Source of the DNA: an uncultured Pseudomonadota bacterium
GTDB taxonomy: Bacteria; Myxococcota_A; UBA796; GCA-2862545
Assembly (NCBI GenBank): GCA_913061235.1
Contig: CAJXTB010000011.1
Coordinates: 1 to 64,000 of the forward strand
DNA: 64,000 nt
Direction of reading: 5' to 3'
Shown here: one piece after another, positions 1 to 64,000 of the stretch
Layout: the number at the start of each line of letters is the position of its first letter
Position numbering within the stretch: position 1 is the first letter of the stretch
Position numbers and translations under genes: made by a program
The notes under the pieces: generated by a model
Told to the model about the DNA's origin: nothing
The model's database searches: none
The model's input: only the letters and a program-made list of their open reading frames with translations

Positions 1-14
1 TGTATAAGAGACAG
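1..14 (+). other. Nextera/Tn5 mosaic-end adapter remnant
   Basis: The first 14 bases, tgtataagagacag, equal the last 14 bases of the 19-bp Tn5 mosaic end used in Nextera libraries. This is library adapter left at a contig end, not genomic sequence. Bases 15-126 after it hold no gene that I can see. Confidence 0.93.
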
Positions 15-126
15 GGTAAGGGGCATTGCAGCGCAGGCTACATGAAACGGAAAATCGCTGTCGGCAATTCAGGGAAATGAGCGCCGACGCGGCGCTGACC
101 TTAGCCAGTCCCACACAACCCGCAGA

Positions 127-3100
127 CTACCGCCCGCCTGGCAACCAAAGCACAGGTACTGGATACCCTGCATCTGGGCGGCCGTAGCCGAGTCGGCCGC
201 CGTCGTTGTTGCCCCATGCCCACAGGGTTCCGTCGTCTCGAATAGCGAAGCTGTTCTCCGAGGTGGCGCTGATGTGGACGACGTTGGTCAGCGGTGACGC
301 ACAGGTCCAGGTCAGGGCGTTCCAGTCCGCACAGACTGGGGTCAGCACGCCGGCGTTTCCGGTCTCGCCTGTTCCGAGTGAACCTTCATCATTCTCACCG
401 AATGCGTAGACGGTGCCGTCTTGTCGTAGGGCGAGGTTGTGAACTTCGCCGGCGCTGACCATCATCCAGTCGCTCGTTGCCGCCTCTCCGTTCGGGCCGC
501 CAACGGGAATGGGTGTGGTGACTTCGTCCCAGTCATCGCAGGTGTTGGTCTGGAGACATCCGTTGCCGAAGCGGCCGTCGTCACCGTTGCCCCATGCCCA
601 CAACGAACCGTTGCGAATACCAATGGCGTGGCTTCGTCCTGCGGTCACGCTGTCCCAGTCCGTTGGAGAGGGCGAGCCTTCTGGGCCCAGCACAGCGGTG
701 GGTTGTGAGATGTCATCGTCCAAGCCGCTCGCAAGCTGGCCGGAGCCCCCGTCTCCCCATGCCCACAGCGTGCCGTCTGCCTTGATGGCGAGAACGAAGT
801 CGTCTCCCGCATCTACAGCGATCCAGTCGGTGTCTGGGGTGGTCCCGGAGCTGCTGATGATGGCGGCGGGTATGGCAGAGGGCAGGCGGGTTCCGTCGCC
901 CAGCTGACCTTGGTTGTTGTCTCCCCATGCCCACAAGCTACCGTCGGCTGCGAGGCCTACGGTGAACTGGTCGCCAGCGTCCAGATACGTCCATCCATCC
1001 ATCGAGAGCGCGGTGGGTAGGCCGATATCAACGGTCGATTCGAAGCCAAGGGCGCCGTCATCGCTGTTGCCCCATAGCCAGGTGCTGCTGTCGCCCTTCA
1101 AGGCGCCTAGGTGTTCATAGCCAGCGAAGACGTCCACCCAGTCGTTGGAGAAGGTTGTGCCGTCTCCATCAGAGATCTGCACGGGTGCGTACGGCGAGAC
1201 TTCGCAGTTGTCCGGGTCATCGCCCAGTGGGCCGAGGTCGCAGTTACCAACCGGTGTTCGATCGCTGTCTCCCCATGCCCAGAGGCTCCCGTCTGTCTTG
1301 AGCGCGACGGCTGCGTCTTCAGCGCCTTCGACGATGTCCCAGTCGGTGTCTTCGTTGACCTGTCGCGCGAACAAGATGCCGTCGGAGCCGTCTCCGAGCA
1401 TGCTGGTGGAGTTGAACCCCCAAGCCAGCAGCTCGCCGGTGGTGGTGAGTGCGAAGCTGTTCTCGAATCCGGCGCGAATGCCAACGATGTTGCTCATGGG
1501 CTGACAGGGGAAGCTCTGTCCAAGCGCGCAGACGTGTCGCACGGTGGAGACCGATTCGCGGCAGTTCAGCTCTCCTCCACAGCCGTTGCCCAGCTCGCCT
1601 TCGGAGTTTCCGCCGACCGCGTACAGGGTGCCACCCTCGGTCAGCAGCAGGGTATGCTCGGCCCCCGAAGCGACCTCGGCGATGTTGTCCATTGGCGTAC
1701 ATGGGGCGCTTTCGCTAGGTGAACACACTTCCACGGGAATGCTCACCTCCTCGCACAGGTCGCCGTCGAGGTCGCAGCCTTGTCCGAGCACGCCGTCGTT
1801 GTCGTCTCCCCAGGTCAGCGCTGAACCGAACTCCGACAGTGCAATCGCGTGCTCGCCACCCACGGCAATACCAACCATGGTGTTCAGCGGGACGCAGGGG
1901 TCGGTAGCGTCGCTCCGGGGGGCGCAGACAGGCGTTGCGATTCGCATGGGTTCGCAGTCGTCGCGTTCGACACAACCATCTCCTAGGATTCCGTTTCGGG
2001 AGTCGCCCCACGCCCAGACTCTGCCTGCGGAGTCGAGGGCCATCGAGTGAATCTCGTCGTCTTTGGACACAGCGATCTCGACGATGTTGGTGAGTACTTC
2101 GGTACACACGGCGTCGGGGTCATCCACATCAAACTCAATACAGACCTGCGCGGCGTCATCAGGGGCGACGTCATTGCCCTGGGTTCCGTGCCCGAGCTGA
2201 CCAAGGCGATTTCCGCCCCACGACCACACGGTCCCGTCGGCGTGGAGTGCGAGGTTGTGGTACCCGGCGGTCGCAATGGCGGTGATGCCGCTGAGGTTGC
2301 TGACGGCGGCGGGTGCAGTGTTGTCGCTACCGAGGCCACTGTTGGCATCGGTGCCCCAGCCGACAATGGTGCCGTTGTTGAGCAGGGCGAGGGAGTAGCC
2401 GTCACCCGCAGTGACCGATGCGACGTCGCTCAAGAAGCTTGTGCACGGAAAGCTGTCTCCTTCCGTGCAGACGGGAACTGGAACGCGTTGATCCCCTGCA
2501 ACCGCACCGGCCGCGCCTGTGTCATTGGCGCCCCAGGTCCAGGCTACGCCGTCTGCGTCTACCGCGACTACGTGCTCGGAACTCATGTCCAAGTCCATGA
2601 CACGCACAACGAACGGAGTTGTGTAGACTTCCGTGCCCTGACGCGCTTCGATTTCGAGTTCGTAGGTGGCGGCGACAGTGGCACGAAAAATGGGCTCTGG
2701 GCCCGTGCGCACCAAGTCTGGACCGCCAACCTGTCGCAAGTCCCAGACCACCGTGTCGCCCTCAACATCTGTGATCTGCGGGGCGATCTCGAAGTTTTGA
2801 CCGACCATGCTCCACATGTCCGGCATGACAACGGTGGGCAGGTCGTCGACCGGAGTGACGTCAATGCTGACAGTCGCCGGGGCGCTGGTGCCGTCGGGGT
2901 CGGATGCTGTGAAGGTGAAGCTATCGGCGCCGTTGTAGTCGGCGTCTGGTGTGTACTCCACACGCTGTCCATCTAGGGTCAACGTGCCGAAGCTCGGCTG
3001 GCTAGCAATGTCGAAGGTCATGTCGTCGCCGTCTGGCGAGGTGGCTTCGAGCCGAATGTTGGTCTGGGTGTCCTCTACGACCGTTGCGTCGACATCCATT

Positions 3101-3216
3101 GCGGTAGGCACCCCGTCTGGGCCTTCGGTGCCGGTACCCGTGTCGTCGGGGTTGGTGCCGTCCGCTCGACAGCCCGCACCTAGAATGACAACCAACAGAC
3201 CGATAGAACCAAACAT
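127..3216 (-). CDS. RCC1-repeat lipoprotein with cadherin-like domain
   Basis: 1029 residues. The N-terminus is a lipoprotein signal with lipobox LGAGC (Cys16), followed by a Thr/Asp/Gly-rich linker. Residues about 37-125 look like a bacterial cadherin/VCBS-like beta domain (ending in a DxDG...S/T pattern), and about 127-208 like a PKD-type domain. The rest is about 14 RCC1-type units with the core G-x-(L/V)-W-A-W-G-x-N-x-x-G-x-L-G, enough for two seven-bladed propellers. Many blades carry paired Cys in long loops, which fits an oxidising, extracytoplasmic location. Role inferred: surface-anchored binding protein; the ligand is unknown. A second secreted 14-unit RCC1 protein lies at 28320-30344 but is built differently. 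Confidence 0.85.
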   Translation of the reverse strand: MFGSIGLLVVILGAGCRADGTNPDDTGTGTEGPDGVPTAMDVDATVVEDTQTNIRLEATSPDGDDMTFDIASQPSFGTLTLDGQRVEYTPDADYNGADSFTFTASDPDGTSAPATVSIDVTPVDDLPTVVMPDMWSMVGQNFEIAPQITDVEGDTVVWDLRQVGGPDLVRTGPEPIFRATVAATYELEIEARQGTEVYTTPFVVRVMDLDMSSEHVVAVDADGVAWTWGANDTGAAGAVAGDQRVPVPVCTEGDSFPCTSFLSDVASVTAGDGYSLALLNNGTIVGWGTDANSGLGSDNTAPAAVSNLSGITAIATAGYHNLALHADGTVWSWGGNRLGQLGHGTQGNDVAPDDAAQVCIEFDVDDPDAVCTEVLTNIVEIAVSKDDEIHSMALDSAGRVWAWGDSRNGILGDGCVERDDCEPMRIATPVCAPRSDATDPCVPLNTMVGIAVGGEHAIALSEFGSALTWGDDNDGVLGQGCDLDGDLCEEVSIPVEVCSPSESAPCTPMDNIAEVASGAEHTLLLTEGGTLYAVGGNSEGELGNGCGGELNCRESVSTVRHVCALGQSFPCQPMSNIVGIRAGFENSFALTTTGELLAWGFNSTSMLGDGSDGILFARQVNEDTDWDIVEGAEDAAVALKTDGSLWAWGDSDRTPVGNCDLGPLGDDPDNCEVSPYAPVQISDGDGTTFSNDWVDVFAGYEHLGALKGDSSTWLWGNSDDGALGFESTVDIGLPTALSMDGWTYLDAGDQFTVGLAADGSLWAWGDNNQGQLGDGTRLPSAIPAAIISSSGTTPDTDWIAVDAGDDFVLAIKADGTLWAWGDGGSGQLASGLDDDISQPTAVLGPEGSPSPTDWDSVTAGRSHAIGIRNGSLWAWGNGDDGRFGNGCLQTNTCDDWDEVTTPIPVGGPNGEAATSDWMMVSAGEVHNLALRQDGTVYAFGENDEGSLGTGETGNAGVLTPVCADWNALTWTCASPLTNVVHISATSENSFAIRDDGTLWAWGNNDGGRLGYGRPDAGYPVPVLWLPGGR

Positions 3217-3264
3217 ACAGGGACCTCGCGAAAGAGGTGACCCTACCGGAAGTGTGTTGGAATG

Positions 3265-3933
3265 TCAGCCCGGTAGTGTGAGCTCTGCGCGTAAATTCAG
3301 ACCTGGATCCAAGCGGAGTTGGGCTTGGCTTCGGCGTAGCAGCGGCTTGAGCGTGTCTGGGTGCACGCCGATGTAGCCTTCGCGGAACACGAAGCGAAAG
3401 TGCCCGATACCGTCGAGGACAAGGACGTTCTCGCGCTCGTGGGCGGCGGCCTGCACCACTGCATCAACCACAATGTCCAAGGCGGCGTCTTCGAGGACGT
3501 CTGCGGGAAGGTCGTTGGCTTGCGCATGGGCGTGTAGAAGGGCGGTGGTGTCGAGCACCTCTCGGTCTTCCCACTCCTCCGGCAGCGCATCTGTGATGGT
3601 CTGGGCAGCGTCTTCTGGGCTCCATGTTGGATTGGCGGCACAGAAGAGAGCGGGTGCGGGGGTGACGATGACCAATCGCTCGGCGGGCATCACCATCTCT
3701 TGCTGCGTGATCGGGTGAGTGAAGGTTCGCTCGGCACGCAGCACTACGCGCATGTGCGCAAGCCCTAGTAGGTTGACCTCTAAGTCTTGTGCCAATGCCT
3801 CTACAATGGCCTGTGCGACTGGCTTCCACGCTTGGTGAACGGTGGCCCGAGACAGGCTCGAATGGGCGGCGATACTCTCGACAAGTCCTTGCATGGGGTG
3901 GGCTGTAACGCCCCAGTGTGGAGGGCGACCCAT
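3265..3933 (-). CDS. Tandem HU-like DNA-binding domain protein
   Basis: 222 residues. Residues about 15-95 resemble HU/IHF: an N-terminal helical pair, then a beta arm with VNLLGLAHMRV, a R-x-x-R-T-F-x-x-P-I-T region and an (M/I)PAERLV turn, matching the HU pattern of GxGxF, RNPxTG and PA. Residues about 145-222 look like a second, more diverged HU-like unit, from EDAALDIVVDAVVQAA to the GIGHFRF strand. HU proteins are normally about 90 residues and dimerise, so this may be an intramolecular dimer. It lies 48 bp upstream of the RCC1 gene on the same strand and diverges from the small secreted protein at 4007. The HU assignment rests on pattern only. Confidence 0.6.
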   Translation of the reverse strand: MGRPPHWGVTAHPMQGLVESIAAHSSLSRATVHQAWKPVAQAIVEALAQDLEVNLLGLAHMRVVLRAERTFTHPITQQEMVMPAERLVIVTPAPALFCAANPTWSPEDAAQTITDALPEEWEDREVLDTTALLHAHAQANDLPADVLEDAALDIVVDAVVQAAAHERENVLVLDGIGHFRFVFREGYIGVHPDTLKPLLRRSQAQLRLDPGLNLRAELTLPG

Positions 3934-4006
3934 CCCTACGCGGATCTTACGGATGTTTGGCGATGGCCTGTAGACCTCCTACAATGCAAGCAACCCAGGA
4001 GACCCA

Positions 4007-4306
4007 ATGTCACGTCTAATTCTCGCCGCTGTTGTCACCACTCTGCTCGCGTCCACCGCGAGTGCGAAGTGCTTCGGCTTCCGCGGCGAAGACATCAAAG
4101 TCTGCGTGGACGGCACCGACAACTCGGCTCGTAGCCAAGCCGAGTCTGTCTGTGAGTCCGTCACTAGCAACAGCTGCAGCATCTCCGGTTCGTCCGGCGA
4201 GTGCCGCAAGTCGGGAAGCACCACCTGCTACGACGGTGACGGCAACGAGCACAGCCACCTCACCGCAGACTTTTCGCTTACCGGTCCGAGCCTGCTCGTT
4301 CTGTAG
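4007..4306 (+). CDS. Small secreted six-cysteine protein
   Basis: 99 residues. A Sec signal peptide (MSRLILAAVVTTLLASTASA) is followed by a mature part of about 79 residues containing six Cys, consistent with three disulfides. The mature part is rich in Ser, Gly and Asp. I recognise no family. It is preceded by the Shine-Dalgarno-like run ccaggagaccca and stands between a divergent HU-like gene and the DUF2237 lipoprotein 50 bp downstream. It could be a small exported structural or binding protein. Confidence 0.6.
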   Translation: MSRLILAAVVTTLLASTASAKCFGFRGEDIKVCVDGTDNSARSQAESVCESVTSNSCSISGSSGECRKSGSTTCYDGDGNEHSHLTADFSLTGPSLLVL

Positions 4307-4356
4307 AGTGAACATTGGCGACAGGCGCCAGTGGGGAATTGGGGTGATGACTGTGA

Positions 4357-4830
4357 ATGCTCATCCTGATGACCCTGCTGACCGCCTGCGCTGACGACCA
4401 CACCGAGTGTGCGTCTGGAGCGTGTGATTCACGCGGCCATTCCCATGAGGTTGCCGCCGTTAATGGTGAACGCAACGTTGTGGAGTCGCCGCTTGTGTCG
4501 TGTTCGACGTCTCCAATGACCGGTTTCTACCGTGATGGATTGTGTCGAACCGGTCCAGAAGACCGGGGTGTGCACGTGGTGTGTGCCCAAGTGACCGAGG
4601 CGTTCTTGGCTGACACCGCGTCGCGCGGGAACGACCTGTCGACACCCGCCCCACAGTTCGGCTTCCCGGGGCTCAACCCTGGAGACGGCTGGTGCCTGTG
4701 TGCGGCTCGCTGGGAAGAGGCCCGGCAGGGCGGCGTAGCCCCACCCGTGATTCTACAGGCGACGAGTGCCGCCGCGCTTACCGTTGTGTCGCGCGAGGTT
4801 CTCACTGAGCACGCTGTCGTCACGCCATGA
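4357..4830 (+). CDS. DUF2237 family lipoprotein
   Basis: 157 residues. From about residue 40 it matches the DUF2237 family (COG3651) well: the SCSTSPMTGFYRDGLCRTGP block, VCAQVTEAFL, SRGNDLSTP, GFPGLNPGDGWCLCAARW and GVAPPVILQAT. The biochemical function of the family is unknown; its conserved Cys residues are all present. What is odd is the N-terminus: LMTLLTAC looks like a lipobox, so this copy may be exported and lipidated, while usual members (about 120 residues) have no signal. The stop overlaps the next gene in ATGA, so the two are probably translated together. Confidence 0.82.
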   Translation: MLILMTLLTACADDHTECASGACDSRGHSHEVAAVNGERNVVESPLVSCSTSPMTGFYRDGLCRTGPEDRGVHVVCAQVTEAFLADTASRGNDLSTPAPQFGFPGLNPGDGWCLCAARWEEARQGGVAPPVILQATSAAALTVVSREVLTEHAVVTP

Positions 4831-5426
4831 AGGCGCCTGTCTGGCTGCGTGTTGTTGCGGTGGTCTTGTTCGGGCTGCTGTTGGGGGAGGCCATGGTGTT
4901 GGCCCCACCGTCCGCTGAAGGCACAGGTGCGCAGGTCATGGACTGGATGACCGGCCACTGGTCTGGCTACGAGCCCATGAGCGTTGTCCACTTTCAGTTG
5001 ATGGGTGTGTGGCCGTTTGTTTTGGCGGCGCTGTGTGCGCCTTGGCTTCGTGGACGTCGGATTCCACTGTGGCCATTTGCGTTGGGTTCCATGGCACTGG
5101 GAGCGTTTGCACTGCTTCCCGGGTTGGCCCTGCCGCGGACATCTGGCAAGCCGATTCCGTTGCTGAGCAGTCGCTGGATGGCACCGATTCTGGGTGTTCC
5201 CACGCTGGGCTTACTCGGATGGGCCGCGGTTGCTGGCGACCCTTGGGCGTGGTTCAGCGCGTTCCAGAGCGAACAGTTCATCCACATCATGGGGTGGGAC
5301 TTTGTCGTGCTCTGGCTGACGTCCATCGCAGTCGCCCATGCACGAGATGGCCGAGGCTGGTTGTGTGCGGTTCCGTTGGTGGGAGCGTTGGTTTGGTTGT
5401 GGACGCAGAACGGCTCGGAGTCGTGA
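4827..5426 (+). CDS. Multi-pass membrane protein, unknown function
   Basis: 199 residues with five or six hydrophobic segments (about 7-27, 56-75, 84-104, 123-139, 150-172, 178-193) and short charged loops. I recognise no family motif. Its ATG overlaps the stop of the lipidated DUF2237 gene by 4 bp, so the pair forms an operon and may act together in the envelope. No signal for a specific substrate is visible. Confidence 0.68.
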   Translation: MKAPVWLRVVAVVLFGLLLGEAMVLAPPSAEGTGAQVMDWMTGHWSGYEPMSVVHFQLMGVWPFVLAALCAPWLRGRRIPLWPFALGSMALGAFALLPGLALPRTSGKPIPLLSSRWMAPILGVPTLGLLGWAAVAGDPWAWFSAFQSEQFIHIMGWDFVVLWLTSIAVAHARDGRGWLCAVPLVGALVWLWTQNGSES

Positions 5427-5556
5427 TGCGTTCATTGTATGTCCAACTCTGACCGAGAAGAGCGTGCCCGACGACGAGCCGAGTGGCCCGACGAAGGTCT
5501 GAGTTCGCAGACGTCCGCTCAGCGTTTGGCTCAACGAAGACCGCTCGGTGGGATGT

Positions 5557-5916
5557 TCAGGCCGCGTTCGGCTTCCACACGGCGAGGCTGTTGCCGCTGG
5601 GGTCCTTGAACTCAAAGCGCTGCCCGCCAGGGAAGCTGTAGATGTCCTTGTCTAGGACCGTTCCCGTCGCCAACACGGCGTCTCGCGTGGCGTTCAAGTC
5701 GTCTGAGTACAAGATGACCATGGGGCCGCCGCTGACCACCGTCTCTGCCTGCGCAAGACCGCCCCATTCACCGCCATCTGCCTTCTGGATTCCGGCGTAT
5801 CCTGGGCCATAGTCGACGAAGGTCCATCCAAAAGCGGCGCTGTAGAATGCTTTGCTGGCTGCCATATCGGTGGCGTAGAACTCAATGTAGTCAATGCCGT
5901 GGTGTGTGTGCGACAT
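5557..5916 (-). CDS. VOC family (glyoxalase-like) protein
   Basis: 119 residues, the usual size for a single-domain vicinal-oxygen-chelate protein. It begins with GIDYIEFYATDMAASKAFY followed by FGW, and ends with the paired motif RFEFKDPSGNSLAVW, typical of the bleomycin-resistance/dioxygenase fold. Members bind metals or small molecules; the substrate cannot be told here. It lies 24 bp downstream of the J-domain gene on the same strand, probably in one transcript. Confidence 0.85.
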   Translation of the reverse strand: MSHTHHGIDYIEFYATDMAASKAFYSAAFGWTFVDYGPGYAGIQKADGGEWGGLAQAETVVSGGPMVILYSDDLNATRDAVLATGTVLDKDIYSFPGGQRFEFKDPSGNSLAVWKPNAA

Positions 5917-5940
5917 GGCGTCTCCTGCGAGGCGTGCGAG

Positions 5941-6690
5941 CTAGCGCAGACCGTCTTTGATGCGTTGGTAGGCTTGAGTCAGCGCAACCGTCTGCTGTTC
6001 GGCAAACTTTTGCAGTGCCGGAGACAGGTGCGCGACTTTGTCGGGGTGGTTGAGCTTCACCTGGTCGCGGTACGCCACGGTCACTTGTTTGAGCGTTGCA
6101 CCCACGACAATCCCCAGAAGTTCGTAGTCGGCGTTTGGCGGTGGTGTGGACGGGCGCCGAGGGGGCGGACGCCGGTTGTCTCGTGGCGGTGGCGCTTTTT
6201 GCCTGGGGGCTTCCCGTGGCGGCGGCGGACTCTCTGTCTGCCACTCGCTCTCGCCGCGTAGCTTGCGACTGGCGATTTCGGACAGGTACCGGGTAACGGC
6301 GACCACGGTGTCTGGGTCGCCGGTTCGGACCTTGGTTCTCACGAAGTCGGAGACGTCGTCACGGACAGGCGCGAATCCCACAACGCCGGTGTGGAAGCCA
6401 ATGACCCTGCCGTGGTCGAACAGGTAAGTGCCCGCCTGGGGACCGCTCGGGCTCATGCGCATGGCCCCGCGTGATGTCCGAAAGGTGCTCTCCGCAAACC
6501 CGGACGGTAGGGTGCTGGAGTCGAAGGTGCCTACGCTAAACTTACCGGGAAAGGTGAGGTCGAACCAGGCGACCATGCCATGGTCAAGCTGGACGCGTCC
6601 TCGTCCCACTGCGACGAGGGCGAATCGTGTGGCGGTGACGCGCTGCGCGAAGCGAGCGGCAGACCATCGGGGAATTAGGCGACCTTGCAT
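5941..6690 (-). CDS. C-terminal J-domain protein
   Basis: 249 residues. The last 63 residues (about 187-249) are a J domain: ADYELLG start, helix with VAYRDQVKLNHPDK and the HPD motif near residue 215, which stimulates DnaK-type ATPases. The first 150 residues form an unrecognised mostly beta region, and a Pro/Arg-rich linker (about 155-185) separates the two. A J domain at the C-terminus is typical of specialised co-chaperones rather than DnaJ itself; the client is unknown. The VOC gene follows after 24 bp. Confidence 0.78.
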   Translation of the reverse strand: MQGRLIPRWSAARFAQRVTATRFALVAVGRGRVQLDHGMVAWFDLTFPGKFSVGTFDSSTLPSGFAESTFRTSRGAMRMSPSGPQAGTYLFDHGRVIGFHTGVVGFAPVRDDVSDFVRTKVRTGDPDTVVAVTRYLSEIASRKLRGESEWQTESPPPPREAPRQKAPPPRDNRRPPPRRPSTPPPNADYELLGIVVGATLKQVTVAYRDQVKLNHPDKVAHLSPALQKFAEQQTVALTQAYQRIKDGLR

Positions 6691-6736
6691 GGCCTTGCCG
6701 TAGCATCGTGGTCGCTCTGGCCCTGTAGACCCCGGG

Positions 6737-7393
6737 TCAATTCAACGGAAAGATTAGCATCTTGTCGATGATTCCGTCTGCCTGTCCGGCGCCCGTCCAG
6801 CTTCCGTCGGAGAGGAAGGCCCGAAACTCATCTGTCCGGAAGTAGATTTCTTCGGGGATTTCGGCCGAATCAGGTGTGTTGAATTGGTCGATTTCTGTGG
6901 GCTGGCCGAAGCGCTCGACGAAACAGCCAAGCGAGACACCCACACCCAAGCCGTCGACCGATGCTCCACGAAACGGAGATTCGACGGTGAAAACATCGCC
7001 GGCATCAGTCAGGTCTGGGTTGTTGCCGCTGGCGTCGAAGTGCATGCCGAGACCGTTCTGCCAGTCACAGCCCACCCGCTCTCGCAGCTCGCCGTTGACG
7101 GTGTAGGAGAAGTCGTTGCAGTCGGCTCCCACTCCCCACACGTCGATCAGGTCTTGGTAGGTGTCGCCAACACAGCCCTCAAGCGCGCAGGCTCTGTCGA
7201 AGTCGAGCTCGCCCGTCGGTTCCTTCAGCTCGCACTGCCGGGTCTGAAAGCCGTCGAGAACACCGTCTTCCCATTCGAGAGGTTGGATTTCACCTTCGAC
7301 ACAGTCGCCCCCAGCGGTCTGAAACGACCCTTCTGGGCAATCACCTTCGCCACACGCAGCGAGGAGGAGGGCGAGGGGCAACAGGCGTGACAT
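6737..7393 (-). CDS. Lipoprotein, unknown function
   Basis: 218 residues from the ATG at 7393, which puts the lipoprotein signal MSRLLPLALLLAAC at the N-terminus; a longer reading frame to 7426 would bury that signal. The mature protein has several Cys near its start (CGEGDC, GGDC, CELKEP, CALEGCVG), then a beta-rich acidic region with a GVGVSLGCFVERFGQP segment near residue 145. I recognise no family. It is a single gene between the J-domain gene and the haem protein. Confidence 0.62.
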   Translation of the reverse strand: MSRLLPLALLLAACGEGDCPEGSFQTAGGDCVEGEIQPLEWEDGVLDGFQTRQCELKEPTGELDFDRACALEGCVGDTYQDLIDVWGVGADCNDFSYTVNGELRERVGCDWQNGLGMHFDASGNNPDLTDAGDVFTVESPFRGASVDGLGVGVSLGCFVERFGQPTEIDQFNTPDSAEIPEEIYFRTDEFRAFLSDGSWTGAGQADGIIDKMLIFPLN

Positions 7394-7531
7394 GGACTCT
7401 CCGGCGGAAGATGCGGCGAATACCATGCCATTGACGGGTTGTCAGGTGGTGAATGTGGCGACGGCGTCTCATGGGAACCTGAACAGATGATGTCCGGGTT
7501 CTTGTGCGAGACGCCGCCCTAAAGCGTGGAC

Positions 7532-8488
7532 CTACTCGAAGAACATGTCGTACTCGATGACCTGCACCTGCAAGAGGATGCGCGTGTCGTTCGCAGCTTG
7601 AACAGTCGTGGCAGCTTTGAGGGCGTCGAGGGTCGGGAAGAACACGCCTAAGAAGTGGTGCAGCTGGTCGTGAGAGGCCCCGTCCATGGTGCACCCTTGC
7701 ACCATCTTGGTCAGCGACGCGTCCAAGCCTTCGGCGAGTGCGGCGGTGGCGGGCATGTCGGTCAGGGCGGGGCCGGCGAGAGCTGTGCGAAGTTCGCCTA
7801 TTGCCTCACGGGTACTCTCATCCATCGGCCACTTGGCATCGCCGTTTGCCACAAGCTCCAGACCGGAGTCCACGACGGGTGCCTCTGCCCAAATTGCTCC
7901 TCGAAGGTCTCCAATGACGTAGCCGGTCGCGTGGTCTTCGGGGTACTTCGCGGTCAGGGCTTCCGTAAGTTCTGGGAGGCGTCCTTCGTTCGGGCCGTGG
8001 CACACCAAGCAGGGCGCTTCGATGGGCAGAGGGGCGACAACCCGCACGACAGCGGTGCCGTCGGCGAGGACTGCGGTGGTCTGCTGCCCCTCAACGTTCT
8101 CGGCGGGGCGCTCGCCCTGTCCCTCGAGCCATTCTTGGACCCAAGAGGGGGCGGCGTTGTCCGGATTGCGTAGTCGCAGGCTGGAACGACCCACGGTTAC
8201 ACTAGTGTTCGCCGCGACGGTTGCTGTCAGCGACATGGCGTCTTGCGAGCACACTTCCATAGCGGCGGTGGGCCCTTCGGTGCTCATTGTGGCAACGAGA
8301 GTGCCCTTGAGCGTGGTGCCGAGAGTGGACATGGCGGTGCGAGCGCGGGCGAGTGCGACGGCATCGACTACGGGTGGACCGGAGGACCCCGGAACGACCA
8401 CGGGCTCGACGGTTGGGGCCGGTGTGGATGGGGTCGGGGAGCATGCGGCGAGCAAGAGAAGGGCGAGAAATGAGGTCCTGGCAGACAT
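7532..8488 (-). CDS. Tll0287-like (DUF3365) haem lipoprotein
   Basis: 318 residues. A lipoprotein signal (LLLLAAC) is followed by a Pro/Val-rich linker and then a DUF3365/Tll0287-like domain (about 45-225): the region with RSSLRLRNPDNAAP and the haem motif C160-L-V-C163-H164. The family includes periplasmic haem-binding redox or gas sensor domains. The C-terminal 90 residues (His-rich helix DGASHDQLHHFLG) are not typical and could be a four-helix extension. A strong ribosome site, aggagg, lies 6 nt before the start, and the TetR gene ends 9 bp upstream, so the two form an operon with the regulator first. Confidence 0.8.
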   Translation of the reverse strand: MSARTSFLALLLLAACSPTPSTPAPTVEPVVVPGSSGPPVVDAVALARARTAMSTLGTTLKGTLVATMSTEGPTAAMEVCSQDAMSLTATVAANTSVTVGRSSLRLRNPDNAAPSWVQEWLEGQGERPAENVEGQQTTAVLADGTAVVRVVAPLPIEAPCLVCHGPNEGRLPELTEALTAKYPEDHATGYVIGDLRGAIWAEAPVVDSGLELVANGDAKWPMDESTREAIGELRTALAGPALTDMPATAALAEGLDASLTKMVQGCTMDGASHDQLHHFLGVFFPTLDALKAATTVQAANDTRILLQVQVIEYDMFFE

Positions 8489-8497
8489 GAGCGCCTC

Positions 8498-9106
8498 CTA
8501 AGGTGCGGTTGAATAAGCTGGAGTAAACAAGACAGTCGTCAATGTGAGCCATGCGGCGGAGACGCGTTCGTCTAGGTCTGCGTCTGCATCTGCGAGGGCA
8601 GCGCTCATGGCAAAGGTGAGCAAGACGCCTTGTACCAACAGGGCAGCAGAGGCTTCGTCCAGTCCTGCCGCGAGCATGCCGTCGTCGTGCAGCTGACGTA
8701 GGCGCGCGTGAAGAAAGCCCAGGCTGCGTTGGCGCCAGCCCACAATGCGTTCGCGTCCTTGAGGACCGGCGAGTCGAATGAGCCCCTCGGAGAAGATGAG
8801 GCGGCCTACAGACGCCGTGGAGCCCACGAACTGGGCACGGTGGCGAAAGAAGAACGCGATGTCTTCGGTGGGGCCAATGCTGGACTGCAAGCTGGCGTCA
8901 ATCTCGGCTTCCAGCATGTCCATGGCGGCGAGCACAATCTCGACCTTGTTGGCAAAGTGTCGGAACACGGTGCCATCGGTGATTCCGACCCGTGCGGCCA
9001 CAGCACGGGTCGTAAAGCCGTCCACGCCGTCTTCTACGAGCGTGCGCAAGGCGGCTTCTGCAATCTGAAGCCTTCGGGTCTGTCCGTCTTGGTAGTGTCG
9101 CGTCAT
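8498..9106 (-). CDS. TetR family transcriptional regulator
   Basis: 202 residues. The N-terminal helix-turn-helix (about 14-60) is clear: LQIAEAALRTLVEDGVDGF, then TTRAVAARVGITDGTVFRHFANK. The C-terminal ligand-binding half is not recognisable by eye. It is the first gene of a two-gene operon with the DUF3365 haem lipoprotein. A near-palindrome lies 26-41 bp upstream of the start, so autoregulation and control of the haem protein are likely. Confidence 0.9.
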   Translation of the reverse strand: MTRHYQDGQTRRLQIAEAALRTLVEDGVDGFTTRAVAARVGITDGTVFRHFANKVEIVLAAMDMLEAEIDASLQSSIGPTEDIAFFFRHRAQFVGSTASVGRLIFSEGLIRLAGPQGRERIVGWRQRSLGFLHARLRQLHDDGMLAAGLDEASAALLVQGVLLTFAMSAALADADADLDERVSAAWLTLTTVLFTPAYSTAP

Positions 9107-9131
9107 CTGGCTGTACTCACGGCGATTCTAG

Positions 9132-9147
9132 AAGTAAGCGCTTGCTT
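9132..9147. promoter_or_regulatory. Candidate TetR operator
   Basis: The 16-bp sequence aagtaagcgcttgctt is a dyad with a single mismatched pair around the centre gcgc, followed at once by a second short palindrome, cttgcaag (9145-9152). It lies just upstream of the TetR gene that starts at 9106. Size, symmetry and position fit a TetR-family operator; binding is inferred. Confidence 0.55.
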
Positions 9148-9234
9148 GCAAGTAGTCGTGTCATCCCAATACCGCAACCCGTTTTCCGCTTGCTGGCTGA
9201 CATTCGGGCGGATGTCAGTCAGCAACGTTGGAGA

Positions 9235-10872
9235 CTAGATCTCGTTAGTGAGGGGCAGGTCGTAGGGCAGGGCCAGGACCTTGGCCTGCGCGAGGAAGTC
9301 GGGGTTGTCGGTCAGCCGGTACAGCCCAAACCAGACGATGGGGCGCCAGTCCAGAGCGAACTCCCGCACGATGGGGGCTGCCTGTGCGACCGTTGGCGGT
9401 GGTGACCGAAACAGTGCGGCGAGTGTCGGACTGTTCGACTCGATGGCGGCGAGATGGGGGCTGGCGTCGCGTCCCTCACGCAGCTCGTGGACGGCTGCGA
9501 ACAGACCGAAGCGTGACGAGCCGAACTTGGAGTCGGCTACCCAGCTGCGTTCGTCCTCCGTTGCGCCATCGGACAACGCTAGAAATACAGGGGGCACGTC
9601 CAGTGCGGCGGGGAGGCCGCGAAGACAGTCGATGTCGCGCGCCGATAAGCAGAGGTCGAGCTGGTCTACGTGGAGCTCGGTCGGGGAAGAGTTGACCATC
9701 TCGGCCTGAATCTCGGCCATTAATGAGGGGAGTAGGTCCGGATTTTCATGGACTTCGAGGACTCTTCCGTAGGTTGAGCCGGTGAATCGAGTGGGGTCTT
9801 CGACTTCGCTCAGCCAGTAGGACGCTACAGCTCCGAATGACTGGCCCATGGCTATGCGTAGCCGCAGCCGCTCGTCCAGGGTGACCCATTGTAGTGACGG
9901 ATCTGCGTGCCAGGCTTTGTCGAACAGGTCCAAGATGCCCGACCAGTCATCGGTCTGGTTCGTTCGTTGGTCTGCGAGAGCCCGGTAGGCGGCACCCAGG
10001 GTTGGGTCCAAGGCGACGGCTTGGGTGTACAGCTGCGTTGCGGCGGCTGGCTCGGAGAGGCGTCCGAGTAGGTAGTGGTGCAGGCCACTGTCGGGATTGG
10101 CCGCGAGGAGCTCGGTATATTCAGCGACAACGGCGTCTGCTGGGGTGCGCTGGTCCTGGCAGAATCGGTGGCGTTCCACACAGGTCGGAACCTCGGCAAT
10201 GACCTGCTGGCACCACGCGTCAAGTCCCCCTTCGTCAACCTGCTCGAACCCTACAAACTGCGCGATAGTTTGGTCGACGGGTCCTTCTCGCATCACCGCT
10301 CTGCCGAAGGCCCGAGCTGCCGGTATTGCGTCGTGGTCGACCAAGTAGCTGATGACGTCCGGGTGGCTTGACCCTTGGTCCCACGCCTCTAGAGTCGTGT
10401 CGGTTTTGCGGTCCCCACTGATCTGTTGGGACTCCGGTGGTGGGGTGAACGGGTGGTCGATTCCGAGATGGAAGCTGATCTGGTCGCGCACGACCTCTTC
10501 GTCGGGCACATGTCCCCGGCCGTAGACCATGTAGGCCTTGACCAACAGGGCTCGATTGCCAACGTTGTAGAGCACCAATCCGCGACCATGGTCTGTCAGG
10601 TCAGTCGTGACGGTCTCCACATCGCCACCGGCGGTGAACACCGTCTCAATGCTGGCCGGGCCAGCGGGTACCTCCAAGGTGACGGCCTCACGCGGTGGAA
10701 CCATCACCGATTCTTCGCCAACAGAGACGGTCACGGAGCGGTTGAAGCCGTTGTAGGCCATTAGCGATGCTGTTCGTCCATCGAGGATGTACCAGCCGCC
10801 AGCGGAGAGGCACGCGAGTGCAACAACACCGGCAATGGCGCCGGGCAGTATCCAGTGTCTATCAGGGGTCAA
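9235..10872 (-). CDS. Membrane-anchored TPR-like protein, paralog A
   Basis: 545 residues from a TTG start (aaggaa lies 6 nt upstream). A transmembrane segment spans about 9-31, and the rest is predicted outside. About residues 35-160 form a beta domain containing GRGLVLYNVGNRALLV and MVYGRGHVPDEEV, closely matching paralog B (10947-13010). Residues about 250-320 carry TPR-like helices (AANPDSGLHHYLLGRLSEPA), and the C-terminus ends in a conserved WFGLYRLTDN block. The two proteins align over nearly the whole of paralog A. I recognise no named family. It is the last gene of a three-gene run behind paralog B and a small lipoprotein. Confidence 0.72.
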   Translation of the reverse strand: MTPDRHWILPGAIAGVVALACLSAGGWYILDGRTASLMAYNGFNRSVTVSVGEESVMVPPREAVTLEVPAGPASIETVFTAGGDVETVTTDLTDHGRGLVLYNVGNRALLVKAYMVYGRGHVPDEEVVRDQISFHLGIDHPFTPPPESQQISGDRKTDTTLEAWDQGSSHPDVISYLVDHDAIPAARAFGRAVMREGPVDQTIAQFVGFEQVDEGGLDAWCQQVIAEVPTCVERHRFCQDQRTPADAVVAEYTELLAANPDSGLHHYLLGRLSEPAAATQLYTQAVALDPTLGAAYRALADQRTNQTDDWSGILDLFDKAWHADPSLQWVTLDERLRLRIAMGQSFGAVASYWLSEVEDPTRFTGSTYGRVLEVHENPDLLPSLMAEIQAEMVNSSPTELHVDQLDLCLSARDIDCLRGLPAALDVPPVFLALSDGATEDERSWVADSKFGSSRFGLFAAVHELREGRDASPHLAAIESNSPTLAALFRSPPPTVAQAAPIVREFALDWRPIVWFGLYRLTDNPDFLAQAKVLALPYDLPLTNEI

Positions 10873-10946
10873 GAGAGGTTCCTTAGGTGGGTCAAGCGAC
10901 GGTGTTGAGCAGTGGGGTGGGCTCGTCTGTACGATAGGACGCGCTC

Positions 10947-13010
10947 TTAGTCATTGAGAATGGGCAACTCGAAGGGCAGCGCCCATGCCTGGGCTTGTTC
11001 GCGGAACTCGGTATTGTCCGTGAGGCGGTACAGCGCGAACCACACCGCTGCCTGCCACTCGATGCCAAGCGACCGAACGACGGGCGATGCCTCGGCCATT
11101 GTGGTCGGCGGAAAGCGTAGGAGCTGCTCAATGGCGGGGTCGTACTCACCGACCTTGCTGAAGTGTGCCTGCGCCTCGCGGCCCTCTCGCGCCTCATGGG
11201 TGGCGCCATACAAGGTGAGTCGGAAGGTGCCGTTATCTACGGGGGCTTGCCAGGCCCGGTCGGCGTCGGTGGCACCGTCGGACAAGGCGGTGAACATCTC
11301 AAGCCCCGCTCCTTGGGCGTTTGCATCACGCAGTCCGTCGAGGTCTTTGGCCGTGACCGATGCATTTGCAATGACGTTGGCAAGCACTTCCACGGGTTCG
11401 TCCAGCAGCTCCCGTTGGATTTCTGAGGTTCGAATGCCCAGAGTCTCGGGGTGGGCCGTCAGCCGAAGCGCTTTGGCGACCGAAAGCACATCTTGGGAGA
11501 CGTACTCCGGCACACGCGCCTCCCATCCGGTGGCGACGTCGTCCATGGGTACGCCGTTGAGCAAGCTCAGCCGTAGCCAGAGGTCCCGCGTGTGTTCTTC
11601 GAGAGAGGGCTCTACGGTGACGGACTGGTCGAGATGGCTCAAGGCCTGTGTCCAGTCGTTGGTCGTGGTGGCCGTGTGGTGTGCTTGCGCCATGTGCGCC
11701 CAGCCGAAGTCGGGGTCTAGGTCCATGGCTCGAGCGAACAACACCGTGGCGTTGGCGGGTTCGGAAATCCGTCCGAGGAGGTACTGGGCGGTTGCGCTGT
11801 CTGGATTGTCTGCCGCGCGTTGTGTGTACTCGGCAAGCACGGCGTCTTTGTCGGGCCTGGCTTCTTGGCAGTAGCGGTGCCGGTTTACGGCGCTCTCGTG
11901 CTGCGAAATGATCCGTTCACACCAGCGGTCGATGTCCACCGCGGCGTCGAGTCCCTGTGCCGCAATGGACAGGGTCAGCATGTCCGTTGGACCGTCGATG
12001 ACGTTCGCCATTGCAAACTCAAGAGCGTCCTCTGGGCGACCGTCGTTGAAGAAGTACGCCAACCACTCGCTCGATGTCAGCTCATCGGTCCAGTCGAGAA
12101 CGGCCTTGTCCACGTCTCGGTCACCGGTGATGGACTTGTTGTCTGGCGGGTCTCGGAACAGGTAGTCCACGCCCCGAATGTTGGTGACTTGGTCGGAGAA
12201 GACCACGTCATCGGGCACTGAGCCCCGTCCATACACAATGTGCGATTCTACGATGACCGCCCGATTGCCAATGTTGTAGATGGCGAGTCCGCGGCCCATG
12301 TCGGACAGGTCGATGGAGAGCTGCTCAATGGGCGTTCCGTCTTCAAAACTGGCGACCACCTCTGTCTGGGTGGCGGTGTGGTCGATGCGGGCGAATGCCT
12401 GGGCACGAACGGGGTAGGATGTGCCGTCAATCTGTAGTTCTACGGGCCTCTGAAAGGCATTGTAGGCCACAATTTCGGCGCTTCGACCGTCTGCGATTCT
12501 CATCCCAGTGATGCCGGCAATCACCACCGCTGTGGCAATGACCGAGCCCACGAAGACGGCCTTTCGGTGGCGCCTGGCACGCGGCGTAAGCGGGCACTTG
12601 CCATGGAAGTACCACCCCGAAGAGGCCTTGGTCACAATGTAGCTGTTCAGCGGGATGAACGGGACGAACAGGCCGGTGAGGTAGGTGGTGAGAATGAACG
12701 ACTTGTCGTTGGGATTCTCGTCTTCTCGCCCCCATGCGGTGACGCCGAAGCCATTGAAGGTGCTCATTCCGGGGGCCTTTGTGCCCCACTGTGTCCACAA
12801 GCGCAGGTCGTCGAGCCGTTCTTGTAGCTGTTGCCGCCGATTGTCATCGGGTTCGGCGGCGGCTACCTTTTTCATCAGGGCGTAGGCCACGAGTGGGCCT
12901 CGCCTCGGGTCAACGAACGCGTCCAATACTTCCTGTGGAAACAGGCCGTAGTCGCCGGTATTCAGCATGATTCGTTCGAGAATGGAGGGCTCTGGGCCTT
13001 CGGTGGTCAT
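10947..13010 (-). CDS. Membrane-anchored TPR-like protein, paralog B
   Basis: 687 residues. The ATG at 13010 is chosen because it overlaps the upstream stop in ATGA and has a ggggag ribosome site. An extra N-terminal cytoplasmic part of about 150 residues, absent from paralog A, carries YALMKKVAAAEPDDN and a hydrophobic stretch (about 104-120); the main membrane segment is at about 150-168. The exported part repeats the plan of paralog A: GRGLAIYNIGNRAVIV, VYGRGSVPDDV, TPR-like helices with ADNPDSATAQYLLGRISEPA, and a WFALYRLTDN end. Function unknown; the arrangement suggests an envelope complex of two related subunits. Confidence 0.75.
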   Translation of the reverse strand: MTTEGPEPSILERIMLNTGDYGLFPQEVLDAFVDPRRGPLVAYALMKKVAAAEPDDNRRQQLQERLDDLRLWTQWGTKAPGMSTFNGFGVTAWGREDENPNDKSFILTTYLTGLFVPFIPLNSYIVTKASSGWYFHGKCPLTPRARRHRKAVFVGSVIATAVVIAGITGMRIADGRSAEIVAYNAFQRPVELQIDGTSYPVRAQAFARIDHTATQTEVVASFEDGTPIEQLSIDLSDMGRGLAIYNIGNRAVIVESHIVYGRGSVPDDVVFSDQVTNIRGVDYLFRDPPDNKSITGDRDVDKAVLDWTDELTSSEWLAYFFNDGRPEDALEFAMANVIDGPTDMLTLSIAAQGLDAAVDIDRWCERIISQHESAVNRHRYCQEARPDKDAVLAEYTQRAADNPDSATAQYLLGRISEPANATVLFARAMDLDPDFGWAHMAQAHHTATTTNDWTQALSHLDQSVTVEPSLEEHTRDLWLRLSLLNGVPMDDVATGWEARVPEYVSQDVLSVAKALRLTAHPETLGIRTSEIQRELLDEPVEVLANVIANASVTAKDLDGLRDANAQGAGLEMFTALSDGATDADRAWQAPVDNGTFRLTLYGATHEAREGREAQAHFSKVGEYDPAIEQLLRFPPTTMAEASPVVRSLGIEWQAAVWFALYRLTDNTEFREQAQAWALPFELPILND

Positions 13011-13354
13011 GGTGCGGTCTCCCCGTTGATGAAACACTCATTGTCTGGAAACGGCTCGCCGTAAGTGAAGAGATATCCACCGCAATAGACGTTGATGTCG
13101 GTGCCATATTGGGCTGTGACGTGCTCACCATCGCGGAAGCCGTGCACGCTGAGTCCCCGACCGGTGCCCGACCAATCCAGCATCACATCTCCGCACGCAA
13201 TCGCGTCCTCTGGTTGCTCAGGTGTCGCACAGGGGAGTTCGGCCTGAGGGTTGTTGTGCGCGCACCACAGGGTCAAGTCCGGCTCAAAGCAACCCATGGT
13301 GATGTTGCTTGAACACGCCGCCAGACCCAAGACAGCTAGCGGTAGGGGTCGCAT
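13007..13354 (-). CDS. Small Cys-rich lipoprotein
   Basis: 115 residues from the ATG at 13354 (MRPLPLAVLGLAAC lipobox). About nine Cys lie in the mature part. The segment DWSGTGRGLSVHGFRDGEHV recalls the GRGL(A/V)(I/L)YN element in both downstream TPR paralogs, so this may be a short relative of their beta domain. Its stop overlaps the start of paralog B in ATGA, which supports co-translation. No named family recognised. Confidence 0.62.
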   Translation of the reverse strand: MRPLPLAVLGLAACSSNITMGCFEPDLTLWCAHNNPQAELPCATPEQPEDAIACGDVMLDWSGTGRGLSVHGFRDGEHVTAQYGTDINVYCGGYLFTYGEPFPDNECFINGETAP

Positions 13355-13432
13355 GAGGGCTCCGGGTGGACGTTGAACCACGGAATCATGGAGGAAACTT
13401 CCGTTCAAGTCAATCGAGTCGGCCGCCCTCGA

Positions 13433-14422
13433 CTACGCCGCTGCCATCAACAGTTCATACGACGCAATGCGTGCGTGGTGATCGAACGGAATGGTCACGA
13501 TGGTCAGCTCATCGGCCATGGTTGACTTGTGCAGCGCTGACAGCCCCTCCCAAACTTGCTCTGCCGTGCCAATGAACGCCGTCTGCCGCATCATCTGCAG
13601 CATCATGCTCTCCATGGCCGAGTAGGGGGCGGAGTCTGCCTCTTCTGGAGACTGGAAGCGTGGGTTCTCTCGCCGCAGCATGGTGCGTACGAACCAGTGT
13701 TCCGTCGTTCGTGCCAGGCGCTTGGCTTCGGCTTCGGTCTCGCCAACCACCACGTTCCACGCGAGCATGGTCTTGGGAGCGGAACCCGAGGCGTTGGGGC
13801 GAAAGTGCTGATGGTAGGCGGTGAGTGCTGGCTGCATGCCGCGTGGGTCTAAGAACCCACCGAAGGCGTATGGCAGGCCCCGTTGTGCAGCGAAGGTTGC
13901 GCTACTAGCGCTGGTTCCGAGAATCCACGGCTGAGCCTGGTCGTCTGTCTGTGGACTGGCGAAGGTGTTGGCGTAGGGGCGCTTGGAGGTGCCTTGACCG
14001 AGCCAGCTGAGCAGCTCGTCCATGGCTGCGAAGGACGCCGGCCCTTGGTTTCGCACGCCGAGCGCGGCTGGAGCGCTACCTTCCGAGCCGCCGCTGCGTC
14101 CGAGCCCGAGATCGATGCGCCCAGGAAACAGAGTGGCCAGAGTGTTGAACTGTTCGGCCACCTTCAACGGGCTGTAGAAGGGGATCTGAACGCCCCCGCT
14201 GCCCACACGAATGCGCTCGGTGACGGACGCAATGTGCGACATTAGGACCTCTGGAGAGGCGCCAGCAAGGGCGTTATCGCTGTGGTGTTCCGCGACCCAG
14301 AAGCGGTGGTAGCCCAGGGCATCTGCACGCTTTGCGAGGTCCACAGTGTTGCGCACGGCGTCTGCGGGACGCATGCCGGTGGATACGGGGGATTGGCACA
14401 GAATGTTCAGTGGAATGCTCAT
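13433..14422 (-). CDS. LLM-class flavin-dependent oxidoreductase (luciferase-like)
   Basis: 329 residues, a typical length. The protein fits the 'luciferase family oxidoreductase, group 1' pattern: GYHRFWVAEHHSDNALAG near residue 38, SHIASVTERIRVGSGGV, PFYSPLKVAEQFNTL, GRIDLGLGRSGG and the late GTAEQVWEGL segment. Such proteins use reduced FMN/F420 on unknown small substrates. It is divergent from dbpA with only 50 bp between the starts, so the promoters probably overlap. Confidence 0.9.
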   Translation of the reverse strand: MSIPLNILCQSPVSTGMRPADAVRNTVDLAKRADALGYHRFWVAEHHSDNALAGASPEVLMSHIASVTERIRVGSGGVQIPFYSPLKVAEQFNTLATLFPGRIDLGLGRSGGSEGSAPAALGVRNQGPASFAAMDELLSWLGQGTSKRPYANTFASPQTDDQAQPWILGTSASSATFAAQRGLPYAFGGFLDPRGMQPALTAYHQHFRPNASGSAPKTMLAWNVVVGETEAEAKRLARTTEHWFVRTMLRRENPRFQSPEEADSAPYSAMESMMLQMMRQTAFIGTAEQVWEGLSALHKSTMADELTIVTIPFDHHARIASYELLMAAA

Positions 14423-14472
14423 GGACGCCGACTATTCAGCCGCTCTGCTTCCTGTCGCGATACTCGCCGGGC

Positions 14473-15846
14473 ATGACTCCATTTACTGACCTTGATCTAC
14501 GTCCCGAGCTTCTGCTCGTCCTTGAACAAATCGGCTTCACGCACATGACGCCCATTCAGGCCGAGGCTCTGCCTATGGTGCTGTCCGGCGCGGATGTGAC
14601 CGGTCAGGCTGAGACGGGAAGCGGCAAGACGGCAGCCTTTGGTCTGGGTCTGCTCAACCGCATTGATGTGGAGCGCGCCTGGCCACAAGCCATGGTGTTG
14701 TGCCCGACACGAGAGCTCGCAGAGCAGGTGACCATGGAGCTGCGTCGTTTAGGCAGTCGCCTGGAGAACCTGCGTGTACTCACCCTGTGTGGAGGCCGTT
14801 CCTTTCAGTATCAACGCGACTCCCTGCGCCGAGGCTGTACGGTTGTAGTGGGAACGCCTGGCCGGGTTGATGAGCACCTGCGTCGGGGGAGCTTGGGGCT
14901 GCAAGACCTGCGCATCTTGGTGTTGGACGAGGCCGACCGCATGCTGGACATGGGCTTTATCGACGTAGTCACCGACATTGTTGGGGCCTGCCCACGGGAC
15001 CGCCAGACCCTGCTATTCTCGGCCACTTTCCCTGACGCCATCGACGAGCTTGCGGCCGAAATCCAAGACGAGCCGATTCGTGTGTCCGTCAGTGAAGACA
15101 CCCAACCCGAGACCATCACTCAGAGCTTGGTCATCTGCGAGATGGGCCAACGTAAGCAGCGTATTGCCGATGTCCTGGCCCACTATGCGCCGACATCTGC
15201 GCTGGTCTTTTGTGAGACGCGCAAGGATTGTGCGGAGGTCGCGCGGTCGCTCTCGCAGCGCGGTGCAGCGGCATTGGCGCTTCACGGAGACCTAGACCAG
15301 CGTCAGCGCGACGACGTCTTGGTGCAGTTCGCCAACGGAAGCGCAACGGTGCTCGTGGCTACGAATGTTGCGGCGCGAGGCTTGGATATTCCAGAACTTC
15401 CCTTGGTTCTGGTCGCTGAGCTGAGTTCCGACCCCGAGAGCCATGTTCACCGTGTGGGGCGAACCGGTCGAGCCGGTGAATCCGGACGGGCGGTCAGCAT
15501 TGTGTCCCGACCGAACGAGCACAAGCGCCTAGAGACACTCGAAGCCTTCTTGGGCGAGCCACTGACCCGCGAGCCGGAACTGCCCGTCTCTGGGCGTCTG
15601 GACAGCCTGACCCCGCACAACCGGACGCTGCTGCTGCTTGCTGGACGCGCGGCGAAGCTACGTAAGGGAGATGTGCTCGGCGCCCTCATCAAGGACGGCG
15701 GCATTCCGAAAGACGCCATTGGCCGCATTGACACCATGGACAAGACAACGGCAGTCGCGATTACCCGCGAGTGGGCGGACAAGGCGCTGGACTACGTGAT
15801 GCGCGGGCGAATCAAGAAGCAGCGCATTCGAGCTGTCCTGCTCTAG
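14473..15846 (+). CDS. dbpA: DEAD-box ATP-dependent RNA helicase DbpA
   Basis: 457 residues from the ATG at 14473; upstream in-frame codons overlap the divergent gene and are unlikely to be used. The motifs in order: Q motif GFTHMTPIQAEAL (21-33), Walker A AETGSGKT (46-53), PTRELAEQ (78-85), TPGR (128-131), DEAD (152-155), SAT (183-185), ARGLD and HRVGRTGRAG. Residues about 385-457 resemble the DbpA RNA-binding domain (GRAAKLRKGDVLGALIKDGG), which binds hairpin 92 of 23S rRNA in E. coli during large-subunit assembly. The length equals that of E. coli DbpA. Its stop shares ctag with the convergent GFA gene. Confidence 0.9.
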   Translation: MTPFTDLDLRPELLLVLEQIGFTHMTPIQAEALPMVLSGADVTGQAETGSGKTAAFGLGLLNRIDVERAWPQAMVLCPTRELAEQVTMELRRLGSRLENLRVLTLCGGRSFQYQRDSLRRGCTVVVGTPGRVDEHLRRGSLGLQDLRILVLDEADRMLDMGFIDVVTDIVGACPRDRQTLLFSATFPDAIDELAAEIQDEPIRVSVSEDTQPETITQSLVICEMGQRKQRIADVLAHYAPTSALVFCETRKDCAEVARSLSQRGAAALALHGDLDQRQRDDVLVQFANGSATVLVATNVAARGLDIPELPLVLVAELSSDPESHVHRVGRTGRAGESGRAVSIVSRPNEHKRLETLEAFLGEPLTREPELPVSGRLDSLTPHNRTLLLLAGRAAKLRKGDVLGALIKDGGIPKDAIGRIDTMDKTTAVAITREWADKALDYVMRGRIKKQRIRAVLL

Positions 15847-16274
15847 TCGCCGGTGTCCGCTTTGGTACGGTTCGTTTCGTGCCGGGGTGCGTCATCGCTC
15901 AACAGCAGCCAAGATACCGAGCTATTCGTGTGGATGTGGTAGCGCGGAGTCATGGCTTCAGGGTTGTCGAGCGACGTGATGGCCAGGGTTAGGTAGGCTG
16001 GATGGCTCTGTGAGCGGTAGGTGAGAGTGGAGCCACACGCTGCACAGAAGCCTCGACGAATGTCGTCAGAGGATGCGTATTCGGTGGGTCTTGCGTCGGT
16101 TTGCCAAGTCACCTCCGCGGCCTTCACATCCATCCAGGCGCTCACGGGTGCACCGGTGGTCCGCTGACACGTGCGGCAGTGGCAGAAATCGGCGTCAAAC
16201 GGTGGTTGTGACAGGGCATAGCGAATCGCGCGGCAGTCACACCCACCGGTCAGATGGCCTTGCTGTGCGGTCAT
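15843..16274 (-). CDS. GFA family (Mss4-like fold) zinc protein
   Basis: 143 residues. Zinc-binding Cys follow the GFA pattern: GGCDCRAIRY (Cys12, Cys14), FCHCRTCQRTTG (Cys31, Cys33, Cys36) and FCAACGS (Cys77, Cys80), with SAWMDV between them. The family was named for glutathione-dependent formaldehyde activation, but most members have no proven activity. It converges on dbpA, and the last 4 bp overlap. Confidence 0.87.
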   Translation of the reverse strand: MTAQQGHLTGGCDCRAIRYALSQPPFDADFCHCRTCQRTTGAPVSAWMDVKAAEVTWQTDARPTEYASSDDIRRGFCAACGSTLTYRSQSHPAYLTLAITSLDNPEAMTPRYHIHTNSSVSWLLLSDDAPRHETNRTKADTGD

Positions 16275-16310
16275 GGGGTCCCCTTCGGCGCTCTTTAAGC
16301 GCAGTTGCGT

Positions 16311-16904
16311 CTAGCCGCGGTCGAAGGACCAACCCGATGGCTCTTCTTCAACCTTCTCTGGAGCGTCAACCTTCTCTGGAGCGTCAACCTTCTCTGTGGC
16401 TTCGGCCTTCTCGGGAGTCGCGGTGGTCTCGGGAGTCTCGGCTGTCTCTGGTGCTTCGGCTGTCTCTGGAGCTTCGGCGGTGTCGGGCACCTGAGCGTCG
16501 TCTTCCTGCACCGGCACTGGAACGGTGTGTGGCTCAGTGGCGTCTGCCGTTGTGGGCGTCTCATCCGTCGCGACCTCTTCCACGGCGCTGGCCATGGTCA
16601 TGGTCTCGAGCGTTCCGTCCTTCACGCTCTCTGCATACGCACGCCGAGCGGCACGTCGGAGGTTGCGCTTACGCTTGCGCTCACGACCCTTGAAGTCGGA
16701 CAGAAAGATGGCTTCAACCTTGGTACGCGCCCAGGGTGTCTTGCGTAGAAAGGTCAGGCTCGACTTGATGCTCGGGTCGTTGCTGAAGCACTGAATCTTC
16801 ACCCGTTGGGCCAGGTACTCCCAGCCGTGCTCTTCGACCAAGCCGGTCAGAAGAGCCTTGAGGGTGATGCCGTGCAGCGGGTTGTTGAGTTGTTCATCAG
16901 CCAT
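16311..16904 (-). CDS. VF530 family DNA-binding protein with long acidic tail
   Basis: 197 residues. Residues about 6-75 match the VF530/DUF2132 family: [49 protein letters not shown] and PWARTKVE. Family members are short (about 75-80 residues) DNA-binding helix bundles. A basic patch ([16 protein letters not shown]) comes next, then an Ala/Glu/Pro/Thr tail of about 90 residues with repeats such as [12 protein letters not shown] and [13 protein letters not shown]. The tail is low complexity and is probably disordered. Confidence 0.85.
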
Positions 16905-16942
16905 GAATCCGACCTAGCCTTACAGCGCGACTGCGCAATGGT

Positions 16943-17794
16943 CTAAAACGGCCGCTCGACGAAGTTCATATCAAAGTCGCCCTCGTAGGACCGTTCTGCT
17001 CCCTGGCCACCGCAGTCGAAACAGTTGGCGAAGCAGGCGATGTTTGCGGTGAACGTGCCGGAGACGGTCTGTGCGACGGGGTCGAAGTTGTTCAGCAGGG
17101 TGGTGTTTCCGAAGCCCGAGAAGTTGCACACGCCAAAGACGACGGTGAAGTTCGTGGAGATGGGACCGGGGACCGTGGCATTTTCAATGTCGTTCAATTC
17201 TAGAGAGAAAGTGAAGTTCTGGAAGGTGCCCAAGGTGATGTCTACAACGCCCTCGAACTCGCTCCGGTAGGCGAACACGCTGGGCTCGGTGCCGTTGAGC
17301 TCGGTCGTGCGCGGCTCTCCGGGGGGTCCGAAGCTGAACGAACCGCTCGATGGCGGGGTGGTGACCTCACGGCAGTTGGCTGAGCACAGGTCGCCATCAT
17401 CGGTGTTTCCGTCGTCGCAGATCTCACCGCGCTCGACAATGCCGTTGCCACAGACGTCATCGTTTGCAAAGCAGACGTCTCCCCAGTCATCTTCGGTGGT
17501 CATGCATGTGTAGCCAGGGGGACACTGACCTTCGATGCACTCTTGGGTGCAGTACGCGTCAATGCCGGTCCGACCGTCAAAGAGGCACAGGGTGCTGTCG
17601 CACGAGTCAGACGGTTCGATGACGCAGGTGTCCAGGTTGCAGCCACCAGGACAGGTGGCACCGAGGTCGTCAAAGGCCGCAAGCTCGGTGTCTTCTTCTA
17701 CGTCGGTTCCCGTGCCATTGTTGGTGTCCGTGTCATCGGTGTCCCCGCCAGAGCACGCGGTCAATAGGAGGAAGGCGAGGGATGGCAGACGCAT
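16943..17794 (-). CDS. Lipoprotein with DUF4215-type Cys-rich repeat
   Basis: 283 residues from the ATG at 17794 (MRLPSLAFLLLTAC). After an Asp/Thr-rich linker the protein has Cys-rich segments and one clear DUF4215-like unit, CGNGIVERGEICDDGNTDDG-DLC-NCR (about 125-155), typical of surface proteins in Myxococcota. The C-terminal 130 residues are beta-rich and end near a CFANCFDCGGQG loop. The ligand is unknown. It is divergent from the rhodanese gene with about 145 bp between starts. Confidence 0.75.
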   Translation of the reverse strand: MRLPSLAFLLLTACSGGDTDDTDTNNGTGTDVEEDTELAAFDDLGATCPGGCNLDTCVIEPSDSCDSTLCLFDGRTGIDAYCTQECIEGQCPPGYTCMTTEDDWGDVCFANDDVCGNGIVERGEICDDGNTDDGDLCSANCREVTTPPSSGSFSFGPPGEPRTTELNGTEPSVFAYRSEFEGVVDITLGTFQNFTFSLELNDIENATVPGPISTNFTVVFGVCNFSGFGNTTLLNNFDPVAQTVSGTFTANIACFANCFDCGGQGAERSYEGDFDMNFVERPF

Positions 17795-17938
17795 GAGGAG
17801 CTCCAGAGCTGGCACCTGTGTAGCCTAGGCACGGGGCACCTGGCTGGACGACTTGGATTGTGTGAGTTTGGCCCTGACCGACCCTGACGTGTGCATTTCC
17901 TCTGTCGATACGGAGCTGGGTTCAGGCTAAGCACCCGC

Positions 17939-18424
17939 ATGCAACGCTACCTCTTTCCTGTTGTCCTCTGTGCCACTCTTGGACTCGCGCCATTCGCTGA
18001 GCCTCACCTTCTCGGCAAGCTGCGCTGGGTCGCGGGTGGAGCCGTCGGCATGTCGCTGGTCGACTGGGGTGACCTGTTCATGCACGGCGCGCCATTCCTG
18101 TGGTTGTTCGGCGTGATTCTGTTCGATCTGTTCGGCAAGCCCAAGCACCGGCTCAGCGGAGCTGCGGCGAAGGAGCTGGTAGATGCGGGTGCGTTGCTCT
18201 TGGATGTGCGCAGTCCCGCTGAGTTTGGGTCTGGACATCTGAACAACGCCGTCAACATCCCCGTAGGCGAGCTGTCACAGCGCAGTGGGGAGCTGCCAAC
18301 AGACCGCGCAATCGTGCTGTACTGCGCTTCTGGAATGCGCAGTGGTCGGGCGACGTCGATGCTTCAGCGCCTCGGTCGGGAAGACGTCTACGACCTCGGC
18401 GGCCAACGAAACTGGCCTGGCTAG
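17939..18424 (+). CDS. Membrane-anchored rhodanese-like protein
   Basis: 161 residues from the ATG at 17939. Hydrophobic segments at about 3-20 and 50-66 are followed by a rhodanese domain (about 72-161): LLLDVRSPAEFGSGHLNNAVNIPVGEL and the active loop C129-A-S-G-M-R-S-G. The loop has Cys plus R, consistent with sulfur transfer. The first segment could be a signal peptide or a membrane helix. It stands alone between a divergent lipoprotein and a convergent L,D-transpeptidase. Confidence 0.83.
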   Translation: MQRYLFPVVLCATLGLAPFAEPHLLGKLRWVAGGAVGMSLVDWGDLFMHGAPFLWLFGVILFDLFGKPKHRLSGAAAKELVDAGALLLDVRSPAEFGSGHLNNAVNIPVGELSQRSGELPTDRAIVLYCASGMRSGRATSMLQRLGREDVYDLGGQRNWPG

Positions 18425-18445
18425 CCGATTGGCGGCCGGCCCTGG

Positions 18446-19726
18446 TTAGCGAATCCGGAACAGCGTGCCGGGTAGGTCTTCGTCATCTGCGTTGATGGTG
18501 TGCCAGCCCACGGGTAGCTGCGGCTCGGCGTGCTCAAACAGCCAGCGCGCGTCACGTGGGGCCACGTTGATACAGCCGTGGCTCGCCTTGTGGCCGAATC
18601 CCCAGTGCCAGTAGGCGCCGTGAATGGCGTACATGGGCTTGAAGAACATGGTCCAGGGCACCGCTTCTACGTAGTACGGGTCGTCTGAGCCGGCGCGGCT
18701 CTGCATGTCGTGCCACACCCGCTTGTCTTGGATGCGCCAGGTGCCGATTGGCGTGCGTGTGCCTGTGCCCGGAGAGGTCAAGGTGACGTAGATGGGTGTG
18801 TCGCCTCGGTATACGGCCAACACGGTCGCTTCGCGTTCCAGGTCAATCCACATCTCGTCCGTGCCCACGTCCTCGGGGCGTTCGGCGCGCTGGAACACGC
18901 GAACGTCTGTTCGGTCGTCTACGTAGCCGTCTTCACCAATCGCGAAAGCATTCGGGGCACGCCAGATATGGTCGCGTACCGGCTCTTCAGCTACGACAAA
19001 GCTCTGGTGGTAGGCCACGCGGAACTCGGGCTCTCCGAGGGTTGGCTCGCGGTACAGCGGTGCGTCCTCGTAGTTCGTCGACCAGGCCAGGGTGTGGCCT
19101 TCGGGTAGCGGGTCGGCGACTAAATCTCGCCCTTGAAAGCGTGTGATGGGGAAGACGTAGACGTCTTCTTCAGGGACGACGGTACCGTCTTCGCGAATCA
19201 GGACCACGCCAAGTGAGGTCTCTGCGGCGTCTACGAAACGAGCGCGTCGACCTGCGGGCAGGCGTGAGCTGGGTGCAGCACCGGACTCGTAGGCGGCGGC
19301 GTCTGTGTAGACGCGGCCACGCCATTCCTTCCACCGGCGTGCGTAGACGAAGGGCAGCAAATCGTCTTCGCCGGTCCCTCGGTGAGTCCATACACCGTTT
19401 TCCGAATAGTTTGCGTAGTCAGTCGGGAATGGCGGTTCGTACACCAGGTCCCGCGGCAGATGCACCGGTGCTGTCTGCGCGGGTTCTGCGAAGTCGAGGC
19501 AGGTGAATGCGTCCGTGCCGACTTGTCCCCAGCCGCTTCGACAGCCGGGGCCGTCCACAACGGCGGTGACCGCAAAGACCTCGCCTTCGGCAAGCTTTCC
19601 AGCTTGTTCCGACGTGGCAGAGGGGGCTGCGCGGATGGTGAGGAGTTTGGTGGTGGGAGCGTAGTTGCCGGGGGTGGCGTCATTGGGGGCGTCTGCGGAT
19701 GCAAACAGCGCGAGGAAGAGAAGCAT
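18446..19726 (-). CDS. L,D-transpeptidase (YkuD) with SH3b-like domain
   Basis: 426 residues from the ATG at 19726 (MLLFLALFASADA signal). Residues about 20-80 look like a bacterial SH3 domain (LLTIRAAPSATSEQAGKLAEGE). The C-terminal YkuD domain carries GTRTPIGTWRI, the conserved IHGAYWH and the catalytic SHGCINV with Cys near residue 385. These enzymes form 3-3 peptidoglycan crosslinks or attach proteins to the wall. The middle region (about 90-280) is family-typical in size but not recognised. Confidence 0.87.
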   Translation of the reverse strand: MLLFLALFASADAPNDATPGNYAPTTKLLTIRAAPSATSEQAGKLAEGEVFAVTAVVDGPGCRSGWGQVGTDAFTCLDFAEPAQTAPVHLPRDLVYEPPFPTDYANYSENGVWTHRGTGEDDLLPFVYARRWKEWRGRVYTDAAAYESGAAPSSRLPAGRRARFVDAAETSLGVVLIREDGTVVPEEDVYVFPITRFQGRDLVADPLPEGHTLAWSTNYEDAPLYREPTLGEPEFRVAYHQSFVVAEEPVRDHIWRAPNAFAIGEDGYVDDRTDVRVFQRAERPEDVGTDEMWIDLEREATVLAVYRGDTPIYVTLTSPGTGTRTPIGTWRIQDKRVWHDMQSRAGSDDPYYVEAVPWTMFFKPMYAIHGAYWHWGFGHKASHGCINVAPRDARWLFEHAEPQLPVGWHTINADDEDLPGTLFRIR

Positions 19727-19792
19727 TGGGCCTCCGACGCGTACCGTACTCGGTCGAGATCTCGCATGCACGCAGACATCGAAGAATAGGGG

Positions 19793-19834
19793 GCTCAGCC
19801 GGTATTTCCCCGCGAGAATGCGAGGCGGCTGAGC
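19793..19834 (-). terminator. Inverted repeat downstream of the Asp-rich repeat gene
   Basis: Nine-base arms gctcagccg and cggctgagc are separated by 24 bp that can form an inner stem. It begins 20 bp past the stop of the 19854-24185 gene. There is no T run, so it is at most a factor-dependent or weak terminator. Confidence 0.35.
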
Positions 19835-19853
19835 GGCACTGGACCCTCGCTGC

Positions 19854-22800
19854 CTAGGCTACTTGCTCACGACGCCGGCGGGCGATGAGACCGAAGAGTG
19901 CCAGGCCAAACAGACCGGCCATCGGGGTTGCAGAGGCACTGTTGCACCCTGAACAGCCGGCACCGCCGACGTAGCTGATGGTGTTGGGGCCACAGTCTGA
20001 GCTGTCGAGAGGGTCGGTGGAACCATTGACTTCTTCGCCGTCTAGACAGCCGTCTTCGTCGGTGTCGTCGTTGGTGGGGTCGGTCTCGGTGTCGTTGACT
20101 TCTTCGCTGTCCGTCAGGCCGTCATCGTCGGAGTCGCTGGAGTTCGGGTTGCTGCCGATGTCGTTGACTTCTGCGCCGTCCGTCAGGCCGTCGTCGTCCG
20201 AGTCGTCGTCGTTGGGGTCGGTGTCGGTGTCGTTGACCTCTTCGCCGTCCAGTAGGCCGTCGTCATCGGAGTCGGCGTTGAGTGGGTCGGTGAGGGTGTC
20301 TTCGAGCTCTACAGCATCGCCGAGACCATCTTCGTCGGTGTCGTCATTGAGCGGGTCGGTGAGGGTGTCATTGACCTCTTCACCGTCTGTGAGGCCGTCA
20401 TCGTCCGAGTCGGCGTCGTTGGGGTCGGTGAGGGTGTCGTTGATTTCCTCGCCGTCCGTGAGGCCGTCTTCGTCGCTGTCTGGGAGCAGTGGGTCGGTAC
20501 CGGCATCTAGGACTTCAACGCCGTCTGGCGCGCCGTCTTCGTCGGAGTCGGCGTTCAGGGGGTCAGTCTCGTAGACGTTGACTTCGTCCCAATCGGGAAG
20601 GCCGTCTTCGTCGGTGTCGATGAGCAGGCCGGCGTCGCAGTCAATGCCGTTGAGCGGGTCTGTGCCGTTCGCGACTTCACCGCCGTCAAGGCAGCCGTCG
20701 TCGTCTGTGTCGCTGTCGTTGGGGTCGGTGAGGGTGTCGTCGACTTCCTGCCCATCGAGCAGACCGTCATCATCCGAGTCGTCGTCGTTGGGGTCGGTGA
20801 GGGTGTCGTTGACTTCTTCGCCGTCCAGCAGGCCGTCGTTGTCGCTGTCGTCACTGAACGGGTCGGTGTCGAACTCGTTGATTTCATCGAAGTCGGTCAC
20901 GCCGTCGTCATCGGTGTCGATGAGCAGGCCTTCGCCACAGTCAATGCCAATGAGTGGGTCCGTCGTACCGTTGACTTCTTCGCCGTCGGTGCAGCCGTCG
21001 TCGTCGGTGTCGTCGTCGTTGGGGTCGGTCAGAGTGTCGTTGACTTCTTCACTGTCGATCAGGTCGTCGTCGTCCGAGTCGTCGTCGTTGGGGTCGGTCT
21101 CGTACACGTTGACTTCGTCGCCGTCGACCAAGTCGTCATCGTCCGAGTCGTTGTCGTTGGGGTCAGTGAGGGTGTCGTTGACCTCCTCGCCGTCGGTCAA
21201 GCCGTCATTGTCGGAGTCGTCATCGAGGGGGTTGGTGTCGTACTCAGTGACTTCTTCGAAGTCGGTGAGGCCGTCGTCGTCGCTGTCTACGAGCAGGCCG
21301 TCACCGCAGTCGATGGGGTTGTTCGGATTGCTGTCGTTGTTGACCTCAAAGCCATCTGTGCAGCTGTCGTCGTCTGAGTCGTCGTCGTTGGGGTCGGTGA
21401 GGGTGACGTTGACTTCTTCGCTGTCGGTCAGGTCGTCGTCGTCCGAGTCGTCGTCGTTGGGGTCGGTGAGGGTGTCGTTGACCTCTTCGCCGTCCGTCAG
21501 GTCGTCGTCGTCCGAGTCGTCGTCGTTGGGGTCGGTCTCGTGCACGTTGACTTCGTCGCCATCGATCAAGCCGTCATCGTCCGAGTCGTCATCGAAGGGG
21601 TTGGTGTCGTACTCAGTGAGCTCTTCGAAGTCGGTCAGGCCGTCTTCGTCGGTGTCTACGAGCAGGCCGTCGCCGCAGTCGAGGGGGTTGTTGGGATCGG
21701 TGTCGTTGTTGACCTCAAACCCGTCCGTGCACGCGTCGTCGTCCGAGTCGCTGTCGTTGGGGTTGGTCAGCGTGGTGTTGACTTCCTGGCCGTCTGTCAG
21801 GTCGTCGTCGTCCGAGTCATTGTCGTTGGGGTTGGTCAGCGTGGTGTTGACTTCTTCGCTGTCGGAGAGGTCGTCGTCGTCCGAGTCGCTGTTGTTGGGG
21901 TTGGTCTCGTAGACGTTGACTTCATCGCTGTCGGAGAGGTCGTCGTCGTCTGAGTCGCTGTTGTTGGGATTGGTCTGGTAGAGATTGACTTCTTCACCGT
22001 CTGTGAGGTCGTCGTCGTCCGAGTCTTCGTCGTTGGGGTTGGTCTGGTAGACGTTGACTTCGTCACCATCGATCAAGCCGTCGTCGTCCGAGTCGTCATC
22101 GAGCGGGTTGGTGTTGTGCTCGGTGATCTCGTCGAAGTCGGTGAGGCCGTCATCGTCGCTGTCTACGAGCAGGCCGTCGCCACAGTCGATGGGGTTGTTG
22201 GGATCGGTGTCGTTGTTGACCTCAAACCCGTCCAAACACGCATCGTCGTCTGAGTCGTTGTCGTTGGGGTTGGTCAGCGTGGTGTTGACTTCCTGGCCGT
22301 CTGTCAGGTCGTCATCGTCGCTGTCGTCGTCGTTGGGGTTGGTCAGCGTGGTGTTGACTTCCTGGCTGTCGGACAGGTCGTCGTCGTCGGAGTCTTCGTC
22401 GTTCGGGTCGGTCAGGTGGATGAGGACCTCTTCACCGTCCGTGAGGTCGTCGTCGTCCGAGTCTTCGTCGTTGGGGTTTGTCTCCGTGACAATGACCTCG
22501 ATGCCGTCGCCCAGGTCATCGTTGTCTGAGTCGCTGTCGAGGGGGTCGGTCTCGTACAGGAGGATTTCTTCGCCGTCTGTGAGGTCGTCGTCGTCCGAGT
22601 CGTCGTCGTTGGGATTGGTCAGCGTGGTGTTGACTTCTTCGCCATCTGTGAGGTCGTCGTCGTCCGAGTCTTCGTCGTTCGGGTTGGTCTCGTACAGGAT
22701 GACCTCTTCGCCGTCTGTGAGGTCGTCGTCGTCCGAGTCCTCGTCGTTCGGGTTGGTCTCGTACAGGATTACTTCTTCGCCATCTGTGAGGTCGTCGTCG

Positions 22801-24185
22801 TCTGAGTCGTCGTCGAGGGGATCGGTCTCGTACAGGATGACTTCTTCACCGTCTGTGAGGTCGTCGCCGTCCGTGTCCGGGTTGTTCGGATCGGTGTTGT
22901 ACACGGTGGTTTCTTCGAAGTCGGTGAGGCCGTCATCGTCGCTGTCTACGAGCAGGCCGGTGCCGCAGTCGATGGGGTTGTTCGGGTTGGTCTCGGTGAC
23001 AATGACCTCTTCGCCGTCCGTGCAGCCGTCGTTGTCTGAGTCGTCGTCGTTGGGATTGGTCTCGTACAGGAGGACTTCTTCGCCGTCCGTGAGGTCGTCG
23101 TCATCGGAGTCGTCGTCGAGGGGATCGGTCTCGTACAAGATGACTTCTTCACCGTCTGTGAGGTCGTCGTCGTCCGAGTCGTCATCGTTGGGGTCGGTCA
23201 GCGTGGTGTTGACTTCTTCGCCGTCTGTGAGGTCGTCGTCGTCCGAGTCTTCGTCATTGGGGTTGGTCTCGCTGGTGAAGACCTCGTACCCATCGAGCAG
23301 GCCGTCGCCGTCACTGTCTGGGTTGTTGATATCGGTGCCGATTGCGTACTCGTCTGGGTCCGTGAGGCCGTCGTTATCGGTGTCGAGGGCGCCGCAGACG
23401 GACTCCCCTGCGGTCGGGCCTACTAGGGTGAACTCGTTGGCTTCTTGCGAGAAGGTGTAGAAGCCGAAGTTGCCGGCTGGGAAGTCGCCGACCAGGTCGA
23501 ACTGTAGGACGCCGTCTACCCAGATTTGCAAGCTGTCCAGATTGTATTCGACGTCAATGACGTGGTCGATGTTGTCTCGCCAGCCCGTGGAGCCCAGTGT
23601 GTTGGCGCGTGCAATTTCGTTGACGCTGCCTGTGTGGCACCACATGTTGTTGTCGCCGCTGATGGGCCCGTCAATGATGGACAGGGCCATGCCGACTCGG
23701 CTGGTGCACCCGCCGATATTTTGGTTCAGCTGCTTCCAGTCAACGAGCAACCAGTTGGCGCTTGCACTGCTCTTCTCGCCTTGGTCGTACCCAATGACGA
23801 AGCCGATGAAGTCGTCATCACCCGTTGTGTTGACCGCAAGGCTCATGGAGATGCTTGTACCGACGGCGGGCAAGGTCGACATGTACACGCCTGGGCGTGA
23901 GTTGACGCTCTGGGTGACCGTGCGGCGGTCGCCGCTCAGAGTCCAGTTGGGCGACGAGCCGCTGGATGTGAGGTCCTCGTCGAACGCAAGGTCAAAGACG
24001 GCTTCCTGGCACTCAAAGCCAGGCTCTTGCTGACAGGAACTACTGCAGCCGTCACCGTTGGCCGTGTTTCCGTCGTCGCACGTCTCTCCAGGGTCGCTGG
24101 TGCTGTCGCCGCATGCCGCTTGGGCGCTGTGGGACAGGCTGATAGCGGTGAGCAGTGCTGTGGTCGCAAACAATTGGGTCTTCAA
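19854..24185 (-). CDS. Giant Asp-rich TSP3-repeat surface protein with MYXO-CTERM-like tail
   Basis: 1443 residues from a TTG start (ggagag lies 5 nt before it). A signal peptide ending near SAQA is followed by a DUF4215-like Cys-rich unit (about 24-58) and a lectin-like beta domain (about 60-265) recalling the thrombospondin C-terminal region. About 48 thrombospondin-type-3-like repeats of 23-24 residues fill about 270-1395, with the core D-S-D-D-D-x-L-x-D-G-E-E-V. Such repeats bind Ca2+. The C-terminus has GCSGC, a hydrophobic segment and RRRR, the plan of a MYXO-CTERM sorting signal. Inferred role: Ca2+-stiffened surface fibre or adhesin. Confidence 0.88.
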   Translation of the reverse strand: MKTQLFATTALLTAISLSHSAQAACGDSTSDPGETCDDGNTANGDGCSSSCQQEPGFECQEAVFDLAFDEDLTSSGSSPNWTLSGDRRTVTQSVNSRPGVYMSTLPAVGTSISMSLAVNTTGDDDFIGFVIGYDQGEKSSASANWLLVDWKQLNQNIGGCTSRVGMALSIIDGPISGDNNMWCHTGSVNEIARANTLGSTGWRDNIDHVIDVEYNLDSLQIWVDGVLQFDLVGDFPAGNFGFYTFSQEANEFTLVGPTAGESVCGALDTDNDGLTDPDEYAIGTDINNPDSDGDGLLDGYEVFTSETNPNDEDSDDDDLTDGEEVNTTLTDPNDDDSDDDDLTDGEEVILYETDPLDDDSDDDDLTDGEEVLLYETNPNDDDSDNDGCTDGEEVIVTETNPNNPIDCGTGLLVDSDDDGLTDFEETTVYNTDPNNPDTDGDDLTDGEEVILYETDPLDDDSDDDDLTDGEEVILYETNPNDEDSDDDDLTDGEEVILYETNPNDEDSDDDDLTDGEEVNTTLTNPNDDDSDDDDLTDGEEILLYETDPLDSDSDNDDLGDGIEVIVTETNPNDEDSDDDDLTDGEEVLIHLTDPNDEDSDDDDLSDSQEVNTTLTNPNDDDSDDDDLTDGQEVNTTLTNPNDNDSDDDACLDGFEVNNDTDPNNPIDCGDGLLVDSDDDGLTDFDEITEHNTNPLDDDSDDDGLIDGDEVNVYQTNPNDEDSDDDDLTDGEEVNLYQTNPNNSDSDDDDLSDSDEVNVYETNPNNSDSDDDDLSDSEEVNTTLTNPNDNDSDDDDLTDGQEVNTTLTNPNDSDSDDDACTDGFEVNNDTDPNNPLDCGDGLLVDTDEDGLTDFEELTEYDTNPFDDDSDDDGLIDGDEVNVHETDPNDDDSDDDDLTDGEEVNDTLTDPNDDDSDDDDLTDSEEVNVTLTDPNDDDSDDDSCTDGFEVNNDSNPNNPIDCGDGLLVDSDDDGLTDFEEVTEYDTNPLDDDSDNDGLTDGEEVNDTLTDPNDNDSDDDDLVDGDEVNVYETDPNDDDSDDDDLIDSEEVNDTLTDPNDDDTDDDGCTDGEEVNGTTDPLIGIDCGEGLLIDTDDDGVTDFDEINEFDTDPFSDDSDNDGLLDGEEVNDTLTDPNDDDSDDDGLLDGQEVDDTLTDPNDSDTDDDGCLDGGEVANGTDPLNGIDCDAGLLIDTDEDGLPDWDEVNVYETDPLNADSDEDGAPDGVEVLDAGTDPLLPDSDEDGLTDGEEINDTLTDPNDADSDDDGLTDGEEVNDTLTDPLNDDTDEDGLGDAVELEDTLTDPLNADSDDDGLLDGEEVNDTDTDPNDDDSDDDGLTDGAEVNDIGSNPNSSDSDDDGLTDSEEVNDTETDPTNDDTDEDGCLDGEEVNGSTDPLDSSDCGPNTISYVGGAGCSGCNSASATPMAGLFGLALFGLIARRRREQVA
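20090..23370 (-). repeat. Long tandem array encoding TSP3 units
   Basis: About 48 units of 69-72 bp, each with runs such as gtcgtcgtcgtccgagtc on the plus strand. Units vary at a few codons and are interrupted every six to eight units by a Cys-containing variant (DCGDGLLVDSDDDGLTDFEE). This makes several long open frames on the opposite strand that are not genes. Confidence 0.85.
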
Positions 24186-24340
24186 GGTCTCTCCAGGGGC
24201 GCGTCAACGAGGGCGCAGGATGGCATCTATACACGCGGGCGTCGCTAACAAGGTGATGACATGTTGGGGGCCTGTCGTCGGCGGTAGTCGCGACTCGTGC
24301 CCGGCTCAAGTAGGATAGCCACCGCGCACAGGAGTCTTGA

Positions 24341-25483
24341 ATGCCCCGCTGGATACCCGTTGTTGGAATGCCGCTGCTTATTGTTGGCTGCGAAATCAAT
24401 GAGTCACCGGATATTGAAGCGCAATGTTCTACGCTGGCGGACGTCTACTCGGTCTCGGAAGACGTGCAGGTGACCACGTCCATCATTGGTCGTACGCCGG
24501 GTTCGGTCCCTGAAACGTTTCTGTGGGAGATTGTTGAGCAGCCCACTGGCAGCGACATTGGCATGCTCTTTCCAGAGTTTCGTGACTCCAGCTTTACGCC
24601 GCCAGTTGAGGGCGTGTATGTCGCGCAAGTCACCATTACGGACTTTGATGGCGCGGTTGCGGAGCCCTGTCAGGTCACGGTGGACGTCAATCCAGAGCCC
24701 GTGCCGTGTTGGGACGGCAGCCTGTCCAATGATTGGCCCGACCTTGTGTGCCCACCGGAAGCAGTGTTGATGTTCATTAGTGGGGCCACAGCGATTGACG
24801 GATTCGGAGAAAGCCCGACAGCATCTGCCTACACCGGGCCCGATGGCGTCGCTGGAACCGCTGGTATTGAGCTGAACGTGCTCGATTTTATGGGCAACGA
24901 CCTGTGCGCCATGACCGTGACCCCTGCTGAGGGGGCGGATCTAGGCGAGTCTTCGTGGTCTGCAAGCAATGACGACGTGGTGTTCGGCTACTCATTTGGC
25001 GACTCCCCGACGGTGGAGGGCGACTGTGCAGATGCGGGTCTGGACCCTGCGGTATTTACCGATGACGTGCACGGATTTATCGCGGGCTTGGACCTCGGTT
25101 TGGCCATCATGACGCCCGACCCGGAGCTGTACACTGCCTACGAAGAGTTCATCGTTGGGCAAGCTGGCCAGGGCGTTTGGGATGCTGAATGGGCCCCTTT
25201 TGTCGACGGATTCGCCCTGTATGTTGGCGAGATGACCGACTCTCCGCTCGGTGCGTTTCAGAACGACAACCTCGTGTTTCACTACGGTGTCGATGAGAGC
25301 ATGACGGTTGGGTACAACGACGTAGACACCAACGGGGAGTTTGGCGAAGGCGACACGCTGCTCCAGCTCGATGCCCTGGGAACCGGCGGCGCGATTGAGT
25401 CTGGCTACTACGAGGTGGCGTCCGGCTTCGCGTTTGACGCACGCTGCATCCTGCTGCCGGAGCTGTGCGTGGTAGAAGAATAG
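24341..25483 (+). CDS. Lipoprotein with PKD-like N-terminal domain
   Basis: 380 residues. The signal MPRWIPVVGMPLLIVGC has a lipobox-like end, and aggag lies 7 nt before the start. Residues about 25-120 look like a PKD/Ig-like domain (SVPETFLWEIVEQP, then GVYVAQVTITDFDG), similar in plan to the domain in the RCC1 lipoprotein at 127-3216. The remaining 260 residues are acidic and beta-rich, with no family that I recognise. The gene is 35 bp upstream of the fibrinogen-domain gene, separated by a strong inverted repeat. Confidence 0.7.
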   Translation: MPRWIPVVGMPLLIVGCEINESPDIEAQCSTLADVYSVSEDVQVTTSIIGRTPGSVPETFLWEIVEQPTGSDIGMLFPEFRDSSFTPPVEGVYVAQVTITDFDGAVAEPCQVTVDVNPEPVPCWDGSLSNDWPDLVCPPEAVLMFISGATAIDGFGESPTASAYTGPDGVAGTAGIELNVLDFMGNDLCAMTVTPAEGADLGESSWSASNDDVVFGYSFGDSPTVEGDCADAGLDPAVFTDDVHGFIAGLDLGLAIMTPDPELYTAYEEFIVGQAGQGVWDAEWAPFVDGFALYVGEMTDSPLGAFQNDNLVFHYGVDESMTVGYNDVDTNGEFGEGDTLLQLDALGTGGAIESGYYEVASGFAFDARCILLPELCVVEE

Positions 25484-25507
25484 TATAGGTATCGTCTATA
25501 CTATTCT
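25477..25507. promoter_or_regulatory. 12-bp perfect inverted repeat overlapping a stop codon
   Basis: Arms agaatagtatag and ctatactattct flank a 7-nt loop (gtatcgt). The TAG stop of the upstream lipoprotein gene (25481-25483) lies inside the left arm. The arms are very AT-rich in a GC-rich region, and the next ATG follows 12 nt later. It could be a terminator, a translation-blocking hairpin or an operator for the downstream gene. Confidence 0.6.
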
Positions 25508-25518
25508 CGGGGGACTCT

Positions 25519-26691
25519 ATGTGGTTGCTACTCTCGTCTTTGCTCTGGGCTGCGCCCACCGACATCACACAGCAACTGCGCATTCTGGACATTACGGGCT
25601 CCCCTGCAAACGGCGCCGTCGACTTGGCGGTTGAGCTGACGAATGGCTCAGGGGTGGGTCTAGGAAATTGGACCTTTGACGGAGTGAACGTGTCGGGTGG
25701 CTACGTCAGCGTGGTGCTCGACAGCGTAGATTCAGACAGCTTGGCCGGCGAGGTCTGGCTTGCGGTGACCGTCGACGGCTCTCCGATGGGGGCCGCCGTT
25801 GAGATTGGCTCTGTGCCGCGCGCCCTCCTGTCCCAGCGTACCCAAGGGGTCGCGGTGGGCACGGCGACCTACGGTTCCGACTGCGTTGCTCAGGGGCCTG
25901 GAGCAATGGTCTACGACGCCGCTGTGGGGCTGGTTGTCTGCAACGGGTCAACGTGGGGCGGCATTGCCAGCAACTTCGCTATCGCAAATCAAGGCGGGAC
26001 GCGTCGCTGGAGCAACGGCGCATTGGCGGCGTCTTGCTTTGACTACCGCTTCCCGGACAATGGTGGGACCTACGCGGGTGACGTAGGCGATGGCAGGTAT
26101 CGAATCCTCACTGCGGGCGTGGAGATGGACGTCTGGTGCGACATGACGACAGATGGCGGCGGTTGGACGCTCATCAGCCAATCGGTGCCGTCAACAGCGT
26201 CGTCCAACTCGTTGTGTAGCTCGAATGCGGTGGGCACTCTGCAGCTTCAGGAGTTCACCGTATCCGCGCCCGCTAAGCTCTCGAACACCGTCATCAACGC
26301 AATCTGGGGCCGTGGAGAGGAGCGCGAGTTTATGCGCAAGCACGCCATCGACAACGTGGGTGGCACGGTCGTTGAGTGGGACCGCGTCTGTCGGGCGGAC
26401 TTTGTCGACACTTACCAATGGCGGACCAGCAGTACCGCCAGCCTGTCGCACTTGGAGTCCACGACGCTGCAGTGTACCGGTGCGGCATTGGGTAGCACGA
26501 CAGTGACCAGTACTTGGTCTACGGGTGGGCAAAGCTGTGGGATTAGCTACCAAACATCGGCGGTGGACTACCTGATCTACACGGCAAACACGAGCTACAG
26601 CGGTGGCGCGTGCGGCACGGTGACCGCCGGTCGACAGTGGCTTGGGGACGGCAACTTCGGCTGCAATACCAGCCGCGATTTCGTGCGCTAG
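25519..26691 (+). CDS. Secreted protein with fibrinogen-like domain
   Basis: 390 residues. A signal peptide (MWLLLSSLLWAA) precedes a beta domain (about 15-110) found also in the collagen-like proteins at 54-57 kb and in the protein at 60478: a turn (LTNGSGVGLG), GYVSVVLDSV and a late GSVPRALLSQ element. Residues about 150-390 contain a fibrinogen-related segment: GDGRYRILTAGVEMDVWCD then MTTDGGGWTLI, the hallmark of fibrinogen C-like folds. Lectin or surface-recognition activity is inferred. A decayed copy of its last 40 codons lies at 43674-43793, next to the carbonic anhydrase gene. Confidence 0.8.
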   Translation: MWLLLSSLLWAAPTDITQQLRILDITGSPANGAVDLAVELTNGSGVGLGNWTFDGVNVSGGYVSVVLDSVDSDSLAGEVWLAVTVDGSPMGAAVEIGSVPRALLSQRTQGVAVGTATYGSDCVAQGPGAMVYDAAVGLVVCNGSTWGGIASNFAIANQGGTRRWSNGALAASCFDYRFPDNGGTYAGDVGDGRYRILTAGVEMDVWCDMTTDGGGWTLISQSVPSTASSNSLCSSNAVGTLQLQEFTVSAPAKLSNTVINAIWGRGEEREFMRKHAIDNVGGTVVEWDRVCRADFVDTYQWRTSSTASLSHLESTTLQCTGAALGSTTVTSTWSTGGQSCGISYQTSAVDYLIYTANTSYSGGACGTVTAGRQWLGDGNFGCNTSRDFVR

Positions 26692-26732
26692 GGGCCAGCA
26701 TTCGGCTGGAATGCCTCGTCGATATCAGACTT
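26568..26732 (+). repeat. Left copy of the island-flanking direct repeat
   Basis: These 165 bp match 43674-43838 in direct orientation with about 15 differences. The copy includes the last 40 codons of the fibrinogen-domain gene and then 41 bp of non-coding DNA matching the antisense 3' end of the carbonic anhydrase gene (ctggaatgcctcgtcgat). Confidence 0.88.
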
Positions 26733-26859
26733 TCGACCGGTGTGCGATGGAATCAATCGAGGCCGATGCGGGCGCCAGAACGTAGGGTGGATGTTGCGCT
26801 GGGCGGATAGGTAGATTTCGGGGCTGGATGATGATTCCTTCCCTTCCCTGGAGGTGTAC
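26733..26859 (+). other. Short gap at the left edge of the island
   Basis: After the direct repeat ends, the sequence has no recognisable gene until the GAF protein. A ribosome site, ctggagg, stands at 26848-26854. No inverted terminal repeat is visible at this boundary. Confidence 0.4.
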
Positions 26860-27636
26860 ATGTCTACATGGTGCTACGTCACACGAGATCGCCACTTGGT
26901 CGTGGAAGATGACACTTGGTTTGAGGCACTACCCGGCGCCCTGAGCGATCTGGGTATCGACGCCGCCGACTTCACCCCCCTCACGGCGAGCGCTGCGGGC
27001 AACGAGACAGTTCGAATCAGTGATGTCAGCGGCACGTTCAGCATAGTGGTGCGCCCATTCGACGCCCGACTGCCCGACCAGGCCGACTACGCAATCCTCG
27101 ACCATGACCCCGCACCGGCCCAGGTGGGACTAGCGCCGGAGAAGCTCTGGGACTTCATCGATACCGAGCTCGACGCGCTCGCGTCCCATGATGTACCCGC
27201 CGAACGAGCGGCGGAGGTCCTCAGGATCCTCTGCGAGGCATGCAAGGCCGAGTCTGGATCCGTGATGCTTGCACTTCCAGGTGACGAGGAGTTCACCTGG
27301 CTTGCCGCACGCGGCCCCCGCTCCAGCGAGGTCATACGACATGTGTTGCGCACCGATGAGGGCATTGCTGGCTACGTCTGGCGCCGCCAGGCCCCTTTCA
27401 TGGTGCACGACGTGTTGCGCTCCATGCGACACCTCCACCACCTAGATACGGCAACCGGCTACTGCCCTCGCGCTGTGCTCGCGGTTCCCCTCACCAGTCA
27501 TGACAAGCACAAGCTGGGTGTTCTCGAGCTGCTCGACGCAGATCCATCCTTCGAGCCTTGGGTTCCGAAGCTGGTGAGCCACGTAGCGCACAGGCTCGCA
27601 GACATGATGGCGCCGCCTTGGCAGGTTGCGGACTGA
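26860..27636 (+). CDS. GAF-domain protein
   Basis: 258 residues from the ATG at 26860, which has ggagg 5 nt upstream; an in-frame GTG at 26854 lies inside that ribosome site. Residues about 100-250 look like a GAF domain: the RAAEVLRILCEACKAESGSVM opening (helix and first strand), FTWLAARGP, GIAGYVWRRQAPFMVHDV and the late VLAVPLTSHDKHKLGVLELL. The N-terminal 95 residues are unrecognised. No output domain is attached, so it would act by partner binding or ligand sensing. It is the first gene inside the proposed island. Confidence 0.78.
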   Translation: MSTWCYVTRDRHLVVEDDTWFEALPGALSDLGIDAADFTPLTASAAGNETVRISDVSGTFSIVVRPFDARLPDQADYAILDHDPAPAQVGLAPEKLWDFIDTELDALASHDVPAERAAEVLRILCEACKAESGSVMLALPGDEEFTWLAARGPRSSEVIRHVLRTDEGIAGYVWRRQAPFMVHDVLRSMRHLHHLDTATGYCPRAVLAVPLTSHDKHKLGVLELLDADPSFEPWVPKLVSHVAHRLADMMAPPWQVAD

Positions 27637-28319
27637 GTACAACCGCTCACCCCTCCTTTACAACGACCCGCGGGAGAAGCCGAGCAGCGGCGTGCGATTT
27701 CGCGCGACGCCACTGTGTTGCGACGCCAAGCTCGAAGGCGACGGACAAAGGCGGGCGTCGGGACCTCCTACTGGACGCTGTGGAGCGTGCGGTTGTGAGG
27801 TGTCTTCGACGTCGACGGCGTGACGTGCCCGACGAGCGGGAGGGGGATGACGCTGGGCGCGGTGGTTCGCCCTCCGGCGACGCTGAGCGTGCTGGCGTCG
27901 CTGTAGCGGCAAGCCGATTCGGCGGGGGGAGGGGCCGTCGCACCTCGCCTCCTTCGCAGGGCTGGTCTTGGTCACGCTCGTAGCCGGGGGGCTAGCTGTT
28001 CGACGCCGACTGGACTGACCGGGACGCTCGCAGCGACGCAGCCATCGCCTTCGGACTCGCCGCCGTGAGTCGTGATGAGCCTGAGGGGGCCGACGCCTGC
28101 GTCGGGCGTGGCGAGCATCCGGCGAACACTGGCCAGTCGTTTCCACGCTCTGCCGTGCTGAACCCGCGCGGGAGCCGACTGCGCTGTTCGCCCGACGCCC
28201 CCAGGGTTGACTAGATGCGGCCGGCAGCTCTACTGTCCGGCCGCTCATTAGGGGCTGAGACGGATGTCCGGCGTTACTGCTTGCATCTGGTTGAGCACAT
28301 CTCGTAGAGGAATGTACGT
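27637..28319 (+). other. Gene-poor stretch, possible IS91-like debris
   Basis: 683 bp without a gene I can support. On the plus strand, 27780-27980 reads as an Arg-rich frame (AVERAVVRCLRRRRRDVPDE, then SGDAERAGVAVAASRF) that weakly recalls the middle of IS91-family transposases, but it is not convincing. Very GC-rich. An inverted repeat lies at 28217-28244. Confidence 0.3.
28217..28244. promoter_or_regulatory. GC-rich inverted repeat upstream of the RCC1 gene
   Basis: Arms gcggccgg and ccggccgc are perfect, with an inner cag...ctg pair and one bulged base. It lies about 75 bp upstream of the RCC1 lipoprotein start. Operator or terminator-like structure; no T run. Confidence 0.4.
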
Positions 28320-30344
28320 ATGAACGGTCGCGTGTTGTTCCTGAGCCTAGCGGTGGTGTGCGTTTCGCTTTTCGGGTGTGGTGACGCCCCCGAAGATACC
28401 GGCACTCCACCTGTCGATGACGACCCACTCACCGTGTGTACGCCCGACGAGTACGAGGGCACCGCACCCACGTCGGCCTCCGACCGCGTGTGCGAGGCAC
28501 TGACCGTCTGCGCCATCGACGAGTTCGAGACCACAGCGCCTACATCGACATCCGACCGCGCCTGCGACGCGCTGACCGTCTGCACGCCTGACGAATACGA
28601 GAGCACCGCGTCCACCGCGGACTCTGACCGCGCCTGCGACGCGCTGACCGTCTGCACCATCGACGAGTTCGAGAGCACCGTACCCACGGAGAACTCCGAC
28701 CGTGTGTGCAGCACTCCGGTCTTCGTCGCTCTCACCGCAGGCAACCATCACACGTGTGCGCTGGACGACCAGGGCGACGTCGTCTGCTGGGGCGGCAACG
28801 AGGGGGACGAGGCAGACACGACGACGCCGCCCAGCACGCTCGGCACAATTACCGCAATCTCCGCAGGCTACGTCCACACGTGTGCACTGGACGACCTGGG
28901 CGATGTCACCTGCTGGGGCAGCGACAGGCTCGGTCAGGCCACCCCGCCGGACACACTTGGCACCATCACCGCCATCGCCGCAGGCGGCGAGCACAGCTGT
29001 GTCCTAGACGACCAAGGCGATGTCACCTGCTGGGGAGCGGACACCCTGGGGCAAGCCACCCCGCCGGACACACTCGGCACCGTTGCCGCCATCGCCGTGG
29101 GCCGCAGCTACGCCTGCGCACTGGACGACCTGGGCGACGTCACCTGCTGGGGTAATGACGGCTCTGGGCAGTCGACGCCGCCGGACACACTCGGCACCAT
29201 CACCGCCATCTTCGCAGGCTTCAGCCATATGTGTGCGCTGGACGACCTGGGCGACCTCACATGCTGGGGTTGGGACGGTGCCGGTCAGTCAACGCCGCCT
29301 GAAACGCTCGGCACCATCGCCGAAGTCTCTGCAGGCGGTGAACACACGTGCGCACTGGCCGACCAGGGAGGCGTCACTTGCTGGGGTGCCGACAGGCTCG
29401 GTCAGTCGATAGTGCCTGACACGCTCGGCACCACCGTCGCACTCTCTGCGGGCGGCGACCACACGTGTGCGCTGGACGACCTGGGCATCATCACCTGCTG
29501 GGGCAGCGACAGGCTCGGTCAGTCGATGCCGCCGGGCACGCTCGGCACCACCGCCGCAATCTCCGCAGGCGGTGACCACACGTGCGCGCTGGACGACCAG
29601 GGCGAGCTCACCTGCTGGGGTCGTTCAGATGAGGGGCAAACGACCCCGCCTGATGGCCTAGGCACCATTGACACGCTGTCCTCAGGAGGCAGATACAACT
29701 GTGTTCTGGACGACGGGGGCGACGTCACCTGCTGGGGCCAAGACAGCTCTGGGCAGTCGACACCGCCGGATACACTCGGCACCATCGTCGCCATCTCCGC
29801 AGGCGGTCTCCACGGGTGCGCCCTGGATGACCAGGGAGACGTGTCCTGCTGGGGCAACGACAGCCGCGGTCAGTCGCCACCGCCTGACGCGCTCGGCCCT
29901 ATGGTCGCCATCTCAGCTGGCGGCTGGCACACCTGTGCGCTCGACGCACTCGGTGACGTCACCTGCTGGGGCCGTGACACCGATGCTCAGTCGACGCCGC
30001 CTGCCAGCCTCGGCACCATCGTCGCTGTCTCCGCAGGCAACCAACACACCTGTGTGCTCGACGACCTGGGCGACGTCACGTGTTGGGGCTTGGACAACCG
30101 CGGTCAGTCGGCGACCCCTGACACACTTGGCACCATCACCGCAATCTTCGCAAGCACGTTTCATACCTGTGCGCTGGACGACCAGGGAGACGTCACCTGC
30201 TGGGGAGACAACAGGAACGGGCAGTTGACGCCACCGAGTACGCTCCGCACCGTCGTCTCCATCACCTTGGGCGATTCCCACACCTGTGCGCTGGACGACC
30301 GGGGCGACGTCACCTGCTGGGGCCTCCAGATCCACGCGCCTTAG
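28320..30344 (+). CDS. Cys-rich RCC1-repeat lipoprotein
   Basis: 674 residues. Lipobox SLFGC (Cys20). Residues about 37-132 contain four tandem 24-residue units of the form L-T-V-C-x(3)-E-(Y/F)-E-x(4)-T-x(2)-S-D-R-x-C, recalling TNFR-type Cys modules. The remainder is 14 RCC1-like units of 39 residues (117 bp) with the core H-T-C-A-L-D-D-x-G-D-V-T-C-W-G; the last is cut short at its end. Each unit has two Cys, so every blade probably has a disulfide, unlike the RCC1 protein at 127-3216. It is likely a surface-attached binding propeller inside the island. Confidence 0.85.
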   Translation: MNGRVLFLSLAVVCVSLFGCGDAPEDTGTPPVDDDPLTVCTPDEYEGTAPTSASDRVCEALTVCAIDEFETTAPTSTSDRACDALTVCTPDEYESTASTADSDRACDALTVCTIDEFESTVPTENSDRVCSTPVFVALTAGNHHTCALDDQGDVVCWGGNEGDEADTTTPPSTLGTITAISAGYVHTCALDDLGDVTCWGSDRLGQATPPDTLGTITAIAAGGEHSCVLDDQGDVTCWGADTLGQATPPDTLGTVAAIAVGRSYACALDDLGDVTCWGNDGSGQSTPPDTLGTITAIFAGFSHMCALDDLGDLTCWGWDGAGQSTPPETLGTIAEVSAGGEHTCALADQGGVTCWGADRLGQSIVPDTLGTTVALSAGGDHTCALDDLGIITCWGSDRLGQSMPPGTLGTTAAISAGGDHTCALDDQGELTCWGRSDEGQTTPPDGLGTIDTLSSGGRYNCVLDDGGDVTCWGQDSSGQSTPPDTLGTIVAISAGGLHGCALDDQGDVSCWGNDSRGQSPPPDALGPMVAISAGGWHTCALDALGDVTCWGRDTDAQSTPPASLGTIVAVSAGNQHTCVLDDLGDVTCWGLDNRGQSATPDTLGTITAIFASTFHTCALDDQGDVTCWGDNRNGQLTPPSTLRTVVSITLGDSHTCALDDRGDVTCWGLQIHAP

Positions 30345-30362
30345 GGACCCGTCCGCGGTGGT

Positions 30363-30608
30363 CTAGGTCGACGCGCATCCCGCTTCTTTGACGATGCGGA
30401 GTGTGGAAGCCGGGTTTTCCGCAAGCCACTTCGCCGCACGAGTCGGGCGCTCCACCAGGTTTCCACCGCAGTTCGGGCAGACGCCGTGCAGGTGGCCGGC
30501 GTTGCAACTCGTGCAGAACGTGCACTCAAACGAACACACCAGAGCGTCTGGGGAATCGGGTGGCAAGTGGCCACCGCAACACTCGCACTGGGGACGTAGC
30601 TCCAACAT
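30363..30608 (-). CDS. DUF1272 family zinc-ribbon-like protein
   Basis: 81 residues from the ATG at 30608. It matches the DUF1272 family (COG3813): MLELRPQCECCGGHLPPDS, ALVCSFECTFC, then HGVCPNCGGNLVERPTR. Eight Cys are arranged as paired knuckles, so it is probably a small cytoplasmic zinc protein of unknown role. The family is about 60-90 residues, as here. It converges on the RCC1 gene with 18 bp between. Confidence 0.85.
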   Translation of the reverse strand: MLELRPQCECCGGHLPPDSPDALVCSFECTFCTSCNAGHLHGVCPNCGGNLVERPTRAAKWLAENPASTLRIVKEAGCAST

Positions 30609-30754
30609 GTCGGCTCCTCGTGGCCAGCCGATATCGCACCGACGTACTGCACGACAACGACCTCGGCAGCGAGCATGTCTGTTGTTGGGGGCTCTGCGAC
30701 CTGGACCAACGGGCGCCCCTATCGAACGGGCCGACACCCTGTCGCGGCGCCCGG

Positions 30755-30824
30755 TACCTGACCTGGGTGGGGTTGCTGTGGCGGGTGTTCGCGGGGGGCG
30801 GATGACCCTGCGGGCCGTTCCCTA
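30755..30824 (+). mobile_element. IS91-family transposase C-terminal fragment
   Basis: Reads YLTWVGLLWRVFA then, after a small deletion and frame change, GGRMTLRAVP and a stop. This matches the pattern W-A-x-L-L-x-R-V-F...C-P-x-C-G-G-R-M near the end of IS91-type transposases. Related copies lie at 41337-41412 (inverted) and 43233-43565. Confidence 0.6.
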
Positions 30825-30944
30825 GAGTACCGATCAAGTAGCGAGCCGTACTCGGACCGAGTGCGCTGAGCCAGACGGATTCGTTCGCAATGAAGGAGGA
30901 GGGAGCGGGCCGGGGCCCGCGACTGACGAGTGAAGCCGACCACG

Positions 30945-31236
30945 CAAGTCACCTGATTGGCGCTCTGGCCGCGAGCCAACCTGCGCATCCCGGGCGGCCT
31001 CGACACCTCCGGCCGCCCGAGCACCGCCCGACGCCGTATCCACCTAAATCGCAGCACACCGCTGTGGGTCCCGTCACGTGCGACTTGGGGTGGGCCTGCG
31101 CCCTATTCGGAGGGGCACGGAGCGCCACAGCGCTGTCCTCGCAAAGTAGAATCGGCGCGGGCGACTGATTCTCGGCTCTCGTTACGCAGGTCGGTCGCTC
31201 GTGGTTCGGAACGAAGGGCGCTGGACTCGCCTATCC
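30945..31236 (+). mobile_element. IS91-like element 3' end fragment
   Basis: Shares long near-identical stretches with 40330-40490 and 43340-43565, including gcagcacaccgctgtggg, cacgtgcgact and gcggctctcg-like blocks. One frame reads RPTPYPPKSQHTAVGPVTCD, the likely last residues of the transposase. The rest would be the element's non-coding terminus. Confidence 0.6.
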
Positions 31237-31363
31237 ATTCTGTGAGCGGTAATGGCGAGTACGGTAAGGGTACAACACCTGCGGGCTGTGTATGGGGCTA
31301 TCCTGGGGGTCTACGAAGCGCGGATGGTTCTGTGTCGGGCGTCCTCTCCGCTGCAAGGCACCA

Positions 31364-34024
31364 TCAGCTACGTCGGTGGTCGCCCGCGATAGCGAGCCTT
31401 TCCTCCAAGAAAACGCCGGCAATGCGCTCATCTACGCGCGCATTCGGGCCGGGGAGTCGGTCGCTGAGCGCGTCTGGCTGTACACCACTCTCGAGTTCAA
31501 CGACGCCGGCCAAGACCTCGACCGTTGCGGCCGACGCATGGTTTGCCTGGCGGCGGGCTCGGTCCAGGTTCTTCAGGGCTGGCTCGGACTCACCGCGTAC
31601 TGCTTGCATGGCTGCAAGCCAGGCCAAAGCGATGGAACCGAGCATCTTAAGACCGAGCTCATCGCAGCGCAGCAAGACCTGTTGGATGAGTCCACTGTCG
31701 CGTTCGGCGATTCCAAGGTTGGCTAGAGCCACCGCCTCATCGGCCGGCGCCCCCTGTCGATACAGCACGGCGACGGCGTGGCGGAAGCAGTCGGCCGCCG
31801 CGCGACGCTCCTCGCGAACGAGGTGGAGGTTCCCAAGGTTGATAGTTGCGATACCCTCGCTGTAGAGGTCGCCGATGCGGCGGGCAAGAGCCATGGCGAG
31901 GTCGAGCTGTGCTGAGGCTTCCTCCAGATGGCCGTGGTCAAGGTACACGCCGGCCAGTGTGACCCGAGCGGTGGCTTCTCCGGTGAAGTTGCCCACCTCT
32001 CCGAAACACTCACAAGCGCGTTCGAGGCGCTCCGCGGCGCGCTGCATACGGCCAAATCGCTCGTCCAGGAAGGCGGCGAAGAACCGGGTCCGTGCTTCCC
32101 CGAGAACGTCTGCATTCCGTGTGGCGTAGGCGAGGGCGGTGTCGAAGGCGGGTCGAGCCGCTTCGACGTCGCCGAGTCGTTGTAGGCAGCGTGCGACGAG
32201 AACACTGCCGTCTGCTTGGGTTGAGGGCGTCAGGTGGACAGTTGCGCGCTGGGCTAGCCTGAGGGCTTCGGGCACATCTCCGAGACGGTGAGCAAGCTCT
32301 GCGCGTGCCAGATCTACGCGAGCCCTCGCCGCGTCATTGCCGGCGCAGAGGGCCTGTGCGATGTCCAGCTCGTGGGCAAGCTCTTCGGCATCCCGAACGG
32401 TGCGCATGGGTTCCATGCGCACCACCAGGAGTTCTGAGCGCAGCAATGGTGCACCATCAGCACCGACGCTGAGTGCGTGTCGGACGGCGTCGTCGCGCAT
32501 GGAGAGCGGCCCACGTGCGGTGCCGAGCGCATGCAGTACCAACCCGAGTGTGAGGGCAGTGTTGGGGTCTTGTGTGGCGTAGAGGGCTGCGAGCAGGTTG
32601 AGACGCTCGACGTGCAGGGCGTGCAAGACAGCGTTGCCATCGGCGCTACGCAGGCGGGAGCGCTGGTCCATTCCCCATGCTGCGTAGAATGCCGCGTGCG
32701 CCTGGCGGACTGCGGGAGCGTCGTCTGCGAGCTGTTCGAGGGCATAGGCACGTACGCTCTCGTCCATACGCAGGCGCAGGCCCGTTGGGGTCTCCACCGG
32801 CCGCAAGAGGGAGTGATCAACGAGTGCCTCAACGACGTCTAACTGTGGGTCGCCCAGCACTTCGCCTACCGCCCGGAGGTCAAAGCCGCCGCGAAAGACG
32901 CTGCACCACGCAGCAACGCGTCGTTCATCATCGGTCAGCAGTGCCCAAGACGTCTGAAGTACGTCCCGGAGAGACGAGTGGCGGTGCTGTACCTGACCGT
33001 CACGGGCTGTGAGTAAGGACAGGCGCTCGTCGAGTCGGGCGAGCAGAGCTGAAGGTGAGAGCACCGATGACCGCGCGGCTGCGAGCTCCAGTGCCAAGGG
33101 ATTTCCGTCCAGGGCCCGAACCAGTTCGTCGAGTCCTTCGTCGTCTCCTTGCTCGCCTAGGAGCTGGGCACGTCGTTGTAGGAAGAGGGCGCGGCCGGCC
33201 GCAGCGGACAGCGGTCGTAGGAGGTAGCGGTGTTCGCCAGCCATGCGCAGTATCCGGCGCGACGTGACGAGGAAGTGTACCTGTGTGCCCGCCAAACACG
33301 ACACCAGCAGAGCCCGAAGCGGCGCAATGACTGTCTCGGCGTTGTTGAGCACCACCAACAAGTCTGGACGTTGCGCAAGCGGGCGGCGAATGCGTTCGGT
33401 CGCGGCCTCTACGGTGGAGCCTGTGAGGTGAACGCCGAGGGCCGCAGCGACGGCCGCGACGACCGAGTGTTCATCCGTTGCATCGGCGAGCTCGACAAAC
33501 ACGGCTCCACCGGTGTGCTTGTGGGCGAGGTGTACGGCCAAGCGCGACTTGCCAATGCCTCCTGAGCCGGTCACGGTCACGGCCCTAGCGCCGCTTGATA
33601 GGAGTTGTTCGATGGTCTGAATCGCGTGGGACCGGCCGACAAGCTCTGTGAGTTCCGGTGGTACCGTTGCTGCGCTCGCGTCCCGGAGCACGGGAATCGG
33701 ACCTGCGAAGCGGTACCCTGCGCCGTGCACGGTGACGATATGCGTGGGTACAGCGGGGTCGACCTCTAGCTTGCTGCGCAGACGGCGAATGGCGACGTCG
33801 ACGGTGCGCGTGACGATCTGGCCTTGGTAGCCCCAAACTTGTTCGAGCAGCTCGTCGCGTGCCACTGCGCGCTCGGCGTGGCAGGCGAGGTGCGCGAGAA
33901 GCCGGCGCTCGATGGTCGTGAGGGTGGCACGCGTTTGGTTGCTGGGGACTGCCACGACCGTGCCGCGGACGAGGTCCACGCGGCAGCCGTCGAGCGTCAA
34001 CCAGTCTTGGGCGTGCTCCGTCAT
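31364..34024 (-). CDS. Winged-helix / STAND ATPase / TPR transcriptional regulator
   Basis: 886 residues. Residues about 8-108 are an OmpR/PhoB-type winged helix (LTTIERRLLAHLACHAERAV, VWGY, TRTVDVAIRRLRSKLE, TVHGAGYRF). Residues about 125-400 are a STAND/NB-ARC-type ATPase with P-loop GSGGIGKS (153-160). The Walker B segment reads LLVVLNN (222-228), with Asn where Asp is expected. From about 470 to 830 come TPR-like helices. Such proteins (AfsR-like plan) sense an unknown signal and activate nearby genes. The start overlaps the stop of a possible 39-residue leader ORF in ATGA. Confidence 0.85.
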   Translation of the reverse strand: MTEHAQDWLTLDGCRVDLVRGTVVAVPSNQTRATLTTIERRLLAHLACHAERAVARDELLEQVWGYQGQIVTRTVDVAIRRLRSKLEVDPAVPTHIVTVHGAGYRFAGPIPVLRDASAATVPPELTELVGRSHAIQTIEQLLSSGARAVTVTGSGGIGKSRLAVHLAHKHTGGAVFVELADATDEHSVVAAVAAALGVHLTGSTVEAATERIRRPLAQRPDLLVVLNNAETVIAPLRALLVSCLAGTQVHFLVTSRRILRMAGEHRYLLRPLSAAAGRALFLQRRAQLLGEQGDDEGLDELVRALDGNPLALELAAARSSVLSPSALLARLDERLSLLTARDGQVQHRHSSLRDVLQTSWALLTDDERRVAAWCSVFRGGFDLRAVGEVLGDPQLDVVEALVDHSLLRPVETPTGLRLRMDESVRAYALEQLADDAPAVRQAHAAFYAAWGMDQRSRLRSADGNAVLHALHVERLNLLAALYATQDPNTALTLGLVLHALGTARGPLSMRDDAVRHALSVGADGAPLLRSELLVVRMEPMRTVRDAEELAHELDIAQALCAGNDAARARVDLARAELAHRLGDVPEALRLAQRATVHLTPSTQADGSVLVARCLQRLGDVEAARPAFDTALAYATRNADVLGEARTRFFAAFLDERFGRMQRAAERLERACECFGEVGNFTGEATARVTLAGVYLDHGHLEEASAQLDLAMALARRIGDLYSEGIATINLGNLHLVREERRAAADCFRHAVAVLYRQGAPADEAVALANLGIAERDSGLIQQVLLRCDELGLKMLGSIALAWLAAMQAVRGESEPALKNLDRARRQANHASAATVEVLAGVVELESGVQPDALSDRLPGPNARVDERIAGVFLEERLAIAGDHRRS

Positions 34025-34140
34025 TCGTTGGAAGTGTACCGCAGGACACCCCCGCCAACGACGTCAAAGGCCTCTGGTGGCTCGGACCCCATCGGTGTGC
34101 CGGTGTTGCGCTGTGGTGGACGTGCAAAGACGACAGTCAT
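34021..34140 (-). CDS. Possible small leader ORF upstream of the STAND regulator
   Basis: 39 codons (MTVVFARPPQRN...), ending in YTSNE. Its TGA overlaps the regulator ATG as ATGA, a common sign of translational coupling. The regulator itself has no clear ribosome site, which supports a coupled upstream ORF. The ribosome site of this ORF is only weak (gggaa about 11 nt upstream). No family recognised; it could also be chance. Confidence 0.4.
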   Translation of the reverse strand: MTVVFARPPQRNTGTPMGSEPPEAFDVVGGGVLRYTSNE

Positions 34141-34168
34141 TCTCGGTCGTTCCCTTCGCTGCGCGAGG

Positions 34169-37100
34169 CTACTGCAGTACGCCATTGATGTAGGTCGTGC
34201 CTGCGATAGCGGTGCCGGTGAAGGTTCCGCTGTACGGGCCGGTGAACGCGATGCGTCCGTCACCACCATCACGACCGCCGGTAGACAGGCCGCGTCCCCC
34301 CACAGCGGAGAGCGTGCCTACGCCGGAGAGCGAGCCGCTGACTACAAGGCGAATGGCGCCACCTGCACCGCCGCCGCAGTACCGGCTGCAGTTCTTGCCG
34401 TTGGAGAGCAGCGTGCCGTCGACGACCGCGTGTTGGGTCGTGATGTCGATGCGACCGCCGCCATCGCCCCCGTTTGAGCCGTTTTGGGACTCCAGTCGTC
34501 CACCGCCGGAGCCATACTCCAATGGATTGAGCGGGTCCCCATAGACGTCGTTGGACGAGCCCTCGCCGCGTGTGCCGTAGGTACCACCCGACGAACTGGT
34601 CTCGGCGCCGTCGGTGGTGAGTCCGGCCGCGCTCCAGCGTTCTGCCAAATTCAACGCTGTTTCCCCTCGGGCTCCGGTGCCGCTCACATCGATGGTGGCC
34701 GTATTGTCGAGGGTGAATGTATCGGACAACACGACTTGAAGGCCGTCCAGCTGCTGCCCCGATTGGAGCAAGGTGCTGCGAGGGAAGAGGTGTAGGTTGC
34801 CGAAGGTCAAGTCGTCGCCACCGACCTCGCGGAACACGCCAGTGAGAAAGAGGTAGACGTCGGACGCTAGCTCCACCGTAGAGCCGTCGAGCACTTCCAC
34901 GACTCCCGCGTTGCGCACGAAGGTGTCTCCGAACACTGTGGTCCGGTCGAAGGTTGGGAGCACCAGGGTGCCGTAGTGTTGGAGTGCGCTGTTCGACAGA
35001 GCGAAGGTGCCAGGAGCGAAGGTCGTGCCGCTGGTGATGGTCAGCGTGCCGTCCGTCTGTTCGTAGTCTTGTACTGTCAGCGTGCTGTTCAGTGTGGTGG
35101 CGCCATTGCTCTGGGTCCATGTGGAGACCGTTGCCCCAGCGCTAAGAGTGGTGTTGCCGGCGGTCTGAATCCAACTGTCGGCGGTCACAGCAGCGTTGTA
35201 GTTGGAGCCGCCGCCAGACACGGTGACGGTACCGCTGACGGTGAGCGGAGCGTTCATGGTGAGCAAGCCATCGACAGACAAGTCGTCGAGGTTGAGTGGC
35301 ACGTCGACCGTCATGCGTCCGTTGTCGGCCAGGCTCACGAAAGAGGCCGTCTCGCCAACTGGAATCGTCAGATCAGAGTAGTTGCCGTCCACCTGGAAGA
35401 TGCCGTCAGTACCGGCGTCGTTGAGGATAACCACGGTGCCTGAGGACGCGGTTCCGCCGAAACTACCGGAGGTGAAGCCCGTGACTGCAACCCGACCTCC
35501 TCCGCCGTCTCTCCCATTCGTGGATAGGCCGCGTCCGCCGTTTGCCGTGAGTGTGCCGGTGCCGGACAGGTCGCCGGTTAGCGCAACGCGAATCGCGCCT
35601 CCTGAGCCGCCGCCACAATACCGGCTGCAGTTCTTGCCGTCGGCAACGAGCGCACCGTTGAGTACGGCATGAGAGGCACGGATGTCGATGCGCCCGCCGC
35701 CGTCGCCGCCGTTGCTTGCGTTGCTGGCCTCCAGCCGTCCTCCGCCAGATCCAAGCTCTTGTGGGTTCCTCGGGTCGCCATAGGTGGCTATGGACGAGGC
35801 GGTGCCACGTGCGCCATACGTGCCGCCTGCAGAGCTCGTCTCAGCGCCATCGGTCGTAAGGGTGCCCGCCAGCCAGCGCTCTGCCAGATTGGTGCTGCGC
35901 TCACCGAGCCCACCGGTGCCGCTCACGTCCATGACGGCGGTGCTGTCCAGAGTGAAGGTGTCCGACAGCCTCACCCGAAGGCCGTCCAGCCGCTGCCCCG
36001 ATTGGAGCAAGGTGCTGCCAGGGAAGAGGTGCAGGTTGCCGAAGGTCAAGTCGTCGCCACCGACCTCGCGGAACACGCCACTGAGAACGACGTAGACGTT
36101 GGATGCTAGCTCCACCGTAGAGCCGTCGAGCACTTCCACGACTCCCGCGTTGCGCACGAAGGTGTCTCCGAACACTGTGGTCCGGTCGAAGGTTGGGAGC
36201 ACCAGGGTGCCGTAGTGTTGGAGTGCGCTGTTCGACAGGGCGAAGGTGCCGGGAGCGAAGGTCGTGCCGCTGATGATGTTCAGTGTGCCGTCCGTCTGTT
36301 CGTAGTCTTGTACTGTCAGCGTGCTGTTCAGAGTGGTGGTGCCGTTGCTCTGGGTCCATGTGGGCACGGTGGCGCCAGCGTTGAGGCTGGTGGTACCGCC
36401 GGTTTGCATCCAGCCATCCGCGGTGACGGTGTCGTTGTAGCTGGAGCTGCCGCCGGACACGTTGACGGTGCCGTTGACGGTGAGGGGGGCGTTCATGGTC
36501 AGCGAGCCGCCGACAGACAGGGATTGCAGGGTCAGCGGTGTGTCCGCGATGATGCGTCCGCTGCTGGCTAGGCCAACGATAGACGGTGTTTCACCCGCTG
36601 GAATGGTCAGTACCGCGTCGGTACCGTCGACCTTGTAGATGCCGTCGGTTCCTGCCTTGTTGAGAACGACGACCGTTCCTGCGGAGAGAGTCCCGGTGAA
36701 GGCGCCCGTCTCGTAGCCGGTGATGGCAATGCGTCCGCCGCCACCATCTTGACTGAAAGAGCCCGAGCCGCTTCCGCCGTTCGCCGTCAGCGTTCCGCTA
36801 CCCGACAGAGTGCCGGTCAGGGCAACACGAATCGCGCCGCCCGAGCCCGCACCACACCGACTGCTACAGTTCGTCCCGTTGGCGCTCAGGGTCCCGTCGA
36901 GTCGGGCGTCTCGAGCCGTCAGATCGATGCGTCCACCGCCGGTTCCTGCGCTCGACCCGTTCTGTTCCTGAAGGGTTCCACCGCCCGAACCCAGCTCCCT
37001 CGGATTGCGGGGGTCGCCATACGGAGTGTTCAAGGACCCACTTCCGCGAGCCCCGTAGGTTCCTCCTCCGGAGCTGGTCTCCGCACCAACGCTGGTGAAG

Positions 37101-38353
37101 CCCTCTGGCGTCCACCGAAGTGCATCGCGGGCTGAGTTCTCGCCCGATCCTCCGCGATAGTTCACGTCGACTCTGCCGCCTGCTTGGATGTCAAGAAGCC
37201 CGCTGATGACGATGTTCACGCCATCAAGGTCGAGGGCGTTGTGCGTGAGGTAGCCGGAGGGTGTCACGGTAAGGGAGCGAAAGGAGAGTTCCCCAGAGCC
37301 AGTAACGTAGCTATTCACTACGACATTTGCGCAGGTGTAGGTCGGGTCGCCAGCGCTGATGGTGGTTGTCGTGTTGATCACGATGGGGTCAGGCTCGATG
37401 CCGCCGACTGGAAGAGCGCATGGGTCCGGGTCGACGTCATCGAGCTGGCTGCCACGCGCAAGGAAGGTGTCGTCGGGAAGGGTTGCGTACGCGCCGACGC
37501 GCACATCGGCACGCAGGCGGCTGTTCGCTCCAATGGTCGACCCGTCGCGAAGTTCGCTGTCGCGACCCACCACCGTGTCTTGGCCAATCGTCACGTTCTG
37601 GCCCGCAAGCACGTCCTTGCGCAGGCGAACGTTCTGGCCGACCTCCAGACCGTCGCCGGCGCTGAAGTCAGGACCGATCACAGTTCCCGTTCCAATCATG
37701 GCGTCGTCGCCGATGTTCGCATTGCGCGCGATGGCGGTCAGCCCACCAATCTCGCAGTCGTCGCCGATCTGAACCAGATTGCCAATGAAGATGGGGGTTC
37801 CGGTGAAGGTGCACCGATCGCCGACCGTGGATGCGTAGCCAAGGTAGACGTCTCCCAGCTGGGCATCGACGTCGTCTCCTACAACGGCTGAGCGTAGGAG
37901 GATGCTGTCGGGACCAATGACCGTGCGTGCGCCCACGCGTGCCCCCCGCCCAATCACGGTGTCGGCGCCAATGCGGGCGTCTGCACCGACCGCGGAGCGC
38001 TCGACGAGAACGGCGCCAGCCTCCAGCGTAGCCCCATCACCCAGCACCGCTCCGGAGCGGATCTCGGCCGAGTCCTCGATAAGCGAACCGACGCCGAAGT
38101 CGCCTTGGACTATCGCTCCGATGTGTACACAGGTCTCTGCGCCATCGGGCAGCGCCAAGTCGTAGTCTAGGTAGTCGCAACCACAGAAACCAGGAGCGTC
38201 CTTGGTCGGGTTGTCTGGGCACTCATCTGCTGTCGCAACGAGGGTCAGGTCTGCGGTGTCTTGAGGACTTGTCGACCGGGCCATGCCGGACGAGGCGTCC
38301 TCACTTTCGGTGGGCACGCACCCAGAAACCACCAACCACAACAGTCCGAACAT
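34169..38353 (-). CDS. Exported left-handed beta-helix lipoprotein with three 413-residue repeats
   Basis: 1394 residues from the ATG at 38353 (MFGLLWLVVSGC lipobox, gggaga upstream). Residues about 75-310 are hexapeptide (left-handed beta-helix) repeats such as IGADTVIGRGARVGARTVIG, the fold of LpxA/GlmU-type acyltransferases, but here in an exported protein. The rest is beta-helix-like, made of three tandem units of 413 residues; each has a GAETSS-GGTYG-RG block, a GSGGG and GGGRID region with an NC-x(3)-C pair, and a TLTANGG strand. The third unit is cut short. It is probably a surface-anchored adhesin or scaffold; no acyltransferase active site is claimed. Confidence 0.82.
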   Translation of the reverse strand: MFGLLWLVVSGCVPTESEDASSGMARSTSPQDTADLTLVATADECPDNPTKDAPGFCGCDYLDYDLALPDGAETCVHIGAIVQGDFGVGSLIEDSAEIRSGAVLGDGATLEAGAVLVERSAVGADARIGADTVIGRGARVGARTVIGPDSILLRSAVVGDDVDAQLGDVYLGYASTVGDRCTFTGTPIFIGNLVQIGDDCEIGGLTAIARNANIGDDAMIGTGTVIGPDFSAGDGLEVGQNVRLRKDVLAGQNVTIGQDTVVGRDSELRDGSTIGANSRLRADVRVGAYATLPDDTFLARGSQLDDVDPDPCALPVGGIEPDPIVINTTTTISAGDPTYTCANVVVNSYVTGSGELSFRSLTVTPSGYLTHNALDLDGVNIVISGLLDIQAGGRVDVNYRGGSGENSARDALRWTPEGFTSVGAETSSGGGTYGARGSGSLNTPYGDPRNPRELGSGGGTLQEQNGSSAGTGGGRIDLTARDARLDGTLSANGTNCSSRCGAGSGGAIRVALTGTLSGSGTLTANGGSGSGSFSQDGGGGRIAITGYETGAFTGTLSAGTVVVLNKAGTDGIYKVDGTDAVLTIPAGETPSIVGLASSGRIIADTPLTLQSLSVGGSLTMNAPLTVNGTVNVSGGSSSYNDTVTADGWMQTGGTTSLNAGATVPTWTQSNGTTTLNSTLTVQDYEQTDGTLNIISGTTFAPGTFALSNSALQHYGTLVLPTFDRTTVFGDTFVRNAGVVEVLDGSTVELASNVYVVLSGVFREVGGDDLTFGNLHLFPGSTLLQSGQRLDGLRVRLSDTFTLDSTAVMDVSGTGGLGERSTNLAERWLAGTLTTDGAETSSAGGTYGARGTASSIATYGDPRNPQELGSGGGRLEASNASNGGDGGGRIDIRASHAVLNGALVADGKNCSRYCGGGSGGAIRVALTGDLSGTGTLTANGGRGLSTNGRDGGGGRVAVTGFTSGSFGGTASSGTVVILNDAGTDGIFQVDGNYSDLTIPVGETASFVSLADNGRMTVDVPLNLDDLSVDGLLTMNAPLTVSGTVTVSGGGSNYNAAVTADSWIQTAGNTTLSAGATVSTWTQSNGATTLNSTLTVQDYEQTDGTLTITSGTTFAPGTFALSNSALQHYGTLVLPTFDRTTVFGDTFVRNAGVVEVLDGSTVELASDVYLFLTGVFREVGGDDLTFGNLHLFPRSTLLQSGQQLDGLQVVLSDTFTLDNTATIDVSGTGARGETALNLAERWSAAGLTTDGAETSSSGGTYGTRGEGSSNDVYGDPLNPLEYGSGGGRLESQNGSNGGDGGGRIDITTQHAVVDGTLLSNGKNCSRYCGGGAGGAIRLVVSGSLSGVGTLSAVGGRGLSTGGRDGGDGRIAFTGPYSGTFTGTAIAGTTYINGVLQ
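34220..37150 (-). repeat. Tandem 1239-bp intragenic repeat, three copies
   Basis: The motif ga(a/g)ct(g/c)gtct recurs at 34593, 35832 and 37071, exactly 1239 bp apart. Between the first two copies the tract 34865-34998 is identical to 36104-36237, while flanking parts differ at many bases, so this stretch was exchanged recently. Confidence 0.87.
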
Positions 38354-38544
38354 GTTGTTCTCCCTCGCGTACGTTCCGGTTGCACGAAGACATCGTGAAA
38401 CGAACACAGACTGGAACACGGGGTGGAGCCTCTGGTGGCACTCGTTACGTGTTGTAACCTCGTGTTCGGCGTGACTGCGGGACAGCGAGGTTGCCCGCAG
38501 CTAGGGTGTGACCGAGGGCAAAACACGGGCCTTCTGACAGTAGC
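38354..38544 (-). other. Upstream region of the beta-helix lipoprotein gene
   Basis: A non-coding stretch holding the dyad gttac-N5-gtaac (38444-38458), about 90 bp before the start at 38353. The promoter should lie here. No other feature seen. Confidence 0.35.
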
Positions 38545-38620
38545 AGTTCACGCCGCTGGAGCTCGCCCGTCGCCTAACGGCAGGGGGCCCGCCGGCCGGT
38601 CACGTGCGACTTTGGGGTGT
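38545..38620 (+). mobile_element. IS91-like transposase fragment
   Basis: Reads QFTPLELARRL, equal to the same block in the fuller copy at 40096-40490, and then jumps to the cacgtgcgact terminal segment. This indicates an internal deletion. Confidence 0.55.
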
Positions 38621-38648
38621 GCCGAATTTGTTCGGGCAAGCGCTGTAC

Positions 38649-39059
38649 TCACAGCTTCGAAACAGTGTTCACGAGCAGTGCAATCAACACAAAACAGCCC
38701 ACTAGGAACAACCGAAGTCTGGTCGGAACATGGTTCGAGCCGATGTGCACATAGGCATGGGCGTACCTGCTCAACGCGAACGACCACGCGAGAAAGAGGG
38801 CCACCGTGTCGACTGCATCCATGCTGTGGAGCGCCAAGCACATCACGTAGAACAATACGGGGACTTCGAATTGGTTTGCGAGGTTGTTGGAGACCTTTAC
38901 GACAGACTTGGGCCAGGCGCGGTTGTCCAGTGCCGCCTGACGGCGGTCGACCTCACCAGCTTTCACGGCCTTCGCCTTCCTTAAAGCGAGCACGATGAGC
39001 ATCATCAGAGTGAGTAGGATCTGGGCCAGAACAGGCCAAACGATGAGATTGGAGTTCAT
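38649..39059 (-). CDS. MAPEG family membrane protein
   Basis: 136 residues from the ATG at 39059, with gagga 7-8 nt upstream. Four hydrophobic segments and the family-typical RYAHAYVHIGSNHVPTRLRL block mark a MAPEG protein (membrane-associated eicosanoid/glutathione metabolism family). Bacterial members are often glutathione transferases or of unknown role. It is divergent from a TetR gene with twin operator-like sites between, so it is a likely target of that regulator. Confidence 0.83.
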   Translation of the reverse strand: MNSNLIVWPVLAQILLTLMMLIVLALRKAKAVKAGEVDRRQAALDNRAWPKSVVKVSNNLANQFEVPVLFYVMCLALHSMDAVDTVALFLAWSFALSRYAHAYVHIGSNHVPTRLRLFLVGCFVLIALLVNTVSKL

Positions 39060-39089
39060 TGGAGGTCCTCGAGGTGTGAATGGAACCAA

Positions 39090-39131
39090 ATGGACGTCGT
39101 CTATCTATCCGAGCTTATGGACACCGTCCAT
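39090..39131. promoter_or_regulatory. Twin operator-like dyads between MAPEG and TetR genes
   Basis: A perfect dyad, atggac-acc-gtccat (39117-39131), and a near copy, atggac-gtc-gtctat (39090-39104), lie 27 bp apart, centre to centre, in the divergent promoter region. Repeated dyads of this size beside a TetR gene are typical of its own operators. Confidence 0.6.
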
Positions 39132-39303
39132 TTCAGAGGGTGACAAGAGGTCAGTCCCAATCGATTCCTGTTCCCATCAGGAGATGGCCCACCCACCGCC
39201 GACAGGTCCCGCAGCCGTCATGTTATGGACCGCTAGGATAGCACTGACGAATCGGTCGAGATGAAAGGACGCCGGCGTTTGGTCGATTAGGGGCGAGGTC
39301 GAT

Positions 39304-39930
39304 TTGAAGGCGAAGCGCAAACGCACCGTGGGGCAGAAGCACGGCGACCTGCGGAACGAACTCCTTCGGGAAGGCCTGAAGCTCCTTGATACCCATGGAA
39401 TCGAGGGCGTCACCATTCGCGGCGTCGCGCGAGAGGCAGGCGTGGCCCATTCCGCCCCGGCCAACCATTTCCGCTCCAAGCGAGCCCTGTTGACAGCCAT
39501 CGCGGCAATCGTGTTCGCAGACCTCGCCGACCGAATTGACTCGGCAACAGCCGAGATGGCACACCACACCGAACAGGCCATCAAGGCTTTTGCGGATACC
39601 TGTTTTCAGTTCGCATTCGACGCCCCCAATCGCTACCACCTCCTGTGGCAGCGTCAGCTCATCGACCAGGATGACCCGGCAGTAGCCGCGGAGATGGATC
39701 GGGTGTATGCAGCGCTACTTTCGGTGCTACGACAAGACCGCGCACCCCACCGCGTGGACATCGAAACCGATGCCATTGCAATCTGGTCGATGATTCACGG
39801 CTACATCAGCATGCGCTTGGATGGAAACCTAGTGGAGGCCGCCGATACGGTGACGAACCTTCCACGGCACAAGGCGATTCTGTTGTCGCTCATCGATGGA
39901 GTCTACAGCCGCGAGGTTCCGACGCCGTGA
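39304..39930 (+). CDS. TetR family transcriptional regulator
   Basis: 208 residues from a TTG start (gaggt about 5 nt upstream). The N-terminal helix-turn-helix is clear: LREGLKLLDTHGIEGVTIRG, then VAREAGVAHSAPANHFRSKRAL. The C-terminal half (WQRQLIDQDDP, IWSMIHGYISMRLDGN) fits WHG-type TetR ligand domains. It is divergent from the MAPEG gene, with the twin dyads between. Likely role: repressor of MAPEG and of itself. Confidence 0.88.
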   Translation: MKAKRKRTVGQKHGDLRNELLREGLKLLDTHGIEGVTIRGVAREAGVAHSAPANHFRSKRALLTAIAAIVFADLADRIDSATAEMAHHTEQAIKAFADTCFQFAFDAPNRYHLLWQRQLIDQDDPAVAAEMDRVYAALLSVLRQDRAPHRVDIETDAIAIWSMIHGYISMRLDGNLVEAADTVTNLPRHKAILLSLIDGVYSREVPTP

Positions 39931-40866
39931 GAGCTGCCCGAGGGGAGGTCTGAGCCTGTGTTCGACAGCAGGGCCGGTCACAGTGGAGCGACGAGGGGAG
40001 GGGCCGACAGCGCTGGTGCACCGAGTGGTGCGGCTGGCGCCCCGAGATACGGCTTCGCATGGCTGCCGGGCGGGCGACGCGACCAACGGCGGTCGAGACG
40101 CCGGAGACCGCGAGCGGCTGTGTCGCTACCTGCCCCGTCCCGCTCTCGCTCGCACCCGGCAGTAGGAGACACCGGCCGGCCTGATCTGGGTGAGGGTCAA
40201 GCGTCCATGGGCCGATGGCACCGCCGGAGTGATGTTCACCCCGCTCGAGCTCGCCCGTCGTCTCGCAGCCCTGGTCCCGCCGCCGCGTGCTCACCTCGTG
40301 CAAACCCATGGCGTGCTCGCTGGCCGCTCCGCCCGACGCCGTATCCGTCCGAGCTGCAGCACACCGCTGTGGGGCCGGTCACGTGCGACTCGGGGTGAGC
40401 AGAATCGGCGCCGGCGACCGATTCGCGGCTCTCGCTACGCAAGTCGCCCGCCCATGGTAGACCGTGAAGGGCATTGGAACTGCCTATTTGGAGATCGGTG
40501 CTTTGCCAAGGAGCTCAACCGTCTGGTCGACGATGTGGGGCGACGGGAGACGCTATCGGCGGCCTCCATTGTCTACAGCGGTGCCGGTCCACGTTGAACC
40601 GGGCTGCGCCGCTGATGCACGCGCCTAGCTTCCTCAGCGCACCGCAGTGTGTCCCGACACAACTCCGGTGCGCCGAGTCGCTATGCACGCACCTGAACGA
40701 CGCATCCCGCGGGTCAACCTGACCCGGCAACGCTGCATGCGCGGAAGTACTGCACGGAGCAGGACTGCTTTTGGCCCACTTCTCGAGTGGCTGGACGGCT
40801 GCTGAGTGGGCTCAGGACGCCCATCCAATGACCGGTCGAGTGGAGGGCTACTGTTGGTCGCCTTGA
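39931..40866 (+). other. Gene-free stretch with a decayed IS91-family transposase
   Basis: 936 bp between the TetR gene and a lipoprotein gene. The middle is the transposase fragment at 40096-40490, listed separately. 39931-40095 may hold more of it in a broken frame. In 40490-40866 I see no gene and no clear repeat. Confidence 0.5.
40096..40490 (+). pseudogene. IS91-family transposase pseudogene (internal and C-terminal part)
   Basis: One frame reads DRERLCRYLPRPALARTRQ, an in-frame TAG (40163-40165), then VRVKRPWADGTAG, FTPLELARRLAALVPPPRAH and THGVLAG. The order RERLCRYL-RPP, LKRPW-DGT, F-PLE-L-RLAALVPPP-H and (Y/T)HGVLA is the signature of IS91/ISCR rolling-circle transposases. The upstream catalytic Tyr region is missing. 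It is followed by the shared terminal block with cacgtgcgact. Confidence 0.75.
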
Positions 40867-41238
40867 TCAGTGGTCCGTCGTCGATCCGGACGTGTCCTCC
40901 TCCTCCTGGATGGAACGTAGAATCTCCGCGAGTCGAGCCTCGGTCGCGGCGACGTCCTCGCGTAGGCGCGTCGTGTCTCGGGATGGGTATGCAGAGTCGA
41001 TCTCGTCGATCATTGCTCGTGCTTCCACGATGGCACGCTCTAGCTCGTCCGCGCCAGCACGCAGACTGGAGCGACGATGTGCCCTGGCTACGGCCTGTAC
41101 GTCTCGCTCTGCTTCGACTGCGGTCCGGGCTTCGGCTTCCCTGGAGACGAGGTTCCCCCGATCTCCAGGGGACGCCACCGGGCCCGTCGGAGGCGAGCAT
41201 GCGGGTAGGAGCAGCAGGAGGACGGCGAGGCTTCGCAT
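40867..41238 (-). CDS. Coiled-coil lipoprotein
   Basis: 123 residues from the ATG at 41238 (MRSLAVLLLLLPAC lipobox). The mature part is highly charged and helical, with heptad-like Glu/Arg/Ala stretches (AEARTAVEAERDVQAVARA, LREDVAATEARLAEILRSI), so it is probably a coiled coil. Lpp-like or scaffold functions are possible; no family recognised. It lies between IS91-like fragments within the island. Confidence 0.65.
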   Translation of the reverse strand: MRSLAVLLLLLPACSPPTGPVASPGDRGNLVSREAEARTAVEAERDVQAVARAHRRSSLRAGADELERAIVEARAMIDEIDSAYPSRDTTRLREDVAATEARLAEILRSIQEEEDTSGSTTDH

Positions 41239-41468
41239 GTGGGAACCCGTGGTGTTGAGCGTCACCCTAACCCGTGAGTGGGGGATGCCATGAGGGGATG
41301 GAGCCTTACCCGCCACCGCGCCGGTAGTTCGAGGCTAGGGAACGGCGCGCAAGGTCATCCGCCCGCCGGACGTGGGACATCGCCACCCGTCCTCTGCGAA
41401 CACACGCTGCGGAGCGGTGACTTCGCCGGGGGAAGGGCGTGCTCGTGACACGCCCACCCGTGCCAACG
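41239..41468 (-). other. Gap holding an inverted IS91-like fragment
   Basis: 230 bp between the coiled-coil lipoprotein gene and the Gly-rich protein. The only thing recognised is the fragment at 41337-41412. Confidence 0.4.
41337..41412 (-). mobile_element. Inverted IS91-family transposase C-terminal fragment
   Basis: On the minus strand one uninterrupted frame reads VFAEDGWRCPTSGGRMTLRA followed by VP and a stop. The zinc-knuckle-like C-P-x-C-G-G-R-M of IS91 transposases is altered to CPTSGGRM. It is the inverted relative of 30755-30824 and 43233-43565. Confidence 0.6.
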
Positions 41469-43175
41469 CTACGGAGCGTAGCGGATGATAACGATGCCTG
41501 AGCCGCCTGTGCCTGAGCCGCCGGTCCAGACGCTGCCGGTCCAGTAGGTGCCGCCGCCGCCGCCGCCGCCGGTGTTCGGAATGCCGTGTGGCAGGCTATG
41601 TCCCTTTGTCGTCGCGTTTACCTCGTCGGGGTATGTGAGGTAGTTGTAGTACGAGGTGGAGCCCTGGCCGCGTCCGCCGCCGTCGAAGCCGTCACCGGCG
41701 CGCTGGGAACTGTTGGCGCCGCCGCCGCCGCCGCCGGCGTATCGGAGTAAGCTTCCGGAGATGCTGCTCGCCACCCCCACGCCACCGTTGCCGCCCGTGC
41801 CACCATTGCTGCCTGCGACGCCGGGACCACCCGCGCCGCCGCCACCGCCGCCGGTGTAGTTGAAGGCACCGTTGCCGCCGCTGTGTCCCTGTCCGGTCGT
41901 TCCGGTTCCAGGAGTCCCACTAAGCCGTCCGCCACCACCGCCGCTACCGCCGCTACCGGCTGCGGCACTGTGAGCGCCGCCGCCGCCGCCGCCGATTGCC
42001 GTGAGCGTCGAGAACACGGAGTTGCCGCCGTTGCCGCCGGCCGAGTATGTACCCCTAGGCCAGCCCTGACCACCCGCTCCGACGGTCACACCATACGAGC
42101 CTGCATCGACCGCGAAGGAGGTCTGGGAGATGACGCCGCCGCCGCCGCCGCCGCCGTTGGCATTGGTGGTGCTGTATTGCCCGCCACCGCCGCCGCCAGC
42201 GACGAGGAGGACTTCGACGGTGATGGGAATGTCGGTCGAGAACGTGCCCGACTGCGTGAAGGTGTAGACGCTATCACCCACGACATCCGCCAGGGTCCCA
42301 CCCGTAATCGCAATCTCCGCTTGGCACTGTTCTGGTGCCTGTGAGCCGCTAGCAAGCGTGGTCCCCGCACAGACTTCTCTGCCGCGAGCCACAATCGCAC
42401 CCGCATCGACCGTCGCTCCAGCGCCGACCGTCGCTCCGGCCTCGACGCGTCCGAAGACTGTCGCTCCCGCCTCGATGATGGCACCACGACCCACGCGACC
42501 CGTCGATTCAATGGCTGCACCCGCGCCAATGTCGGCCTGCTTGCGAACACGTGCGCCCTGTTCAATGCGTGCGCCCGCTGCAATGAGCACGTCGGGTCCC
42601 ACAATGCCGTTGACCGCAGCGCCATTGCCTGAGTTGGCGCCATCCAGAATCGTTACACTACGGGCGACGACTGCACCGTCGCCCAAGGTCGCGAAGTCTC
42701 CGATAGAGACGAGGTTTCCGGCTACCGCATTTGCGCCAATGGTGACATCGTCTCCGACCTGTGCGGCGTATCCAAGGGTTCCGCCGGCAGCGACGGTCAG
42801 GCGCGCACCTGCAACAGCGGACCGTCCGATCGTGACGTCATTGCCAAGCACATGGTCTGCGCCAAGCTGCGCACTACGGCCAATGACGGTGTTTGCACCG
42901 ATGGGGAGGGGGTTGCTGGCGTGTGCAACACGTCCGGCCAGCGACGCACGCGCAGCCACAACAACATCGGCGCCCAAGGCGACTTCAGGCCCAATGGAGG
43001 CGAGCTCCATCACGTTCGCGCTGGTGCCCACCGTGCTTGAGGGGTCAACGGTCGCGTCGACGTCGACACACGCTCCGTTCCCCGCGTATTCGTCTTGGCA
43101 TCCATCTCCGTTGCTATCTGCTGCAAACGCGACGGAACCCGCTGCCATCCAAATCAAAAAACTGCACCGAAACAT
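41469..43175 (-). CDS. Exported beta-helix protein with Gly-rich C-terminal domain
   Basis: 568 residues from the ATG at 43175, with ggggag 7 nt upstream; a longer open frame to 43574 is only mobile-element debris. A signal peptide (ending near VAFAA) is followed by a short DSNGDGC segment and hexapeptide left-handed beta-helix repeats (about 40-260: IGANTVIGRSAQLGADHVLG). From about 285 to 568 comes a very Gly-rich region with GGGGGG runs, ending in GGSGIVIIRYAP, the typical end of the glycine-rich domain seen in phage tail and surface proteins. It shares the beta-helix part with the lipoprotein at 34169-38353. Confidence 0.82.
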   Translation of the reverse strand: MFRCSFLIWMAAGSVAFAADSNGDGCQDEYAGNGACVDVDATVDPSSTVGTSANVMELASIGPEVALGADVVVAARASLAGRVAHASNPLPIGANTVIGRSAQLGADHVLGNDVTIGRSAVAGARLTVAAGGTLGYAAQVGDDVTIGANAVAGNLVSIGDFATLGDGAVVARSVTILDGANSGNGAAVNGIVGPDVLIAAGARIEQGARVRKQADIGAGAAIESTGRVGRGAIIEAGATVFGRVEAGATVGAGATVDAGAIVARGREVCAGTTLASGSQAPEQCQAEIAITGGTLADVVGDSVYTFTQSGTFSTDIPITVEVLLVAGGGGGGQYSTTNANGGGGGGGVISQTSFAVDAGSYGVTVGAGGQGWPRGTYSAGGNGGNSVFSTLTAIGGGGGGAHSAAAGSGGSGGGGGRLSGTPGTGTTGQGHSGGNGAFNYTGGGGGGAGGPGVAGSNGGTGGNGGVGVASSISGSLLRYAGGGGGGANSSQRAGDGFDGGGRGQGSTSYYNYLTYPDEVNATTKGHSLPHGIPNTGGGGGGGTYWTGSVWTGGSGTGGSGIVIIRYAP

Positions 43176-43673
43176 ATATTCTCCCCAGTTGCTATGAAGC
43201 AGGAGAGTACACCCAAAGGTTCGATTCGGAAAGCTACCTGATCTGGGCGGAGCGGCTGTGGCGGGTGTTCGCGGTCGACGGATGGCGTGATGTCCCACCT
43301 GCGGGGACGGATGACCCTGCCCACATTTCCGTGTCCGCGAGCTCCGCTGCACATCCCGGGCGGCCACGACGCTGCGGCCGCACGAGAACCGTTTGACGCC
43401 GTCGCCGTGTCCGCCTGAGTCGCAGCACTCCGTTGTGGGGCCGGTCACGTGCAACTCGGGGTGAGCAGAATCGGCGTCGGCAGTCGATTCGCGGCTCTCG
43501 GTAGGCGAATCGCCCGCCCGCGGTACGGAGCGAAGGGCGTTGGAATCACCAATCCGTCGCGCGTCTCTCGACAACCCGTTTGGCGGCGAGGCGTGCCGCG
43601 CAGAGGCTACGGATGTGGAACGGGCAAATCGAGCAGACCGATTCGCGGAACGTCCATCTACCGGAACCAGGCC
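43176..43673 (+). other. Gene-free stretch at the right edge of the island
   Basis: 498 bp. It holds the promoter side of the Gly-rich protein gene, then the IS91-like fragment 43233-43565. About 110 bp with no recognised feature follow, and then the right direct repeat. Confidence 0.45.
43233..43565 (+). mobile_element. IS91-family element 3' end, decayed
   Basis: Reads YLIWAERLWRVFAVDGWR and then a frame-shifted C-P-T-C-G...R-M-T-L segment, followed by the terminal block shared with 30945-31236 and 40330-40490 (ccggtcacgtgcaactcg, gcggctctcg). It ends about 110 bp before the right direct repeat. Confidence 0.65.
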
Positions 43674-43793
43674 TACCTGATCTACACAGCAAACACGAGC
43701 TACAGCGGTGGCGCGTGCGGCACGGTGCCCGCCGGTCGACAGTGGCTTGGGGAACGCAACTTCGGCTGTAATACCAACCGCGATTTCGTAGCC
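43674..43793 (+). pseudogene. 3' fragment of a fibrinogen-domain gene
   Basis: Reads YLIYTANTSYSGGACGTV, GRQWLGERNFGCNT, RDFV, nearly the same as the last 40 residues of the gene at 25519-26691. The intact gene ends with CGC-TAG; here gcctac continues the frame into the carbonic anhydrase region, so the stop is lost. No start or upstream domain remains. Confidence 0.82.
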
Positions 43794-43838
43794 TACAGAC
43801 CAGTATTCAGCTGGAATGCCTCGTCGATGTCAGACTCA
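43674..43838 (+). repeat. Right copy of the island-flanking direct repeat
   Basis: These 165 bp match 26568-26732 with about 15 differences. The last 46 bp are the antisense 3' end of the functional carbonic anhydrase gene, so this junction keeps the gene intact. Confidence 0.88.
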
Positions 43839-44425
43839 TGGTCTAGACGAAGCATGCCGTTGATGTTGCCGTCCGTCATATCGTAGACCCAACCGTGAAT
43901 CTCGGGACGCTTTTGGTCCCTCCAGGCGCGCTGGACAATCTCGGTCTTGGCCAGGTTGGCGACCTGACGCTGTACATTCAGCTCGACCATGCGCCGGGCA
44001 GCGGCGTGCTCATCGAGCATGTCAATCTGCTGACGGTTGTCGCTGTACAGGTCCTTGATGTGCATGAGCCATGTGTTGAGCATGCCGTAGGACTTCTTCT
44101 GCAGGGCAGCGCGAACGCCGGTGCACCCGTAGTGCCCGCAGACAATGATGTGCTTCACTTCCAGGTGGTCAACAGCGTACTGAAGGACCGACAGGAGGTT
44201 GAGGTCGGTGTGTACGACCAGGTTGGCCATGTTCCTGTGCACGAACAGCTCACCAGGGCTGGTGCCGGTGATTTCTTCGGCGGGGACGCGACTGTCTGAG
44301 CAGCCAATCCACAAGAACTCCGGGTTCTGCTCACGCGACAGTTCCTTGAAGTAGTTGGGGAGAACCTCGACCTTTCCTTGGGACCAGGCTTTGTTCTGAA
44401 GCAAGAGGCGTTTCCACGATTCCAT
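43793..44425 (-). CDS. can: Beta-class carbonic anhydrase
   Basis: 210 residues. Catalyses CO2 + H2O to bicarbonate + H+. Zinc ligands follow the beta-class pattern: Cys42, Asp44 (with Arg46) in GCSDSR, His98 and Cys101 in GHYGC, at the same numbers as in E. coli Can. The gene starts directly after the TAA of the SulP transporter gene, so the two are one operon. Its 3' end is duplicated at 26691-26732, across the island. Confidence 0.92.
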   Translation of the reverse strand: MESWKRLLLQNKAWSQGKVEVLPNYFKELSREQNPEFLWIGCSDSRVPAEEITGTSPGELFVHRNMANLVVHTDLNLLSVLQYAVDHLEVKHIIVCGHYGCTGVRAALQKKSYGMLNTWLMHIKDLYSDNRQQIDMLDEHAAARRMVELNVQRQVANLAKTEIVQRAWRDQKRPEIHGWVYDMTDGNINGMLRLDHESDIDEAFQLNTGL

Positions 44426-46039
44426 TTAGGCTCCCGGAAGGCGAATGGGATGGTCTTTTGACTCGAGGCGACGGGTTTGCACCGTGATGTCGCGGAATCG
44501 AGCAGATTCTACAAAGTCTTCAATGATGGACAAGATGTCGTGGTCAATGTGCGACGCGGCGACACCGTCAATCACGACCTCAGAGCCGTTCGGAATCTTG
44601 GCCAAGACGTTGCGGAGCTTGGTCTTGTTCATGAAGCTGACGTTGGCAGTGAAGCGAATGAGCCATGCGTTTTCGTCATTCACCACGGAGATGGCGCTCT
44701 GGAAGTTGGTGATGAGCACCATCACAACACCGATGACCAGCCCAACCATGACACCGGTCAGCAGGTCTACGAAGACGGTCAGCAAGACGGTGATGATGAA
44801 GGGGACGAACTGGTCAGCACCACTCTTGTACATCTTCTTGTACAACTCGTACCGGGACAGCTTGTAGCCGACGGTCAACAGCACAGCGGCCAGCGCTGCG
44901 AGAGGGATGCGGTTGAGCAAGAACGGGACAGCCAGAACCAGGCCGACGAGTAGGATGCCGTGGAAGACAGCCGACATCCGCGTGCGCCCACCCGAGTAGA
45001 CGTTGGTCGAAGACCGCACGATGACGGCCGTGACGGGTAGGCCGCCAATGAGTCCGGAGAGGGCGTTGCCAGCACCTTGAGCGAGAAGCTCTCGGTTGGT
45101 GTTCGATGTCCGGCGGAAGGGGTCGAGCTTGTCTACAGCTTCGACGGAGAGCAAGCTCTCAAGGGACGCGACTGCCGCGATTGTGGCGGCGACCGTCCAC
45201 ACCTTCGGATTGCCCATCACGCTCCAGTCAGGAGACGGTAGGCTCTTGATGGTGGCCATGGGTGAGCCGAGCACTGGCAACTGGACCATGTGGCCCTCGG
45301 TTCCCAGAATCTGCATGGTTGGAGCGATCAGACCGAACAGCTCGTTGAGTCCGACTCCAAGCAGGACAGCGACCAGTGGCCCAGGAAGAATCTTGGACCA
45401 AGACTTGTTCGCAATGAACGGCTGCTTCCAGACCACGAGCACGATGAGGCAAGCGACTGAGACGATGACAACGCTCGGCGAGGCCGTGACGATAGCGGCT
45501 TCGATCTGGGAGAACGCGTCATCTTGATGACCGGCCATCCAGAAATCGAGGCTTCCTTCGTAGTCTTCATCCCGTCCAAGCGCGTGCGGGAGCTGCTTGA
45601 GAATCAGAATGATGCCGATTCCAGCGAGCATGCCTTCGACAACGCTCACCGGGAAGATGTTGGCGATGACGCCGCCACGAAGCAGACCTGCGACGATCTG
45701 CATGCCGCCGGCAATGACGATGGCGGGCAGGAACTGCTCGAACCCGCCTAAGCTCGCGATGCCACCAGCGACGAGTGTCGTCAGACCGGCCGCGGGACCG
45801 GACACCGATAGCTGGGAGCCAGACAGCGGGGCCACGACGAGGCCGCCGATGACGCCAGCGATGATTCCGGCCATCAGTGGGACATTGTTGGCGTCTTCAA
45901 TGCCGGAGGCACGAGACGCGAGAGCAATGCCCAAACATAGCGGCAACGCCACCAAGAAGACAACCAGGCCCGCAGGTAGGTCGTACTTTAGGTTGGATAC
46001 AACGCCGGATTCCAGCCTATCAGGGCCGTCTTCACTCAT
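44426..46039 (-). CDS. SulP family anion (probably bicarbonate) transporter
   Basis: 537 residues from the ATG at 46039 (ggag 6 nt upstream); another in-frame ATG lies at 46078. About 11-12 membrane segments start with YDLPAGLVVFLVALPLCLGI, followed by the SulP-type PLSGSQLSVSGPAAG. A C-terminal STAS domain (about 430-520; VVIDGVAASHIDHDILSIIE) completes the family plan. Pairing with carbonic anhydrase (TAA next to ATG) suggests bicarbonate uptake, though sulfate or another anion is possible. Confidence 0.9.
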   Translation of the reverse strand: MSEDGPDRLESGVVSNLKYDLPAGLVVFLVALPLCLGIALASRASGIEDANNVPLMAGIIAGVIGGLVVAPLSGSQLSVSGPAAGLTTLVAGGIASLGGFEQFLPAIVIAGGMQIVAGLLRGGVIANIFPVSVVEGMLAGIGIILILKQLPHALGRDEDYEGSLDFWMAGHQDDAFSQIEAAIVTASPSVVIVSVACLIVLVVWKQPFIANKSWSKILPGPLVAVLLGVGLNELFGLIAPTMQILGTEGHMVQLPVLGSPMATIKSLPSPDWSVMGNPKVWTVAATIAAVASLESLLSVEAVDKLDPFRRTSNTNRELLAQGAGNALSGLIGGLPVTAVIVRSSTNVYSGGRTRMSAVFHGILLVGLVLAVPFLLNRIPLAALAAVLLTVGYKLSRYELYKKMYKSGADQFVPFIITVLLTVFVDLLTGVMVGLVIGVVMVLITNFQSAISVVNDENAWLIRFTANVSFMNKTKLRNVLAKIPNGSEVVIDGVAASHIDHDILSIIEDFVESARFRDITVQTRRLESKDHPIRLPGA

Positions 46040-46153
46040 CCCAATCTCCGTGAACGGCGGGTAGTCTAAGCCATGCATCGTTCTGGGACAGGGGAATCTG
46101 GATTCGGGACCAGTAAATCAACAATTCGGGATAACCGTACGGTCGTGCTGGGG

Positions 46154-46807
46154 TCATGATTTCAGCGTGTCTGCTAGACCCAGGGAGGCTTCACGTCCTT
46201 GTTCCCATGCTGATCCCAACACGGTGAGTCGTTTTCCCGGTCGAAGGTGGAGGTGGTCACTTACGAACTGGTTGAGCGCGTCTCGTTGAGCGACCAGTGC
46301 TGTGTGAACAAGACCGGGTGTCTGGTCGGTGGGCGGCGGGGTGGACCGTTCGTCCATCGCGACTCGAATGCTGTGCACGGCGCCCAGTCGGAAGGAGGCA
46401 TGCCACTTCTTGCTCTCGCCGGGTCCGTGGGTAGCCGACAGCCACTCCACCTGTGCGACGAGCGCTCTGTACATCGCGGTTACGGCCTGACGGTCTTGTT
46501 CGCGACCCACCAACACAATGGACTGCTCTCGCCCACGCTTGAGGGTGTACGCCACGCATCCGCTGGCGTCTGCGAGCACGTTTGCCAGTGCTGCTTTCCA
46601 GGGACGCAGGCGCTTAGAGGTCTCGATGGGTTCGTCGCGGGCGTCGTCGAACTCTGGGGCGGCGTCCTCGGCTGCGAGGAGGTCTTGGAGACGGTGTTCG
46701 TCAATGAGCCGCTGTGCACGTGCCGCCGCCGCTGCCGCTTCGTGCACATTGGGCGAAGTAGCAAGTGCCAGAAGCTTTCGTACGCGGTCTAGGACGTCAG
46801 CGGCCAT
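46154..46807 (-). CDS. DUF2786 domain protein
   Basis: 217 residues. Residues about 5-42 match DUF2786: VRKLLALATSPNVHEAAAAA followed by ARAQRLIDEHRL. The rest (about 60-217) includes RKAxxxV-like and VGREQDRQAV segments common after this domain. Function unknown; it is cytoplasmic with no signal. It is divergent from the LysR gene, with 42 bp between starts. Confidence 0.82.
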   Translation of the reverse strand: MAADVLDRVRKLLALATSPNVHEAAAAAARAQRLIDEHRLQDLLAAEDAAPEFDDARDEPIETSKRLRPWKAALANVLADASGCVAYTLKRGREQSIVLVGREQDRQAVTAMYRALVAQVEWLSATHGPGESKKWHASFRLGAVHSIRVAMDERSTPPPTDQTPGLVHTALVAQRDALNQFVSDHLHLRPGKRLTVLGSAWEQGREASLGLADTLKS

Positions 46808-46849
46808 GGCTGGCAGCTAACCATGATGAGGTGTGGTGTACACTGGGCC

Positions 46850-47725
46850 ATGGATTGGTCTGACCTGCGCTATGCCCTCGCTGTTGCCCGTCACGGAAGT
46901 GTTCCCGATGCGGCGCGCTCTTTGGGGGTGGCACACACCACCTTGTACCGGCGGCTTAATGCCTTCGAAGAACGGCAGGGGATACGGTTTTTCGACCGCA
47001 CGGGAGCCTCTTGGGCGCTCACCGAGGCCGGGAGCGAGCTGCTGTCGGTGGGTGTAGATGTGGAGCAACGCGTCGGAGCGTTTGAGCGGCGCTTGCGGGG
47101 GCGGGACACCCGTCTCGATGGCACGGTCACCATTGCGACTGTCGAGCCGCTTGCGATGGAGCTCACCCATCATCTGGCTACCTTCCGAGCCGACCATCCT
47201 GGCATTCGGGTGGCTGTTCACGTCACCAACGAGCGTGTGGCGGTTGGGAAGGACGCGGACATCGCCCTTCGCGTGACTCGGGAGCCGCCTGAGTCCCTGC
47301 GTGGCAGGCGAATCGCGACGGTCGGTTTTGCAGTGTACGCGGCGGCGTCCCGTGTGGCGGATGGCTCTGCAGACTTGAAGACAGCGCCCTGGGTGTGTTT
47401 CGACGCCAGTCAGGAGCGCACGCCCCAGGGCCGCTGGGAGCAGCAGAACGTGGACGATGCTCAGGTGGTGTTTCGCACCGGCAGCCGTGCGGTGTTTGTG
47501 GAAGCGGTTCGGCTCGGTATGGGAGTTGGGGTGTTGCCGTGCGGACTGGCCTCGGAGGCGCCGAATCTCGTGGCAGTGTCGCCGGTCATTGAGCCCCTCG
47601 GGTTGCCGTTGTGGCTCTTGACCCACGTGGACCTGGCTGAGATGCCGCGTGTGCGGGTCTTACTGGACTCGCTGGCAGATGCACTCATCGCCTCCCGTTC
47701 GCGCTTGCAAGGCCTAGTTCTGTAG
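46850..47725 (+). CDS. LysR family transcriptional regulator
   Basis: 291 residues from the ATG at 46850 (MDWSDLRYALAVARHGSVPD), with an in-frame ATG 27 nt upstream as an alternative. The N-terminal winged helix shows AARSLGVAHTTLYRRLNAFE and FDRT. The effector domain (about 90-290) has RIATVGFAVYAA and a LPCGLA end. It precedes the membrane protein/hydrolase operon, and a dyad lies between them. Confidence 0.9.
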   Translation: MDWSDLRYALAVARHGSVPDAARSLGVAHTTLYRRLNAFEERQGIRFFDRTGASWALTEAGSELLSVGVDVEQRVGAFERRLRGRDTRLDGTVTIATVEPLAMELTHHLATFRADHPGIRVAVHVTNERVAVGKDADIALRVTREPPESLRGRRIATVGFAVYAAASRVADGSADLKTAPWVCFDASQERTPQGRWEQQNVDDAQVVFRTGSRAVFVEAVRLGMGVGVLPCGLASEAPNLVAVSPVIEPLGLPLWLLTHVDLAEMPRVRVLLDSLADALIASRSRLQGLVL

Positions 47726-47738
47726 TCGCTAAACGGGT

Positions 47739-47754
47739 TGTGCAGGATTGCACA
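47739..47754. promoter_or_regulatory. Dyad upstream of the membrane protein/hydrolase operon
   Basis: tgtgca-ggat-tgcaca, with perfect 6-base arms, lies between the LysR stop and the next ATG (47790). LysR regulators usually bind short dyads of this kind, so it may control the operon. Confidence 0.5.
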
Positions 47755-47789
47755 GCGACTCGAACGCGTCGCAGTTCTATTAGCTGCTC

Positions 47790-48170
47790 ATGAACACTGA
47801 CCTGCTGATTGTACTGCTCGCATCGATGCGTATTGCCATTGGACTTGCGCCAATGGTGGCCGCCTCTCGTACCTCTCAACTGCTTGGCTTTCCCGCCAGT
47901 CATGACAACCCCACCGCGCGTCTGATGGGCCGCCTGTTCGGCGTTCGTGACATTGGGCTCGGTGTCGTGGCCATTGCAGCCCTGTTTGGTCACGTCTCTC
48001 TGCCGTTTGCGCTGCTGTTCAACGCCTCCATGGACGCGGGAGATGCGCTCATGATCAGCATCCCACTGGTTCGTCGTCAAGGCATTGACCGAGCGGCTAT
48101 CGCCAGCCTGGTTCTCGCTGTGATTGGCGGTTCAGCGTGGCTTGGTACCTACCTACTCTTTGCCCGGTAA
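47790..48170 (+). CDS. Small four-segment membrane protein, DUF4267-like
   Basis: 126 residues with four hydrophobic segments (about 5-25, 47-66, 68-85, 103-124). The RLMGRLFGVRDIGLGVV segment and the length suit the DUF4267 family, but this is a weak identification. The alpha/beta hydrolase gene starts 10 bp after its stop, so the two are co-transcribed. Confidence 0.62.
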   Translation: MNTDLLIVLLASMRIAIGLAPMVAASRTSQLLGFPASHDNPTARLMGRLFGVRDIGLGVVAIAALFGHVSLPFALLFNASMDAGDALMISIPLVRRQGIDRAAIASLVLAVIGGSAWLGTYLLFAR

Positions 48171-48180
48171 CGGAGTCATC

Positions 48181-49134
48181 ATGCGAACTTATGCTGAAAA
48201 CACCCACTGGTTGCAGTACCAACCCTTCTTTCCAGAGCGTGCACGAGTCACCCTCGAAAACGCCCCCAAGGAACAGGAATGGCTGTGGCGTGGAGCCTCC
48301 ATTCATCTTGACCGCTACGAAGTGGACGACGCCAAGGTCAAGGTCATTCTCCTACACGGTGCTGGAGCAAATGGTCGCATCATGGGCGCCTTTGGGACCA
48401 TCCTTCGCGACCATGGCTTTGCGTCGGTGGCTCCAGACCTGCCCGGCTACGGCATGACTGACGCTCCGCGCTCCTTGGTCGACGTACGGGCCTGGGTAGA
48501 CGCTGTGAGTGACCTGGTAGATGCTGAGATTGCCCGAGACGGTCTGCCGGTTGTTCTGTTTGGCGCAAGTCTTGGCGGTATGCTGACCTACCAAGTCGCC
48601 TGCCGGAACCCACGGGTGTCCGGCATCATTGCCACCACTCTCGCCGACCCAAGTGAGCCATCCACCGGCCCGCAGCTTGCCGTTCACCCACTGCTGGCCA
48701 CCGTCGGCGGCGTTTTCATGAACGCCTTCCGGTTCTTCTTGGACGCGCTGCCCGTGCCAATTCGGTGGGTGTCGAAGATGACCCACATCAGCAACCAACC
48801 GAAGATGGTCAAGGCGCTCATTGCGGACCGAAGCGCGGCCGGAAGTATCGTTCCACTTCGGTTCCTGCGTACGTTCATGGGGACCGCTCCAGACATTGCT
48901 CCGGAGGACTTCGACGTGTGTCCGGTGCTCTTGGTGCACCCCGAACACGACTTTATGACCCCCATTTCAATGAGTACGGCGTTCTTTGAGCGTCTGCCCG
49001 GCGACAAGCGCTTTGTTCTACTGGAGGGGGCCGGACATATGCCGTTGGAGACTCCAGGCATCGACCAGCTGCAAGACGCAGTCTTGGCGTTCTTGCGTGA
49101 GCGCGAGCAAGCAGGCGTATCGGCGGTGGCCTAG
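48181..49134 (+). CDS. Alpha/beta hydrolase
   Basis: 317 residues from the ATG at 48181, with ggag 6 nt upstream. The alpha/beta hydrolase elements are clear: VILLHGAGANGR (oxyanion region, HG at 59-60), the nucleophile elbow GASLGG with Ser130, a late PEHDFMTP Asp, and GAGHMPLE with the catalytic His. Substrate unknown (ester, lactone or epoxide are all possible). Second gene of the operon behind the DUF4267-like protein. Confidence 0.87.
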   Translation: MRTYAENTHWLQYQPFFPERARVTLENAPKEQEWLWRGASIHLDRYEVDDAKVKVILLHGAGANGRIMGAFGTILRDHGFASVAPDLPGYGMTDAPRSLVDVRAWVDAVSDLVDAEIARDGLPVVLFGASLGGMLTYQVACRNPRVSGIIATTLADPSEPSTGPQLAVHPLLATVGGVFMNAFRFFLDALPVPIRWVSKMTHISNQPKMVKALIADRSAAGSIVPLRFLRTFMGTAPDIAPEDFDVCPVLLVHPEHDFMTPISMSTAFFERLPGDKRFVLLEGAGHMPLETPGIDQLQDAVLAFLREREQAGVSAVA

Positions 49135-49439
49135 GTCAGCGTTTGTGCGTCCGACGGCAACATGGGCCGCAAGGCGGCGGAGCTGCGGTTGTGTGAAGAC
49201 AACCTAAATGTTCGACCGCGCCTCTGGACGTACTGACCATACGGTTTGTATCGGGGTCTGAAAGGTGGCTAACAGTCTTTGTTTTGCGATGTGGTTGTGC
49301 TGGGAAAGCGCACAGAGAGGGTGTTTGCCGTGATTGGGTTTTGGGGCACAGGCCGAACGGCGTGAGTTTGCCGGGTGCCTCGCCCCAAAGTCGAGCGACT
49401 TGATGCAGAGTGTCTCCGCATTTTCCCCCGGAGCTATTG
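49135..49439 (+). other. Gene-free region upstream of aqpZ
   Basis: 305 bp. It should hold the aqpZ promoter. An 8-bp inverted pair, tttggggc (49340-49347) and gccccaaa (49382-49389), could form a long-loop hairpin. No gene seen. Confidence 0.4.
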
Positions 49440-50156
49440 ATGCCTTTGCCCAAGAGACTAATCGCCGAGTTTATCGGAACCTTCTGGCTTGTTTTTGGAG
49501 GCTGCGGCAGTGCAGTTCTCGCAGCCAATTTTCCAGTCCACGGCATCCATTATGTCGGTGTGTCACTCGCTTTCGGCCTGACCGTATTGACCATGGCCTT
49601 CGCCATTGGTCACATCTCCGGATGCCACCTCAACCCAGCGGTGTCGTTGGGCTTGGTCGCTGGTGGTCGATTTGATGCGAAAGACCTGGGTCCGTACGTC
49701 GTTGTGCAGGTCCTCGGCGGAATCGCTGCTGCCGGATTGTTGTACGTGATTGCTAGTGGAGCCCCCACGTTCGAGCTTGGTGGCTTCGCCTCAAACGGCT
49801 TCGGAGAGCTCTCCCCCGGCAAGTACACCATGGTGTCGTGCTTGGTCGCCGAGATTACGCTGACCTTCGTCTTCCTATTCGTCATTATGGGTGCCACGGA
49901 CAAGCGTGCGCCGGCAGGCTTTGCCCCCATCGCCATTGGCCTGTGCCTGACCCTGATTCACCTCATTGGTATTCCGGTCACAAACCTGTCCGTCAATCCC
50001 GCACGCTCGACTGGACCTGCCCTTCTTGTCGCAGTCTTTGGCTCGGTACAGTACGCCAGTCAGCTGTGGTTGTTCTGGATTGCACCGCTCATTGGTGGCG
50101 CACTCGGCGGTATTTCGTACAAGCTGTTGGCTGGAGACGCTGCCGCAGACGCATAG
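49440..50156 (+). CDS. aqpZ: Aquaporin Z, water channel
   Basis: 238 residues from the ATG at 49440 (ggag 7 nt upstream), close to the E. coli AqpZ size. The two NPA boxes are at 65-67 (GCHLNPAVS) and 186-188 (VNPARS). The selectivity filter residues His174 ([11 protein letters not shown]) and Arg189 sit at the same positions as in AqpZ, which supports water rather than glycerol transport. Six membrane segments. One gene alone, with a long upstream region. Confidence 0.92.
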
Positions 50157-50172
50157 TGTGGCGGCAATCGAC

Positions 50173-50787
50173 CTACGCGGGCACTGCAGTTCTGCGTAGG
50201 TCGACTTCCTCATCCACGGCAACTGGGAGTGGTGTGTGGCTGGTAATGACCACAAGCCGCCCGCTCCGCCAGCTGTCTAGCCACTCGGAAAGTACCGCAC
50301 AGCCGGTGGTGTCGAGTGTGGTGAACACCTCGTCCATCAGCAGGATGTCGGGGTCGCCAGCTAGGGCCGCGACGAGCTCTGCGCGCCGACGTTGGCCGGA
50401 TGAGGCATGACGCAGCGCCAGGTTCCCCGGTAAGTCGAGGGCATCTCTTAGGGCAGTGCCGCTCCAGCCTCGCTGACCGCGCAGACTGGCCATCATGCGC
50501 CAGGCTTCGTCGACCGTAAGGTACTCGGGCAGCTCGGCTGCTGTTCCTACGAGCGATACCCGTGCTCGCACTGCTGGAGACTCGAATGGGTCTTCACCTG
50601 CAATGCGAACGCTTCCCGTTGACGCCGGCCGTTCGCCGCACAAACAGCGTAGCAGCGTGCTCTTTCCAGAACCGTTGGCGCCACGAAGCCACACCACGCC
50701 ACGGTCTCGTCGCAGCGACAGCGGGCCTACAGTCACACCGGTGTTGAAGGTCACTGTGAGTGCATTGACGTCTAGAAGTGCGGTCAT
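50173..50787 (-). CDS. ABC transporter ATP-binding protein
   Basis: 204 residues from the ATG at 50787, which overlaps the permease stop in ATGA. Walker A GANGSGKST (36-44), signature SSGQRR (129-134), Walker B ILLMDE (148-153). Short ATPases of this kind serve heme-exporter-like or ABC-2 permeases. It pairs with the permease directly upstream; substrate unknown. Confidence 0.88.
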   Translation of the reverse strand: MTALLDVNALTVTFNTGVTVGPLSLRRDRGVVWLRGANGSGKSTLLRCLCGERPASTGSVRIAGEDPFESPAVRARVSLVGTAAELPEYLTVDEAWRMMASLRGQRGWSGTALRDALDLPGNLALRHASSGQRRRAELVAALAGDPDILLMDEVFTTLDTTGCAVLSEWLDSWRSGRLVVITSHTPLPVAVDEEVDLRRTAVPA

Positions 50788-52001
50788 GGGCGGGCCCTCC
50801 GGGCGGCTCGAATGGTTCGCGTGGCGACCTGAAGTGTGGCGATGAGTCCAACGAGTCCTGCTGCGACTCCCCACACATCACCGGGCCACACGCATCCGGC
50901 CCAGACAACGAGCATCCAGCCGTAGGTTCCGGCGTTGCTGGCACGTCCTGCGCCAACGAAGGCGCTCACCCCGGCGGCAGTAAGTCCCAGCATCAAGAGT
51001 CCGCGAACGTGGCCCAGTGGGCTGACGACGGTCACGGTGGCGGCGGCTGCGGCCCACGTGGGAGCAATGAGAACTCCGGCTGCAATGAGCGTAGCGAGTG
51101 CACGCTGACCTGGGGATACCGGCCATGCACGGGGGTCAAAGCGAGGTCCGAGCGCATCCACCACTTCGCCCAGGCCGCCCAAACCGACGAATCCGGCAAT
51201 GGCGACCATGACAATAAGCACCTTGGTGTGGCCTTCAGGCGACAAGCCGGCGTTGGCACCCACAAAGTGCATACAGATGCCAAGGAATGCCGCGGTGAAG
51301 ATGGCAGAGAGCCACACGCTGGGACGTGTTCGTGTCAGCCCGACGAGGTCTCGCTGAACCAATGCCAGCGGGACTGTCGGCAGCCACTTGCCGATGGAAC
51401 GCACACCCGGACTCAAAGGGGGCTGGCGGAAGGCTCGACCGACAGCTCTCTGGGAACCGATGAAGACTACGACTGCCAACACAGTGGCCAAGATGGGAGC
51501 GTAGTGCATGGCTGCGAGGCCGGCAGTTCCAGTGGCTATGGCGAAGGCGCTGGACTGAACCCGTCGTGCTGCAATCGCAGGCACGAAGGCAAACAACACG
51601 GCTGCCCACAGCAAGAACGGCCCGAGGGTCACGCCATAGATGACCCACGAGACAACGGCTATCGGCAACACGATGGGTGCCAAAATACCGGTAGATACGG
51701 CACCGAAGGCTCGGTCACTCAACGGTTGACGACGCAGCCAGTTTAGGCTGTCGGACAGCAACGTCCGTCGCACCAAACGCGTGACGCTGACAGTCCACAG
51801 CGCCAACACCACGCCGCTGCCCGCGACCACCTGCCACGCTGGCCGCGCCATCATCTGTTGCGACGTCGCGGACCAGTTCACAACGGCGTCCAGCTGGACC
51901 CAGGCGAACAAGAGCAGACTCACCAACGGAAGCAGCGTCAGAAGCAGGCGTGTTGCGTGCACTCGAAAGACCACGCGCATGGCGAGCCACACTGTGTGCA
52001 T
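50784..52001 (-). CDS. ABC transporter permease
   Basis: 405 residues from the ATG at 52001; earlier in-frame codons would overlap the divergent tex gene. About ten hydrophobic segments, none a periplasmic-binding domain. The gene is translationally coupled to the ATPase (ATGA). It resembles ABC-2-type exporters in plan, but the family cannot be named by eye. It is divergent from tex with about 50 bp between the starts. Confidence 0.75.
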   Translation of the reverse strand: MHTVWLAMRVVFRVHATRLLLTLLPLVSLLLFAWVQLDAVVNWSATSQQMMARPAWQVVAGSGVVLALWTVSVTRLVRRTLLSDSLNWLRRQPLSDRAFGAVSTGILAPIVLPIAVVSWVIYGVTLGPFLLWAAVLFAFVPAIAARRVQSSAFAIATGTAGLAAMHYAPILATVLAVVVFIGSQRAVGRAFRQPPLSPGVRSIGKWLPTVPLALVQRDLVGLTRTRPSVWLSAIFTAAFLGICMHFVGANAGLSPEGHTKVLIVMVAIAGFVGLGGLGEVVDALGPRFDPRAWPVSPGQRALATLIAAGVLIAPTWAAAAATVTVVSPLGHVRGLLMLGLTAAGVSAFVGAGRASNAGTYGWMLVVWAGCVWPGDVWGVAAGLVGLIATLQVATRTIRAARRARP

Positions 52002-52053
52002 CAAGGACTCGTAGTGGCTGGGAGAGGAGATAGATGGCTCGCGGAGGCGACAG

Positions 52054-54168
52054 ATGGACATTGCTGGACACATTGCGAGTGCGACCGGACTTCCTGCTGC
52101 TGGAGTGGCTGCTGCCGTCGCCCTGTTCGATGACGGTGCGACATTGCCGTTTGTTGCACGCTACCGCAAAGAAAAGACCGGCGGACTCGACGAGGTTCAG
52201 CTGCGCGAGGTCCTGGCGGTTCGGCGTCTGCTGGGAGAGCTCGACCAGCGTCGGCAGACCATCCTCGGCGCGCTCACCGAACAAGGAGTGCTCACTCCCG
52301 CACTGCGCACGTCCTTGCTGCGGGCCACTCGAAAGAGTGAGCTCGAAGACCTGTACGCACCGTACAAACAGGGACGCAAGACACGCGCGAGCATGGCCCG
52401 AAAAGCAGGCTTGGCACCTCTTGCCAAACGAATCTGGGAACAGTCTCGCCAAGGCCGTCCGCAGAGTGATGCGCGCGCCTTTGTTCGTGGGGACATCCAA
52501 TCCACAGACGACGCGCTGGCGGGTGCACGCGACATTGTGGCCGAGGAATTGGCTGCTATGACCGAGCTACGCCGTCAATCCCGTCAGTTGGTCGGTGAGC
52601 GAGGAGGCATGGTCAGCAAGCTGAAGAAGGGCCAGGATGCCGGCGCGTTTCGCGACTACGTCGAGTATTCGGAAGCGGCACGTTCCATCCCGTCACACCG
52701 CTACCTAGCGCTGTGTCGCGGAGAGGCTGAGGGCATTCTGTCGGTCAAGCTAGACGTCGACAACCAGGCTGTTGTCGGTGCCGCATCACGCATTGCGCGC
52801 ATTCAGCGTGGCTCCCCTTACGCCGACCAGCTTCAGCTGGCGGTGGAGGACAGCGTCAAACGTCTGGTGGTGCCTACCGCGGTTCGAGCGGTGCGCGGTG
52901 TTCTCAAGCGACGGTCAGACGAAGAGGCAATTCGGGTATTTGAGCGGAACCTTGAAGCACTACTGCTCTCGCCTCCGTTGGGGCCACAGTCGGTTGTGGG
53001 CATTGACCCTGGTATTCGGACAGGCTGCAAAATGGCCGCCGTCGCCGAGACAGGGGCTGTGTTGGGGCACGATACGGCGTATTTGGTCGGTCGTAACGAG
53101 CCACAGACCGGACCTTTACTGGCCTTCCTCCGTCGTCATCGCCCGTCTGCAGTTGCTGTGGGCAACGGAACCGGTGGCCGCGAGACCGACACCTTACTGC
53201 GCGCTTTGGTGCGCGAACATGACTTTCCAACCACCGTTGTCAGCGTGAGCGAGGCCGGTGCTTCTGTCTACTCGGCGTCAGAGCTGGCCGGAGCAGAGCT
53301 GCCCGACCTGGACCTGACCATTCGGGGGGCGGTGAGCATTGCTCGTCGTCTGCAAGACCCGCTCTCAGAGCTGGTGAAGGTAGACCCGAAGTCGATTGGT
53401 GTGGGCCAGTACCAGCATGATGTGGATGCGGGGCAGCTCGCTCAGCGCCTGTCTGACGTGGTCGAGAGCTGCGTGAACCGGGTCGGCGTGGACGTGAATA
53501 CTGCGAGTCCTGCGCTGCTGGAGCATGTGGCTGGACTGGGGCCGAAGCTCGCGAGCGCAGTGGTGCGCTACCGCGAATCCCATGGGGCGTACCGTCGCCG
53601 AAGAGACCTGCTGAAGGTGCCGGGTCTCGGTGCGAAGACCTACGAACAATGCGCTGGTTTCCTGCGAATCGCAGATGGCACAGACCCTCTCGACCGGTCG
53701 GGTGTGCACCCGGAGCGCTACGCCTTGGTTCAGCGCATGGCCAAGGACCTGGGTCTGCAAGTCGTCGACGCTATCGGGTCCCAGCGCCTGTCGGAGCTCG
53801 TGTTGGGTCGGTACGTTGATGACGACGTCGGGCTTGCGACCCTGACCGACATTGTGGCCGAGCTGAACAAGCCCGGACGAGACCCGCGTCAGTCGTTCGA
53901 AGCGCCAGAGTTCCGCGACGATGTGCACAGTCTCGATGACCTACAGGTCGGCATGCGTCTGGAGGGCGTCGTCACAAACGTCACCAACTTCGGTGCTTTT
54001 GTCGATGTTGGGGTCCACCAAGACGGACTTGTTCACGTGTCAGAACTCGCAGACCGGTTCGTGCGCGACCCGCATGAGGTGGTCCAGCCTGGAAAGCGCG
54101 TGCGCGTCGTGGTCCTGGAGATTGACCACAAGCGAAAGCGGGTGTCGATGTCGATCAAGCAGGCGTAG
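52054..54168 (+). CDS. tex: Tex-family RNA-binding protein
   Basis: 704 residues (E. coli YhgF/Tex is about 770). Domains in order: Tex N-terminal helices (about 1-190, with LPFVARYRKEKTGGLDEVQL), YqgF-like RNase H fold (about 315-450; VVGIDPGIRTGCKMA), helix-hairpin-helix (about 490-560; GLGPKLASAVVRYRESHG) and S1 (about 630-700; GVVTNVTNFGAFVDVGVHQD). Tex binds RNA and interacts with transcribing polymerase. The start has ggaggcgacag just upstream. Confidence 0.93.
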   Translation: MDIAGHIASATGLPAAGVAAAVALFDDGATLPFVARYRKEKTGGLDEVQLREVLAVRRLLGELDQRRQTILGALTEQGVLTPALRTSLLRATRKSELEDLYAPYKQGRKTRASMARKAGLAPLAKRIWEQSRQGRPQSDARAFVRGDIQSTDDALAGARDIVAEELAAMTELRRQSRQLVGERGGMVSKLKKGQDAGAFRDYVEYSEAARSIPSHRYLALCRGEAEGILSVKLDVDNQAVVGAASRIARIQRGSPYADQLQLAVEDSVKRLVVPTAVRAVRGVLKRRSDEEAIRVFERNLEALLLSPPLGPQSVVGIDPGIRTGCKMAAVAETGAVLGHDTAYLVGRNEPQTGPLLAFLRRHRPSAVAVGNGTGGRETDTLLRALVREHDFPTTVVSVSEAGASVYSASELAGAELPDLDLTIRGAVSIARRLQDPLSELVKVDPKSIGVGQYQHDVDAGQLAQRLSDVVESCVNRVGVDVNTASPALLEHVAGLGPKLASAVVRYRESHGAYRRRRDLLKVPGLGAKTYEQCAGFLRIADGTDPLDRSGVHPERYALVQRMAKDLGLQVVDAIGSQRLSELVLGRYVDDDVGLATLTDIVAELNKPGRDPRQSFEAPEFRDDVHSLDDLQVGMRLEGVVTNVTNFGAFVDVGVHQDGLVHVSELADRFVRDPHEVVQPGKRVRVVVLEIDHKRKRVSMSIKQA

Positions 54169-54261
54169 GCAGCGGTCGGAGGAAGCCTGCCATGTGGTCG
54201 TTGCGTACTTCTCCAACTCCATTTCGTCTTAGTCGTGCAACAATAAGGTGAGGGAGGAAAC

Positions 54262-55083
54262 ATGAGCATGGCGCTGTTGTGGCTGGTGATGGCGGGCTCT
54301 GCTCTGGCGTCGCCGCTGACGTGGTCAGGTCGCGTCTTGGGGCCGGACGGCGGAGCCCGCAATGGGCCTGCGGTCGTGACCTTCGATCTGTACGACACCG
54401 CAACGTCTGACGTGTCCCTGTTCCGCGAACAGCACGACGTGACGCTGGAAGATGGCGCGTTTCGGGTGGTGCTTGGTGAGCAGATGCCGCTTGATTCTGG
54501 TGTGATTCGTGACGGAGAGACGTGGATTGAGGTCAGTGTGGATGGCCTTCCCGCAGAACTTCGAAGTCGGCTTCCTGCGGTCGCAATGGTCGCAGTAGCT
54601 GGCGAAGCGCGCCAGATCGTTGGTGGAGATGTGTCTGCGAGTGAGCTTCGAATCAACGGTGTGCCGGTGATTGCTGCGGATGGTTCCTGGCTCGGTGCGG
54701 CTGTGGATGTCGTTGGGCCCCGCGGCGCCTCTGGCCCCACGGGTCTCGCTGGCGATGCGGGTGCTCGAGGTGTCGCAGGAGCGCCGGGTGCTCGTGGGCC
54801 GACCGGACCCCAAGGGTCTACAGGCGCAACGGGAAGTCGCGGTTCTCAAGGTGCTACTGGGTCTACCGGGAGCCGAGGCAACACGGGAGCGACCGGTGCT
54901 GCCGGTCCTCAATATGGCTGTATGTTCCGGCCAAGCTGTCCATCTGGATGGAGCGACTACGGGCTCAGTGGGTTCATCTTGAACAATGGCAACCTCAGCA
55001 ACTGCGGGGCTCTTCGGTCCTGTGGCGCGGCGTACAACTCCGGTTGGACCTGGGCGCATCCGAAATTGTGCTGTAGGGGATGA
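54262..55083 (+). CDS. Collagen-like secreted protein 1
   Basis: 273 residues. A signal peptide precedes the shared N-terminal beta domain (about 18-120; [36 protein letters not shown]). Residues about 150-215 are about 22 Gly-x-x triplets rich in Thr, Pro and Ala ([13 protein letters not shown]), a collagen-like stalk that should form a triple helix. The last 60 residues hold seven Cys and end in KLCCRG. First of three tandem paralogs; its stop overlaps an ATG at 55080. A gggagg ribosome site lies just before the start. Confidence 0.83.
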
Positions 55084-55085
55084 TT

Positions 55086-55919
55086 ATGCGACAAATGGCT
55101 TGGATACTGGCTCTTGTGCCAGTTGTGGCGAGCGCTTCGGTGCCCCTACAGCTGCAGCACCAGGGCAGAGTGATGGACAATGATGGCGTTCCGGTCACGG
55201 GGGCACACCAAGTCACCCTGTCGCTGTACGACTCGGTCGATGCTGTTGGTCCGGCGTGGAGCGAGTCCTACGACCTCGTCCTCGACAGCGGCATCTATGG
55301 CGTGGTGCTCGGTGCCGACGCCACAAACCCGCTCTCCGTCGACGTGTTCGCCAGCGGCTCTACCTGGGTGGGCGTAGCGGTGGATGGCGGCCCAGACATC
55401 GGTGGACGCGAGAGCATTGGTATGGTGCCGCATGCGCTGGTCGCAGACTCGGTGGTTGGCTTTGACGGTGGGGTGGCGGATGTGTCGTCGGTCACTGTGA
55501 ACGGACAGCTTCTCATTGACGACCAGGGGCGATGGGTCGGACCTGTCGACGGACTTGCTGGTCCACAAGGGGCTCCTGGCGCGCAGGGACCGTCAGGAAT
55601 TACGGGCATACAGGGCTTGCCTGGCCCACAAGGAGCGACAGGTCCCCAGGGAAGTCCAGGACCGCGCGGGGCGACTGGGCCGACAGGTTCAACGGGCTCG
55701 CGTGGACCGACTGGCTTTCAAGGCTCGGGTGGCTCCACAGGCGCCACGGGCCCAACGAATGGCTGCGTTCTCCGAAGTAGTTGTCCGAGCGGCTACTCCA
55801 GCCGAGGCACCGCGGGTATCTTGATGCAGGCCTCGGGCTCGTGTCCCGGCAGCTGGGGAGGCTCATGGGTCGACAGTTTCTGGCGCTGGTGTCACCCACA
55901 GCTGTGTTGCAGGGGGTGA
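55086..55919 (+). CDS. Collagen-like secreted protein 2
   Basis: 277 residues from the ATG at 55086, which has agggg 6 nt upstream; the ATG at 55080 is too close to that site. The plan equals protein 1: signal peptide, beta domain ([30 protein letters not shown]), about 22 Gly-x-x triplets, and a Cys tail ending [11 protein letters not shown]. The tail is close to that of protein 1 (S-x-C-P-S-G, then W and LCC). Confidence 0.82.
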
Positions 55920-55923
55920 TGTG

Positions 55924-56727
55924 ATGATGCTCTGGGCATTGGTGGCTACGGCCATTGCAGGAATTCCCCTTCATGTCGGTCACGAAGGCCGTCTACGCGA
56001 CGTGTCGGGCACGGTGGTGGACGGTCCCCATGACTTGACCGTGTCCTTGTACGCCGCATCCGGCGACGCATCTCCGTTGTGGTCCGGCACGCACAGCGGA
56101 ACGGTGTTCGAGAACGGCGTTTTTTCAGTGACGCTGGGCGAAGACGACTCTCTGGACTCGGATCTGTTCGTCGATGGCGGGCTGTGGGTGGAACACCGTG
56201 TGGATGGTGCGGTGATGGGGGGGCGCGCGATGCTTGGCAGCACGCCCTACGCGTTGGTCGCGTCATCGACCGGAACTGTGCGCGGTGGTCCCATGGTCGC
56301 CGACAGGGTTGAGGTGGGAGGCGTCGACGTTATCGCTGGGAACGGCCAGTGGACCGGGCCTCTCGACGGCTTGCAAGGCCCTGCTGGCCCACGAGGCGAT
56401 GTCGGTTCGACGGGGCCACAAGGGCCCCGTGGGGCTAGTGGGGCACAGGGACCTACAGGAGCTAGTGGTTTGACCGGAGTTCAAGGCTTGACTGGCTCAA
56501 CCGGTGCCGCGGGTTCGCAGGGAAATCGCGGTGCAACAGGACCATCCGGCTTTACCGGCTCGACCGGTCCCACCTATGGGTGTGTGTTTCGCTCGTCGTG
56601 TTCAAGTGGCTACGTCGACCGTGGCTTCATGGGCTTGTTGCTCCAGGGGAGCTGTCCCGGCTCGTGGGGCTCCACAGACTTTCCCCCGTGGCGTTGGTGC
56701 CACATGCGGGTGTGCTGCAAGTCGTGA
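55924..56727 (+). CDS. Collagen-like secreted protein 3
   Basis: 267 residues from the ATG at 55924 (agggg 8 nt upstream), only 4 bp after the stop of protein 2. Beta domain with [16 protein letters not shown] and [14 protein letters not shown], about 21 Gly-x-x triplets, and a tail ending [12 protein letters not shown]. The close spacing of the three genes suggests one transcript and perhaps a heterotrimer. Confidence 0.82.
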
Positions 56728-56753
56728 CCTCGCGTGTCGTGTGGCCCGGCCCT

Positions 56754-57722
56754 CTAGGGCGTCACCTGACCGATGAGCTGTTGAAAGATGCCGTTGATGG
56801 CTGACCGCATGAGCACCAGACACACCGCCATGATGATCATCTGGGCTGAGGCTATTCCAAAGCCGATTGCCACCCGACCGTCTGCCCGACCCAGGTGCGG
56901 TAGAATGCTGCCGAGTCCCGCGAACAGTACCGGAAGTACGAGGAACCAGGACAGCGTGCGTGCCCAGCCTGCCACCTCCAAGCCCGTAGTGAGCATTGCT
57001 GCCTTTTGGTCTGGAGAGGCAACAGCAACGGCCTTGAACGCCTGAATTTCTCCGAAGTTGGCGAAGAGCTGGCCAATCAAGACCACGGCGACCACGGCAC
57101 TGGCCATGGTCAATCCGCGAAGGCCGACCATGCGGGCTTGCTGATTGCGGTCTTCGCTGCTGATGCGTAGCGACGCGACCAGGACGTTGACGGTCCCGAC
57201 TGTGGCCACGAACGGCACCACGTACAGGGCGATACCAATCCAACTCGGACGCATGTCCGACAAGAAGAGGATTCCCACAACCGCCAGTATGGTCCCAAGC
57301 ACGGCGCCGGCGACAGCTCCGCCAATGGCTGCGAAATCTACTTTTCCGGCCTCTCCTGGCATGATTGGGCCGGGTACTGCTGTGGCGGTACTCGAGAGCA
57401 GGAATGCGAGGCCTAGAAGCAGAAGCGAACCCGACTCGGAGTACATGGCACCTGCTATTGCACGTGCAATGGCGACCTGAACGATTTCGGGACTTGCGCT
57501 GACGGCGGTCGTAGCGGCGGATGCCCCGAGCCATGTGCCCAGGACGCCAAAGACGAGTGCCAAGACCAAGCCCAGCCACGTCACAGAGGCCGGCCAGCGA
57601 AGCTTGCGAAGCCCGATGACCAATGGAGCGAGAGCCGCGACGCCTCCACCGATGACGGCGCACATCAACGCGAGGATGGAAGCGATTCCACCAAAACTCA
57701 AGATCTCTACTGGATTGATCAT
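56754..57722 (-). CDS. Multi-pass membrane protein, unknown function
   Basis: 322 residues from the ATG at 57722 (MINPVEILSFGG). About eight hydrophobic segments rich in Ala, Gly and Val. A conserved-looking MPGEAGKVDFAAIGG segment sits between helices. It is not clearly a transporter family that I can name; ion-channel or stator-type proteins were considered without support. It converges on collagen-like protein 3 and lies behind the DEAD-box helicase gene. Confidence 0.6.
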   Translation of the reverse strand: MINPVEILSFGGIASILALMCAVIGGGVAALAPLVIGLRKLRWPASVTWLGLVLALVFGVLGTWLGASAATTAVSASPEIVQVAIARAIAGAMYSESGSLLLLGLAFLLSSTATAVPGPIMPGEAGKVDFAAIGGAVAGAVLGTILAVVGILFLSDMRPSWIGIALYVVPFVATVGTVNVLVASLRISSEDRNQQARMVGLRGLTMASAVVAVVLIGQLFANFGEIQAFKAVAVASPDQKAAMLTTGLEVAGWARTLSWFLVLPVLFAGLGSILPHLGRADGRVAIGFGIASAQMIIMAVCLVLMRSAINGIFQQLIGQVTP

Positions 57723-57788
57723 GCGGCACACCTGCGATTCCGCCGTGCCTATCGCCAGCACCGCGAACTCACAAGTGCGCCAATCCCG

Positions 57789-58913
57789 CTACTTAGTGCG
57801 GTCTGCGCGCTTCTTCAGCTTGGCCATCAACGGCTGGTCCCGCTGCGTCACAAGATTGATGACGGTTCCGCTACGCCCGGCACGAGCGGTGCGGCCGGCT
57901 CTGTGCAGGTAGTTGTCGATGTCTTGTGGCAGGTGAACATTGATGACGCGGTCCACGCGCTCAATGTCTAGGCCACGTCCGCCGAGGTCAGTGGCAATGA
58001 GCACATGCACGTTGCCGTCGCGGAACTGGGAGAGGTTCTCACGACGTTCCTGACGGTCCATCTGGCCTCGGTAGTTGGCGAAGGGAACGCCTTCGGTGTG
58101 TAGCCACTCGGCGACGACATCTGCTTGGTCGCGGGTGTTCACGAAGATCATGGTGCCGGTCTCGGGCGCTTCTTCGAGCGTCTTCATCAAGACCTCAAAG
58201 CGCCGTCCGTTGATGACGTCTCGGTTGTCGACGGTCAGAGTCGGCACCAGACGCTGGCTGCCTTGAGTACGCACGCGAACCGGTGGGTCGATGAATGCCT
58301 TCTCAATGATGCGCTCAAGGGGCTGAGGCAGTGTGGCCGAGAACATGACCACCTGGACGGTCTTGCGGCACTCGTCGAGTACGCGCTGGACCGTAGGAAG
58401 GAAGCCGGCGTCAAGCATCTGGTCGGCTTCGTCGAAGACCAAGGTGCGGACGTCATCTAGGCGGAGCTCGCCGCTGTTGAGCATCTGGACCAGGCGACCC
58501 GGTGTTGCCACCAGGACTTCCAGTGGGCCATTGATGTTCTGGCGCGCAATCTGCTTCTTCGTACCGCCGAGGGCCGTACGGACGCGCAGGCGGGTGTCGT
58601 GCGTCATGCTCTTAAAGACCTTGCTGACCTGTTCGCCTAGCTCACGGCCAGGGACCAAGACGAGGCCGCGAGGACGTCCCTTTTCTTTGACGTTGGACCC
58701 GTCAAGCTCGAGTGACTTGAGCCGGTGAAGCAGCGGCAGAACAAACGCGAGGGTCTTTCCGCTGCCAGTCTCGGCAACGCCGACGAGTGACTTGCCGTCG
58801 AGAAGGGCCTGTAGGCTCTGCTCTTGGACTTCTGTGGGGATTGTGATGTCTTGCTCTGTGAGACTCTTGATCAGGGTCTTGAGCAGCGGCGTGTCAGCGA
58901 ATGTGTTGGGCAT
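57789..58913 (-). CDS. DEAD-box RNA helicase, RhlE/SrmB-like
   Basis: 374 residues, short because there is almost no C-terminal tail. Motifs: Walker A AETGSGKT (47-54), PGRELGEQ in place of the usual PTRELA (Thr to Gly), TPGR, DEAD, SAT, FVNTRDQADVV, TDLGGRGLD (Ala to Gly) and HRAGRTARAG. A core helicase without an added RNA-binding domain; which RNA it serves cannot be told. It is divergent from the SDR gene at 58980. Confidence 0.87.
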   Translation of the reverse strand: MPNTFADTPLLKTLIKSLTEQDITIPTEVQEQSLQALLDGKSLVGVAETGSGKTLAFVLPLLHRLKSLELDGSNVKEKGRPRGLVLVPGRELGEQVSKVFKSMTHDTRLRVRTALGGTKKQIARQNINGPLEVLVATPGRLVQMLNSGELRLDDVRTLVFDEADQMLDAGFLPTVQRVLDECRKTVQVVMFSATLPQPLERIIEKAFIDPPVRVRTQGSQRLVPTLTVDNRDVINGRRFEVLMKTLEEAPETGTMIFVNTRDQADVVAEWLHTEGVPFANYRGQMDRQERRENLSQFRDGNVHVLIATDLGGRGLDIERVDRVINVHLPQDIDNYLHRAGRTARAGRSGTVINLVTQRDQPLMAKLKKRADRTK

Positions 58914-58979
58914 AGAGCCTCCGATACGCCCGCGTATCTGTCCACCTGCATTCCATCACGGAATCCGCCACGAACAGGC

Positions 58980-59969
58980 ATGCCGTCCCGGCTTGTCAGC
59001 AAGCACCCGTGGGTGGTTGGCGCCGCTTACCAGCACTCTTCTCTCGGAGACACCGTGTTCGATTGGCTGCTCGACCGATCCATCGTCTTTTCCTTTGACC
59101 GGACCGGTTTTCGCCGTCACTCGCGGTCCTTTGCGGACGAGCCCGAGCGAGACCTTCACGGCAAAGACGTGCTGATCACCGGTGGAACAACGGGTATCGG
59201 GTTTTCGTTGGCCCAGACGTTGGCCCAGAAGGGGGCTCGCTGCATGCTGTGGGCGCGCAGGCAGGAGGCGGGGGAAAAGGCGGCTGCGGCGGTGAATGGG
59301 GAGTTCACGTCTGTCGACTTGGGAGACTTGGCGGCGGTTGGACAGGCGGCCAGGTCCTATGCCCCCGAGGCACTCGCAGCGGTCGTTCTCAATGCCGGGG
59401 CCATGCCGTTGGATCGGCGCCTCACGCCGCAAGATCACGAGCTCATCTGGGCGAGCCAAGTGCTGGGACACCTGTTGATTCTTCGCATTCTACGTCAGCG
59501 TGGGCTGTTGGATGTGCAGACTCGCGTCATCTGGGTGTCTTCCGGCGGCATGTACACTCAGCGGCTCGACCTGTCCGACCTTCGGTGTGACCGGAGCTAC
59601 CAGAGACACACCGTGTACGCGAACGCCAAGCGGGCGCAGGTGGTGCTGGCGTCTCACCTGGCGACAGAGTGGTCCGACGTTCCTATGTCCAGCATGCATC
59701 CGGGCTGGGTCCAGACGGACGCTGTGAAGCACTCCATGCCGCTGTTTCATGCAGTGACGCGGCCCATTCTGCGTACCCCAGAAGAGGGAGCGGACACGTT
59801 GGTCTGGCTCACTAGCCGAGAGCAGACACCGTCTACAGGCTGTTTCTGGCTGGACCGAGCCGCCCAACCGGAACACCTACGTGACAAGACCCGGGCTACG
59901 TCGCAGACACGTGATGCGTTGATTGACCTGGTGATGGACCAGACCCAACCCTTCTTGGAGGCGCCATGA
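58980..59969 (+). CDS. Short-chain dehydrogenase/reductase
   Basis: 329 residues from the ATG at 58980. After an N-terminal part of about 60 residues (FDWLLDRSIVFSFDRTGF), the Rossmann fold starts with the cofactor motif TGGTTGIG, then NAG, and the catalytic Ser (WVSSGGMY) and Tyr-x-x-x-Lys (YANAK). The plan resembles DHRS12-like reductases. The stop overlaps the SRPBCC start in ATGA, so the two are co-translated. Confidence 0.85.
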   Translation: MPSRLVSKHPWVVGAAYQHSSLGDTVFDWLLDRSIVFSFDRTGFRRHSRSFADEPERDLHGKDVLITGGTTGIGFSLAQTLAQKGARCMLWARRQEAGEKAAAAVNGEFTSVDLGDLAAVGQAARSYAPEALAAVVLNAGAMPLDRRLTPQDHELIWASQVLGHLLILRILRQRGLLDVQTRVIWVSSGGMYTQRLDLSDLRCDRSYQRHTVYANAKRAQVVLASHLATEWSDVPMSSMHPGWVQTDAVKHSMPLFHAVTRPILRTPEEGADTLVWLTSREQTPSTGCFWLDRAAQPEHLRDKTRATSQTRDALIDLVMDQTQPFLEAP

Positions 59970-60412
59970 CCCGCATCAAGGAAGTCCGCTGGACGGACAG
60001 ACCGATCGACGAAGTCTTCGCCTATGTTGCCGACTTCACCACCACCGCTGAGTACGACCCTGGCGTGTCCTCAGCGACTCGCTTGGACGACGCGCCGCTA
60101 GCAGTGGGGGCCGAGTTTTCCGTGAATGCTGTGTTTATGGGGCGTACCTTGCCCATGCGCTACCGCATCACGCACTTTGAACCGCCCCATCGCGTAGACC
60201 TTCGCGGAGAGGCGGCAACGAGCACTGCCGAAGACAACATTGTCTTTGTATCCAAGCGTGGAGGTACTGAGATCACGTGGACCTTGGACCTGGAACTCAC
60301 GGGTGTCTCCCGTCTGGGTCAGCCGTTCATGGGACCGCTGTTCCGTCGTTTGGGACGCAAGGCGCTCGATGGACTGTCAGCTCGACTCGCAGAGCCGCGG
60401 GCGCTGCGCTAG
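59966..60412 (+). CDS. SRPBCC-fold protein (polyketide cyclase-like)
   Basis: 148 residues. Starts with WTDRPIDEVFAYVADFTTTAEYDPGV, the usual opening of START/SRPBCC domains, and continues with GAEFSVNAVFMG and ITHFEPPHRVDLRG. Such proteins bind hydrophobic ligands. Coupled to the SDR gene, it may act on the same substrate or membrane lipid. Confidence 0.84.
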   Translation: MTRIKEVRWTDRPIDEVFAYVADFTTTAEYDPGVSSATRLDDAPLAVGAEFSVNAVFMGRTLPMRYRITHFEPPHRVDLRGEAATSTAEDNIVFVSKRGGTEITWTLDLELTGVSRLGQPFMGPLFRRLGRKALDGLSARLAEPRALR

Positions 60413-60477
60413 GCGAATCGCTTTCTGTGGTGCAGTGCGACTGGTATTGTGAGCCTTCAAGTGAGTAGGGGGCTGCG

Positions 60478-61539
60478 ATGCTGCGGTTGTTGTGTTGTCT
60501 GTTTGTTCCGTCGGTCGCCATGGCTGTCCCTCTGACGTTTACCCATCAAGCACGGTTGACCGACTCGAGCGGCACACCCATCAACGGTGTTCATGATGTC
60601 ACCATTGCGCTGTACGATGGCGCTTCTGCGACCACCCCCGTTTGGGATGAGACCCAATCGTTGGCCTTGGCCGATGGGTACATGTCTCTGCTCTTGGGGG
60701 CAGATCCGGCGGACCCGCTGGATACCAGCACCATCGTCGACGGTGGGCCGCTATGGCTCGGCATCACGGTGGGTGTGGGGCCCGAATTGACGGTGCGCAC
60801 CGAAGTCAGCAGCACATTGTACGCGATGCGTGCCGGTGCTGCGGACACTGCGGATACTGCGGACAGCGCAACGACTGCGGACAGCGCAACGACTGCGACG
60901 ACCGCAACAAACCTGGATGGCGGAACGGTGAGTGCGACGTCCGTCGAAGCATCTGGGCTGGTCACCGCGAATGCTCTGGTTCTTGGTGACCCAGGCAGTG
61001 CCTGTTCGCTGCCGCAGACCGGCATGATGCGCTACGCGGGCGGTGAGTTTCAAGGCTGTGATGGGGCGGTGTGGAAGACGCTGAGCGTCGACGATGACAC
61101 GCTTCCCACGGCTGGCCAGGACATCGCAGTGACCGGCAGTGAGGTCTCTCTTGCCGGCTATGCCATGCATGTGCGGCAGCGAATGGCGCGGTACCACGCC
61201 ATCTGTCTGGCTCGAATCATCCATTCCGGCACCAGCTACACCACAATCGCTGCCGTGACCCCGGGAGATAGCGCGGTGGAACTGTCAGGTGACCAAGTCT
61301 GCCAGACCTACGTCGGCAACAACAATCGGGACGACTTCCTGTGCCTGACAGTGCCGTATGTCTACAGCAACGTGGGGGGGGGCACCGGCGCTGCTGGGTA
61401 CGTCGGAACGGATGTGCGTCCAACCTGGCGCGGCTGCGGGACACCCACCGGTCCGGGGGCAACCTCTGGCAACTACCCGTGGCTCGACCCGAACGCAGGT
61501 ACCGGCGTAATGATGGCTTGCTGCTACCAAGCCGACTAG
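60478..61539 (+). CDS. Secreted fibre-like protein
   Basis: 353 residues. Signal peptide (LFVPSVAMA), then the shared beta domain (about 20-125; LTFTHQARLTDSSGTPINGV, TIALYDGAS, SSTLYAMRAG). Residues about 120-145 are Ala/Thr/Asp repeats (TADTADSATTADSATT), a likely trimeric stalk. The C-terminal 200 residues are beta-rich and end in MMACCYQAD, again with a late Cys-Cys pair. It matches the collagen-like trio in its first domain but has no Gly-x-x stretch. Confidence 0.78.
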   Translation: MLRLLCCLFVPSVAMAVPLTFTHQARLTDSSGTPINGVHDVTIALYDGASATTPVWDETQSLALADGYMSLLLGADPADPLDTSTIVDGGPLWLGITVGVGPELTVRTEVSSTLYAMRAGAADTADTADSATTADSATTATTATNLDGGTVSATSVEASGLVTANALVLGDPGSACSLPQTGMMRYAGGEFQGCDGAVWKTLSVDDDTLPTAGQDIAVTGSEVSLAGYAMHVRQRMARYHAICLARIIHSGTSYTTIAAVTPGDSAVELSGDQVCQTYVGNNNRDDFLCLTVPYVYSNVGGGTGAAGYVGTDVRPTWRGCGTPTGPGATSGNYPWLDPNAGTGVMMACCYQAD

Positions 61540-61589
61540 CGATGGCGGCCCCTGTGCGCTGACCGTTTCGCCGCGCTATTTGCCGCGCC

Positions 61590-63020
61590 ATGACTGACTT
61601 GCCCTGCTCGTTTGAAGATGCGACGGCCCTCATTGAGGCCGTCATCGCAGACCGTGGCCTGCTTGCGCCGCTCACCAGTGAGCAGCGCAAGCGCTTCTTG
61701 ATGGCGGCGGGTCAGGTCGTCATCCCTGACAAGGCGGCGAAGAAGCAGCTGAAGAAGGCACAGCGCAAGAAGGACAAGGTCACTAAGCGGGACATTGACC
61801 GCAACGCGTTGTCACACACAGGTATTCGTAAGCTGCGTGAGAACCCCATCTTTGAGACGCCCAAACGCCTGGGCATTGCTCCAAAAGATACGGCTCCCAT
61901 TGGCCAGACCGCCGAAGAGCGCGTCTGCTATGTGTGCCGTGAGCGCTTCCAAGACGTCCACCACTTCTACGACCAGATGTGCCTGTCGTGCGGCGACGAG
62001 AACTTCGCGAAGCGCACGCAGACAGCGGACCTCACCGGACGCGTGGCCCTCGTCACCGGTAGTCGGGTCAAGATTGGCTACCAAGCCGCAATTCTCCTGC
62101 TTCGCTCTGGTGCTCATGTCATCTGCACCACACGCTTCCCGGTGGATGCGGCGTCGCGCTACGCCCGTGAAGACGACTTTGACGACTGGAAAGACCGTAT
62201 CGAAATCCACGGTATCGACCTGCGGCACACCCCGAGCGTTGAAGCCCTGTGCGCTGACCTCCTAGAGCGTCATGACCGTCTGGACGTCATCATCAACAAT
62301 GCCTGCCAGACCGTGCGTCGTCCGCCTGCCTTCTACGAGCACATGATGGCAGGGGAGCTTGAAGCGTCAGAGGACTCGCCGGGTAGGGCGCTCGTTGCGT
62401 CGTCTCGTGCAGCGGCGATGACGGCAGCCCAGCTGTCGCAAGTAGCCTTGTTGCCGGAAGACCGCGTCGACCCAACCGCTCTGTTCCCAGCGGACAAGTT
62501 GGACGCAGACCTTCAACAGGTCGACCTACGCGACGTGAACAGCTGGCGCCTGAAGATGCATGAAGTTCCGGCCATTGAACTGTTGGAAGTCCACCTGGTC
62601 AACGCCGTTGCGCCGTTCATCCTCAACGCGCGTCTCAAGCCGTTGATGGCCAAGGTACAGACCAACGACACGCATATTATCAACGTCTCAGCGATGGAGG
62701 GCCAGTTCTACCGGACGTTCAAGAGCGACCGCCACCCGCACACGAATATGGCCAAGGCGTCTCTGAATATGATGACGCGGACGAGCGGCCAAGACTACGT
62801 GGAGCACGGCATTCACATGAACAGCGTGGACACCGGGTGGGTGACGGACGAAGACCCTGCTGTGCATGCCGAGATCAAGAAGGCCATGCACGACTTCCAC
62901 CCGCCTCTAGACATCGTAGACGGTGCCGCGCGCATTGTGGACCCCTTCATGGAAGGGCAACGCAGCGGCAAGCACGTGTGGGGACAGTTCCTCAAGGACT
63001 ACCGAGTCACGGACTGGTAG
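61590..63020 (+). CDS. SDR-family oxidoreductase with N-terminal Zn ribbon
   Basis: 476 residues. Residues about 1-105 are helical and basic (KAAKKQLKKAQRKKDK). At about 112-135 lies CYVCRERFQDVHHFYDQMC followed by LSCG, a Cys4-type zinc site. The SDR fold begins at about 150 (LVTGSRVKIGYQAA, with DVIINNA later). The catalytic Ser is in NVSAMEG, but the position of the usual Tyr-x-x-x-Lys reads HTNMAK, so Tyr is replaced by Thr; a nearby YRTFK is an alternative. A long insert (about 250-330) separates NNACQT from the Ser strand. Confidence 0.8.
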   Translation: MTDLPCSFEDATALIEAVIADRGLLAPLTSEQRKRFLMAAGQVVIPDKAAKKQLKKAQRKKDKVTKRDIDRNALSHTGIRKLRENPIFETPKRLGIAPKDTAPIGQTAEERVCYVCRERFQDVHHFYDQMCLSCGDENFAKRTQTADLTGRVALVTGSRVKIGYQAAILLLRSGAHVICTTRFPVDAASRYAREDDFDDWKDRIEIHGIDLRHTPSVEALCADLLERHDRLDVIINNACQTVRRPPAFYEHMMAGELEASEDSPGRALVASSRAAAMTAAQLSQVALLPEDRVDPTALFPADKLDADLQQVDLRDVNSWRLKMHEVPAIELLEVHLVNAVAPFILNARLKPLMAKVQTNDTHIINVSAMEGQFYRTFKSDRHPHTNMAKASLNMMTRTSGQDYVEHGIHMNSVDTGWVTDEDPAVHAEIKKAMHDFHPPLDIVDGAARIVDPFMEGQRSGKHVWGQFLKDYRVTDW

Positions 63021-63027
63021 GAGCTAC

Positions 63028-64000
63028 CTAGTTCGCCTCGGCGGCGGACTTGGCGATGCTGGTCGTGACGCCTGCAATCCCCTTGGTAAGCTCGGACTTC
63101 TTGTTGGCTTCGTTGGCCTTGTTTTGCCATGCCTGCTGGGAGTACCCGTCTGAGTTGGGGTCTGCGTTGACGTCGTCGGAGATCCCACTGGTTCTCTTCG
63201 CTTCGCGTTCGTTGCCGGCAGTCATGGACTTCTTCAGCGCCCCGAAGGCCGCCGAGGTCGCAAGCTTGCCCTGCTTGTCGCTGAACTCGTTGGTGCCGTT
63301 GATGACGTCTCCGAGCAGCGTAGCGCCTTGCCCCTTGGTGTAGTCGACGGCGAAGGTCTGGCCGACGGTGAGCGCGTTCTTGGTGAACTCGTTCTTACCG
63401 TTCTTGATGGAATTCTCGAAGGCGGCATCTCCGACGCCGTCGATGAACGTGTTCAGCCAGACAACGCTGACATCCAGACCGACCTTCTTGACGCCCTTTT
63501 CAAGGCCCTCTTCGAAGCCCTTGTCGTACGTGGTCTCATCCAACATCACCTTGCCGGTGCTGCCAACGACGGTCTCACCCGTCTTGACCAACAGCTGTGT
63601 GCCCTTGGCCAGCTTGACCGTGCTCTCGGTCAAGTTGCCTGCCTTGCCAGCCTTCTGGAGATTCAGCAGTTCCTTGCCCTTGAGCGCCTTGGTCATCTTG
63701 TCTGCGAGACCGGCGGTGGCGACTTCGAGGGCTAGCACGGCCGAGTCGTGAGCCATCTCTTCCCATCCGTAGCGACCTCCCTTGAGAGCCGCCTTCGTAC
63801 CGATGGTGGCCAGTCCGCTGGCCAAGGCCAGAAGCATGGGCGATGCCGCGCCTGCGGTGACGACAGAGAGCACCGCAGCGACGACGAGTCCAACGACCGT
63901 TGCGATGAGCTCGGTGTACACGTCCATAGTGTTTTGGTACGCGCTCTCGGCGGCTTCAAGCGATGATTCCTGGCCGCGGAAGGCAGCGAGTTCTTCGGTG
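63028..64000 (-). CDS. Partial hydrophobic/repeat protein (C-terminal part, runs off the edge)
   Basis: At least 324 codons; the frame stays open to the window end (TEELAAFRGQESSLEAAE, then the first Met at 63927), so this is the C-terminal part of a larger protein. A hydrophobic segment (VVGLVVAAVLSVVTAGAA) is followed by GGRYGWEEMAHDSAVLALEV and a Lys/Gly-rich helical region. Similar hydrophobic-then-charged C-terminal regions occur in large polymorphic-toxin or DUF4157/eCIS-associated proteins, but I cannot confirm that. It converges on the SDR gene, 7 bp apart. Confidence 0.55.
   Translation of the reverse strand, partial: TEELAAFRGQESSLEAAESAYQNTMDVYTELIATVVGLVVAAVLSVVTAGAASPMLLALASGLATIGTKAALKGGRYGWEEMAHDSAVLALEVATAGLADKMTKALKGKELLNLQKAGKAGNLTESTVKLAKGTQLLVKTGETVVGSTGKVMLDETTYDKGFEEGLEKGVKKVGLDVSVVWLNTFIDGVGDAAFENSIKNGKNEFTKNALTVGQTFAVDYTKGQGATLLGDVINGTNEFSDKQGKLATSAAFGALKKSMTAGNEREAKRTSGISDDVNADPNSDGYSQQAWQNKANEANKKSELTKGIAGVTTSIAKSAAEAN

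Follow-up and report, generated by a model that had tools for sequence, protein, structure and literature searches.

The window analysed here is a stretch of 64,000 nucleotides from contig CAJXTB010000011.1 of an uncultured bacterium. Two minus-strand genes within it, P0001 and P0002, encode exported proteins that share a stalk of hexapeptide repeats (Table 1). A preliminary description had located both open reading frames and assigned an export signal to each. Both assignments hold, with a lipobox (VVSGC, residues 8-12) in P0001 and a cleavable signal peptide in P0002.

Table 1. Features of P0001 and P0002, with positions in the window.
Feature	Position	Strand	Length	Basis or remark
P0001, hexapeptide-stalk lipoprotein with 413-residue repeats	34169..38353	-	1394 aa	
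P0001 start and lipoprotein signal MFGLLWLVVSGC, lipobox VSGC	38318..38353	-		
P0001 hexapeptide stalk, approximately residues 75-305	37439..38131	-		Pfam Hexapep, alignments
P0001 C-terminal repeats, period 413 aa, about 2.4 copies	34172..37156	-		Self-comparison at offset 413
P0002, secreted hexapeptide-stalk protein with Gly-rich head	41469..43175	-	568 aa	
Ribosome-binding site ggggagaatat before the P0002 ATG	43176..43186	-		Kept as GGGGAGA in most paralogues
P0002 cleavable signal peptide MFRCSFLIWMAAGSVAFA	43122..43175	-		Ends AFAAD
P0002 N-terminal cap DSNGDGCQDEYAGNGAC	43068..43118	-		Conserved C26 and C36
P0002 hexapeptide stalk, residues 37-266	42378..43067	-		Pfam Hexapep, paralogue alignment
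P0002 head, Gly_rich_2 (PF21722), residues 307-566	41478..42257	-		E=3.2e-24

The hexapeptide module of about 230 residues described earlier in both proteins is recovered by Pfam Hexapep (PF00132), with E-values of 1.1e-23 for P0001 and 2.4e-17 for P0002; the tandem repeats follow the consensus [LIV]-G-x-x-[STAV]-x. Evidence for the repeats was taken from such profile matches rather than from a simple Fourier test. In that test, applied to Ile, Leu and Val at period 6, P0001 exceeds all 2000 shuffles and P0002, in which many of these residues are replaced by Ala, does not. The C-terminal parts of the two proteins are unrelated, as had been proposed. That of P0001 had been read as three 413-residue repeats. 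The period is real (65% self-identity at this offset, locally up to 95%), but the copies between approximately residue 400 and residue 1394 do not add up to three full ones, and they match no Pfam family at E<=1. The P0002 head scores 86.6 bits against Gly_rich_2, for a gathering cut-off of 24.3. An LA(R/S)GSQ element, reported to close both helices, stands in part: the proteins share an xRG cap, whose Arg is present in 82 of 96 family members, whereas pairwise alignment places LARGSQ of P0001 opposite VARGRE of P0002 and not opposite LASGSQ. At the other end of P0002, signal-region residues A16, A18 and D20 are invariant across 34 aligned paralogues (P0002 numbering), and the cap is similar to a thrombospondin type 3 motif, of which some paralogues have an expanded form (TSP_3 match in 6 of 91).

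The P0002 stalk served as query against the assembly of the source genome, which comprises 7.18 Mb in 72 contigs and is 99% complete. The 110 matches are spread over 34 contigs, and in about 20 of them identity to P0002 over signal peptide and stalk reaches 68-87%. The matches yielded 96 distinct full-length genes; P0001, which the local search did not pick up, is counted in addition and brings the family to about 97 members. By a simple rule for assigning signal peptides, 95 of the 96 begin with a signal-like segment, and the single exception probably has a wrongly annotated start. A lipobox occurs in only about six members, P0001 and five of the 96, and the P0001-like motif is seen in relatives L055, L060, L065, L067 and L068. 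P0001 itself falls in a lipoprotein-rich clade of ten rows in the stalk tree (support 97). Members lacking a lipobox carry ordinary cleavable signals, and no anchor was identified in them. Of 98 delimited open reading frames, 83 have the stalk as their N-terminal part, ahead of the head, and the other 15 have it in an internal or C-terminal position. Several members are arranged as tandem pairs. MopE-like repeat open reading frames lie near 30 family loci; they were rejected as a conserved gene neighbour, since the genome holds at least 150 such motif matches and their proximity probably reflects abundance.

The stalk is strongly conserved. Among 96 stalks, R100 is invariant, and R118 (93), R172 (95), R209 (92), R211 (92), K212 (91) and R230 (95) are nearly so; the cap cysteines C36 and C26 are kept in 93 and 75. 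In P0002 these positions form a ladder, R82-R100-R118-(Y136)-(N154)-R172, continued past a GIVGP loop by R209/R211/K212-R227/R230, and the conserved residues of the P0001 stalk are R136, R154, R210, R243, R245, K246, R264 and R300. Conserved positions are spaced 18 apart (82, 100, 118, 136, 154 and 172, then 212, 230 and 248 beyond the conserved loop). A left-handed helix of hexapeptides completes a turn every 18 residues, so the conserved Arg and Lys should line one edge. Pairs of arginines 18 residues apart (R-18-R) number 2.6 per stalk against 0.69 expected, compared with 0.56 against 0.86 in 18 controls of the LpxA/LpxD/GlmU type. We suggest this arginine ladder as a signature of the family. 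The edge may serve as a trimer contact or as a polyanion-binding surface.

The fold of the stalk raises the question of whether its members are exported enzymes that still move acyl or acetyl groups onto extracellular glycans, with the head merely targeting them. The nearest solved sequences are indeed LpxA, LpxD, GlmU and sugar acetyltransferases. Inspection for a conserved catalytic His, as the preliminary description had advised, gave a different picture: no His column in the stalk alignment exceeds 41 of 96 (position 108). Hence, the stalk is not a working acyltransferase. P0001 and P0002 fall far below the NCBIfam enzyme cut-offs (for example, 77 bits against 207 for the LpxD model), and the periodic ladder is a feature that the acyltransferase controls lack. 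To our knowledge, acyl-CoA and acyl-ACP donors are unavailable outside the cell. An enzymatic role is thus very improbable, and acyltransferase function was rejected.

A left-handed beta-helix is nevertheless the predicted architecture, supported by sequence homology and by the 18-residue periodicity. Searched against the PDB, the P0001 and P0002 stalks match the left-handed beta-helix enzymes LpxD, LpxA and GlmU, and a profile of 34 paralogous stalks reaches hexapeptide enzymes at up to 2e-12. AlphaFold2 models built on two-sequence alignments have low confidence, with pLDDT values of 45 (whole protein) and 64 (stalk), because alignment depth was lacking, and adding LpxD rows misplaced the repeats. 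These models place two-residue strands every six residues. Their best Foldseek matches, from shallow alignments and at TM of about 0.3, are right-handed helices; the models were therefore set aside as proof of a left-handed helix, and handedness rests on sequence.

The notion of a rigid exported platform with exchangeable tips, advanced in the preliminary description, is supported by the family, in which about 97 paralogues share the stalk and heads are swapped between stalks. The stalks of P0002 and L005 are 89% identical and their heads unrelated (Gly-rich versus fibrinogen-like), and the adjacent genes of the L042 tandem pair combine 86% identical stalks with unrelated heads. Conversely, L026 and L062 share heads at 57% identity on stalks that are 23% identical. 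Mapped on the stalk tree (83 rows), three broad head classes require a minimum of 20 changes, and head class differs within several sister pairs that have 96-100% support. At the DNA level, 20 close members are about 0.7 identical between the start codon and the end of the stalk, after which identity falls stepwise, to 0.33-0.4 in most of the head; the upstream region is equally low, except for the GGGGAGA ribosome-binding site.

Selection is the main cause of the similarity among stalks. In the stalk pairs compared, codon positions 1 and 2 are about 0.8-1.0 identical, while position 3 drops to about 0.3-0.9; third positions have diverged and the first two are conserved in most pairs, which indicates that selection holds the stalk. 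Recent genome-wide gene conversion was rejected as the source of this similarity, given a single long exact tract in 96 genes and mostly diverged third positions. That tract, in tandem pair L044, comprises 861 exact shared bases across the stalk, whereas the signal region has diverged and the third codon positions of the heads approach saturation. It looks like recent gene conversion or recombination; it could also be an assembly artefact. A diversity-generating retroelement was likewise discarded: no reverse transcriptase of that type was found in the assembly, whose sole RVT_1 match is, by eye, of the group II intron type.

The same data bear on the possibility that the family is neutral bloat, its copies having arisen by hitch-hiking duplication in a large genome and having little function. 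Only one genome represents the genus, and other families have expanded too: the organism is generally rich in large secreted families, as very many MopE-like proteins and fibrinogen-like heads on other stalks attest. We nonetheless give this explanation little credence, since the codon-position pattern argues for strong purifying selection and exact shared tracts of at least 40 bases number only seven in 96 genes, which makes most copies old, yet intact.

Heads are of several unrelated kinds. The Pfam/NCBIfam scan covered 91 members, the five longest being left out, and found fibrinogen-like NF040941 (39), Fibrinogen_C (PF00147; 27), COLFI (17) and TLD (5), followed by rarer types that include two Gly-rich families (4 each), FG-GAP (3), RCC1 (2) and LamG (1); these counts overlap, and many heads match no family. 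Beta-helix repeats form another head type. Clustering gives about 30 head groups. The fibrinogen-like heads (39 of 91, neither P0001 nor P0002 among them) combine a YCDMxxxGGGWT motif with similarity to Fibrinogen_C, and a profile of 15 of them matches the Xenopus lectin XEEL (1.8e-12) and FIBCD1 (7.7e-11) in the PDB, as well as intelectin, fibrinogen, angiopoietin and ficolin. These 15 heads share a constant start (IDPDGxGG...YCDMTTDGGGWT) and constant final residues (VR), with a middle too variable to align. A constant frame around a hypervariable middle is as expected of a recognition domain, without being proof of one. From this resemblance we infer that heads bind glycans or other cell-surface ligands, although RCC1-like and FG-GAP heads need not be lectins.

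Head diversity also weighs on the strongest rival, a matrix or coat role in which stalks would pack as an extracellular scaffold (S-layer, spore or capsule-like coat) and heads would act as cross-linkers. High copy number, a strongly constrained stalk and the scarcity of identifiable anchors all suit such a scaffold, and the conserved arginine edge could touch neighbours. A lattice, however, has no need of about 30 head clusters, nor of heads so diverse and fibrinogen-like, with their constant frame and hypervariable middle. We therefore regard a structural role as unlikely.

The expansion belongs to this genome, as only scattered relatives occur elsewhere. The genus is represented by this single genome, and counts in other genomes are lower bounds, scoring having been limited to the top candidates of each. 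Among 70 other genomes of the class, a 34-row profile at E<=1e-15 gave no match save a partial one in G019, a genome of the same taxonomic family, and scans of 57 relatives agree in finding no expanded hexapeptide-stalk family. A P0001-type stalk profile run on 379 genomes of the phylum retrieved G019 and G157, plus a false match to LpxD. The G019 protein is exported, with a C-terminal hexapeptide part that lacks the R-18-R pattern; in the G157 protein, a hexapeptide domain containing six R-18-R pairs comes after a TSP3-like segment. Candidates in G018 and G101 were dismissed as LpxD enzymes. Of two whole-collection scans, one gave no relative and the other only enzymes of the LpxD/LpxA/GlmU type. 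Fibrinogen-like heads, on the other hand, occur in 29 of 38 genomes of the order (81 in G000, 57 in G005 and 18 in G009). At the G005 and G009 loci inspected, they sit on MopE-like DCDD repeat stalks. The fibrinogen-like head is old and shared, and the hexapeptide stalk beneath it is specific to this lineage.

Taken together, P0001 and P0002 are probably two of about 97 exported mosaic binding proteins that form one family and display varied heads on a shared stalk. In each, a signal peptide or lipobox precedes a stalk some 230 residues long, mostly with a short Cys/Asp cap in between, and a head makes up the C-terminal part. The stalk would be a hexapeptide left-handed beta-helix that has lost the catalytic residues of the enzymes and kept an arginine ladder. 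Secreted or lipid-anchored, it would probably form a rigid trimer, as its fold family suggests, and so present the head in triplicate. By binding glycans or other surface ligands, the heads would together constitute a repertoire, which duplication, recombination within the conserved stalk and fast head divergence may have built. Least certain in this proposal are the targets, which may be other cells (prey, hosts or kin), and the arginine face, which may dock on an anionic partner, for instance the envelope of the producing cell. A more far-reaching version, which we offer tentatively as a possibility, sees a bacterial repertoire akin to innate recognition: a trimeric ex-enzyme stalk, expanded in the genus and marked by the arginine ladder, would carry about 97 swappable heads, many of them ficolin- or intelectin-like, and stalk recombination would create new pairs that recognise prey, hosts or kin.

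Such a family would represent a metabolic enzyme fold that a single bacterial lineage has relocated to the outside and multiplied about a hundredfold, as a presentation stalk with ficolin-like heads. If the heads bind distinct glycans, the family would offer a ready-made set of bacterial lectins that share one scaffold, a second "one stalk, many tips" solution besides that of Bdellovibrio, and a natural system for repertoire growth without a dedicated diversifying enzyme. Moreover, the arginine ladder could let annotators separate exported stalks from the acyltransferases to which they would otherwise be assigned.

As the preliminary description had anticipated, the family stands on its own, in that no Pfam or NCBIfam family describes this combination, and literature searches found neither an exported hexapeptide family nor a bacterial fibrinogen-like one. 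With the hexapeptide acyltransferases (LpxA, LpxD, GlmU), all 91 scanned members have the PF00132 repeat in common; the family differs in being exported, in lacking a conserved catalytic His, in its Arg every 18 residues and in its fused heads. NF040941 (GGGWT_bact) names only a 46-residue motif, one that G005 and G009 carry on their MopE-like stalks. The MAT fibres of Bdellovibrio bacteriovorus likewise form a large repertoire of paralogues in which a constant N-terminal part bears variable tips at the C-terminal end; tip swapping has been proposed for them, and one MAT has been shown to bind glycans of prey (PMC10769870). MAT fibres number 21 paralogues against about 97 members here and have different tip domains; their shaft is an intertwined trimeric beta-prism, and their N-terminal domain is conserved (PMC10769870), whereas the N-terminal part of the present family is a hexapeptide stalk. 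Animal ficolins, FIBCD1 and intelectins also place a fibrinogen-like head, related in sequence to those described here, on an oligomeric stalk. Their stalk is collagen or a transmembrane coil rather than hexapeptide repeats, and the bacterial heads are far more divergent. The best reading, by analogy, is that the family would work like MAT fibres or ficolins while being homologous to neither as a whole.

Fibrinogen-like heads, one of the head classes carried by hexapeptide stalks, also occur on a third N-terminal domain (QGRLLDSxGxPLNGxH...) in loci L172, L174, L175, L177, and L180 of the window's own genome, G000, and this domain is a stalk type of its own. The same heads are found on some MopE-like ORFs of that genome, for example, L181. 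Across the whole genome, the MopE-like motif (PF11617) gave at least 150 strong matches spread over many ORFs, and MopE-like proteins are another very large secreted family in G000. RCC1-like repeats, present in one ORF of the window (see table), also form the heads on two hexapeptide stalks.

Coordinates of the RCC1-like ORF and the tandem stalk paralogues
Feature	Source	Position	Strand	Description
Lipoprotein-like ORF	window	28320-30344	+	TSP/TNFR-like CTxDEYE repeats, then RCC1-like CALDDxGDVxCWG repeats
Tandem stalk paralogues	L044	1539-2399 and 3231-4091		861 exact bases in common across stalk

The signal regions and heads of the tandem paralogues have diverged, unlike their identical stalk tract. 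The sole RVT_1 (reverse transcriptase) match in the whole of G000 is L101, an open frame of 254 aa; inspected by eye, its sequence appears to be of the group II intron type, and the surrounding region looks broken.

In G157, a genome from another class of the same phylum, the L157 protein is distantly related to the stalk and present as a single copy. Its hexapeptide domain is C-terminal and contains six R-18-R pairs (arginines spaced 18 residues apart); the protein also has a TSP3-like segment and numerous repeats of the form CPAGxYCPxG.
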